DNA from: Candidatus Crickella equi
Lineage (GTDB): Bacteria; Bacillota; Clostridia; Peptostreptococcales; Anaerovoracaceae
DNA length: 37,988 nucleotides
Direction: 5' to 3'
Assembly (NCBI GenBank): GCA_018064755.1
Contig: JAGHUP010000009.1
Coordinates: forward strand, 69,701 to 107,688
Below are positions 1-37,988 of this stretch, in pieces; position 1 is the stretch's first letter; every line of letters begins with the position of its first letter. The notes beneath the pieces were generated by a model. The model was not told the origin of the DNA and did not search any database. It saw nothing but the letters and a program-made list of their open reading frames with translations. The position numbers were made by a program, and so were the translations under genes.

Positions 1-117
1 CGCGTCGTTCTTCTCAATAATCGCCACGCTAATATCGGCATTGAGCATCTTCAGCTCAATTGCCGCTGCGAGGCCAGACGCACCGCCACCTATTATCGCT
101 ACATCATACTTTTTCAT
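1..117 (-). CDS. FAD-dependent oxidoreductase, N-terminal fragment
   Basis: The first 39 codons of a minus-strand gene that runs off the left edge. The residues begin MKKYDVAIIGGGASGLAAAI, a classic Rossmann dinucleotide-binding motif (GxGxxG) that holds the ADP part of FAD. The sequence continues as ELKMLNADISVAIIEKN, with an acidic residue at the end of the second strand as expected for FAD. The start resembles the HI0933/BaiN-type flavoproteins, but so little is present that only the cofactor can be supported. The ribosome site AAGAGG lies about 7 bases before the ATG and is contributed by the edge of the adjacent family A repeat. The gene follows dut on the same strand. Confidence 0.75.
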   Translation of the reverse strand, partial: MKKYDVAIIGGGASGLAAAIELKMLNADISVAIIEKNDA

Positions 118-118
118 A

Positions 119-211
119 ATGTACCTCTTAGCCCGTTCCTAACGGGTGCATTTTTGACGAGGAGTGTCCCAAAACTGACATTTTCGACAGTTTTGGACCG
201 GCCCGGTTTTA
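119..211. repeat. Family A palindromic repeat, long form (copy 1)
   Basis: This copy contains the core CCCGTTCCTAACGGG, itself a 6-bp stem with a CCT loop. A second hairpin follows, with arms CCAAAACTG and CAGTTTTGG, and then GGACCGGCCCGG. The same order of blocks recurs at 35549-35648 inside the EcfA gene. The copy fills the gap between dut and the flavoprotein gene. It covers the dut stop codon region at one end and supplies the ribosome site of the flavoprotein at the other. Confidence 0.85.
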
Positions 212-721
212 CATTGAAGTGCTGCCAAAGCCGCCGTTTCTGGCAGAGCTGGATTCTGCACCTTCTGGAATTTCGAATTTGACGATGATGCCCTGGGCAA
301 ATGGTTTGCCTGATTCAAGCATAACGTCTTGGTCTGATGGATTCTCGAGGCTGATGATGATGTGACCCTCATTGTCGGAGTCGCAGTAATCAGCATCGAT
401 AACACCAAGAGTGTTGGACAGTTTGATGCCATATTTGAAGCCGAGGCCGCTACGAGGAACGATTAAGAGAACGCGTTCTCTGTCCCACGAGCCTTCGCCG
501 GATTCAGTTGCCCAGCGTATGCCTGTTGCGATACGGAATTTGCCGCCTGCTTCAAGGTTAAGGCTGAAAGGCATGAAGAAGTCGCAGCCGGCCGAGGCAG
601 CAGTTGCCTGCTGTGGCAGCTTGATGGCATCATACCATTCCTTCATTTCCTTATCTGGAAGGCCCTTAATACCACAGTCATCCTTCCACTGTTCATAACT
701 AACTTTCTCAAATTTACTCAT
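209..721 (-). CDS. dut: dUTP diphosphatase
   Basis: Hydrolyses dUTP to dUMP and pyrophosphate, keeping uracil out of DNA and feeding dTMP synthesis. The trimeric dUTPase motifs are visible in order: AGCDFFMPF (motif 1), PRSGLGFKYGI (motif 2), GVIDADYCDSDNEG (motif 3, with the catalytic Asp), and a C-terminal RNGGFGSTS (motif 5, the P-loop-like lid). At 170 residues it is a little longer than the usual 140-150, because of about 30 extra N-terminal residues. I start at the ATG at 721; an upstream GTG at 754 would add 11 residues but falls inside a small hairpin. The gene follows metK by 36 bases, so the two are probably cotranscribed. The last codons run into a family A repeat. Confidence 0.9.
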   Translation of the reverse strand: MSKFEKVSYEQWKDDCGIKGLPDKEMKEWYDAIKLPQQATAASAGCDFFMPFSLNLEAGGKFRIATGIRWATESGEGSWDRERVLLIVPRSGLGFKYGIKLSNTLGVIDADYCDSDNEGHIIISLENPSDQDVMLESGKPFAQGIIVKFEIPEGAESSSARNGGFGSTSM

Positions 722-736
722 TTTCGTATACCGAAA

Positions 737-754
737 GTGCGGCCGTAGCCGCAC
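737..754 (-). other. Small intercistronic hairpin, metK-dut
   Basis: A perfect 7-bp stem, GTGCGGC and GCCGCAC, with a 4-base loop, between the metK stop and the dut ATG. No T-run follows it, so it does not look like a terminator. It may stabilise the metK message or influence dut start choice, since it hides the alternative GTG at 754. Confidence 0.5.
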
Positions 755-757
755 TCA

Positions 758-1954
758 TTATCTACCGCTTGGATCAGCAACTGCCAGCTTGAGCTGTGCT
801 GCCATATCTGTTTCTTCCCACTTAACGCCGAGGTCAGTTCTTCCGAAATGTCCATAAGCTGCGAGCTGTCTGTACTGAGGCTTCTTAAGTTCAAGCTTCT
901 TAATGATAGCTGCAGGTCTCAGGTCGAAGTTGTCAACGATGAGCTGAACGATTCTCTCGTCGCTTACGATGCCTGTTCCATATGTATCAACGAAAACACT
1001 AACTGGCTCAGCAACTCCGATTGCATAAGCGAACTGCACTTCGCATCTCTCAGCAATACCAGCTGCTACGATGTTCTTCGCAACATAACGAGCCATATAA
1101 GCCGCACTGCGGTCAACTTTGGTTGGATCCTTACCTGAGAAAGCACCACCACCGTGTGATGAATGTCCGCCATATGTATCTACGATAATCTTACGACCGG
1201 TCAAGCCGGAGTCACCCTTAGGTCCTCCGATAACGAATCTGCCTGTTGGGTTAACGTAGAATTTGGTTCTATCGTCAATGAGATTATCAGGAACGATTGG
1301 CTTGATAACATGCTCAATCATATCTGCTCTAACCTGCTCAAGTGATGCACTCTCGAGATGCTGAGTTGAAACAACAACTGTATCCACACGAACAATCTTG
1401 TGATTCTCAGTCTCAACTGTTACCTGAGTCTTTCCATCTGGTCCGAGGTAAGGAAGTGTTCCGTTCTTACGAACTTCAGCAAGTCTCATTGCCAGCTTCT
1501 GAGCAAGTACTGTTGAAATAGGCATCAGCTCTTCAGTTTCATTGCAAGCATAGCCGAACATCATGCCCTGGTCGCCTGCGCCTGTCATTGCGAGCTCATC
1601 CTTCTGAGTTCCCTCCTTGATTTCAAGAGACTCGTTAACTCCCATTGCGATATCTGCTGACTGCTCTTCCATATGCTGGATGATTTCGCAAGTGTTACCG
1701 TTAAAGTATACGTCATCATTGTCGTATCCGATTTCCTTGATAGTCTTGCGAGCGATTGCCTCGTAATCAACGTCGAAGTTGCCGGAAGCCTCTCCGAATA
1801 CCATGAGGAATCCTGTTTTGGTTGCGCACTCACAAGCTACGTGAGCATTAGGATCCTGAGCAAGAATTGCATCAAGCACTGCGTCAGAAACCTGATCGCA
1901 GAGCTTATCCGGATGTCCTTCAGTAACTGACTCTGAAGTAAATAATTTAATCAT
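758..1954 (-). CDS. metK: S-adenosylmethionine synthetase
   Basis: Makes S-adenosylmethionine from methionine and ATP in the cytoplasm. The 398-residue length is normal for MetK. Visible family signatures include [13 protein letters not shown] at the N-terminus (ATP and metal binding), [12 protein letters not shown] in the middle and [18 protein letters not shown], the phosphate-binding signature, in the C-terminal half. An SD of AGGAG stands about 5 bases before the ATG. The gene is preceded by a SAM-I riboswitch and terminator, so it should be switched off when SAM is plentiful. dut follows on the same strand. Confidence 0.98.
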
Positions 1955-2007
1955 AATATCTCCTATGTAATCCGGCCGCGTATGGTGCCGCCGCCTTTAT
2001 TAAGCCA

Positions 2008-2040
2008 TAAAAAAATCTCCCTGCCCACGTGCAGAGAGAT
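2008..2040 (-). terminator. Riboswitch expression-platform terminator before metK
   Basis: On the minus strand a 10-bp stem (ATCTCTCTGC with GCAGGGAGAT, one G-U pair) with a 6-base loop is followed by seven T. It lies directly after the SAM aptamer and about 55 bases before the metK start. It is therefore the intrinsic terminator expected to form when SAM is bound. Confidence 0.88.
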
Positions 2041-2041
2041 A

Positions 2042-2155
2042 CCTCACTCCTCATCTGCCGGGGTGATGGCTCCACCCCGTGGGAATTGGCACCTTCACTC
2101 CTGTGAGGTTGCCGCGAGATCATAGGGCCCATTCCCTCCCTCGCTCTTAATAAGG
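2042..2155 (-). promoter_or_regulatory. SAM-I (S-box) riboswitch aptamer
   Basis: Read on the minus strand, the leader has the S-box conserved blocks in order: CTTATTAAGAG (P1 5' side), GGGAGGGA, GGCCCTATGA, CGGCAACC, then GGTGCCAATTCC, and finally the P4-P1 closing region ending at GTGAGGTATCTC. These blocks form the known SAM-binding four-way junction. The element sits immediately upstream of a terminator and metK, the classic S-box arrangement. A TATAAT on the minus strand at 2164-2169 is a plausible -10 for this leader, though no good -35 is at the right distance. Confidence 0.95.
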
Positions 2156-2183
2156 ACTTATTTATTATATACCTATTGTCAAG

Positions 2184-2231
2184 CCTGACCCCAAGTTGCA
2201 AAACTGCAACTTGGGTCTGACCCGCTGTTGC
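2184..2231 (-). repeat. Family B palindromic repeat, copy 1
   Basis: About 50 bases with a 10-bp inverted repeat (CCAAGTTGCA and TGCAACTTGG around AAAC) flanked by GACCC-type ends. On the minus strand it aligns almost base for base with the plus strand at 5731-5782. It lies between the end of the cytidylate-kinase-like gene and the metK leader, touching the stop codon region of the former. Confidence 0.8.
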
Positions 2232-2232
2232 A

Positions 2233-2883
2233 TTACAGATCTGAAACGATGTCTTGGCCACGGCCGTTCTTGATGTATGCCTCGATAACAGCAACTGCTC
2301 CGTCAATGCCTGTACGGTCTGTATTGATGAGCAAATCATAAACGTCTCTCTCGCCCCACTGATTCTCAGTGTAGAACTCATAGTATTTACGACGCTGCTT
2401 GTCGATATACTTTACAGCCTTTACCAGCTGATCCTCTGTATATTTCTCTTCAGGTAGATATGCTTTGTAGTGAGTAGTATCCTGAGCCAGTCTCTTAACT
2501 CTTGCTTCCATTGGAGCAAAGATGAATACGCTAACCTGATCAGGGTCGTCCTGCAGGATGTAGTCAGCAGCTCTTCCAACGATAACGCAACTCTGATCCT
2601 TGGCGATCTCACGAATCAGCTCGAACTGATTCTCCTGAATCTGATCTGTAGGACTTACTGTATAGCTGCTAACGCCGGAGAACAGGCCGGAGAATGAGAA
2701 ATCAGGAACAACTTCCTCGTTGTCTCTAACATAATTCTCGTTGAACCCCATCTTCTTAGCTGCAATTGAAATCAGCTCATCATCATAGAACTTAATGCCC
2801 AGGCTGTCAGCCAGCTTTCTGCCAACCTCATGTCCGCCTGTACCAAACTCTCTTGAAATTGTAATTACGATTCTATCACTCAT
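2233..2883 (-). CDS. Cytidylate-kinase-like family protein
   Basis: A P-loop nucleotide kinase-like protein of 216 residues. The N-terminus has ITISREFGTGGHEVGRKLA, the modified Walker A found in the Cmk-like family, and SCVIVGRAADYIL and RVKRLA follow as expected. It lacks the length and context of true CMP kinase (Cmk), and its substrate is unknown. It belongs to the widespread uncharacterised cytidylate-kinase-like group in Clostridia. I start at the ATG at 2883, which has AGAGGTG about 8 bases upstream; an ATG at 2904 has no ribosome site. It follows the AlaX-like gene by 20 bases, so the two are likely an operon. Confidence 0.8.
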   Translation of the reverse strand: MSDRIVITISREFGTGGHEVGRKLADSLGIKFYDDELISIAAKKMGFNENYVRDNEEVVPDFSFSGLFSGVSSYTVSPTDQIQENQFELIREIAKDQSCVIVGRAADYILQDDPDQVSVFIFAPMEARVKRLAQDTTHYKAYLPEEKYTEDQLVKAVKYIDKQRRKYYEFYTENQWGERDVYDLLINTDRTGIDGAVAVIEAYIKNGRGQDIVSDL

Positions 2884-2903
2884 AATAGTCACCTCTCTGC
2901 CCA

Positions 2904-4127
2904 TTATTTTACCACTTTAACCACCGCTTCTGCAAATGCTCTCATATCCTTCTCGCTCGCGAAGACTGCTCTCGCATTGTCGTCTCTTCCGCCGCCTCTT
3001 CCACCGAACTCAGCAGAGTGTTCTTTGACCAAAGCGCCACATTTCTCGTCTCCGGATGAGAAGAGCAAAGCGGTCTTAGTCTCCGGGTGAAGAAGAGCGA
3101 GGAATCGATCGCTTGTTTCACCGATGACAGCAAATCCTAGTTTCAAAAGATCGTCTACTGCGATAAGGTCCTGCTCGTAAACTACTGCCTTATCTTCGTT
3201 CAGCTTGGCAAGAATTTCAGTCTTCTCAGTTTCCTTGATGTATGTTGCCATACGAGCCATCTGCGCCTTCAGCTGCTGTGCCTGATCCTGATCGGACTCA
3301 AGCTTGTGCAGGAGATCTGCTGTTTTGCAGGAATTGCGATTGGCAATCTCTGTTAACAGCTTCATATTCTCATTCAGATGTTCCTTGGCCTTAATACCGC
3401 AGTCGAAATAGATGCGGTTCATTCCTTTGTTAGGCTCGTGCTTGTAGATGGCTACCACACCAACCTGACCGCTTGTTGATGGATGTGTTCCGCAACATGC
3501 AATGCAGTCATATGGATCCGGAAGTTCACCTACTGTTACTACTGAGACCTCGCCGTCGTGTGGCACCTGTTTGCGAACAGGCATAACGAGGGATGCCTCA
3601 TAGTTCTCGAAATAATCTATGCTAACTGGAAGGTCTGCCCAGATGGCTTCGTTAACAGTTCTCTCGGCGAGGTCGAGTTCCTCTTCAGTTAACATTCTTC
3701 CGTCCAGCTCAATATCTATAGTTATGTAATCTTCCCCCATATGGAATCCTCTATTGATTCCTCCGAAGAGATTATTAAAAGCTCCACTTAGCATATGCTC
3801 GCCAAGGTGACGCTGCATATTACAGAATCTGCTATCCCAATCGATGGTCAGCTCAACTTCATCGCCTACCTTAAATGTTCCTTCCGGTGCATCGGTAATG
3901 TGCCAGACATCATCTTCCAGCGATTGGTCCTCTGCACAGAGAACATTAAAAATCAGCTCACCTTTACTAACAGTTCCGATGTCTGATGGCTGTCCGCCAC
4001 CCTCCGGGAAGAAAACTGATCGGTCGCAAACTATGCAGTCACAACCATTTTTTGTTGTAACTTCAAGCACTTTTGCGGTGTTCTGAACTTGGTACTGATC
4101 TGCCTTGTAAAGCCTTTCACTTGCCAT
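2904..4127 (-). CDS. Alanyl-tRNA editing protein, long AlaX type
   Basis: A free-standing editing protein that should deacylate mischarged Ser- or Gly-tRNA(Ala). Its 407 residues resemble the C-terminal part of alanyl-tRNA synthetase without the catalytic core. An N-terminal beta-barrel region contains PEGGGQPSD (about 41-49). The zinc site is HLGEH (H107, H111) plus CCGTH (C211, H215). A coiled-coil segment spans about 250-300. The C-terminus has GGRGGGR, typical of the DHHA1 domain of AlaX-L. An SD of GGAG precedes the ATG. A 312-base regulatory-looking gap lies upstream. Confidence 0.88.
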   Translation of the reverse strand: MASERLYKADQYQVQNTAKVLEVTTKNGCDCIVCDRSVFFPEGGGQPSDIGTVSKGELIFNVLCAEDQSLEDDVWHITDAPEGTFKVGDEVELTIDWDSRFCNMQRHLGEHMLSGAFNNLFGGINRGFHMGEDYITIDIELDGRMLTEEELDLAERTVNEAIWADLPVSIDYFENYEASLVMPVRKQVPHDGEVSVVTVGELPDPYDCIACCGTHPSTSGQVGVVAIYKHEPNKGMNRIYFDCGIKAKEHLNENMKLLTEIANRNSCKTADLLHKLESDQDQAQQLKAQMARMATYIKETEKTEILAKLNEDKAVVYEQDLIAVDDLLKLGFAVIGETSDRFLALLHPETKTALLFSSGDEKCGALVKEHSAEFGGRGGGRDDNARAVFASEKDMRAFAEAVVKVVK

Positions 4128-4439
4128 TTTTTAGTCTCCTATATATGTTTCACATGTTTCACGAAATCGAACAAATTTCGCACTTGAAAAATTTCAAAAA
4201 TCTGTGGATAAATCGTGTTGACAAATTGTTTTAAACTTGCAAAGCCTTGCAATAACTTGATTTTGAGATTTGCAGTTTTCCACAGGGTAATACGGATAAC
4301 TTTGTATACAATTTTTGAATTTCCTGTGGATAAACCCCCAAAGCCTTATAAAAACTGCATTTATTTCTGTTGATAATATGACCTCTCAAAAATCGAACAA
4401 ACGTGTTTTTGTTTTGTATTTTTAAAAAAATATTTTGAC
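4128..4439. promoter_or_regulatory. AT-rich gap with a cluster of DnaA-box-like 9-mers
   Basis: This 312-base stretch has no gene. It contains two exact DnaA boxes in the reverse orientation (TGTGGATAA at 4203-4211 and 4325-4333). Two boxes with one mismatch are also present: TTTTCCACA at 4276-4284 and TGTTGATAA at 4368-4376. At 4145-4160 there are two tandem GTTTCAC words, which resemble half-sites of the ParB site parS, but the palindromic second half is missing. Flanking genes are both minus-strand and neither dnaA nor dnaN is near. The promoter of the AlaX gene presumably also lies here. Confidence 0.6.
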
Positions 4440-5729
4440 TTAATATGAGTCCGGATGATCTATCAAATCCCTGAACATAACGCCGTATGTTTCGCAGATA
4501 GTATGGAAGATTGGTTCATTCAATTGATACCTTCCATCCAGTCTCATGAATGGTGAATACAGGGATGTAACCGCGCACTGATCCATATAATTAATATTGC
4601 CCAGTTTGTTGCTCATCATGATGAACTCACCATCAATTGTCAGAAGCGCGTATCCATATACGTCATCATTCAGCCAATAGTTGTTGCTGTTAACATGGTC
4701 ATTGTCCTGATTATATGCTGTATACAGCCAGCCGTTTCTCACTTGTTTTGGCTCCGCCTTGGACAGGAACTCGAACTGGCTACCATCAAATCCACTTAAG
4801 ATTCTATCCCTGCAATCGAATACTGTGATGTACTCAACTGTCTGCAGCTGTAATGCAGCCTCATAATCTGACAGCTTATTCATACTGCCAACGGATATCT
4901 GTGTAACCTTGGCATTCTTCTTGCGGTAATCGCCATCGAGGTAGATGACATACGACGTGAAGTAGTATCCGTTCTGTGCCAAAGTGGTCGCTTTGCATCT
5001 GTAAGGTGTCGACTCACCATCAGTTGGTTTGTCGTCCGCATCTCTGCTGGTCTTGATATTATTACGTACCAAAGTCTGGATGCCAGGATGCGTCAGTTCG
5101 CAATCCATCAGCTCGGTCTCGCTCATCGTCGAGAGATATCTCGCTGCCGTATAATCGTGATCCACCAACCTCATAATGAAGTAATTGATAGTCTCACAAG
5201 TTGCGAGTTTGGCAGGTACCAGCTCTCCGATCAGCTCGACCGGATCTGGCATATGTTCCAGCGCCCCGCGCGCATCAAGAGTCTCCCTCATGAGATTGAA
5301 TCTTATCAAAGTATTCTTTCTGAATTCAGCATTCTCTTCATCATCATACTCGCGCGCGCGGCTGTTATCCGCCAGCGGCATGGCCTGATCAATGAAAGCC
5401 ATCATAATATTGCAAGGAATCGTTACAACCCTGCCGCCCATTACGTTGACGAAGGAATCCCAATGATATCTCGCATTGACTTTGTTCTCGCTGAAGTTCT
5501 CGTCTCCAGGAATGCACTCGAACTCGAAGTAATCATCAACTCCATACTCGGAATAATCCAGATGAATTATCTGATATAACTTGTTCCTTGGGTTGTCCTT
5601 GCCCGTCCACATAACGCGCATAGCAACAACGCCCATCAGACGCGTTTCAGTCGCCTCACAGAGCCCAAAATCATACTCCTCGAATATGTTGTAGTATTTA
5701 GAAAGCTTACCTTCTACAATTTTCAACAT
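4440..5729 (-). CDS. Hypothetical protein, 429 residues
   Basis: I do not recognise a family. The protein is soluble, acidic and rich in Asp, Tyr and Asn, with no signal peptide or membrane segment. The first about 210 residues mix strands and helices. A region near 225-240 is rich in Asp, Lys and Ser and may be a linker to a second domain containing repeated YI/YV strands. The reading frame stays open upstream to a TTG at 5759, but those codons lie inside the family B repeat, so I use the ATG at 5729, giving MLKIVEGKLSK. No convincing ribosome site is visible before it; the repeat occupies that space. It follows rluB on the same strand. Confidence 0.7.
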   Translation of the reverse strand: MLKIVEGKLSKYYNIFEEYDFGLCEATETRLMGVVAMRVMWTGKDNPRNKLYQIIHLDYSEYGVDDYFEFECIPGDENFSENKVNARYHWDSFVNVMGGRVVTIPCNIMMAFIDQAMPLADNSRAREYDDEENAEFRKNTLIRFNLMRETLDARGALEHMPDPVELIGELVPAKLATCETINYFIMRLVDHDYTAARYLSTMSETELMDCELTHPGIQTLVRNNIKTSRDADDKPTDGESTPYRCKATTLAQNGYYFTSYVIYLDGDYRKKNAKVTQISVGSMNKLSDYEAALQLQTVEYITVFDCRDRILSGFDGSQFEFLSKAEPKQVRNGWLYTAYNQDNDHVNSNNYWLNDDVYGYALLTIDGEFIMMSNKLGNINYMDQCAVTSLYSPFMRLDGRYQLNEPIFHTICETYGVMFRDLIDHPDSY

Positions 5730-5730
5730 T

Positions 5731-5782
5731 TGCAACAACGGGTCAGACCTAAATTGCAAAATTGCAACTTGGGGACAGACCT
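5731..5782 (+). repeat. Family B palindromic repeat, copy 2
   Basis: This is the counterpart of 2184-2231 in the opposite orientation. Shared blocks are TGCAACA, CGGGTCAGACC, TTGCAACTTGGGG and CAGACC. An inner inverted repeat of ATTGCAA and TTGCAAT type can fold. The copy fills the whole junction between rluB, whose stop codon overlaps its right end, and the ATG of the following unknown gene. Confidence 0.8.
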
Positions 5783-6482
5783 ACACCTTTTTCAAGTACT
5801 CCACTTCTGCAGGGCTAAGTTTGCGGCACTGGCCTACTGCCAACTTACCGATAGTCAGGTTGCCGAGACCAACACGGCAGAGTTCCTCTACTGGATGACC
5901 GATAGCTTTGCACATACGGCGAACCTGTCTGTTCTTACCCTCGTGAATTGTTATCTCCATTACCGTACTGTTCTTGTCATGACGAATCAGCTCCACCTCA
6001 GCCGGTGAAGTAACGAACCCGCCAATATCTACGCCCTTAGCAAGGCGTGCGGCCTCGGCTCTTGATACGATGCCGTTAACCCTCGCCAGGTATTTCTTAT
6101 TAAACTCATGTCTTGGATGCATCAGCTTGTTGCTGAGTTCTCCATCATTGGTCAGGATAAGAAGTCCCGATGTATTGTAGTCCAGTCTTCCTACCGGGAA
6201 AACTCTAATGTTGTCAGGCACCAGTTCTGTTACAACTGCACGTCCCTCTTCATCAGCTGTGCTAGTAACATATCCTGTTGGCTTGTTCAGAAGATAGTAA
6301 ACCAGCTTGGTCTCAGGTCTAATCGCAACACCATTAACCTCGACTACATCGCCATCTTCGACATGATATCCTGGATTCACAAGAACCGCGCCGTTGACTT
6401 TGACCTTACCCTCTTCTATCAGCTCGTCGGCCTTACGCCTGCTGGTAACTCCGGCGGAAGCAATATACTTATTAATTCTCAT
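5781..6482 (-). CDS. rluB: 23S rRNA pseudouridine synthase, RluB/RsuA family
   Basis: Converts a specific uridine of large-subunit rRNA (U2605 region for RluB) to pseudouridine. The 233-residue protein has an N-terminal S4 RNA-binding domain (MRINKYIASAGVTSRRKADE, then KVKVNG). The catalytic motif is PVGRLDYNTSGLLILTNDG, with the active-site Asp in RLD. A conserved GKNRQVRRMCKAIGHPV follows. I start at the ATG at 6482 with GAGGAAGG upstream, overlapping the scpB end by 11 bases. A longer frame upstream is only scpB read in another frame. The scpA-scpB-rluB order is typical for Firmicutes and suggests one transcript. Confidence 0.93.
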   Translation of the reverse strand: MRINKYIASAGVTSRRKADELIEEGKVKVNGAVLVNPGYHVEDGDVVEVNGVAIRPETKLVYYLLNKPTGYVTSTADEEGRAVVTELVPDNIRVFPVGRLDYNTSGLLILTNDGELSNKLMHPRHEFNKKYLARVNGIVSRAEAARLAKGVDIGGFVTSPAEVELIRHDKNSTVMEITIHEGKNRQVRRMCKAIGHPVEELCRVGLGNLTIGKLAVGQCRKLSPAEVEYLKKV

Positions 6483-7083
6483 TCTCTTCGCCTTCCTCAT
6501 CTTCAGCATTGAAGTCGATTGCAATCTGATCGCCAGTCTCTGCCTCTTCTGGTGTTCTTCTGAGCTCCTCAAATTCCGCAACTTCCGGCAGATCCTTGAG
6601 TGATGCGAATCCAAACTTTTTCAGGAACTCCTTAGTTGTTGCATAGATAAGAGGACGTCCAACGCCTTCGCTACGTCCAACAACTTCGATGAGGCCCTTG
6701 TCAGTAAGACCATCGATAACTCTCTCTGACTTGATACCACGAATGCTGTCAATCTCGGATCTTGTAACCGGCTGACGATAAGCAATGATAGCGAGAACTT
6801 CGAGGGCAGCCTGTGACAGGCGCTTTACGCGTACCGGTGTGCAGAGCTTCTCGATGAACATCTCGTTCTCTACGTGTGTTACATATCCGAATGAATCTTC
6901 AACCTGGCGAATTCTGATGCCACGTCCTTCCTGCTCATACTCAGCCTGAAGCTCCTTGAACAGTTCTCTTACCTCAGCCTTCTCAGCCTCAAGAATCTGT
7001 GCTGCATCCTTAACCTCAAGAGGCTCACCCCACATGAACATCATTGTCTCAAGTGCGGACTTCATAACTTTCTTACTGTACAT
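6472..7083 (-). CDS. scpB: Segregation and condensation protein B
   Basis: A regulatory kleisin-partner subunit of the SMC condensin complex, which compacts and separates chromosomes. The 203 residues form two winged-helix regions. Characteristic text includes ALETMMFMWGEPLEVKDA at the N-terminus and LEVLAIIAYRQPVTRSEID, then GIKSERVIDGL, which marks the ScpB family. The C-terminal tail is very acidic. It overlaps scpA by 11 bases and rluB by 11, implying translational coupling. Confidence 0.95.
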   Translation of the reverse strand: MYSKKVMKSALETMMFMWGEPLEVKDAAQILEAEKAEVRELFKELQAEYEQEGRGIRIRQVEDSFGYVTHVENEMFIEKLCTPVRVKRLSQAALEVLAIIAYRQPVTRSEIDSIRGIKSERVIDGLTDKGLIEVVGRSEGVGRPLIYATTKEFLKKFGFASLKDLPEVAEFEELRRTPEEAETGDQIAIDFNAEDEEGEENEN

Positions 7084-7846
7084 CTGTTGCCTCCTCTATC
7101 GCCTTCTGGCTCTTCTGTGTTACTGTGATATCTCCAAAATTTTCTTCCTGTTCTGCGTCGCATTCCTGATTCTTAATCATTGCTAGCAGTGACATGAACG
7201 AAAGTGTTACGTCGTATCTATCGGCCTCCTCAGGCAGGAGTTCCGTGAATGGAATTCTGCCCTGACCCGCCTTGAATTTCCTCTCGAGAGTTTCTGACAT
7301 ATGCTTGATTCTGTTCTCGATGGATTCCTTCTGACGACGAACTCTCTGATAACGCTTGGTTACTTCCTCGACTTTCTTCTTCTTGGTCAGGAAGAGCATG
7401 AAAGCACTAACCATCTGTTCCTCTGTCGCCTGCAAAATCTCATCCGGATTATCAAGATATTTCGACATATCCTCGGCCGGTTTCTCGTGAATCGCAAGAT
7501 TAAACTCCTCCCGCTGCTGGAGCATTTCGGCAATCTTCTTGGTCTTCACGTATTCCGCAAGACGACCCGCCAGCTCGGCACGTGGGTCTTCCTCAATCAT
7601 GATCTCGCCGGTATCGCTCATACGCGGCAGGAGCATATGCGATTTGAGCCTAATCAGAACCGCAGCAAGCACGATGAACTCACTGGCAACTTCGATGTCC
7701 AGTTCCTCCATCTCCTTCAGATAAGCAATGTATTGTTCTGTAATTTCGCTGACCTTGATGTCGTAGATGTCCATTCTGGCATTCTCCAGAAGGTATACGA
7801 GCAAGTCGAATGGGCCCTCGAATTGGTCAATTCTAACTTTGTACAC
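7073..7846 (-). CDS. scpA: Segregation and condensation protein A
   Basis: The kleisin subunit bridging the SMC heads in the bacterial condensin. The 257 residues start with the family-typical KVRIDQFEGPFDLLVYLLE. VASEFIVLAAVLIRLKSHMLLP follows, the SMC-neck-binding region. The C-terminal winged helix includes RIPFTELLPE and VTLSFMSLLAMIKN. The gene overlaps scpB. The ribosome site is AAGGAG about 8 bases before the ATG. It lies downstream of truA but is separated by a GC-rich 146-base stem-loop. Confidence 0.95.
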   Translation of the reverse strand: MYKVRIDQFEGPFDLLVYLLENARMDIYDIKVSEITEQYIAYLKEMEELDIEVASEFIVLAAVLIRLKSHMLLPRMSDTGEIMIEEDPRAELAGRLAEYVKTKKIAEMLQQREEFNLAIHEKPAEDMSKYLDNPDEILQATEEQMVSAFMLFLTKKKKVEEVTKRYQRVRRQKESIENRIKHMSETLERKFKAGQGRIPFTELLPEEADRYDVTLSFMSLLAMIKNQECDAEQEENFGDITVTQKSQKAIEEATDVQ

Positions 7847-7861
7847 TTTCTAATCTCCTTA

Positions 7862-8007
7862 CTAAAGATGCGGGCGGGGTCTTATGCGGACACGCTCTCG
7901 CTCTCTTCGTCTCGCAGCGGTACTAAGCTCTAGCTTCGCTACGCTCGCTAATCGCTAAGTGCCGGCGGCCTCAGGCGGTCTCGCATCAAGACCCGCCCGC
8001 ATCTTAG
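7862..8007 (-). repeat. GC-rich 146-bp long stem-loop
   Basis: The ends are inverted repeats of about 25 bp: 7862-7888 begins CTAAAGATGCGGGCGGGG and 7982-8007 ends CCCGCCCGCATCTTAG. Inside lies a second nested inverted repeat (ACTAAGC near 7922 and GCTAAGT near 7954) and tandem words such as TAGCG. The G+C content is visibly far above the genes on either side. No open frame of note is present. It could be a non-autonomous mobile palindrome or a structured RNA in the truA-scpA transcript. Confidence 0.75.
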
Positions 8008-8014
8008 CAAATAA

Positions 8015-8782
8015 TTAAAAATATATCTCCTTTAAATACAATCCATTAGGTGGAGCAGTGAATCCAGCATTGCTCCTATCCTTAGACTCTATAATAGTTT
8101 TCAATTCTTCCGGTTCTTTTTTACCTAAGCCCATTTCTACCAATGTTCCTACGATGATGCGGACCATATTGTAGAGGAAGCCATCACCTGTAATCTCAAT
8201 TACTATCTCGCGGTCTGTCTCGGAGATGGTGAGATTACTGACTGTTCTGACTGTTGTCTCTCTAGGGGTTCCGCCTGCTGTCTCAAAGCATTTGAAATCG
8301 TGAGTTCCAATGATGTATTGGCAGGCTTCACGCATTCTTTCCAGATCAAGGTTGCCAACTTCTGGAGACTGGTATGCGTAATTGCGTCTGAAGATATCGC
8401 CTGTCTTGTCAATGATGTATCTGTAGGTCTTACCCTTGCAGTTATATCTTGCATGGAAATCATCCGGCTTTACTTCGGCACTTAAGATTTTGATGTCTCC
8501 TGGTGCGCCTGACCTGCCGGCGCCGGCCGTGCCGAACCTGCGGTTCATCACTTCCGGGAGCTTCTCCACTGGCATATTGCAGTTCCACTCGAAGCTCGCG
8601 CACTGTCCCAGTGCGTGAACGCCGGCGTCAGTCCGGCTGGTGCCGTGAATCGGCACCTCTTCGAGTGCGATGAACTTCAGAACATGCTCAATCTCACCCT
8701 GAACGGTTCTATCTTCTGGCTGTTTCTGCCAGCCGGAGAAGTTGGTTCCGTCGTATTCAATTCTAATTAAGACATTAGGCAT
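8015..8782 (-). CDS. truA: tRNA pseudouridine synthase A
   Basis: Makes pseudouridine at positions 38-40 of the tRNA anticodon arm. The 255 residues include the catalytic SRTDAGVHALGQ motif (nucleophilic Asp at about 52), RYIIDKTGDIFRRNYAY, and FLYNMVRIIVGTLVEMG near the C-terminus. One oddity is about 12 extra Gly/Ala/Arg residues after VMNRR (FGTAGAGRSGAPG) where the family normally goes straight to a short LPxDI turn. They are encoded by a very GC-rich patch at 8501-8536. The start overlaps the A24 peptidase gene by 16 bases. Confidence 0.95.
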   Translation of the reverse strand: MPNVLIRIEYDGTNFSGWQKQPEDRTVQGEIEHVLKFIALEEVPIHGTSRTDAGVHALGQCASFEWNCNMPVEKLPEVMNRRFGTAGAGRSGAPGDIKILSAEVKPDDFHARYNCKGKTYRYIIDKTGDIFRRNYAYQSPEVGNLDLERMREACQYIIGTHDFKCFETAGGTPRETTVRTVSNLTISETDREIVIEITGDGFLYNMVRIIVGTLVEMGLGKKEPEELKTIIESKDRSNAGFTAPPNGLYLKEIYF

Positions 8783-9483
8783 AGATATATTAATACTCCT
8801 ATGAAGCCGGCTGGCAGCATTGCGTTATGATCCTTCAATGTGCAGCGGCGTGTTGCCAATAAATATGTTGATTCAATTGCGAATATCAAAGTTGTCAGTA
8901 TGAAGACAATGAGCACTCCGCGGCGGCCAAGTATGAGGCCGATGGCTGCGAAGAATTTGATGTCTGCGCCGCCGAGTGAACCTGATTTGAAAATGAGGCC
9001 GAGGCCGAGGATTGATAGCCCTATTAAGAGGCCGAGGCCGGCTCCTGCGAGCGGCTCCCACCAGTATTCGTTGTAGAATACGAAGCCAAGAGCTGTTACA
9101 GCGAGCAGGATTTGCAATTGATCAGGCACTATTTTGTAGAGCTGATCCGAAATCGCCATTTCGAGCAGCACTACGAGAGTGCAAAGTGATGCGATTTCGT
9201 ACATTGCGCCGGTGGTTACTGCCAGGTAAACACCTACCACCATGAACAGTCCCATGAAGATGAACTTCCAAGGTGTACTCGGTAGTCTCTGACGTCCGGC
9301 ATTATCTGCTTCGACCAATCTAGGAGGAAGTACCCTGCGCTGTGTATCCAGCGCATCATCTTCCCAGTCTTCGAACCATTTTTCCGGAATATGATTAAAT
9401 GCCACAACACTACCATTACCGAATAGTATGGCAGCTGCTGTGGCAATCACAATTTTGATAACTAAGTTAATTGTATAAGTCAT
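8767..9483 (-). CDS. A24 family prepilin-peptidase-like membrane protease
   Basis: An integral membrane aspartic protease-like protein of 238 residues with about six hydrophobic segments. The two catalytic aspartates of the A24 family are visible: the D in AISDQLYKIVPD and the D in SLGGADIKFFAAIG, a GxGD-type motif with Ala in place of the second Gly. The N-terminal region, about residues 35-70, is a cytosolic loop without the four-Cys methylase motif of PilD, so N-methylation is not expected. No pilin genes are in the window. It may process a pilin or another signal peptide encoded elsewhere. Confidence 0.75.
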   Translation of the reverse strand: MTYTINLVIKIVIATAAAILFGNGSVVAFNHIPEKWFEDWEDDALDTQRRVLPPRLVEADNAGRQRLPSTPWKFIFMGLFMVVGVYLAVTTGAMYEIASLCTLVVLLEMAISDQLYKIVPDQLQILLAVTALGFVFYNEYWWEPLAGAGLGLLIGLSILGLGLIFKSGSLGGADIKFFAAIGLILGRRGVLIVFILTTLIFAIESTYLLATRRCTLKDHNAMLPAGFIGVLIYLCLMS

Positions 9484-9524
9484 TCTCTGTTATGTGCTTC
9501 CCAGCAGTTACGCGTAGAATTATG

Positions 9525-10463
9525 TTACTTGGAGAGGCAGTAATCAGCGAACTCCAGCAGGTCATCATAAACCTCCTGCTTGTTGAGTTCGTTTAATACC
9601 TCATGTCTATCGTCCGGATAAATCTCAATATGTACATCGCAGTCGGTATTGTCGGAGTAAACAACGTACGCTTTGCGCACACCCTCTCCATAGTTGCCGA
9701 CAGGATCCTCTGCTCCTGAGATAAAGAGCAGTGGCAGTCCAGGTGGAATTCTCTTCATAGCCTCAATATCGTGAGCCTTCTCCATTCCGCTGAACATATG
9801 ATAGAAACCGTTAGCTGTGAAGTGGAACATGCACAGCTCGTCCTTTCTATACTTATCCACGATGGCCTCATCGCGAGTCAGCCAATCCTTGCTCGATCTA
9901 GGGTTCTTGATTCTCTTGAGATAAGAGCCAAAAGCAACCGCCTCTACCGCTGATGCAGTCTTGCCGAGTTCATCGATACCAAGTCTCTTGGCAAGCAACT
10001 TACCGAGCTTCATAGCGATAGCTGGCTGCCAACCTGTACCCATGATAACAACACCAGCCAAGTCCTCAGAATAGTGGCCATTGTCAGTTACAATATACTG
10101 ACGAACGAGGAATGAGCCCATGCTGTGTCCCAGCATCAGATAAGGCAGTCCCGGATACTCCTTCTGAGTGTCCTGCTTGAGCTGATGAATATCCTGAATC
10201 ATCCACTCGTTACCCTTGATGCCAAAATAACCATAGTACTTCTTGTCCTGTACCGAGAGTCCGTGGCCGAGGTGGTCTTCGCCAACTACAACAAATCCAT
10301 GATTGCACATGAACTCAGCGAAAGCCTCATATCTGCCAACGTACTCAGTCATTCCGTGAACAATCTGAAGTACCGCTCTTGGAGACTTGTCAGGCATCCA
10401 TTTAGTTGCGTGAATTTTAGTAACTCCATCTGCCGATGGATAGTAGAATTCTTTCTTTTCCAT
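9525..10463 (-). CDS. Alpha/beta hydrolase, monoacylglycerol lipase-like
   Basis: A serine hydrolase of 312 residues. It has the nucleophile elbow GHSMGSF (Ser near 112), an oxyanion-region HGMTEYVGRY, a late Asp in FISGAEDPVGNYGEG and a His in YPDDRHEVLNE. This layout matches the lysophospholipase / monoglyceride lipase group, including the HG and GHG motifs (GEDHLGHGLS). No signal peptide is seen, so it acts in the cytoplasm. It starts 2 bases after the methyltransferase gene ends (TAATATG), so translation is probably coupled. Confidence 0.82.
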   Translation of the reverse strand: MEKKEFYYPSADGVTKIHATKWMPDKSPRAVLQIVHGMTEYVGRYEAFAEFMCNHGFVVVGEDHLGHGLSVQDKKYYGYFGIKGNEWMIQDIHQLKQDTQKEYPGLPYLMLGHSMGSFLVRQYIVTDNGHYSEDLAGVVIMGTGWQPAIAMKLGKLLAKRLGIDELGKTASAVEAVAFGSYLKRIKNPRSSKDWLTRDEAIVDKYRKDELCMFHFTANGFYHMFSGMEKAHDIEAMKRIPPGLPLLFISGAEDPVGNYGEGVRKAYVVYSDNTDCDVHIEIYPDDRHEVLNELNKQEVYDDLLEFADYCLSK

Positions 10464-10464
10464 A

Positions 10465-11610
10465 TTAGTTTTCCTTCACCTTCTTAGGCTTCTCTCCGTG
10501 GAACTGATAGAACTGTGTCTCTATTCTACCATTATATAGCTTCCTGCGTCTATCTGCTTTGCGCATGAAAAACTTATCTTCTACTTCCTTATCTGGTGTG
10601 ATCATGAAGAGCGACCAAGTTGGATTGTTCTTCAGTGTCTCTGCCAGCTTAACATAAATCTTTTCAATGGCTTCACGTTCTCCAATACGTTCACCATAAG
10701 GTGGGTTGGATATGATGCAACCGAACTCACCTTCCGGCTCAAACTTTGCCATATCCATTCTATAGAACTGGATATCTTCTGCCACTCCAGCTTCTTCAGC
10801 ATTGGCCTTGGCAGCTTCGATGGCTTTGCGGTCTATATCGTAAGCCTTGATGTTTAGCTCTGTATCATAGTCAGCCGCCTCGTAAGCAGCCTTACGTTCT
10901 TCCTTCCACATTTCTTCCGGAATGATATCCCAGTGGGCACAGGCAAAATCTCTGCCAAGGCCCGGTGCAATATTACGGGCTATCATTGCGGCTTCAATAG
11001 GAATGGTACCGGAACCACAGGTAACGTCTGCCAGCGGCTTGTCAGCTCTGAAGTAGCTGAGGCTGACAAGGGCAGCGGCCAGGGTTTCCTTCATTGGCGC
11101 TGCCACATCGGCCACCCTGTAACCTCTCTTGTGGAGGCCGATGCCGCTGGCATCAATCATCATGGTGAACCTATCCTTCAGCGCCGCAAATCTTATCCTA
11201 TACTCTGCTCCTGTCTCAGGCAGATGTTGCTTCATATAGAACTCGCCGAGTCTCTTAGCAACAGCCTTATTTACAATACTTTGGCAAGCTGGCACAGAGT
11301 GCAGCTCGCACTTTACAGATGTTCCGACAATCGGAAACTTGCCATCAATAGGAATAATTGATTCCCACTCGATAGCTGCCGTCTGTTGGAAGAGTTCTTC
11401 GAATGTTCTCGCTTTGAACTCACCCATCTTCACATATACTCTGTCAGCCGTTCTCAGCCAGAGATTGGCGCGCACCAGTGCCCTCTCATCACCAAGGAAA
11501 GTAACCCTACCATCCTCAGTCGCCAGCACCTTATATCCCAGCGCCTCAATCTCTCGTCTGACAACCGCTTCCAGTCCGAATGTCGCTGTTGCAATTAACT
11601 CAAGTTTCAT
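10465..11610 (-). CDS. THUMP-domain class I RNA methyltransferase, RlmL/YpsC type
   Basis: A SAM-dependent RNA guanine-N2 methyltransferase, most like YpsC and the RlmL half of RlmKL, which act on 23S rRNA m2G2445. The first about 55 residues begin ELIATATFGLEAVVRREIEALG, the family's ferredoxin-like N-terminal domain. A THUMP domain follows to about 165. The Rossmann methyltransferase domain has VTCGSGTIPIEAAMIA (motif I) and SNPPYGER (motif IV, N-P-P-Y) near residue 303. The length of 381 is typical for the single-domain Firmicutes form. The substrate base is inferred from family only. Confidence 0.88.
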   Translation of the reverse strand: MKLELIATATFGLEAVVRREIEALGYKVLATEDGRVTFLGDERALVRANLWLRTADRVYVKMGEFKARTFEELFQQTAAIEWESIIPIDGKFPIVGTSVKCELHSVPACQSIVNKAVAKRLGEFYMKQHLPETGAEYRIRFAALKDRFTMMIDASGIGLHKRGYRVADVAAPMKETLAAALVSLSYFRADKPLADVTCGSGTIPIEAAMIARNIAPGLGRDFACAHWDIIPEEMWKEERKAAYEAADYDTELNIKAYDIDRKAIEAAKANAEEAGVAEDIQFYRMDMAKFEPEGEFGCIISNPPYGERIGEREAIEKIYVKLAETLKNNPTWSLFMITPDKEVEDKFFMRKADRRRKLYNGRIETQFYQFHGEKPKKVKEN

Positions 11611-11645
11611 TTAGTTCTTCGTTCTTTCTATTATTTCTTCGCGCT

Positions 11646-12179
11646 CTACAGGTCGTCGAATGAAGACTTATAGATTACTATCTCACCTGTCTCGCGCGTC
11701 TTCTTCATATCAATAACTCTCTGATTCTCAGATCCTCTATATCTAAGAGTCAGATTTCTCTGGGCCAGCTCGAATCTTCCATCAACAAGAATGCTCAGCT
11801 CATCAAGCAGCCCATCAACTGCAGGATTGTGCATAGCAACAAGCTGCTCATATGTATATCCTGAATATGCCATTACATCCTTATTACGGTCCTGCTTAAT
11901 CAGCTGAACTAGCTCAAGCAATGCTTCAGGCTGGCAGAAAGGTTCTCCGCCAGACAGTGTAATACCATTCAGGAAAGGATTCTGCAAAAACTCCAGATAC
12001 ACATCGCCTACTGTCATATCGAATCCAGCATTAAAATCATGTGACTCCGGATTGTGGCAACCTTCACATCTGTGAGGACAGCCCTGAACAAAGAGAACGT
12101 AACGAAAACCAGGTCCATCAACGATGGATTCTGGCTCAACTCCGCATACTCTGATATTAGTCTTTGAATACTCTTCCAT
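11646..12179 (-). CDS. nrdG: Anaerobic ribonucleotide reductase activating enzyme
   Basis: A radical SAM protein that generates the glycyl radical on NrdD. The 177 residues contain the [4Fe-4S] motif CPHRCEGCHNP (CxxxCxxC), the TLSGGEPF SAM-binding motif, and VDGRFELAQRN near the end, all typical of NrdG. It lies 5 kb from nrdD, separated by a toxin-antitoxin pair and a surface protein gene. This is unusual because nrdD and nrdG are often adjacent. An SD of GGAGG precedes the ATG. Confidence 0.95.
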   Translation of the reverse strand: MEEYSKTNIRVCGVEPESIVDGPGFRYVLFVQGCPHRCEGCHNPESHDFNAGFDMTVGDVYLEFLQNPFLNGITLSGGEPFCQPEALLELVQLIKQDRNKDVMAYSGYTYEQLVAMHNPAVDGLLDELSILVDGRFELAQRNLTLRYRGSENQRVIDMKKTRETGEIVIYKSSFDDL

Positions 12180-12249
12180 TTCAATCCTCCGCCCTTTATT
12201 TTACCACATCCAGCCCATTACCGATAGCCCAAGCCTCTCACTTCCAAAA

Positions 12250-12475
12250 TTGTCGCTATATGACGTGCGACTCCAAAACCACATGCATTTTGGAGTCCCC
12301 TGATTGCGATTTTGTCGCTATACGCAATACGGTCGATAAACAACATGCTCATTTTGCCCAAAATCGCCTAATTCGAGTATGTAGTTTTTGCATTCCTCAC
12401 GACATAGCGACAATTCCCCGCTCTCCCACGTGAAAAAATGATGTGCTTTTCTCACCTCTCCTCGCATAGCGACAA
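12250..12475. repeat. Four-unit structured repeat array, two forward and two inverted
   Basis: The 11-mer TTGTCGCTATA begins at 12250 and 12312 on the plus strand. Its near-copy TTGTCGCTAT appears on the minus strand ending at 12404 and 12466, so both pairs are spaced by exactly 62 bases. In every unit, 14-16 bases after the word, a second block occurs: AAAACCACATGCATTTT, AAACAACATGCTCATTTT, AAAACTACATACTCGAATT or AAAAGCACATCATTTT. In the first unit this block is the loop of a 10-bp hairpin (GACTCCAAAA and TTTTGGAGTC, 12269-12297). In the fourth, a different stem (GTGAGAAAA with TTTTTTCAC) replaces it. The array fills the nrdG to toxin-antitoxin gap. Nothing in it looks coding. Confidence 0.7.
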
Positions 12476-12489
12476 AACACGAAAAACAT

Positions 12490-12518
12490 TTGTACCAACC
12501 CTTGCTTTATGATATTAT
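12490..12518 (+). promoter_or_regulatory. Promoter of the toxin-antitoxin operon
   Basis: TTGTAC and TATTAT are separated by 17 bases, a good sigma-A-type match. About 15 bases downstream, ATGATACGTCAT (12530-12541) has ATGA/TCAT ends and could be an operator for autorepression, which is usual for Phd/YefM antitoxins. The ribosome site AAAGGAG follows before the ATG at 12557. Confidence 0.6.
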
Positions 12519-12556
12519 ATTGATAATTTAATGATACGTCATAGAAAGGAGCAACT

Positions 12557-12856
12557 ATGGATATTAGACCTGTTTCTGACTTAAGGAATAAATACACGGA
12601 AATCGAGCAGGCGCTCGCTAATACTGATGCGATTTTCCTAACTAAGAATGGTTACGGAGCTGCCGTAATAATGAGCGTCGATGAATATCACAGATTAGTC
12701 GGCAGCACTCCAGTCCCACCAATTAAACGTAATAAAAGAACCAAGAGTGCTAGAGGAATTCTACGCGAATATGCAAATCCGGATATGATTGAGCATGAGC
12801 ATGAAGCAATCAAGCTTCATGTGATGAAAAAATACGGACAAGGAGGGACCCTGTGA
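12557..12856 (+). CDS. Phd/YefM-family antitoxin
   Basis: A 99-residue antitoxin that should bind and neutralise the PIN toxin encoded next and repress the operon. The N-terminal half has the family pattern: DIRPVSDLRNKYTEIEQAL, then DAIFLTKNGYGAAVIMSVDEY. The C-terminal tail, charged and probably disordered before meeting the toxin, would be the neutralising segment. The stop codon overlaps the toxin start as TGATG. This pair is the only plus-strand unit between 1 and 25 kb, which suggests acquisition as a module. Confidence 0.88.
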   Translation: MDIRPVSDLRNKYTEIEQALANTDAIFLTKNGYGAAVIMSVDEYHRLVGSTPVPPIKRNKRTKSARGILREYANPDMIEHEHEAIKLHVMKKYGQGGTL

Positions 12857-13224
12857 TGAACAAGACTTTAGTAGACACTAACGTTATCCTTCGCTATCTA
12901 CTTGATGATAATGAAGACCAAGCGCTTCTTGCCGAACATCTTATTGATGGCGGTGCATGGACTACTCCTGAGGTTCTTGCCGAGGTTACATATGTACTAG
13001 AACATTACTATGGAATTGAAAGAAGAGAAATTGCAACAGCTCTTTTCCAAATTGCTCACAAACTTGATTTTGAGCAGCAAGATGTTTCATTCGAGGCTAT
13101 CAAGGAATACGATGCTACCAATCTCGACTTCGTCGACTGCATGATTGTCGCATATGACAAGCTTAACATCAGTAAAGTGTTCAGTTTTGACAAGGCTCTT
13201 AACAGACGCCTCACCGTAATATAA
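12856..13224 (+). CDS. PIN-domain ribonuclease toxin (VapC-like)
   Basis: A 122-residue PIN-domain RNase expected to cleave RNA when released from its antitoxin. The four acidic metal-binding positions are visible: TLVDTNVILRYLL (Asp), VLAEVTYVLEHYY (Glu), LDFVDCMIVAYDK (Asp) and VFSFDKALNR (Asp). I start at the ATG at 12856, which overlaps the antitoxin stop as TGATG and has AAGGAGGG about 8 bases upstream; a GTG at 12853 is also open. The target RNA cannot be told from sequence. Confidence 0.88.
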   Translation: MNKTLVDTNVILRYLLDDNEDQALLAEHLIDGGAWTTPEVLAEVTYVLEHYYGIERREIATALFQIAHKLDFEQQDVSFEAIKEYDATNLDFVDCMIVAYDKLNISKVFSFDKALNRRLTVI

Positions 13225-13225
13225 T

Positions 13226-13253
13226 AGGAACCGGGTCATCTGACCCGGTTCCT
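13226..13253. terminator. Bidirectional terminator between toxin and beta-helix gene
   Basis: A 12-bp stem, AGGAACCGGGTC with GACCCGGTTCCT, with loop ATCT. It lies between the stop of the plus-strand toxin gene and the stop of the minus-strand surface protein gene, so it can end both transcripts. Flanking T-runs are weak on both sides. Confidence 0.75.
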
Positions 13254-13281
13254 GTCATGTTTGAGCGATATTTCGTTAAGT

Positions 13282-16200
13282 TTATCTGCTCTTCTTGCAC
13301 TTTGCGTATCTAACGTTAGACCACTGAGTGTAAGCATACTTGCCGTTTGCGAGCTGAACTCTTCCACGAACCTTGTAGTAGTACTTCTTACCCTTCTTGA
13401 GCTTCTTAGCGTTAGTGAAGGTGATAGTCTTAGTTGACTTCTTCTTGTTAGTTACTGTTCCAACCTTCTTGAAGCCACTATTCTTCTTAGTTGATCTGTA
13501 GATCTGATAAGTCTGAACCCTCTTGCCCAGCTCTGTATCATAAGTAACCTTATCGAAGGATACCTTAATCTTGCCGTTAGCATAAGCTTTCAGCTTCTTC
13601 TGTTTTTCAGCAGTCTGGTTAACGAGCATCTTCTGAGCCGTTGATTCCTCAGTTACGATGTAGTCTGAGAAATGATTAGTTGTGAATGAGAAGAATCCGT
13701 TAACATCGTCCTGCTTAGTTACAGCTCTTCTTGTGTACTTGCCGTTATCGTCTCTGTACAGACAAGCAACCTTCTTGCCAGTCAATCCTTCAGGGATATC
13801 TACCTTAACGGTAACCTTTCCACCCTTGAAGTCACCGATTTCAGTCTTAGTTCCTGACTGAACAGCGATAATCTTCAGCTCGTATACATCCTGAGCAACT
13901 TCTTTGGACTTCTCGTCTTCTCTTACCGCCTCAACGATAATTGTTGCGCCTTCAGGTGCCTGCTTAGCAATCTCTTCAGCTGTCTTCTTGTCCAAAGCAA
14001 TCTCTGCTACGTTCGTCTGGATTACGACATTCTGAACAGTCTCGACTTTCGCAAGCTCCTCGATAGCCTTAACAGGGAGTGCTACTTCAGCTTTGGTAAC
14101 AGTCTCAGTTGACTTAGTCTCGGCAACAGCAGCGATAACAACCTCTTCGGACTTGTTAGCCTTAGCTGCCTCAACGATGCTCTCAGCAACCTTCTCGCTT
14201 ACTTCAGCCTTAGCCTCAACAACACCGGACTCGTCCTTCTTAACCTCAACTTCCTTGGAAACATCGATGGAAGTTGTCTCCTCGATCTTCTCAGGAACCG
14301 GATTTTCCTTAGGTGGAGCTACATAAGACTCTTCGTATAATCCTGTCTGTGCATTTAATGTCCAAGTATTCATACCAGCTGAATGAGCTGGAGCTGTAGC
14401 AGAAACAACGTAAGTTACTGGATTTGCCAGTTTGTATACAGAGTATTCTTTTGCTACATATTCACTATTCGGTTGACTAGAATACACACCACCCGAAAGC
14501 GTTACAGTATAATCTTTGCTGTCATCACCAGTTACAGAAGAAAAACGGCCATTCTGAATCGTAAGGCTAGACTTAGTGAATGTGCCTGTCTCTTCAGCAT
14601 AGAGATATATATCGCCAATGGCACCGGTCGTGTTAATAGTAACATGGGCACCATCAGGATAAGCACCTTTCCAAGTATCCACATTAATAGCTTTTACACC
14701 AGATTTTGCTGTGATGCTTGTATTGCCAGTAATATTTACAGTACCATTCGCGAACTCTATTACGGAGTTTTCTCCATAGATGTTGGTTCCATCAATGGTC
14801 ATGTTTTCAAGTGTCAGATTTGCATAGTTCTGGAAGAAACGCTTAATGTTCTTTGCAGGACTAACAGCCTCAGTTAAATTATCTTCTGCAGCCTTAATTG
14901 TGCCGTTCTTGAAAGTTATCGTTTGTCCTTTTTTAAGCTGGAATGCCGCCGTCTGTGTTCCACTAGAGCCTGCACCAGGCTTATTTACCGTATATGTATG
15001 GCCCTTAAAGTCGATGGTGAACGTTTTCCCTGTTTCAACAGAAATACCTGCAGCATTATCAACATCTGCAATCATCTGGATTGTCTCATTGTTCTGTACT
15101 GCTGCGATTGCGTCTGCCAATGTACCGTACTGCTTGTCGCCGATTTGAGCAACCACAGGATATACTTCTGGAAGTGTTACAACCTTGTCGGCATAGTAGA
15201 ATTTACTGCCTAGAACCGTGTATTCCGTTCCGTTGTACTTACATTTCTGATCGATTACTCTTTGTTCTGCCCAAGCGCCATTCGGATTATGAAGCCAAAG
15301 TTTATTGCTATCAATTTTAAAAACAAACTCGTCTATCGTAGCGAGTTGGGTTCCTTCTTCTGGAGCAGCAAGAAGGACTCTGCTATCTTCGTCAGCTAAA
15401 CACTTGTTAAATACAACTCCGTTACTATTCTCATTCAGCAAACCAACCATCAGCGCGAAAGAGTATTCAGCTTTGACAGTGGTATTAGCAAGTGTACAAT
15501 TATTCAGCGTCACAAGGCCTTCGTCATTCTGACCAAGGAATGCACCGGCCTTTGTTGTTGTATCAATCTTACTGTTGCTGACAGTAACATTTTCAAATGT
15601 CACATTGCCATAACTCATGCCGATGATAACAGCAACCTGTGAGCCATTCTGTGCTGTAACAGTTGCCTCATCAAATGTAATATTCTTTACAACTGTGGAA
15701 CCGTGCACATTTGTAATAAATGCTACACCATAGTTATGTGGATTATCACGATCCGTCAATGCTGAAGGTACGCCAAGGCCGGTAATTGTATGATTTTCGC
15801 CATCAATGGTTAAGCCGTCCCAAGTCTCCCAAGCATCAATTGTTGTCCAACTTCTTCCGGTAATATCCATATCATCCTTGATATGAATTTCATAGCCGGA
15901 ATATGCTTTAGCCTTATCCGATTTGCAACTATCAGCAAAGGCAAACAAACCGTCTGCAGTATAGATGTTGACGAGTTTCTGGTCAGCGATAACTTCCCAT
16001 TGTTTTTTTACCATCCATTTATTGTTCTCTTCGGTTACAATAGATTTCGGAGAGAGGAGATTATCACCGTAGAATTCTTCAAAAGTACCACTAACAATCT
16101 TATTATTGTCATCTATCTCTACATTGCTTCCAACAGCGGCACTACCGGTATAGTTGCTTCCGCCATTTATTTTATACTCGTCCCAGCAATAATAGAACTT

Positions 16201-16956
16201 GTTGTCACCTGTTGTAGTGCTTTCAACAGCTGCGGTAGATGCGAAAGCACCCTCAAACGTACAATCGCTGGCAATCACAGTGATAGGGCTGTAACGAGTG
16301 TCTAACATAAACGCATTTTTATTAACAGTGTTGCCAGTAAATTTACAACTTTTTGCGATAACCGTTACAGGATTAGTGTCGCCATCCTTGGCAATCTTAA
16401 CTGCCTTGCCGTTTTCATTGCCTGTAAATGTGCAATTGCTCAGCTCAACAAAATCGCTGCCATACACATAAAGGCTATATTTGTTTGCATCTACAAAACT
16501 GCAGTCTTTCATAACAAGACTTTCAGCATATGTCCAAAACTCGCCCTTGATGCTACAGCTATTTATCGTCAGGGACGGACAATTATAAAAACCTCTGTTG
16601 TTAAACTGTGCACCAAAATCAAGTGTCAGACCCTCAAAGTTTGCGCCTTTTGGGATATCACTTACATTGCTACTGCCCGAGCAATCAAGCGTGACACCAC
16701 CAGCTGTTCCCTTGATTGTAATGTTATTCGGAATGTTCGGAATCTTGTAGGTTCCAGCTATGATTATTTCAACGGTATCACCAGCATTTGCTGCTTCAAC
16801 CGCATCTGCCAGCGTGTCATAATGTGTTGTTCCAATTTTCGCCTCATGATTACATCCTCCTGGGCAATTCTCCTGCGGAGTCGCAAACGCCATGGCTGGC
16901 ATGAAGCTTACCATCATCAATGCTGACATGAGAATGGCAAATAATTTCTTACGCAT
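13282..16956 (-). CDS. Large secreted right-handed beta-helix protein with C-terminal Fn3-like domain
   Basis: A 1224-residue exported protein. Residues 1-25 form a signal peptide (KK, a hydrophobic core, cleavage after AMAFA). A Cys pair, CPGGC, follows. Residues about 45-300 and 360-860 are rich in short strands with N, T and G turns, as in right-handed parallel beta-helices of the pectate-lyase/InlK-like type. Each half opens with a similar block, YDTLADAVEAANAGDTVEII and YGTLADAIAAVQNNETIQMI (near 46 and 609), suggesting internal duplication. Residues about 880-970 are a Lys/Glu/Val-rich stretch. The C-terminus, from about 1115, resembles a fibronectin III-like domain with many lysines (KKGKKYYYKVRGR, then QWSNVRYAK). 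No LPXTG or membrane anchor is visible, so the Lys-rich end may bind the wall. Adhesin or carbohydrate-binding function is inference. Confidence 0.8.
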   Translation of the reverse strand: MRKKLFAILMSALMMVSFMPAMAFATPQENCPGGCNHEAKIGTTHYDTLADAVEAANAGDTVEIIIAGTYKIPNIPNNITIKGTAGGVTLDCSGSSNVSDIPKGANFEGLTLDFGAQFNNRGFYNCPSLTINSCSIKGEFWTYAESLVMKDCSFVDANKYSLYVYGSDFVELSNCTFTGNENGKAVKIAKDGDTNPVTVIAKSCKFTGNTVNKNAFMLDTRYSPITVIASDCTFEGAFASTAAVESTTTGDNKFYYCWDEYKINGGSNYTGSAAVGSNVEIDDNNKIVSGTFEEFYGDNLLSPKSIVTEENNKWMVKKQWEVIADQKLVNIYTADGLFAFADSCKSDKAKAYSGYEIHIKDDMDITGRSWTTIDAWETWDGLTIDGENHTITGLGVPSALTDRDNPHNYGVAFITNVHGSTVVKNITFDEATVTAQNGSQVAVIIGMSYGNVTFENVTVSNSKIDTTTKAGAFLGQNDEGLVTLNNCTLANTTVKAEYSFALMVGLLNENSNGVVFNKCLADEDSRVLLAAPEEGTQLATIDEFVFKIDSNKLWLHNPNGAWAEQRVIDQKCKYNGTEYTVLGSKFYYADKVVTLPEVYPVVAQIGDKQYGTLADAIAAVQNNETIQMIADVDNAAGISVETGKTFTIDFKGHTYTVNKPGAGSSGTQTAAFQLKKGQTITFKNGTIKAAEDNLTEAVSPAKNIKRFFQNYANLTLENMTIDGTNIYGENSVIEFANGTVNITGNTSITAKSGVKAINVDTWKGAYPDGAHVTINTTGAIGDIYLYAEETGTFTKSSLTIQNGRFSSVTGDDSKDYTVTLSGGVYSSQPNSEYVAKEYSVYKLANPVTYVVSATAPAHSAGMNTWTLNAQTGLYEESYVAPPKENPVPEKIEETTSIDVSKEVEVKKDESGVVEAKAEVSEKVAESIVEAAKANKSEEVVIAAVAETKSTETVTKAEVALPVKAIEELAKVETVQNVVIQTNVAEIALDKKTAEEIAKQAPEGATIIVEAVREDEKSKEVAQDVYELKIIAVQSGTKTEIGDFKGGKVTVKVDIPEGLTGKKVACLYRDDNGKYTRRAVTKQDDVNGFFSFTTNHFSDYIVTEESTAQKMLVNQTAEKQKKLKAYANGKIKVSFDKVTYDTELGKRVQTYQIYRSTKKNSGFKKVGTVTNKKKSTKTITFTNAKKLKKGKKYYYKVRGRVQLANGKYAYTQWSNVRYAKCKKSR

Positions 16957-16998
16957 TTTTTCCCCTTTCGTTTGAAATTTCTCTTATCTTTACTTAGT

Positions 16999-17055
16999 CC
17001 ACGCGAATCCCAGTATTCACGCGGTCGAACTTAATAATTGTAGGCACCACGCCTA
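16999..17055 (-). other. Two hairpins in the beta-helix gene leader
   Basis: One hairpin at 16999-17024 has a 10-bp stem with two G-U pairs (CCGCGTGAAT with ATTCGCGTGG). A smaller one at 17041-17055 has TAGGC and GCCTA arms. Both would be in the 5' leader if transcription starts just after the TATAGT at 17072-17077. They may tune translation or message life. Confidence 0.5.
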
Positions 17056-17071
17056 TTGTAAATTAAATTTT

Positions 17072-17097
17072 ACTATACCCCCCCCCATTTTTCACAA
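17072..17097 (-). promoter_or_regulatory. Candidate phase-variable promoter with G9 spacer tract
   Basis: On the minus strand, TATAGT (17072-17077) directly follows nine consecutive G (17078-17086). Upstream of the tract, TTGTGA (17092-17097) is at a 14-base spacing and TTATTG (17095-17100) at 17. Any slippage in the G tract would change the -35/-10 distance. The gene served is the surface protein at 13282-16956, about 115 bases downstream. Confidence 0.5.
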
Positions 17098-17192
17098 TAA
17101 CGAATGTTAAGAAAATGTCATGAAACTGTGCGTTTTGTGTGCTTTTCTTGTATTTTTTCGGTACAATCTGTTAAAGAAAAAGGAGATTGAAA

Positions 17193-17342
17193 GAGCGTCC
17201 TCGTGGCGCGTCTACAATAATCCATTTAAGCGTGGGGAGGAGGTGCGAGTGTGGGTGCGAGCACCTTCTCCACCGTACTCTCCACCACGGCATCTCCCCA
17301 TGCTTTTAATTGCAATATAAAAGACGCGTCACCAGGACGCGC
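17193..17342. ncRNA. 150-base near-continuous stem-loop, candidate structured RNA
   Basis: Bases 17193-17213 pair with 17322-17342 over 21 positions with two mismatches and one G-U. After an internal bubble of about 10 bases on each side, ATTTAAGCGTGGGGA near 17224 pairs with TCTCCCCATGCTTTTAAT near 17291. The remaining apical part is G+C rich and can also pair (GGAGGTGC with GCACCTTCTCC). A TACAAT at 17162-17167 could be a plus-strand -10. On the minus strand it forms the end of the nrdD transcript. The overall shape, a long hairpin with a central bubble, resembles 6S RNA but I see no sequence proof. It could equally be a palindromic mobile element. Confidence 0.4.
17318..17342 (-). terminator. 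Terminator after the split nrdD operon
   Basis: On the minus strand GCGCGTC, loop CTGGT, GACGCGT are followed by CTTTTATA. It begins 9 bases past the stop of the glycyl-radical gene. It shares its sequence with the 3' arm of the longer stem-loop at 17193-17342, so the two structures compete. Confidence 0.65.
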
Positions 17343-17350
17343 CCTTAACC

Positions 17351-17512
17351 TTATCTTGATAATCCGTGCTTAACTCTGTCTTCAACTTCAGCTCTCTTAC
17401 CGTTGTTGAATCTGTCGAGAGTTCCTACGAGGTAACCAGTGATTCTTCTGATTCTCTCGAATCCTACGTCTTCTCCAACCTGTCCGTTTACAACCTTAAC
17501 GTTATTGTTCAT
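17351..17512 (-). CDS. Separate glycyl-radical domain of class III ribonucleotide reductase
   Basis: A 53-residue protein that corresponds to the normal C-terminal end of NrdD. The sequence includes GFERIRRITGYLVGTLDRF and then NNGKRAEVEDRVKHG. The Gly of RRITGY is the expected radical site, and the RFNxGKRAE and DRVKH text is standard at the end of Gram-positive NrdD. It has its own strong ribosome site (AAGGAGG, about 6 bases before the ATG), only 10 bases after the stop of the 758-residue NrdD part. The upstream protein lacks this motif, so an active enzyme needs this piece. It is comparable in idea to the glycyl-radical spare part GrcA/YfiD of pyruvate formate-lyase. Confidence 0.85.
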   Translation of the reverse strand: MNNNVKVVNGQVGEDVGFERIRRITGYLVGTLDRFNNGKRAEVEDRVKHGLSR

Positions 17513-17522
17513 AACATCCTCC

Positions 17523-19799
17523 TTATCTATTGCAATCGCATGGAACTGGTACTGAAGGGTACTTCATTCTCAGCTCATTGAGTCTCTCGATTGAGAGGGC
17601 TTCGCCTTCTCTTCTGCCGCATCTTGGGCAAACATCATCGATAACTCCTGTGTATCCGCAAACAGGGTCTCTGTCTACTGGATGGTTAACTGAACCGTAT
17701 CCGATACCAACTTCCTTCATGTATCTGATAACTGACTCGAATGCTTCTGGATTCTTAGCTGTATCGCCGTCGAGCTCTACATAGCTGATGTGTCCTGCAT
17801 TAGTCAGGTTGTGGTAAGGTGCTTCAATTGCCAGCTTGTCGAATGCGCTGATTGGATAGTATACAGGAATATGGAATGAGTTAGTGTAGTAATCTCTATC
17901 TGTTACTCCTGGAATCTTACCGTACTTCTCAGCGTCGATCTTAACAAATCTTCCGGAGAGTCCTTCTGCAGGTGTTGCGAGGAGAGTGAAGTTCAGTCCA
18001 GTCTCCTGGCTCTTAGCATCGCAGAACTGTCTCATGTGCTCGATTACTTCGTAAGCTTTCTTTCTTACTTCCTCGTCCTCACCGTGGTGCTTGCCTGTAA
18101 GAGCCTTCATTGTCTCAGCAAGTCCGATGAATCCGATTGAAAGTGTTCCGTGCTTGAGGATCTCAGCAACGCTGTCATCTGGTCCAATTCCTTCTGAATC
18201 AATCCAGATTCCCTGTCCCATCAGGAACGGATAGTTGCGGCCCTTCTTAGTGCACTGAATCTTGAATCTGTGCAGCAGCTGTCTTGCAACGAGGTCAAGC
18301 ATTTCATCGAGTTTCTTATAGAATACGTCGAAGTCTCTGTTAGCCTCGATACCAAGTCTTGGCAGGTTGATGGATGTGAATGAGAGGTTACCTCTTCCGC
18401 ATACTACCTGCTTGCTCTTGTCATAGTTGTTAGCCATAACTCTTGTACGGCATCCCATGTAAGCAACTTCTGAATTGTAATCGCCTTCCTTGTAGAATGG
18501 CAGATTGAATGGTGCATCCAGGAAGCTGAAGTTAGGGAACAGTCTCTTAGCTGAGCATCTGATTGCGATCTTGTAGAGGTCGTAGTTAGGATCTTCAGGG
18601 TTAAAGTTTACCCCCTCCTTAACCTTGAAGATCTGTACTGGGAAGATTGGAGTTTCTCCATTACCCATTCCGGCCTCTGTTGCGAGCAGGAGGTTCTTAA
18701 TTACCATTCTACCTTCAGGCGTCGTATCAGTTCCGTAGTTAACGGATGAGAATGGAACCTGCGCACCTGCTCTTGAGTTCATTGTATTGAGGTTATGAAT
18801 AAGAGCTTCCATTGCCTGGTAAGTCATCTTATCTGTCTTAGCGAAAGCAGCTTCTGCAGCCTGCTTGTTAAAGCCGACTACCTGCTCTCTTGTCATGCCA
18901 AAACGCTGATCCGCATTGTCGTACCACTTTCCGAGTTCCTCGCCGAATGTTTTGGCATTAGCGATTGTTGGAGTAGCAGCTTCTTTTCTGATCTTCTTGG
19001 AGATCATCTCAGCGTCTGTGTATGAGAAGTTCATCTTAGCAGCGATGATGTCTGTCAGTGCGGAGTAGTACTCCTTGATGAATGTTCTTGCAACGCCAGG
19101 AGCCATTGCGTAGTCAAAGTTAGGAACTGACTGTCCACCGTGCATCTCGTTCTGGTTAGCCTGAATTGCGATGCAAGCGAGGGAAGCATAGCTCATGATT
19201 GACTGTGGCTCTCTCAGATATCCGTGACCTGTGCAGAAACCGTTCTCGAACAGCTTGATGAGGTCAATCTGGCAGCAAGTCTCAGTAAGCATGTAGAAAT
19301 CCTTATCGTGGATGTGGATGTCTCCATTGATGTGAGCTTTGGCAATATCTTTAGGAAGAACATAATTGTCTACGAAATACTTAGCTCCCTCAGAACCATA
19401 CTTGAGCATAGTTCCCATGGAAGTATCTCCATCAATGTTAGCGTTCTCGCGCTTGATGTCTGCATCCTTGGAATAAGAATAAGTAAGTTCGTTATAGATG
19501 TTCATCAGATCGGACTCAGCCTCTCTGATCTTAGCGTGCTCCGCACGATAGAGGATGTATGCCTTAGCAGTCTTCTCATAATCGTACTTGATGAGCATAC
19601 GCTCTACAGTATCCTGTACTGCTTCTACTGTGCATGTCTCGCCGTCCAGCTGCTCTACTACCTTTCTTGTGAGGTAAGTAAAGTCGATGCTTGTCATCTT
19701 CTCGCCTTCAACTGCCTTGTTAGCAGCATAAATCGCATTGAAGATCTTGGACTCGTCGAAGACAACTTCCTTTCCGTCTCTCTTAATGATAGTTCTCAT
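17523..19799 (-). CDS. nrdD: Anaerobic ribonucleoside-triphosphate reductase, large part lacking the glycyl-radical tail
   Basis: Reduces ribonucleotides to deoxyribonucleotides without oxygen. Residues 1-90 form an ATP-cone (MRTIIKRDGKEVVFDESKI) for allosteric control. The body has family text such as INGDIHIHDKDFYMLTETCC, NQNEMHGGQSVPNFDYAMAPG and MNSRAGAQVPFSSVNYGTDT. The end, VCGYTGVIDDVCPRCGRREG, is the zinc ribbon, but the first Cys of the usual four is Asp (RDPVCG). The last residues, PCDCNR, add a Cys pair. The protein then stops (TAA) before the glycyl-radical loop, which is encoded separately 10 bases on. An SD of GGGGA precedes the ATG. It is controlled by an NrdR-type promoter. 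Confidence 0.95.
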   Translation of the reverse strand: MRTIIKRDGKEVVFDESKIFNAIYAANKAVEGEKMTSIDFTYLTRKVVEQLDGETCTVEAVQDTVERMLIKYDYEKTAKAYILYRAEHAKIREAESDLMNIYNELTYSYSKDADIKRENANIDGDTSMGTMLKYGSEGAKYFVDNYVLPKDIAKAHINGDIHIHDKDFYMLTETCCQIDLIKLFENGFCTGHGYLREPQSIMSYASLACIAIQANQNEMHGGQSVPNFDYAMAPGVARTFIKEYYSALTDIIAAKMNFSYTDAEMISKKIRKEAATPTIANAKTFGEELGKWYDNADQRFGMTREQVVGFNKQAAEAAFAKTDKMTYQAMEALIHNLNTMNSRAGAQVPFSSVNYGTDTTPEGRMVIKNLLLATEAGMGNGETPIFPVQIFKVKEGVNFNPEDPNYDLYKIAIRCSAKRLFPNFSFLDAPFNLPFYKEGDYNSEVAYMGCRTRVMANNYDKSKQVVCGRGNLSFTSINLPRLGIEANRDFDVFYKKLDEMLDLVARQLLHRFKIQCTKKGRNYPFLMGQGIWIDSEGIGPDDSVAEILKHGTLSIGFIGLAETMKALTGKHHGEDEEVRKKAYEVIEHMRQFCDAKSQETGLNFTLLATPAEGLSGRFVKIDAEKYGKIPGVTDRDYYTNSFHIPVYYPISAFDKLAIEAPYHNLTNAGHISYVELDGDTAKNPEAFESVIRYMKEVGIGYGSVNHPVDRDPVCGYTGVIDDVCPRCGRREGEALSIERLNELRMKYPSVPVPCDCNR

Positions 19800-19852
19800 G
19801 TTCTTCCCCTTTTGTTTAAATTTATTTTAAAAAATGTTTTATAATCCGCTGT

Positions 19853-19874
19853 AAGCCTTGCAATTACAAGGCTT
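19853..19874 (-). other. Hairpin in the nrdD leader
   Basis: AAGCCTTG and CAAGGCTT form an 8-bp stem with a 6-base loop in the 5' leader, about 55 bases before the nrdD ATG. There is no T-run immediately after it. It may shape translation or stability. Confidence 0.5.
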
Positions 19875-19913
19875 TATATAAATCGGCGCGCATGAAAGAT
19901 ATTGCCCCGCCGA

Positions 19914-19961
19914 ACACTACATATTGTATCTCATGGCTAATTGGGTGTCAATATGTTGTTA
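19914..19961 (-). promoter_or_regulatory. nrdD promoter overlapped by two NrdR-type boxes
   Basis: The minus strand has TTGACA (19946-19951), a 17-base spacer and TACAAT (19923-19928). Two 16-mers that fit the NrdR consensus start at 19914 (ACACTACATATTGTAT) and at 19946 (TGTCAATATGTTGTTA). Their starts are 32 bases apart, about three helical turns, as known for NrdR. One covers the -10 and one the -35, so binding of NrdR with dATP should block transcription. The leader to the nrdD ATG is about 115 bases. Confidence 0.8.
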
Positions 19962-19989
19962 TATTGTTTTTTATGTTTTTCTATTTTTT

Positions 19990-20102
19990 GCACCTCTCAG
20001 CCCGTTCCTAACGGGTACATTTTTGCGTAAAAAAAGAGGGTCTATCTAGACCCTCTTTGCTATTCATATTATGTACCCGTTAGGAACGGGCTGAAAGGTG
20101 CA
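19990..20102. repeat. Family A inverted pair bracketing a terminator
   Basis: A forward unit at 19990-20020 and an inverted unit at 20071-20102 carry CCCGTTCCTAACGGG and the GCACC/GGTGC ends. Between them is the terminator of the membrane protein gene at 20103. The right unit ends on the base before the stop codon of that gene. The pair lies 30 bases upstream of the nrdD promoter. Confidence 0.88.
20026..20058 (-). terminator. Terminator of the 20103-20705 gene
   Basis: On the minus strand AAAGAGGGTCT and AGACCCTCTTT form an 11-bp stem with loop AGAT, followed by seven T. It is a strong intrinsic terminator. It lies between the two arms of a family A repeat pair, so the repeat may have inserted around it or carried it. 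Confidence 0.88.
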
Positions 20103-20705
20103 TTATTCAGTTGTTACTGTCTGTTCTGCCTGCTTAGCCATCTGTTCCTGAATCTGATCTACGCTAGTCTCGTACTTCTCCAGGATACCATCGACATCTG
20201 ACCACTTAACCTCAACGTTAGCAGCTTCCTTGCCATTAATGTTAGCGATGCATGTAGCACTTGCTGAGATACCTCTACAAGCTGGCTTGGTTGTTGCCAG
20301 ATAGTAAGCACCAACGTACTTCATCCAGCCACTACCTTCGTCACCCTTGAAATATTTCTCCTGCTCAGCAGCGTCATCTGCCTTAACATCGAATACGACT
20401 TTCATGTCGTTCTTCTTAGCTGTTACTGACAATGTCTGGCCTTCAGCAATTGCCATGTTGCTATACGCAGCCTCACCACCGTGGTTTGCAATATATGATT
20501 CAATAGAAGCTTCCTTCTGTGCGTAATTGTATCCCCATACAGATACGAACATCAGAGCAAATACTCCGAAGATCATCAGTGCGAGAACGCCATTACTAAT
20601 TCTTTTCTTCTTGTCTTCTACTACGTGTACTTCTTTTCTTGCTGCCTTGGCTTCTCTATTTGCAGCCTTCTCAGCTCTCTTTCTTTCAGTTCTTTGCTGT
20701 CCCAT
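20103..20705 (-). CDS. Small single-pass membrane protein of unknown function
   Basis: The 200-residue protein begins with a highly basic cytosolic tail (about 37 residues of K, R, A and E). One transmembrane segment follows at about 38-59 (NGVLALMIFGVFALMFVSVW). The outer domain of about 140 residues is acidic and contains two Cys (TKPACRG and SATCIAN) that could form a disulfide. Motifs such as VVFDVKADD and ANVEVKWSDVDG hint at a beta-rich fold. I do not recognise the family. A consensus promoter lies upstream at 20742-20770. Confidence 0.75.
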   Translation of the reverse strand: MGQQRTERKRAEKAANREAKAARKEVHVVEDKKKRISNGVLALMIFGVFALMFVSVWGYNYAQKEASIESYIANHGGEAAYSNMAIAEGQTLSVTAKKNDMKVVFDVKADDAAEQEKYFKGDEGSGWMKYVGAYYLATTKPACRGISASATCIANINGKEAANVEVKWSDVDGILEKYETSVDQIQEQMAKQAEQTVTTE

Positions 20706-20741
20706 TCTATTTCTCCTCTTTCAGAAATTATTGACCTCATC

Positions 20742-20770
20742 ATTATACATTCTTGCATACGAATATTCAA
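20742..20770 (-). promoter_or_regulatory. Promoter of the 20103-20705 gene
   Basis: On the minus strand TTGAAT (20765-20770) and TATAAT (20742-20747) are separated by exactly 17 bases. The ribosome site AGAGGAG follows before the ATG at 20705. It therefore looks like a single-gene transcript ending at the terminator near 20030. Confidence 0.72.
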
Positions 20771-20795
20771 TTAGAGGCTATATACAATTTATCTA

Positions 20796-21260
20796 TTATG
20801 GCAGTTCCGCGCCACAGTCCATGCAATACGGAGTTCCCTTCGGACTCAGCATTCCGCAGTCCGGACACTTTACCATTGCAGAATTATCAACTGCATCAAT
20901 TACCTGTAGTTTGACACCATCAGCCAGCTTCTTGGCTAGTTCCTCGCCGTAGCGATTAATCTTCTTGTTCTGACTGGACAGAGGAACGCTCACTACATCG
21001 GCAATCATTCTTCTGCCAGCTTCATACTCTGCGTCAGACGCCCACAGAATCGTAATTACTCGGATTTCGTCGCTGTATACGACCAAAGTGGTATTTCTTA
21101 CTTCGTCGCAGTATAGAGCGGCGAAGACCGAGTCGTCGAGCACGAGCACATCGATGATGTTGCCAGACTCGTCCATGAACATCATGGTCTCAACATCCAT
21201 CTCCATGCTCTCGAATGGCTGTGGCTTTCTATTAATAATTAAATAATTAGTTGTTAGCAC
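20796..21260 (-). CDS. Hypothetical protein with C-terminal zinc ribbon
   Basis: A 154-residue protein starting at a GTG (21260) with AGGAG about 6 bases upstream. The N-terminal 100 residues are mostly beta-strand and hold patterns such as DVLVLDDSVFAALYCDE and LVVYSDEIRVITILWAS. A Lys-rich helix follows. Residues about 131-152 form a zinc ribbon, CPDCG then YCMDCG, like the terminal ribbons of many Firmicutes membrane-stress or sensor proteins. I do not recognise the family of the first domain. Confidence 0.75.
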   Translation of the reverse strand: MLTTNYLIINRKPQPFESMEMDVETMMFMDESGNIIDVLVLDDSVFAALYCDEVRNTTLVVYSDEIRVITILWASDAEYEAGRRMIADVVSVPLSSQNKKINRYGEELAKKLADGVKLQVIDAVDNSAMVKCPDCGMLSPKGTPYCMDCGAELP

Positions 21261-21371
21261 ACGTTTTCTCCTATTTCATATAATATGATTGATGAGAATA
21301 TTATAACAAATTCCTTCCTACTTAAATGTATATAATTGAAAACCCGCCTTTATGATTGCAATCGTGTTGAA

Positions 21372-21411
21372 AGCAAAAAAACCGGAAGCCGATTAATCGA
21401 CTTCCGGTTTT
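21372..21411 (-). terminator. Terminator of the prolyl-peptide operon
   Basis: On the minus strand AAAACCGGAAG and CTTCCGGTTTT form an 11-bp stem, with GATTAATC able to close further in the loop, followed by seven T. It lies 10 bases after the stop of the M24 peptidase gene at 21421, ending the aminopeptidase-transporter-prolidase unit. Confidence 0.9.
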
Positions 21412-21420
21412 CAAAAGGTA

Positions 21421-22509
21421 TTAGTCTTCAAAAGGAACGATAATTGGTTCCTTAGTATAACTATTAAGTACTTCGCAACCATCTTCAGTAATGATTACCA
21501 GGTCCTCAATTCTAACTCCAATTCCTTCATCATACAGATAAATACCAGGCTCTATTGAGAAGCACTGTCCAACCTCAATGATAGCCTCATTTACGGATGA
21601 AACATCGCCCCACTCATGATCTTCAATACCGATTGAGTGTCCTGTTCTGTGTGTGAAGTATTCACCAAATCCCTTCTCAGTGATGTAGTCACGGCAAGCA
21701 AGATCTACATCGCACATTCTGTTTCCAGGCTTAGCTGCAGCGATACCGCGAGCCTGAGCCTCTCTAACAACGTCATATACTTCCTTTGCTCTCTCACTCA
21801 TCTCACCCAAGAAGATTGTTCTTGTCATATCAGAGCAGTAGTTGTTGAGCTTACCGCCGATATCAAGAATTACGCAGTCACCCCTCTTACCCTTAGTATC
21901 ATCAGTGATGTGATGAGGGTCAGCTGCATTCTTCTCATATGCAGTAATAGGATCGAAGGAAACATCACTACATCCGTAATCAGCATATAGCTTTCTAACA
22001 GCCTTGTTGAGTTCATTCTCGGAAATTCCAGTCTGAGCAATCGGAATGAGTTCATCCATTACCTGATCGTTAACTCTTGAAGAGATTCTCATAAGCTCCT
22101 TCTCTTCCTCGTCCTTGATCTGGCGAACCTTATCAACTATTGGTGAACCGTTAACATATTTTGCAGCACCACCCAGCTCTTGAAGTCTAAGAAGGAAGTG
22201 TGCAGGCCAAGTCTTGTCGATTCCGCAAGTCTTGTCTTTCTCGATGAATTGAGTCATGATTTCAACACCATCCTCAATATCATCGTAGTATGTAATATCC
22301 ACACCGAGATCATCCTGCTGTGGGAACAGCTTGTTAATCATCATGTGGTGATTTCCGCTAACGTTGAGAATAAGTGCAAGCATTCTCTCGCCAGGGATAA
22401 TCCAATGTCCTGTAAGGTAAAAGATAGCTACAGGGTCAGAAATAATCATCTGTGGCATATTCTGCTCTTTCATCTTAGCCAGAATACGATCTACTCTACC
22501 TTTTTTCAT
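21421..22509 (-). CDS. M24 family Xaa-Pro peptidase (PepQ-like)
   Basis: A metallopeptidase of the pita-bread fold that should cleave bonds next to proline in small peptides. The 362-residue size fits PepQ or short PepP. A creatinase-type N-terminal domain spans about 1-125. Metal ligands are visible as DIGGKLNNYCSDMTRT (two Asp), FTHRTGHSIGIEDHE (His), SIEPGIYL (Glu) and VRIEDLV (Glu). It lies last in the operon after prolyl aminopeptidase and the POT transporter, so it probably finishes the breakdown of imported Xaa-Pro dipeptides. The ribosome site AAAGGA precedes the ATG. Confidence 0.9.
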   Translation of the reverse strand: MKKGRVDRILAKMKEQNMPQMIISDPVAIFYLTGHWIIPGERMLALILNVSGNHHMMINKLFPQQDDLGVDITYYDDIEDGVEIMTQFIEKDKTCGIDKTWPAHFLLRLQELGGAAKYVNGSPIVDKVRQIKDEEEKELMRISSRVNDQVMDELIPIAQTGISENELNKAVRKLYADYGCSDVSFDPITAYEKNAADPHHITDDTKGKRGDCVILDIGGKLNNYCSDMTRTIFLGEMSERAKEVYDVVREAQARGIAAAKPGNRMCDVDLACRDYITEKGFGEYFTHRTGHSIGIEDHEWGDVSSVNEAIIEVGQCFSIEPGIYLYDEGIGVRIEDLVIITEDGCEVLNSYTKEPIIVPFED

Positions 22510-22536
22510 TTTGTAATTCCTTTCAGTTTGTGAACA

Positions 22537-22566
22537 ATAGACTGCTACCGTTTAGTAGCAGTCTAT
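22537..22566 (-). other. Intercistronic hairpin between POT transporter and M24 gene
   Basis: ATAGACTGCTAC and GTAGCAGTCTAT form a perfect 12-bp stem with a 6-base loop. On the minus strand only TTGTT follows, so termination would be partial at best. It may lower expression of the last gene or protect the upstream message end. Confidence 0.65.
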
Positions 22567-22595
22567 CGTATATAAATATTTAAGGATAGATGTTA

Positions 22596-23990
22596 TTAAA
22601 CTTCCTTGTTCAGCTTAGCAAGTTCAGCTCTCTCTTCTTCAGTACCGTTAATCATCGCCTCGAACTTCTTAGTGAAGACGAGCAGCAGAGCTCCGATAGC
22701 GAAGATAATGATAGCGGATCCTGTGAATGTTGGGATGAAATTCAGGGACATCCAGTTGTACAGAGGTCCATAAATCAGTCCTGCGAAGAAGATAACCAGA
22801 GGCCATACTCCGAGGAGTGTTCCCAGCAGCTTTTTAGGAGCGTACTCACTGATGAATGAGTTGCCAAGAGGTGAGAAGAATACTTCACCAACAGACATGC
22901 AGAGAGCAGTCAGGATGATGATCCAAATACCTACTGGCTTACCAGTGTTCTTGAAGAGTACTCCACCAAGTGCCATTGCTGCGATAGCAAGACCGAGAAG
23001 CATGATTCCTACGGAAGTCTTAGTCATCATTGACCAGTCTTTATTCTTCTTAGACAGCTTGTTCCAAATAGCTGCGAATACTGGACACAGAATGATGCAG
23101 AGCAGTCCGTTCATTGAGTCGAACCAAGCTGTAGGCATCTCGAATGATCCAATAGTCCAATCAGCCCATCCGAATCCACCCTGTGAAGCAGGTCCGAATT
23201 CGTAGTATGCTGGCATGTATGCCAGGTACCAGAAGAGCCAGAATACTCCAGACAGGAATGTTACCAGGATAATAGCAGCTGTTCTCTTCTTCTCGAGAGA
23301 AGTAAGAGGTCTGAGATCCTCTTCAATATTAGCATTGTTGATATCCTCTGTTCTGTTGTCGATGAGGAAAGGCTTCTTTCCAGCGTCTCCGAGGGACTTC
23401 TGTCCAACGAGCCACCAGATGCAGTCAACTACCATGAGAACTGCGCATACCATGAACATTGTTCTGTATCCGTTAACGCCACCCATTGTAGCAATCAGAG
23501 TAATGAATGTAGTGCCAGTGAAAGATCCGATGTTAACAAATGAATACTGAAGTGAGAATGCAGTAGTCAGAGTTGACTTATCGTTAGCAAACTGTCTTCC
23601 GTTGATTCCGGAAACATTACCCTTGAAGAATCCTGTACCAAGTGCTACGAGAATTACGCACAGCCATACTCCTGTAGTTCCAGTTGCTCTGGAAATTGCG
23701 AAGTAACCTGCTGCCATCATGAGTTCTCCAATTGGAACCAGCAGTCTTGGGCTAATCCATCTATCAGCGATGTATCCACCGATTACAGGTGTGATGTATG
23801 TCCAAGCTACAATCTGTGATGAGAAGAATGCGCCCTGAGCTGTTTCAAGACCCAGACCACCTTCTGCTGCAGCCAGTACGAGGAAAATTGCAATACCCCA
23901 CTTTGCTGTGTAGTATGCAGCTCTTTCAAAAGTGAAGGAGAGGCAGCATACATAATAGCCAAATGGGAACTTCTTAAGTTGTTCTAACAT
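22596..23990 (-). CDS. POT/PTR2 family proton-dependent peptide transporter
   Basis: An integral membrane importer of di- and tripeptides driven by protons. The 464 residues hold about 12 hydrophobic segments. Family patterns include the early ERAAYYTAKWGIAIFL, GGYIADRW and ALGTGFFKGNVSGINGRQF, which corresponds to the PTR2 signature between helices 4 and 5. The later NSFISEYAPKKLLGTLLGVW segment also fits. It sits between prolyl aminopeptidase and a prolidase, which supports import of proline-containing peptides. An SD of AGGAGG precedes the ATG. Confidence 0.9.
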   Translation of the reverse strand: MLEQLKKFPFGYYVCCLSFTFERAAYYTAKWGIAIFLVLAAAEGGLGLETAQGAFFSSQIVAWTYITPVIGGYIADRWISPRLLVPIGELMMAAGYFAISRATGTTGVWLCVILVALGTGFFKGNVSGINGRQFANDKSTLTTAFSLQYSFVNIGSFTGTTFITLIATMGGVNGYRTMFMVCAVLMVVDCIWWLVGQKSLGDAGKKPFLIDNRTEDINNANIEEDLRPLTSLEKKRTAAIILVTFLSGVFWLFWYLAYMPAYYEFGPASQGGFGWADWTIGSFEMPTAWFDSMNGLLCIILCPVFAAIWNKLSKKNKDWSMMTKTSVGIMLLGLAIAAMALGGVLFKNTGKPVGIWIIILTALCMSVGEVFFSPLGNSFISEYAPKKLLGTLLGVWPLVIFFAGLIYGPLYNWMSLNFIPTFTGSAIIIFAIGALLLVFTKKFEAMINGTEEERAELAKLNKEV

Positions 23991-24082
23991 TTTGTTCCTC
24001 CTATTAAAGTGTTAAATAATTTCACACTGCGTAATTGCAGTATTACTAACTTGATTTAATGTGCTAAAGTTAGCAGACCATA

Positions 24083-24976
24083 CTACTTGTCATGTCTGTT
24101 GAGCCAATCAATCAGCACTTCGATATACTCGTCTGTACATTCGTGGAAGCATGTATGTCTTGAGTCTGCGAACATATGCCACTCAGCGTTAGGAATGTTG
24201 TCATACATATCCTTAGCAACGATTGGTGAACACAAATCTTCTGCTCCGTTCAGTATCAGGCAAGGTGTATCAATGCTCTTTCTCTTCTCAGAGTAGTCAT
24301 AATCTCTAAGTGAACCTGATGGTGTAAATTCATTATCTCCCCAGCCATACAGATAAGCTTCTCCGCCAGACTTCTTAGGTCTTCTCATGCACTCAGGATC
24401 CTTCTCCGTATATACCGGATTGCAGTATCTAATCATGAACTCATCATTAGCCTTCTCATATGCTTCGCCGGAATAGTTGCCTGTTCTCTCAGCTTCTGCG
24501 ATTGCATCCTGTGCTTCCTTGGACAGATACTTCATTCTTCTGTGGTGTTCTGCTGTCCAGATTGCATTGTGTGAAAGCGTGCTGGATAGAATAAACGACT
24601 TAACACCCTTGTGATCATAATCGCAAGCATAAATGAAACACATCATTCCACCCCATGATTGTCCAAGAATATGACATTCATCTAATCCAAGATGCTCTCT
24701 CAGAGCAACAAGCTCATTCATCCAAGTTTCTTTAACCCATAATTCAGGGCATCCGTCTAGGTATGAGTTACCACAACCAATCTGGTCATACATAATCAGC
24801 TGTCTGTCGTCCATATCTGCAACGCAGTCGAGAATTTCGAAATAGTTATGCGTTGAACCAGGACCACCATGAAGGAGAATCAATGGAGCTTTGCCATTGT
24901 CCTTCTTCTCTCCTACGATTCTGTAGTATGTTTTATGTCCAAGATAAGGCATATAACCTTCAGTAATCTTAGCCAT
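24083..24976 (-). CDS. Proline iminopeptidase (prolyl aminopeptidase)
   Basis: An alpha/beta hydrolase that removes N-terminal proline from peptides. The 297 residues include the oxyanion HGGPGSTHNYFE motif that is characteristic of S33 peptidases. The nucleophile elbow is GQSWGGMM, a late Asp occurs in LNGAEDLCSP, and His in DSRHTCFHE. I start at the ATG at 24976 with AGAGG about 6 bases before it; the frame upstream to 24997 begins with a TTG and has no ribosome site. It is the first gene of the operon with the transporter and M24 peptidase and is divergent from the gntR regulator. Confidence 0.92.
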   Translation of the reverse strand: MAKITEGYMPYLGHKTYYRIVGEKKDNGKAPLILLHGGPGSTHNYFEILDCVADMDDRQLIMYDQIGCGNSYLDGCPELWVKETWMNELVALREHLGLDECHILGQSWGGMMCFIYACDYDHKGVKSFILSSTLSHNAIWTAEHHRRMKYLSKEAQDAIAEAERTGNYSGEAYEKANDEFMIRYCNPVYTEKDPECMRRPKKSGGEAYLYGWGDNEFTPSGSLRDYDYSEKRKSIDTPCLILNGAEDLCSPIVAKDMYDNIPNAEWHMFADSRHTCFHECTDEYIEVLIDWLNRHDK

Positions 24977-25010
24977 CTCATTACCTCTTTTCTTCAATAA
25001 CCAATTATAA

Positions 25011-25026
25011 ATTATTAATAATTAAT
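25011..25026. promoter_or_regulatory. Candidate operator in the prolyl aminopeptidase / gntR divergent region
   Basis: ATTATTAATAATTAAT differs at three positions from ATTATTGATTATCAAT, the core of the palindrome before pepT. It lies between the two divergent genes, where the GntR protein would be expected to act on itself and on the peptidase operon. Confidence 0.45.
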
Positions 25027-25106
25027 CTTTTATCGATTTTATTACACCTGCGACTCCAGGTCAATAAACAATATTCAGATTGTGTGGAATTTTTCTGTTT
25101 TTTTGA

Positions 25107-25112
25107 TATAAT
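25107..25112 (+). promoter_or_regulatory. -10 element of the gntR gene
   Basis: TATAAT at 31 bases before the ATG. No convincing -35 is at the proper distance (TGTGGA is 18 bases upstream), so activation or weak expression is possible. AAAGGGA serves as the ribosome site. Confidence 0.5.
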
Positions 25113-25142
25113 TTACCCAATTGATAATAGAAAGGGATTACT

Positions 25143-25847
25143 ATGCACAACATTATTCATGCAACATTACGTGAACAGGTTGCTGATGCAATCAGAGTAA
25201 AAATAATCAAGCACGAACTTGAACCGGGGCAGAGAATCATCGAGTCCGATATTGCACAGACATTCGGTGTCAGTCACGGTCCTGTAAGAGAAGCGCTGCG
25301 TCAGCTTGAGCAGGAAGGAATTGTTGAATATACTCGTAATGCAGGTTGTTCTGTAAGAAAGCTTGATATCGTTGAGATTATCGAGGTTCTTATGATTAGA
25401 TGCAGCATTGAATATTCTTCAGTCAAGGCTATCCAGGGCAACATTTCCGAAGAAGCTCTGTCTGATTTCGCAGAGGTTCTGGATATGATGAAACGTTCTG
25501 CATCAATTACTGATTCAGACCCTGAAGAAATAGATGCTGAGTTCCATAGAATTCTGATTCTGAATTCAAACATGCCGCACCTTATCAAACTGTGGGATTC
25601 ATATGAATATGTCATGCTCTTCACATTCTCCAATGTTGTCGACTATGATGAATATATGGCACTACAGTTCTATAACAATCACAAAGTTATTTATGATGCT
25701 TTTGCAACAAGAAACTGCGACAAGATATGCAAGGCTATATATGATCATTACATCAGCACTATTACTAAAATGCTTGCTTCCAACAATATGACAGAAGATG
25801 ATCTGCCATTCTCCCTGGATATTATCAAACCTTGTTACAGCAAATAA
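25143..25847 (+). CDS. GntR family transcriptional regulator, FCD (FadR) subfamily
   Basis: A DNA-binding regulator of 234 residues. The N-terminal winged helix has the GntR pattern LREQVADAIRVKIIKHELEPG, then GVSHGPVREALRQLEQEGIV. The C-terminal all-helical FCD domain, about 85-220, contains DAEFHRILI, the conserved D..FH pattern in which Asp and His bind a metal in this family. It is the only regulator in the window and lies inside the peptide-utilisation block, divergent from prolyl aminopeptidase. The ligand is unknown; a peptide or proline-related acid is an inference from context. Confidence 0.92.
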   Translation: MHNIIHATLREQVADAIRVKIIKHELEPGQRIIESDIAQTFGVSHGPVREALRQLEQEGIVEYTRNAGCSVRKLDIVEIIEVLMIRCSIEYSSVKAIQGNISEEALSDFAEVLDMMKRSASITDSDPEEIDAEFHRILILNSNMPHLIKLWDSYEYVMLFTFSNVVDYDEYMALQFYNNHKVIYDAFATRNCDKICKAIYDHYISTITKMLASNNMTEDDLPFSLDIIKPCYSK

Positions 25848-25874
25848 ATCATTCGATGAAATAATGAATTATAA

Positions 25875-25910
25875 AAGAACGCCAGACCAAGATATTGGTC
25901 TGGCGTTCTT
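25875..25910. terminator. Bidirectional terminator, gntR and pepP
   Basis: AAGAACGCCAGACC and GGTCTGGCGTTCTT form a 14-bp stem with an 8-base loop. It lies between the convergent stops of gntR (plus) and the aminopeptidase P gene (minus), so it can serve both. Confidence 0.88.
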
Positions 25911-25938
25911 CATGTGATATGAAAAATGTATTAGCTTA

Positions 25939-27723
25939 TTATATTGCGCGAGTATATTTCTCTAAGAATACCCTCTCCTCTTCATCAAGATGTGGAGCAA
26001 GCTTCTCATATACAGACTTATGATAATCGTTCAGCATTTTCTTGTCCTCTGCTGTCATAATATCCGGATTAATTGCATCCAGGTCGAATGGGATGAAAGT
26101 AATAGGCTCGAAGTACATAAACTGTCCGTACTCATTTCTCTCTCCCTTGCAACAAAGGATTTCATTTTCCAAACGAACACCATGTGAACCCTCAATATAA
26201 ATGCCAGGTTCGTCTGTGATAATCATATTCTCATGGAAAGGCTCAACCTCGTGACTACGATGCTGCCATCTGAATCCCGATGGTGCTTCATGGATATTGA
26301 GCAGGTATCCTACCCCATGTCCCGTGCCATGGTTGAAGTTCATATTACGGTCCCAGAATGGCTTTCTTGCCAGTAGGTCAAGGTTCATTCCGTTAGCACC
26401 CTCCATGAACTTAACGTTTGCAAGGCTCAGGTTACTGATTGCAACTAGAGTGAAATGATCTTTCATAATCTGTGACACTTCGCCCAACGCATAAGTTCTG
26501 GTAATATCTGTTGATCCTTCGTAGAATCCAGCGCCTGTATCTGTAAGGAAGAAGTTTCCTTCTTTGATTACTACGTCAGTCTCAGGTGATGAGCTGTAGT
26601 GTACGATGGCTGCATGCTCTCCATATGAAGAAATAGGTGCAAAGCTCTGACGAATGTAATTGCCCTGCTCGATTCTGAGTTCTTCTAGCTTGTCCATTGC
26701 GCTCATCTCAGAAATCTCAATCTTATTGTAGTTTTCCTTAACCCATTTCATGAACTTAACATGAGCAATGCTGTCCTTAATCTGAGCTACTTTGATATTA
26801 GCCAGCTCAACATCGTTCTTGATTGCTTTCATCAGGATTTCTGGGTTGCGTGCCTTAATCAGCTTGGCTGTTGCCGGAATGTTGTTATACATTGCGTAAT
26901 TGAGTTTGCCATAGTCAATCATTACTGAGACACCACCCAGATTGCAAACGTCCTTGTAAATATCATTATATGGATGGAATACGACGCCGTCTGCTGCGAG
27001 AGTTTTCTTCATATCGGCATCAAACTTATTCTCATCTGCGTACAACTCTACCTTGTCCATCTTTACAATGGCATATCCGAGTACCATTGGGAAAAAGTCG
27101 ATATCATTGCCGCGGAAATTAAAGAGCCATCCCAGATCGTCGAGTGTTGTCAGGATGTGTGCATCTGCTCCCACTTTCTTCATCTCTTCACGTACTCTTG
27201 AGAGCTTGCTTTCTGTTGTTTCACCGGAATACTTAACGTCAAGCAAAAATGCAGGTTCTGTTGATAGGGAAGGTCTATCAGTCCAGATTTCATCAATCAG
27301 ATCTTCTGAATAAACTACCTTGGCATCCTTTCTTGATGCAATGTCCGCATATTCCTGTCCCTCTCCTACCGATACCGTGCGTCCATCAAATCCAAGAACC
27401 ATTCCTGGCTGCAAGATACCTTCGAGATAATCAACCATTGCAGGAACGCCTGGCTCACCAATCTTCATCAGCTCAACTGTTGTTCCCTTTAGCTGGATTT
27501 CGCCTTGAATGAAGAAACGACCATCTACCCACAAACGCGCCTCATCCTTGGTAAAGACTGCTATTCCGCCTTCTCCAGTAAATCCTGTAATATACTCAAT
27601 CGTCTTGAAGTGAGCACCAACATATTCACTCTGGTGAAAGTCTGCCGTTGGAACTACATAAACATCGATGCCCTTTTCGAGCATTTTACTGCGCAAACAT
27701 ACTACTCTGTCCTTAATTTCCAT
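25939..27723 (-). CDS. Aminopeptidase P family protein, long three-domain form
   Basis: A metallopeptidase that removes an N-terminal residue preceding proline. At 594 residues it is the long form with two creatinase-type N-terminal domains, the M24 catalytic domain and a C-terminal extension. Ligands are visible in FFLTDTGAGFYEGSTDITRT (two Asp), NHGTGHGVGYLLNIHE (His), IITDEPGIY (Glu) and GVRLENEIL (Glu). It is transcribed from its own promoter at 27774-27802 with an operator-like palindrome at the transcription start. With PepQ-like, prolyl aminopeptidase and PepT it completes a proline-peptide hydrolysis set. Confidence 0.93.
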   Translation of the reverse strand: MEIKDRVVCLRSKMLEKGIDVYVVPTADFHQSEYVGAHFKTIEYITGFTGEGGIAVFTKDEARLWVDGRFFIQGEIQLKGTTVELMKIGEPGVPAMVDYLEGILQPGMVLGFDGRTVSVGEGQEYADIASRKDAKVVYSEDLIDEIWTDRPSLSTEPAFLLDVKYSGETTESKLSRVREEMKKVGADAHILTTLDDLGWLFNFRGNDIDFFPMVLGYAIVKMDKVELYADENKFDADMKKTLAADGVVFHPYNDIYKDVCNLGGVSVMIDYGKLNYAMYNNIPATAKLIKARNPEILMKAIKNDVELANIKVAQIKDSIAHVKFMKWVKENYNKIEISEMSAMDKLEELRIEQGNYIRQSFAPISSYGEHAAIVHYSSSPETDVVIKEGNFFLTDTGAGFYEGSTDITRTYALGEVSQIMKDHFTLVAISNLSLANVKFMEGANGMNLDLLARKPFWDRNMNFNHGTGHGVGYLLNIHEAPSGFRWQHRSHEVEPFHENMIITDEPGIYIEGSHGVRLENEILCCKGERNEYGQFMYFEPITFIPFDLDAINPDIMTAEDKKMLNDYHKSVYEKLAPHLDEEERVFLEKYTRAI

Positions 27724-27738
27724 ATTTTCACCTTCTTC

Positions 27739-27802
27739 AAATTATTGATTATTGATAATTTTAATACACCGAAATTATACGCCTGTGTTTTTCATTATAC
27801 AA
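27739..27802 (-). promoter_or_regulatory. pepP-type gene promoter with downstream operator-like palindrome
   Basis: On the minus strand TTGTAT (27797-27802), a 17-base spacer and TATAAT (27774-27779) form a good promoter. Just downstream, around the expected start of transcription (27740-27763), lies AAATTATTGATTATTG followed by ATAATTT, sharing the core ATTATTGATTAT with the palindrome before pepT. A repressor bound there would block the start. Confidence 0.65.
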
Positions 27803-27813
27803 GCGCATTTAAT

Positions 27814-27990
27814 CTAGCCGACAAGTATCATATATACATAAGCGCCGCCACCGAGTGTTGCGAGAAAACCAATCAGATTGGTTACCAACGCTTTGGTATC
27901 TCCTTTTGCATTCTCAATCCCCTTAAAGAAGTATGAGGCTACAGCCAGCCATATAATTGCAAATATTACAATCTTATATCTAAATGCCAT
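27814..27990 (-). CDS. Small two-helix membrane protein
   Basis: A 58-residue protein with an AAGGAGAG ribosome site about 6 bases before the ATG. It has two hydrophobic segments: residues about 6-22 (KIVIFAIIWLAVASYFF) and 36-57 (LVTNLIGFLATLGGGA and on), with a polar loop KGIENAKGDTK between. The family is not recognised. It follows the DMT remnant by 13 bases and precedes the aminopeptidase P promoter. Confidence 0.7.
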   Translation of the reverse strand: MAFRYKIVIFAIIWLAVASYFFKGIENAKGDTKALVTNLIGFLATLGGGAYVYMILVG

Positions 27991-28003
27991 AATTCTCTCC
28001 TTT

Positions 28004-28534
28004 TTATAAATTTAACAGAATGATTGCGACCACAGCCATAGCCATTCCGAGATAATCCTTTCTATTAAGCTGTTCATGCATCACTGCAAGATTCACAAAA
28101 TTTACAATCAGAATAACGCCAAAGCCAAAGATGATGTAAGCCATATAGGCTGGCACTGTGTATATGCTACGTATTAGTAAATCCGTCGAAAGATAGTTAG
28201 CTATGCCCAGTGCAACACCACAACCCACATCGTATTTGTTAATTCTCTCCCCTTTAAATACACACAATGCGATGCATATTATCTGAGCTACCAAGAAGGT
28301 CAAACATACAAAAACACTTTCATACGCATGATTGCAATATGCCTCAAAGAATTTGGACATCATGTCCCCTATTCCACCAGCTACAACCATCGGTATCAAC
28401 AGCCAACGAGATTTCATCGTCATGTCCACTGGCTTTGGCCACGCGATGACAAGCAGTGTTGCAAACGATACCGCTATACCAGCTATCTGCGCAAAATCCG
28501 CGGTTTCGTGAAAGATTACTATTGATCGGATTCT
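28004..28534 (-). pseudogene. 5'-truncated DMT/EamA transporter
   Basis: The frame opens after a TAA at 28535-28537. It reads FHETADFAQIAGIAVSFATL before the first ATG at 28429, matching the end of a first EamA repeat (helix 5). The second EamA repeat is complete, from MKSRWLLIPMVVAGG to KDYLGMAMAVVAIILLNL. About 100 residues of the first repeat are missing, and no start codon precedes the helix-5 residues. The 141 residues from the ATG at 28429 could still be made as a half-size protein, but no ribosome site is visible. I call it a remnant, with an expressed half-transporter as the alternative. Confidence 0.65.
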
Positions 28535-28686
28535 TTAGAATCTTCCTTAACTGAGAATTCCTTCCCATAATACAGATTATTAAGCTCTACCTTGGTTCTC
28601 TGATCCATATTGGACCACGCCTTTCTTGAACCCAGTATGATGAGTCCCAATAATACTATGCCTCCAACAATAAACAGTAATTTCAT
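28519..28686 (-). CDS. Small single-pass membrane protein
   Basis: A 55-residue protein with an AGGAGAAGG ribosome site before the ATG. Residues 2-19 are a strong membrane segment (KLLFIVGGIVLLGLIILG). A cytosolic polar tail follows (RKAWSNMDQRTK, then ending KEDSKESDQ). Its last codons overlap the open frame of the truncated transporter, so it occupies the place where the missing N-terminal half would have been. The family is not recognised. Confidence 0.65.
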   Translation of the reverse strand: MKLLFIVGGIVLLGLIILGSRKAWSNMDQRTKVELNNLYYGKEFSVKEDSKESDQ

Positions 28687-28739
28687 ATAAGCCTTCTCCT
28701 CGTCATTAAAATAATTTCATACGCAATATACCTTTAATA

Positions 28740-29645
28740 TTAGGGCTTGATTTCTCCGCCATTTCTGTCACTTACTTCTTCTACATAACTCTCATCGATG
28801 AACAATTTAGAAAAGCCATTACCTCTAATTTCACTGACTGATGAAATAGTAATAAATGCATTTTCATCAATATCCAATATTATTCTCTTTACATTATTAA
28901 CAACACGGTTATTTACTACCGTATATACAACATCAAGTTTTTCTTGCAAATAACCGCTAACACCTGCCAGCAGTGTTGTGCCAAATCCCAGTTTAAGCAA
29001 TTCTTCGTTAATCTCTCTATTCCTGTGGCTGAAGATAATCAATTGAACACCACCCTGGTTCATTGTCAGCATCTTATCCATTACCAGCGAATAAATCAAG
29101 GCATACAGAATTCCAAGGATTACGCCATTCGTTGATGTGAACGGAATCTGGCACAGAAAAATCGCAATATCTATCGCTGACAACATCGTCGGAATTTTCC
29201 ATCCGAATTTCTTATTCAGAATAATCGGAGGAACATCAATTCCACCAGTCGATCCGCCCATCCTAATTACCATGCCTATACCTACACCATCCAGAATGGC
29301 AGCACAAATTGCTGCAACTAGCGGATCATCAACCAGATTCTGCAACGCATCTAGATTGTAAAAAAGCTGTAGAAAAATCGGATACGCAAAACTTCCTATT
29401 GCAATGCTTGCTGCGAACTTCCTTCCCAACAGGATAGCACCAATAACAAATAGAGAAATATTAATAACATAAACCGCAGGACTAATTCCAACTCCCAAAA
29501 AATGATTGACAATCCTGCCTATACCTGTCACTCCGGCAACTACCATATTATATGGCAACGCAAAGCAAGCCATAGCCATACAGCTCATCGCCGTTCCTAG
29601 CAGTATCTGAATAACGTCTACTATATATTTTTCTATCTTCTTCAT
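28740..29645 (-). CDS. YitT family membrane protein
   Basis: A 301-residue membrane protein with five to six hydrophobic segments in the first about 200 residues (ALPYNMVVAGVTGIGRI, MGGSTGGIDVPPIIL). A C-terminal DUF2179 domain follows (about 215-290, with VVNNRVVNNVKRIILDID and ENAFITISSVSEIRGNGF). The GGSTGG motif is typical of YitT. Function in this family is unsettled; transport is likely. It is divergent from pepT, and the two share a palindrome. Confidence 0.9.
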   Translation of the reverse strand: MKKIEKYIVDVIQILLGTAMSCMAMACFALPYNMVVAGVTGIGRIVNHFLGVGISPAVYVINISLFVIGAILLGRKFAASIAIGSFAYPIFLQLFYNLDALQNLVDDPLVAAICAAILDGVGIGMVIRMGGSTGGIDVPPIILNKKFGWKIPTMLSAIDIAIFLCQIPFTSTNGVILGILYALIYSLVMDKMLTMNQGGVQLIIFSHRNREINEELLKLGFGTTLLAGVSGYLQEKLDVVYTVVNNRVVNNVKRIILDIDENAFITISSVSEIRGNGFSKLFIDESYVEEVSDRNGGEIKP

Positions 29646-29660
29646 AATATACAGTGTACT

Positions 29661-29689
29661 ATAATATTATTGATTATCAATAATATTAT
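29661..29689. promoter_or_regulatory. Perfect 29-bp palindrome between yitT and pepT
   Basis: Arms ATAATATTATTGAT and ATCAATAATATTAT are exact complements of 14 bp each, around one central T. It sits about 16 bases before the yitT ATG and about 23 bases before a TATAAT for pepT (29712-29717). The length and symmetry suit a dimeric regulator. A shared core appears before pepP and in the gntR region. Confidence 0.75.
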
Positions 29690-29741
29690 GCAAGGATTAT
29701 TATGGAAATGATATAATTAATGTGATAAAGGAGGTTTCATT

Positions 29742-30950
29742 ATGAAATCATACGAAAGACTTCTTCAATATATTAAGTTTAGAACTCCGAGTGACGAAAA
29801 CAGTGAATCCGTACCATCCAGCCAATGCCAATTTGCCCTTGCTGAATATCTCGTTAATGAGCTGCACGAACTTGGTGTTAGTGATGCGATTTGTGACGAG
29901 CACTGTTATGTATATGGACACATTCCTGCTAGCGATGGATATGAAAATTCAACAGCTATTGGTTTTATCGCACATATGGATACCGTGTCGGATTTCTGCG
30001 ACCACGATGTCAATCCGCAGATTATAAGGAATTATGATGGTGGCGATGTTGTTCTCGGAACAAGCGGCCTAGTCCTCAGCCCTAACCTATTTCCTCATTT
30101 ACCATCACTCAGAGGTAGAACTCTACTGACTACAGACGGCACTACCATACTTGGCGGAGATGACAAAGCCGGTATTGCTGAAATAATGACGGCAATTGAG
30201 AACCTTAGAGATATGCCACATGGACCAATATCTATTGCGTTCACCCCGGATGAAGAAATAGGAACAGGTGCTCAACACTTTGACGTTGAGAAATTTCATG
30301 CCAAGTATGCATATACTCTAGATGGAGATACAGAAGGCGAAATACAGTTTGAAACCTTCAATGCTGCCAAGGCCAAAGTGTTCTTCAAGGGTGAAAATGT
30401 TCATCCCGGATCTGCTAAGAATATAATGATTAATGCATCACACATTGCTATGGAATTTAACAGCATGCTGCCTGCATGTGAAAGACCTGAACACACAGAA
30501 GATTTTGAAGGCTTTTATCATTTAACCTCCATGAATGGTTCTGTTTCAGAAGCCGAGCTTAACTACATTATTAGAGATCACGACGCAAGCAAATTTGATT
30601 TTCGTCAGCAAACAATGCAGCATGTTGCCAAACTCCTTAACGAGAAATATGGTGATGGTACCGTAACGCTGAACATTAAACAGCAGTATCGTAATATGGC
30701 TGAAGTCATAGAAAAATGTCCTGAGGTAATCGAAAAAGCAAGAGCTGCCTGTATCGCTGTTGGACTAAAACCTTTAGCCGTTCCTGTAAGAGGCGGCACC
30801 GATGGCAGTCAACTAAGCTATATGGGTCTGCCTTGTCCAAACCTCGGTACTGGAGGCCATGCATATCACGGACCTTATGAGCACACAACCTTCGAAGGTA
30901 TGGATAAATCAGTTGAATTAATACTTGCATTGATTAAGGAATATATCTAA
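29742..30950 (+). CDS. pepT: Peptidase T (tripeptide aminopeptidase)
   Basis: A zinc aminopeptidase of the M20B family that removes the N-terminal residue from tripeptides. The 402 residues are normal for PepT. Metal-site motifs are visible: IAHMDTVSD (His, Asp), LGGDDKAGIAEI (bridging Asp), TPDEEIGTGAQHFD (catalytic Glu and ligand Glu) and LDGDTEGEI. The C-terminal half has VRGGTDGSQLSYMGLPCPN and GTGGHAYHGPYEH. A strong AAGGAGG precedes the ATG. It is divergent from yitT. Confidence 0.95.
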   Translation: MKSYERLLQYIKFRTPSDENSESVPSSQCQFALAEYLVNELHELGVSDAICDEHCYVYGHIPASDGYENSTAIGFIAHMDTVSDFCDHDVNPQIIRNYDGGDVVLGTSGLVLSPNLFPHLPSLRGRTLLTTDGTTILGGDDKAGIAEIMTAIENLRDMPHGPISIAFTPDEEIGTGAQHFDVEKFHAKYAYTLDGDTEGEIQFETFNAAKAKVFFKGENVHPGSAKNIMINASHIAMEFNSMLPACERPEHTEDFEGFYHLTSMNGSVSEAELNYIIRDHDASKFDFRQQTMQHVAKLLNEKYGDGTVTLNIKQQYRNMAEVIEKCPEVIEKARAACIAVGLKPLAVPVRGGTDGSQLSYMGLPCPNLGTGGHAYHGPYEHTTFEGMDKSVELILALIKEYI

Positions 30951-30968
30951 TATAATCCATGCAACAAA

Positions 30969-31000
30969 AGAGAGGATTCGCAATTACGCGAGCCCTCTCT
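30969..31000 (+). terminator. Terminator of pepT
   Basis: AGAGAGG and CCCTCTCT arms with an inner TCGC/GCGA pairing form a stem-loop 18 bases after the pepT stop. TATATAT follows in place of a T-run. It is close to the promoter of the next gene. Confidence 0.6.
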
Positions 31001-31009
31001 CTATATATA

Positions 31010-31018
31010 TGATACAAT
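31010..31018 (+). promoter_or_regulatory. Extended -10 promoter of the EamA gene
   Basis: TGATACAAT is an extended -10 (TGN followed by TACAAT) with no -35 at 17 bases upstream, where the pepT terminator lies. The expected start of transcription, about 7 bases past the element, falls on the ATG at 31025, so the message may be leaderless. Confidence 0.5.
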
Positions 31019-31024
31019 AGTGCT

Positions 31025-31933
31025 ATGAGCAAAACAAAAGGCGAAACCAAGAATACTGCTTTAGGTACTTTTCTGACGCTACTGGGTGCTGCCCTTTGGG
31101 GCTCATGTGCCACTGTCAGCAAACACCTTATGGACATAGGCGAGCTCGACACTATGTGGATGACCAACTTCCGCATGCTACTGTCAGGCATTATTCTTGT
31201 TGGCTTTGCTGCTATCCGCAGACCTAAGACAGTTTGCGATATCTGGAAGGACAAGAAGTCTCTTCCGAGATTGTTTGCCATCGGAGCTTTTGCATTCGGA
31301 ATATGTCAGGTAGGATACTTCCTGTCAATCAATTATTGCAACGCGGGTCTCGCATCAGCAATTCAGCAAACTGCTCCTGTTTTCGTTCTTATTTTCGTAT
31401 TAATTAGCGAGCACAGATTACCTCGCCTCAGTGAGGTTCTTGTACTCGCTCTTGTAATATTCGGATCATTTATGATTGCAACTAACGGAGACTTCACCTC
31501 GCTATCAGTTGCTCCTCTTGCATTGGTGTGGGGTCTCATCTCAGCAATTACGGCTGCACTCTACATAATGCTCCCTGGCAAGCTCATCAATAAATATGGA
31601 ACTTGCGAGACAACCGGTTGGGGTATGATTATCGGTGGAATTCTTATCGCACCGATATGCAAGCTGTGGATGTTCCCGGCATCAATCAGTCCTGAAACCG
31701 CACTCAGTTTATTCTATATCATCGTACCAGGTTCCGTTGTAGCCTTCGCAGTTTTCCTGTACGGTACGACTCTCATCGATCCTGTCAAAGCAGGTATTTA
31801 TAATCTTTTCGAACCTGTCGTTGCGACATTTGCTTCGCTGATATTCCTGCATCAGGCATTCAGCGTAGGCGACTATGTCGGCATCGCCGCTATACTTGCA
31901 GGAATTACTTTCCTTACTATTTCTAAGAAATAA
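31025..31933 (+). CDS. DMT/EamA family transporter
   Basis: A 302-residue inner-membrane transporter of the drug/metabolite superfamily with 10 predicted helices in two EamA repeats. The first repeat begins FLTLLGAALWGSCATVSKHL; both repeats end in the usual pattern (LVLALVIFGSFMIATNG and GDYVGIAAILAGITFLTIS). The substrate is unknown; amino acid or metabolite export is typical for the family. No ribosome site precedes the ATG. It converges on the TrmB-aminotransferase operon. Confidence 0.9.
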   Translation: MSKTKGETKNTALGTFLTLLGAALWGSCATVSKHLMDIGELDTMWMTNFRMLLSGIILVGFAAIRRPKTVCDIWKDKKSLPRLFAIGAFAFGICQVGYFLSINYCNAGLASAIQQTAPVFVLIFVLISEHRLPRLSEVLVLALVIFGSFMIATNGDFTSLSVAPLALVWGLISAITAALYIMLPGKLINKYGTCETTGWGMIIGGILIAPICKLWMFPASISPETALSLFYIIVPGSVVAFAVFLYGTTLIDPVKAGIYNLFEPVVATFASLIFLHQAFSVGDYVGIAAILAGITFLTISKK

Positions 31934-31940
31934 TGCAAAA

Positions 31941-32013
31941 TGCACCTTTCAGCCCGTTCCTAATTGGTACATTTATCAAAAATGTACCAATTAGGAACGG
32001 GCTGGGTGGTGCA
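31941..32013. repeat. Family A inverted pair acting as a terminator between convergent genes
   Basis: Arms of 34 bases (31941-31974 and 31980-32013) are near-perfect complements around a 5-base loop. Here the usual AACGGG is AATTGG, and the other arm carries the matching CCAATT, so pairing between arms is kept although the small hairpin inside each unit is weakened. It fills the space between the stops of the EamA and aminotransferase genes. Confidence 0.88.
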
Positions 32014-32016
32014 TTT

Positions 32017-33912
32017 TTAAAGTGTATCCAATGTTTCTTTAATAATAGCTGGAAGTTTAGCGCAGTCGCTTTCTGGAATTGAAGCGATTGATACTCTTGC
32101 TCCGCCTGTGATTGAGATGAGGAAGATTCCCTTCTTCTCAAGTGCTGCGCAGAGGGCATCTGGATCTTTGTATGGAATTGTTACAAAGAATCCAGCCATG
32201 AATGGAACAATATTCAGACCTACGCGTTTGGCCTCGTCATCGAAAGCCTTGCCGCGTGCCATGAGGGTGTCTCTGGCTGCAACTCTTTCTGCCATTACTG
32301 CTTTGTAAAGTTCTGGGTCTGCGTAGATCTTCTCAATAACTGTCTGTGGTGCACGCGGCGAATTTGACCAGCTTGCACGTGATGAGAAGGTGCAGACTCT
32401 TTCAAATTCTTCAGCGATATCAGGATTGTGTGCAAGGCAGATCATCGCTGCACATCTGAATCCATATAAGAAGAATGCTTTGGATGCTGAGTAAGCAACG
32501 ATCGGCAGAATGTTCGCTCTCATATTGTCAATAACCTGGAGGAACTCTCTTGTCTCGCTGTCTTCGCCAGCAAAATCAATGTACGCTACGTCGCAGAGTA
32601 ATGCGACTTTTTTATTGAGATCAACTTTGTCCATAACAGCTTTGACCTTGTACCAGTCCTGAAGCGTCATGGAATATCCAGTTGGATTGTTAGCCGGTGT
32701 GTTCAGGATGATAACCAGGTGCTCCTGATTCTTAAGGAGCTTGCCAACCTTGTACTCGAAATCTTCAGCGTTGAAGTTGCCGTTCTCGTCGAACATATCA
32801 AAATGCTCAAGGCTGCGGCCCATCTCACCAACGATGCTAGTGTATGGGGCCCAGTGCCAATTGTGAGTCAGGACTTTGTCGCCAGGACATGAGTAGTTGG
32901 AAACTGTGTTACGGATTGCACCTGTGCCTCCAGGTGTTGCAACAACGCCAAGGAAACTCTTAGGCTCGTAGTCACAGAAAGCGGCTTTGCAGATTGCCTT
33001 CTTGAATCCAGCTGTTCCAGCGATTGGTGCATACTCGGAATACTCAGCAGGCTTTAAGTCCTTAACTACCTTCTCTACTGATTCCATTACCATCAGGTTG
33101 CCTTCGTCATCGAGCATAGAACCGATTGTCGCATTGATAACCGCGTCCTTACCCTTCTCAGCTATCATGGCTTTGGCTCTACCACTAGCTGCGAAGACCT
33201 TGTCTTCCTTAGGAATGTTTCTTCCGTTGTATGCTGCCATTGAAGTTATCATTTTACTGTCTCCTCTATCTCTTGGGGTCCTGCGCGCGAGCTTGACCCT
33301 CTTAATTTTCTCTCCGATGCCACTGAATTTGGCTTCGTATTCTGTCATTATATTGTCTGCCTCTTCGTCCGCATGCAAATCCCTCGTGATTTCCTCAATC
33401 GAAAGATCAGCGGCGAGGACTTCCTGTATTGTCCACTCGAAGAGTCCTGTGTTATCAGTTTTGAACGTTACTGTTCCGTCATCCTTAAGAACTGTGAAGT
33501 AAGTCTTAAGACGTTCTCTATAAGTAAGACGTCTCTTGTACCAATAATTCTTAGGTAGCGGATCGCTGAAGTTGAGGTAAATGCCATCAACCTCTTCATC
33601 TGCGAACCAGTCAGTCAAAACCTCAACAAAAGTCGGGATAAAGACCACGTTAGTCAGGCCTTTGTCCCTTATCTTCTCGAGAGCTCTCAGCATTACACTT
33701 CTGTTGCCTTCAACGGCGATGAAGAAGTGGTCGGGCTCGCGAGCGGCCATCTCGCTGATGAACTTGCCCTTACCACAACCAATCTCAAGATAGATAGGTC
33801 GGCCGGCTACGAGCGAGCCCCAGCTGCCACGATGCTGCTCTGGATCATAGATGATGATGCTCTCGTAGTCTTCGTATTTAGTTTCGAGATTCTTAATTTT
33901 TCTCTGTCTCAT
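32017..33912 (-). CDS. trmB: Continuous frame: tRNA m7G46 methyltransferase (TrmB) joined to a class I/II aminotransferase
   Basis: A 631-codon frame. Codons 1-220 are TrmB, which makes 7-methylguanosine at tRNA position 46. They contain LEIGCGKGKFISEMA (SAM site), FIAVEGNRSVM, LNFSDPLPKNYWYKRRLTY (DPL where DPW is usual) and a terminal TEYEAKFSGIGEKI. Codons 221-631 are a full-length fold-type I PLP aminotransferase with NTPANNPTGYS and SASKAFFLYGFR, the PLP lysine being near 478. It is aspartate/aromatic-like. No stop separates them. However, the second part starts with an ATG (33252) preceded by GAGGAG at 8 bases, so it is probably also made alone. TrmB here ends where normal TrmB ends. 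The TrmB ATG directly follows the ecfT stop (TAAATG). Confidence 0.85.
   Translation of the reverse strand: MRQRKIKNLETKYEDYESIIIYDPEQHRGSWGSLVAGRPIYLEIGCGKGKFISEMAAREPDHFFIAVEGNRSVMLRALEKIRDKGLTNVVFIPTFVEVLTDWFADEEVDGIYLNFSDPLPKNYWYKRRLTYRERLKTYFTVLKDDGTVTFKTDNTGLFEWTIQEVLAADLSIEEITRDLHADEEADNIMTEYEAKFSGIGEKIKRVKLARRTPRDRGDSKMITSMAAYNGRNIPKEDKVFAASGRAKAMIAEKGKDAVINATIGSMLDDEGNLMVMESVEKVVKDLKPAEYSEYAPIAGTAGFKKAICKAAFCDYEPKSFLGVVATPGGTGAIRNTVSNYSCPGDKVLTHNWHWAPYTSIVGEMGRSLEHFDMFDENGNFNAEDFEYKVGKLLKNQEHLVIILNTPANNPTGYSMTLQDWYKVKAVMDKVDLNKKVALLCDVAYIDFAGEDSETREFLQVIDNMRANILPIVAYSASKAFFLYGFRCAAMICLAHNPDIAEEFERVCTFSSRASWSNSPRAPQTVIEKIYADPELYKAVMAERVAARDTLMARGKAFDDEAKRVGLNIVPFMAGFFVTIPYKDPDALCAALEKKGIFLISITGGARVSIASIPESDCAKLPAIIKETLDTL
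33250..33266 (-). promoter_or_regulatory. Internal ribosome site and start for the aminotransferase
   Basis: GAGGAG (33261-33266 on the minus strand) lies 8 bases before ATG (33250-33252), inside the continuous TrmB-aminotransferase frame. The protein from this ATG (MITSMAAYNGRNIPKEDK, 411 residues) has the normal aminotransferase length. Both a fusion and a separate product can therefore be made. Confidence 0.75.
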
Positions 33913-34710
33913 TTAGATATATCTTGATGCGATAATTGCAGCTAAGAATAATACCAGAATTATTCCCGCTACTACGTCACCTTTCTTAAAGTGGATTTCG
34001 TTCATTCTTGTGCGGCCGTCGCCACCGTGGTAGCAACGCGCTTCCATAGCTAGCGCCAGATCCTGTGCAATTCTGAATGAGCTGATGAACAGCGGAATCA
34101 GAATAGGAATCAGCGACTTAGCTCTCTGCACGATATTACCTGACTCGAAGTCGGCGCCTCTCGCCTGCTGAGCCTTGATGATTTTGTCGGTTTCCTCCAT
34201 CAGAGTTGGGATGAAGCGCAAAGCAATAGTCATCATTAGCGCTATCTCGTGGCTCGGAACGCCAATCTTGGAAAGCGGCTTGAGCAGTTTCTCGAGGCCG
34301 TCAGTCAGCTCTATTGGCTTGGTGCACAGTGTCAGGATAGATGAGCCGATGATCAGCAGAACAAGTCGTACAGCCATGAAGAATGCCCTTCTCAGACCTT
34401 CGTATGTGATAGTCAGGATGCCCCAGTGCCAGAGGACGCGGCCATCAACCATGAACAGGTTGATCAGGAATGTGAATATAATAATCAGGAATACCGCGGT
34501 CAGACCTCTGAAGATGAAGCTGAGCGGAACTCTGGACACACCAATTACCGCGAACATTGCTGCTGCTGCGATAACAAATCCCCAGAAATTGTTCACGACA
34601 AATAGCTCGACGATGAACAGCAGTGTTGCTATTATCTTCGTTCTCGCGTCAAGTCTGTGAATTGGTGACTTACCAGGATAGTATTGTCCAAGAGTTATGT
34701 CTCTAATCAT
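33913..34710 (-). CDS. ecfT: ECF transporter T component
   Basis: The membrane scaffold that joins ECF ATPases to substrate-binding S components for vitamin and metal uptake. The 265 residues carry about six hydrophobic segments. The start is the family-typical LGQYYPGKSPIHRLDARTKI. The two coupling motifs are visible as QQARGADF and AMEARCYHGG, where the Arg-containing AxA/RG helices meet the ATPases. The ATG directly follows the ATPase stop (TAAATG), with no clear ribosome site. No S component is in the window. Confidence 0.95.
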   Translation of the reverse strand: MIRDITLGQYYPGKSPIHRLDARTKIIATLLFIVELFVVNNFWGFVIAAAAMFAVIGVSRVPLSFIFRGLTAVFLIIIFTFLINLFMVDGRVLWHWGILTITYEGLRRAFFMAVRLVLLIIGSSILTLCTKPIELTDGLEKLLKPLSKIGVPSHEIALMMTIALRFIPTLMEETDKIIKAQQARGADFESGNIVQRAKSLIPILIPLFISSFRIAQDLALAMEARCYHGGDGRTRMNEIHFKKGDVVAGIILVLFLAAIIASRYI

Positions 34711-36405
34711 TTATAGTTTAATATTATGTTTCTCAAGTTCTTTGACTGCTTCGTCTAGAGTCAGTATGTTTTCGTTAATCTGTGGATATTTATCCTTCAG
34801 TTCAGCCATAATAGTACGAACTTCCGGCACTGTCAGGCCGACGGATTCGAGCTCGTCTTTTCTTGCAAATACCTCACGCGGAGTTCCCTCCATCATAAGT
34901 TTGCCCTTGTTGATGACGAGCACCTTGTCGGACATCTCAGCGATGTCTCTCATATTGTGTGAAACGAAGATAATGGTGATTCCCATCTCCTCGTGAATAT
35001 TGCGTACCATCTTGAGCACCTCTCTGTGTGCCCTAGGGTCAAGTCCAGCCGTCGGCTCATCGAGAATCAGAATCTTAGGTTTCATTGCGATAACGCCCGC
35101 GATTGCGACGCGTCGCTTCATTCCGCCCGAGAGTTCGAAAGGACTTGCGTCCTTGATTTTGTCGTAGTTAAGGCCGACAATTTCAATGGATTTCTTGACT
35201 GTCTCATCCAGCTCATCACCCGTAATACCGAGGTTCTTAGGGCCAAATGCAACGTCCTTCGCAACGGTCTCTTCGAACAGCTGATACTCCGGATACTGGA
35301 ACACCAGGCCTACCTTGCGGCGAATGTCTACGAGTTTGGTCTTTCCGTCAGTAATGCAAGTTTCTCCAACATAAACCTCGCCTTCGTTAGGCTTCAGAAG
35401 TCCGTTCAGATGCTGCAGCATGGTCGACTTACCGGAACCGGTGTGGCCGATAACTCCACAGATACTACCCTCCGCAATATCGAATGACATGTCATCAATT
35501 GCCACAGTCTCACCAGGCATTCCCGAATTATAAACGTAGCGCAGATTTTGCACCTTCAGCCCGTTCCTAACGGGTACATTTTTTTCGAGGACTGTCCCCG
35601 TTTTGACGTTTTCGACAGAAATGGACCGGCCCGGTTTTGCATTTTTGAGTGCGAGGCGGGTTGGCATTTCGAGGCCAGCGGATTCGATTAGTTCAACATT
35701 GCTGAATAATTCGTTTGGTGTTGAGTCGCTGAAGATTTTGCCGTCCTTCATTACGATGATGCGGTCCGCTTGCATGGCTTCCTCCATGTAGTGTGTGATG
35801 AGGACCGCCGTGATGCCATTGGCATTAAGGTCACGGATGATTTCCAGTACCTGCTGTCTACCTCTTGGATCGAGCATTGCTGTTGGCTCATCGAATACGA
35901 TGCATTCAGGTCTCATAGCAACCGCACCAGCTATAGCGATACGCTGTTTCTGTCCGCCGGACAGCATATGAGCACCTTTATCTTTGCAATCGTACATATC
36001 TACTCTCTGAAGAGCCTCGTCTACGCGCTTTCTAATTTCGTCAGGATCAACGCCGAGGTTCTCAGGTCCGAAAGCCACATCATCCTCAACGATTGAAGAA
36101 ACAATTTGGTTGTCCGGATTCTGGAATACCATCGCAATTCTCTTGCGAACATCCCAAATTTTGCTCTCGTCGGTAGTGTTCATTCCGTCGACTACGACCT
36201 CGCCGGAAGTAGGCACGATAAGACCGTTCAGACATTTTGCCAATGTTGACTTACCTGAACCGTTCATTCCTACGACCGCAACAAAGCTGCCCTTCTCTAT
36301 ATCGAGACTGACACCATCAATCGCACGAGTTGCGAGAACCTCTTTGCCGTCCTCATCAACACGCTTGAAGTCGACTATTAAGTTGCGAACACTAATAAAA
36401 CTCAA
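34711..36405 (-). CDS. ECF transporter double ATPase, EcfA-EcfA fusion
   Basis: Two complete ABC ATPases in one 564-residue frame. Domain 1, about 1-252, has GMNGSGKST (Walker A), FQNPDNQIV (Q-loop), LSGGQKQRIAIAG (signature), ECIVFDEPT (Walker B) and LITHYMEEA (H-loop). Domain 2, about 287-564, has GHTGSGKST, FQYPEYQLF, LSGGMKRRVAIAG, KILILDEPTAG and FVSHNMRDI. In most Firmicutes these are separate EcfA1 and EcfA2. The linker at 253-286 is encoded by a family A repeat and includes NVPVRNGL. The start is a TTG directly after the upstream TAG, with GGGGAGAG before it. No good independent start for domain 2 is seen. It energises the EcfT-S component importer. Confidence 0.93.
   Translation of the reverse strand: MSFISVRNLIVDFKRVDEDGKEVLATRAIDGVSLDIEKGSFVAVVGMNGSGKSTLAKCLNGLIVPTSGEVVVDGMNTTDESKIWDVRKRIAMVFQNPDNQIVSSIVEDDVAFGPENLGVDPDEIRKRVDEALQRVDMYDCKDKGAHMLSGGQKQRIAIAGAVAMRPECIVFDEPTAMLDPRGRQQVLEIIRDLNANGITAVLITHYMEEAMQADRIIVMKDGKIFSDSTPNELFSNVELIESAGLEMPTRLALKNAKPGRSISVENVKTGTVLEKNVPVRNGLKVQNLRYVYNSGMPGETVAIDDMSFDIAEGSICGVIGHTGSGKSTMLQHLNGLLKPNEGEVYVGETCITDGKTKLVDIRRKVGLVFQYPEYQLFEETVAKDVAFGPKNLGITGDELDETVKKSIEIVGLNYDKIKDASPFELSGGMKRRVAIAGVIAMKPKILILDEPTAGLDPRAHREVLKMVRNIHEEMGITIIFVSHNMRDIAEMSDKVLVINKGKLMMEGTPREVFARKDELESVGLTVPEVRTIMAELKDKYPQINENILTLDEAVKELEKHNIKL
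35549..35648. repeat. Family A repeat, long form, inside the EcfA coding frame (copy 2)
   Basis: The same blocks as at 119-211 occur in the same order: GCACC, CCCGTTCCTAACGGG, TACATTTTT, GAGGACTGTCCC, TTTTCGACAG, GGACCGGCCCGGTTTT. The copy is open in the minus-strand frame, so it becomes the 34-residue linker between the two ATPase domains. Confidence 0.9.
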
Positions 36406-37389
36406 CTACTCTCCCCACTTGAGGCCAATACCTGCTGCTTTGGCTTTCTCCATGATCTCTGCTGCTGCAGTCAGATCCAGAGCGCCAATTCCAACGTTCT
36501 CGAATACGATAATCTCATCATCGGACTCTCTTCCAGGAATCTGTCCCAGAATATACTCGCCGATATCACCTGTGAACTGTTTCTTAGTCAGAATTCCCTC
36601 GTCCATAGGTCTCAGAATATCGCCAGACTCTGAGAGAACTGCCTCACCAGAGTCGAAATATATCTTACTACACTTGCTGAACACCTTAGGATCCAGCTCC
36701 TGCATATCATACGTATATGCTCCAACCGCACTGATCGTGCAGCCCTTCTTCAGATAATCCGCATCGAATACAGGCTTCTCTGAAGTTGTTACCAGAGTCA
36801 GCAGATCAGCATCCTTGATTGCCTCGTTAGGATTCTCGTACGCGATGATCTCAGCGCCAAAATGACCGAGTTCCTTCTTAGCGGCTTCGACGAAAGATTT
36901 GGTCTTCTCGAAGTTTCGAGCAGCTACGTGAACCTCGTCCAGCTTGCGAGCTGTCAGAAGTGCTTCGAGCTGACACATTGCCTGGCTACCAGTTCCAATC
37001 ATGGCACCAATCTTAGCGTCCTTAACTCCGAAGAGGTCGAAAGCTGCGCCACTTGCAGCAGCCGTACGAAGTGCTGTTACATAAGTTCCGTCCATCAAGC
37101 CACTTACAACGCCTGTCTCACCATCGATGAGAAGAACCTGTCCGATTGAAGCAGGAAGTCCCTTAGCTGTATTACCAGGCATGATATTTACAATCTTAAC
37201 TCCTGCAGCTGACATCTCTTCGCCATAAGCAGGCATGAAAATATAGTTACCAGCCTTACCTGAGATAACAGTTCTAAGAGGTACCTGGAATTTGCCCTCA
37301 TTGAACATCTTATAGCACTTCTTGTCTGCCTCAATGGCATCCTTCATTGTAAAGACCTTCTTGATGTCTTCCTTAGTCAGTAAGATCAT
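36406..37389 (-). CDS. Ornithine cyclodeaminase / mu-crystallin family protein
   Basis: A 327-residue NAD(P)-dependent enzyme. The N-terminal lysine-rich segment leads to VPLRTVISG and YIFMPAYG. A Rossmann motif MIGTGSQAMCQLEAL (about 128-142) binds NAD(P), and VVSGLMDGTYVTALRTAAASG is family-typical. Members convert ornithine to proline with loss of ammonia, or reduce cyclic imines. Which one cannot be decided from sequence. A proline link would fit the proline-peptide genes elsewhere in the window. It follows thioredoxin by 11 bases, with AAGGAGG before the ATG, and abuts the EcfA start. Confidence 0.85.
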   Translation of the reverse strand: MILLTKEDIKKVFTMKDAIEADKKCYKMFNEGKFQVPLRTVISGKAGNYIFMPAYGEEMSAAGVKIVNIMPGNTAKGLPASIGQVLLIDGETGVVSGLMDGTYVTALRTAAASGAAFDLFGVKDAKIGAMIGTGSQAMCQLEALLTARKLDEVHVAARNFEKTKSFVEAAKKELGHFGAEIIAYENPNEAIKDADLLTLVTTSEKPVFDADYLKKGCTISAVGAYTYDMQELDPKVFSKCSKIYFDSGEAVLSESGDILRPMDEGILTKKQFTGDIGEYILGQIPGRESDDEIIVFENVGIGALDLTAAAEIMEKAKAAGIGLKWGE

Positions 37390-37400
37390 ACTATTCCTCC

Positions 37401-37703
37401 TTAGAGCAACTTCTCCAATTCAGCTTTGGACATAAGTCCAGCTTCCTTAAATGTAATATTTCCATCCTTAACTATCATGATAGTTGGGATGCTAGTAATT
37501 CCATTCTCAATTGCTACAGCAACTGCAACATCTGTATTGAGCTTGCAGAACTTAACGTCAGTTCTCTCTGCTGCGAGCTCTTCAATGATAGGTCCCTGCA
37601 TCTGGCATGGACCACACCAGTCAGCATAAAAGTCTACGAGCACAGTGCCCTTAGCCTGTAATACTTCCTGTTCATAATTCTCATTCGTAATCTGTGTAAT
37701 CAT
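37401..37703 (-). CDS. trxA: Thioredoxin
   Basis: A small disulfide reductase with the active site WCGPCQMQGP. The 100 residues match a normal thioredoxin, with the cis-proline motif ITSIPTIMIVKDG downstream. I start at the ATG at 37703 with AGGAGG about 7 bases before it; the open frame upstream to 37811 only reads through the family A repeat. It begins an operon with the ornithine-cyclodeaminase-like gene, the ECF module and trmB. In peptide-fermenting clostridia thioredoxin feeds amino acid reductases. Confidence 0.93.
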   Translation of the reverse strand: MITQITNENYEQEVLQAKGTVLVDFYADWCGPCQMQGPIIEELAAERTDVKFCKLNTDVAVAVAIENGITSIPTIMIVKDGNITFKEAGLMSKAELEKLL

Positions 37704-37775
37704 GTTAGTCCTCCTGTTAGAGGGCACAAATACCCTTTTATCGTAAGGTATATTATACACTATTATTCTTGCAAA

Positions 37776-37850
37776 TGCACCATTTAGCCCGTTCCTAACG
37801 GGTACATACAAATGAAAAATGTACCCGTTAGGAACGGGCTAAAAGGTACA
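37776..37850. repeat. Family A inverted pair between tuf and thioredoxin
   Basis: Units at 37776-37807 and 37819-37850 are complementary around an 11-base loop. Both contain CCCGTTCCTAACGGG on one strand or its complement. The pair lies between the terminator of tuf and the promoter region of thioredoxin. Confidence 0.88.
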
Positions 37851-37852
37851 TA

Positions 37853-37883
37853 AAAAAAGCCCGCGACGTTAGCCGCGAGCCTT
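37853..37883 (-). terminator. Terminator of tuf
   Basis: On the minus strand AAGGCTCGCGGC and GTCGCGGGCTTT form a 12-bp stem with three G-U pairs and a TAAC loop, followed by a run of T. It lies 12 bases past the tuf stop. Confidence 0.88.
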
Positions 37884-37894
37884 TATCTAACTAA

Positions 37895-37988
37895 TTACTC
37901 GATAATCTCAGTTACAACGCCGGAACCTACTGTTCTGCCGCCTTCTCTGATAGCGAATCTCAGTCCTTCTTCGATAGCGATTGGTGTG
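37895..37988 (-). CDS. tuf: Elongation factor Tu, C-terminal fragment
   Basis: The last 30 codons and stop of a minus-strand gene that continues off the right edge. The residues [20 protein letters not shown] followed by [10 protein letters not shown] are the near-invariant end of EF-Tu domain 3. EF-Tu delivers aminoacyl-tRNA to the ribosome. Its strong terminator follows at once. Confidence 0.97.

Follow-up and report, generated by a model that had tools for sequence, protein, structure and literature searches.

In Candidatus Crickella equi, a member of the Anaerovoracaceae, the class III ribonucleotide reductase (RNR) is divided between two adjacent genes: the catalytic chain, NrdD, ends without the glycyl-radical loop, and a 53-residue protein encoded just downstream carries it. 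Both genes lie in a 37,988-nucleotide stretch of contig JAGHUP010000009.1 (assembly GCA_018064755.1), referred to here as the window. By the comparisons presented below, the two-gene split is real and does not reflect a frameshift in the window. The same arrangement recurs in many relatives, and stand-alone loop genes are also found in conjugation modules and phages. We consider it quite likely that the two products together form a class III RNR of two polypeptides, the smaller of which is an exchangeable carrier of the glycyl radical, a logic resembling that of GrcA.

A class III RNR gene pair without a built-in loop

The sequence-only reading of this DNA had claimed that the 758-residue NrdD ends after its zinc ribbon, lacking the RxTGY loop, and that a 53-codon gene 10 nt downstream, with its own AAGGAGG site, encodes exactly that loop. 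Profile searches bore out both claims. The large chain comprises an ATP-cone, the catalytic barrel, and a zinc ribbon; besides the ATP-cone, it covers positions 1-531 of the 562 positions of PF13597 (NRDD), and its NRDD domain scores 634.6 bits against a curated cutoff of 26.2, as expected of a class III RNR. The small protein matches positions 533-562 of the same profile with 33.9 bits (cutoff, 26.2). Thus, the loop is missing from the large chain and sits on the small one; no RxxGY glycyl-radical loop is present at the C terminus of the 758-aa chain. The Prevotella copri enzyme gives the same picture: P. copri NrdD 8p23 can be aligned with the large chain only as far as the zinc ribbon, and a profile built from 13 small proteins matches 8p23 residues 708-738, the radical loop of that enzyme (RITGYLVG). 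Gly26 of the small chain is the candidate radical glycine, on which the radical would be formed. At the junction, the two genes are separated by 10 nt (17513-17522) and are read in different frames, and the AAGGAGG site of the small gene starts inside the nrdD stop codon (tAAGGAGGatgttATG).

Features of the split class III RNR in the window (positions are those of the 37,988-nt stretch)
Feature	Position	Strand	Basis
Large subunit NrdD, 758 aa, TAA stop	17523..19799	-	Open reading frame and PF13597
Codons of the 25-residue C-terminal tail of NrdD (ALSIERLNELRMKYPSVPVPCDCNR, residues 734-758)	17526..17600	-	Comparison of split NrdDs
Junction: nrdD stop codon, AAGGAGG ribosome site, spacer	17513..17525	-	Sequence reading
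Small subunit, 53-aa glycyl-radical protein	17351..17512	-	PF13597 positions 533-562
Codon of Gly26 (RRITGYLVG), candidate radical glycine	17435..17437	-	Alignment with the RITGY loop of 8p23
nrdG, radical-SAM activase, 177 aa	11646..12179	-	TIGR02491, 150.5 bits (cutoff, 126.1)

Several details of the locus deserve mention. The first zinc-ribbon cysteine is apparently replaced by Asp711 (DRDPVCGY..CPxC; window 17619-17669) in split and fused NrdDs of this group; D711, C714, C724, and C727 are invariant across its 33 aligned rows. A gene for a probable surface protein of 1,224 aa (13282-16956, minus strand) separates the small gene from nrdG, an order unlike the tight nrdD-small gene-nrdG arrangement of related loci, 55 of 67 of which have an nrdG match starting no more than 250 nt downstream. 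Between the surface-protein gene and nrdG, two small plus-strand ORFs (12560-13224) resemble, by eye, an antitoxin and a PIN-domain toxin. Upstream of nrdD, two sites at 19911-19960 look by eye like an NrdR box pair.

The host probably has no RNR other than the split pair. The sequence-only reading had held that another complete nrdD in the genome, with this pair inactive, would count against the split; none was found in the assembly (82% complete), which contains one large NrdD only. Nor did this assembly yield a match to PF02867, the profile for class I/II RNRs, NrdJ-type enzymes included. The same profile matched none of eight near-complete congeners (93-99%), so that the pair is probably the sole RNR in these genomes as well. 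In genus g69, both split genomes tested (G108 and G177) gave a weak, partial PF02867 match, so that NrdD may have company from another RNR there.

Stand-alone loops in cells, conjugative elements, and phages

We propose that the small chain would dock on NrdD in trans, bringing Gly26 next to the catalytic cysteine of the large chain, and that NrdG would install the radical on the small chain, probably only when this is bound to the large one, by analogy with YfiD and cleaved pyruvate formate-lyase. In glycyl radical enzymes, oxygen cuts the chain at the radical. Because the loop is the part that oxygen destroys, a damaged enzyme could be renewed by swapping the 53-aa part and not the whole large chain, and further copies in cells, conjugative elements, and phages would most simply serve such renewal. 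Docking of a free piece has one structural point against it: the radical domain of StNrdD is described as ordered in the barrel (PMC12662201).

The genome of Ca. Crickella equi has a second gene for a 53-aa protein (C10:24857-24952), 89% identical to the window copy, and these two small genes hold the only NrdD loops found there. The second copy is flanked by a gene for a Crp/Fnr-type regulator, which ends 12 nt upstream, and by a rubrerythrin gene, which starts 20 nt downstream; the three share one strand. Within the genus, we examined 22 extra copies from 12 genomes; some are near-identical and hence not all are independent. Eighteen have genes of a conjugation module within four genes (VirD4-like, pilin-like, VirB6-like, DUF5688, PrgI, and VirB4-like; these families were assigned on one locus, at which pilin and VirB6 fall below the Pfam cutoffs). 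The copies with no such genes at this distance are L063, L064, L072, and L076, and 3 of the 22 lack both a conjugation module and any evident link to stress in their surroundings. For 14 extra copies, 13 of them in conjugation modules, 49 of 91 pairs were usable; dN/dS was below 0.5 in every one, with a median of 0.123.

In the wider family, stand-alone loops coexist with fused NrdDs. When 148 genomes of the family were searched with the 53-aa protein, 75 matched. As classified by open-frame length, 32 of these have a long (NrdD) frame together with a stand-alone frame, 25 have a long frame only, 13 have short frames only (at least two of which, G158 and G176, are NrdD pieces at a contig end or gap), and 5 have an adjacent split; 25 of the 57 genomes with a fused match thus yielded no stand-alone copy. 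A recurrent form, which we call class A, is ∼95 aa long, with a conserved first domain of ∼50 aa followed by the glycyl-radical loop. Four of these proteins were scanned against Pfam and NCBIfam, and their first domain gave no significant match. Among 198 genomes of the order, full-length class A proteins were seen only in Anaerovoracaceae. In a class-wide sample of 128 genomes, stand-alone frames of ≤104 aa were present in five, one of which is the host's own, and two further frames, of 223 and 265 aa, are candidates; the trait is thus patchy.

Two unusual arrangements were noted among these genomes and loci. A stand-alone loop ORF with a 101-aa frame (G467:C10:30578-31020) adjoins an 862-aa NrdD frame that has its own loop, possibly an early stage of the split. 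At L137, L349, and L357, NrdD is of another type, ∼800 aa long, whose C-terminal part looks by eye like glutaredoxin (CPNC motif).

A scan of IMG/VR with class A returned at least 338 relatives, of which 80 were kept. A stand-alone loop frame of 56 to 156 aa was read in 74 of the 80, one of them truncated by a contig end, and four of the remaining six show as stand-alone when the whole record is searched. Forty-two phage records were searched whole; they were chosen from the 80, are mostly the longer ones, and may be fragments. None of the 42 contains a fused NrdD: 37 have the stand-alone piece only and no NrdD, and 5 encode a large NrdD that ends at profile position 533-539, with the piece within ∼1.5 kb. 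At 11 of these loci, 44 proteins were selected among 106 neighboring ORFs and compared with PHROG families; the matches include integrase (3 members), endolysin (3), tape measure protein (2), and RNA polymerase beta subunit (2) families. A search of 50,697 annotated phage records with two queries detected the loop in 14 to 15 of them, mostly without annotation. Eggerthella phage EL753P1 (L315) encodes a 952-aa NrdD without a radical loop, and a loop-like match lies just downstream (record positions 7092-7172).

These contexts support the comparison with GrcA drawn in the sequence-only reading, since a copy lies beside rubrerythrin, stand-alone pieces accompany fused NrdDs, and mobile elements and phages have copies of their own. 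Relatives, conjugative elements, and phages with stand-alone pieces look like a built-in spare-part system. We lean towards a broader proposal, an exchangeable radical-subunit economy in which hosts, conjugative elements, and phages carry a plug of 50 to 100 aa for NrdD in trans; several lineages would have lost their own loop and become dependent on the plug, and a mobile element could repair or take over the dNTP synthesis of its host by supplying the radical alone.

The purpose of the extra copies can be read differently. The two-chain enzyme may be real and the extra and mobile copies may serve dosage or regulation, giving more dNTPs or an escape from dATP control, and not oxygen repair; we regard this as possible though somewhat doubtful. 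Phages and conjugation modules, which require dNTPs to replicate or to be transferred, contain many of the copies; class A proteins have a conserved domain in addition to the loop; and dATP is reported to mobilize the radical domain of P. copri NrdD (PMC11226230). The copy adjoining the rubrerythrin gene, however, speaks against this reading, and PMC12662201 describes the StNrdD radical domain as ordered with dATP and ATP alike, so that the two papers disagree on whether dATP frees this domain. That the phage and conjugative copies are decoys or inhibitors, displacing or quenching the host radical loop, seems improbable to us: the 37 records with a loop and no NrdD would fit such a role, but 25 aligned phage proteins retain, single changes aside, both the RITGYLVG loop and the K..E...RVKH segment after it, and the 5 records described above pair the same kind of protein with a loop-less NrdD of their own.

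Recurrence of the split and decay of the built-in loop

A search of 35 congeners found a large NrdD piece with the loop on a piece of its own in 29, nothing but a divergent fused NrdD in 2 (G031 and G034), and no match in 4. The split was read at the sequence level in 25 of the 29 and rests on coordinates in G001, G007, G012, and G032. Two genomes, G022 and G027, were initially counted as fused by their open frames; this assignment was rejected on reading the sequences, which are split. The sequence-only reading had suggested a search of related genomes for NrdDs that end before the loop and have a small ORF next to it. A scan of GTDB genomes with the conserved NrdD tail yielded at least 294 relatives, and a loop-less NrdD with a downstream loop ORF is present at all 80 loci kept, the best 80 of these matches. 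They span Mogibacterium-type metagenome-assembled genomes (MAGs), Lachnospiraceae, Oscillospiraceae, Commensalibacter, and one Spirochaetaceae bin.

Constraint on the two genes is similar. Among 21 sequences of the window's group (210 pairs), dN/dS has a median of 0.043 in the small gene (201 pairs usable), 0.054 in the nrdD core (148 usable), and 0.053 in the last 30 nrdD codons (114 usable), with dS at 1.1 to 1.3 in these comparisons. By this measure, the small gene, the tail, and the core are all under purifying selection.

The argument of the sequence-only reading for a real split and against a frameshift has held up, on the grounds of recurrence, relative frame, ribosome sites, purifying selection, gene order, and the lack of any other RNR match in the host assembly and the eight congeners. 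Programmed frameshifting or stop-codon bypass that fuses both frames into an ordinary NrdD is very improbable. The genes are adjacent, with 10 nt between them in the window, and at one locus (L224) their frames overlap, but the frame of the small gene relative to nrdD is random (24/22/21 among the 67 loci with both genes complete), and the gap, L224 excepted, ranges from 2 to 227 nt, with a median of 84 nt. With L224 left out, 65 of 66 small genes have a ribosome-like site ahead of a candidate ATG, against 15 expected from a matched control of random sites given as many tries; a site precedes the first ATG in 57 of the 66. Furthermore, unlinked copies of the loop gene exist. A pseudogene or an assembly error of a metagenome bin can be dismissed as next to impossible: most kept loci derive from MAGs and the large NrdD match of G012 has internal stops, but the arrangement is the same in named strains (Fournierella massiliensis An912, Lachnoclostridium sp. 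An196, and Eubacterium sp. An11) and in a Subdoligranulum variabile record, and the median dN/dS is ∼0.05.

Some loci have features of their own. The nrdD tail of L224 (Coprococcus catus VPIC661) is longer, its end is overlapped by the small frame, and no ATG follows the nrdD stop; either a frameshift fusion or an overlapping start could account for this. Nine of the 67 loci have sequences like a DnaA box (TTWTNCACA) in the nrdD-small gene interval, mostly two or three at each (the L155-L179 group), and the small gene may be under separate control linked to replication at such loci.

A quick tree of 102 NrdD cores, from which 19 of 121 rows (near-copies) were omitted before counting, implies at least two changes of state between split and fused; the tree has long branches and no sure root. 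In this tree, the split nrdD of Commensalibacter (Acetobacteraceae; L220 and L232) is placed among Firmicutes rows, probably as a result of horizontal transfer. A mixed MAFFT alignment of small-only and large rows was dropped, since the small rows showed 11-23% identity and were judged to be misplaced.

The C-terminal tail of the large chain is conserved among split NrdDs and was not seen in the fused NrdDs that we read, which makes it a candidate docking element. We also considered the tail as a relic of the lost loop and rejected this idea. Of 59 distinct tails, 58 have an E-R/K-L motif at a distance of 10 residues from the last zinc cysteine, and E/D-R-I is found at a comparable distance (9-11) in 31 fused segments; the other columns do not outscore shuffled ones, since 62 of 300 shuffles reached an equal score, so position is the one feature in favor of a relic. 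A terminal cysteine pair (CDC, CGC, or CC; window 17526-17540 and L155-L234) is present in many split NrdD tails and missing from others. This terminal pair could be a redox pair, like those at the C termini of class I/II RNRs.

The best sequence evidence for action in trans comes from NrdDs in which the built-in loop has decayed. Six of 12 genomes checked (G141, G193, G343, G136, G340, and G064) have an NrdD with a truncated or decayed loop. The G340 frame stops shortly after ITGY, and the glycine is gone in the other five. In all six, a frame resembling nrdG follows the decayed nrdD, and another contig encodes a class A protein that is intact. Two NrdDs that share a common truncated end differ by a dN of 0.029 and a dS of 2.3 (dN/dS, 0.013; dS is near saturation in this pair, with a pS of 0.72), a ratio indicating that the loop-less NrdD stayed under selection. 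These genomes have other reductases as well: G340 and G064 encode a second, divergent fused NrdD, and G141, G193, G343, and G136 have a class I/II RNR and no second NrdD. A decayed-looking nrdD was also seen in G298.

Comparison with known systems

The proteins described here amount to a large natural set resembling spare parts, for an enzyme that is probably its host's only RNR. The set includes lineages in which the separate piece would now be obligatory, as well as versions from phages and conjugative elements. With such small proteins, radical installation, transfer between chains, recognition by NrdG, and recovery from oxygen become directly accessible to experiment, and hundreds of entries from anaerobes and phages (at least 294 and at least 338 matches, respectively) would have their annotation corrected.

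Among NCBIfam, Pfam, and PHROG families over or near significance, the small proteins hit only those of whole NrdDs, and always at the C-terminal end. Among glycyl-radical families they match PF13597 only; PF01228 (Gly_radical) gave no match at E values up to 1 with the two 53-aa copies and up to 5 with four class A proteins. In the openly accessible literature searched, which takes in few subscription papers and preprints, we found neither a class III RNR whose loop is encoded by a second gene nor a spare part described for NrdD.

Standard class III RNRs, such as those of P. copri 8P23, S. thermophilus, and T4, have in common with the system described here the catalytic chain, ATP-cone, zinc ribbon, NrdG, and the RITGY loop. 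They differ in that here the loop is on a second polypeptide and the large chain has an extra conserved C-terminal tail. Other RNRs offer partial parallels. In class I enzymes, the radical is likewise on a separate subunit, NrdB or NrdF (PMC3019208), but this is an unrelated protein with a tyrosyl radical and long-range transfer. The catalytic chain of the class II enzyme NrdJa/NrdJb is also divided between two genes (PMC4520616 and PMC9669993), but the class and the split point are different. Phage nrdD genes can be in several pieces as well, but the breaks are due to introns or inteins or are unexplained (PMC3653736); that paper on split phage nrdD contains no word beginning with "glycyl."

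The closest precedents are GrcA/YfiD and T4 Y06I, spare parts for pyruvate formate-lyase (PFL), which are likewise small, stand-alone glycyl-radical ends found in hosts and phages. According to PMC8683613 (2021), only YfiD and Y06I had been validated as spare parts, those for other enzymes being deemed possible; YfiD restores its oxygen-cleaved partner, and its activation requires cleaved PFL and takes place only in complex with it. In contrast to GrcA/YfiD, the small proteins described here are built on the radical loop of NrdD (PF13597), and in the genome of Ca. Crickella equi they provide the sole NrdD loops found, not spares beside a built-in one.
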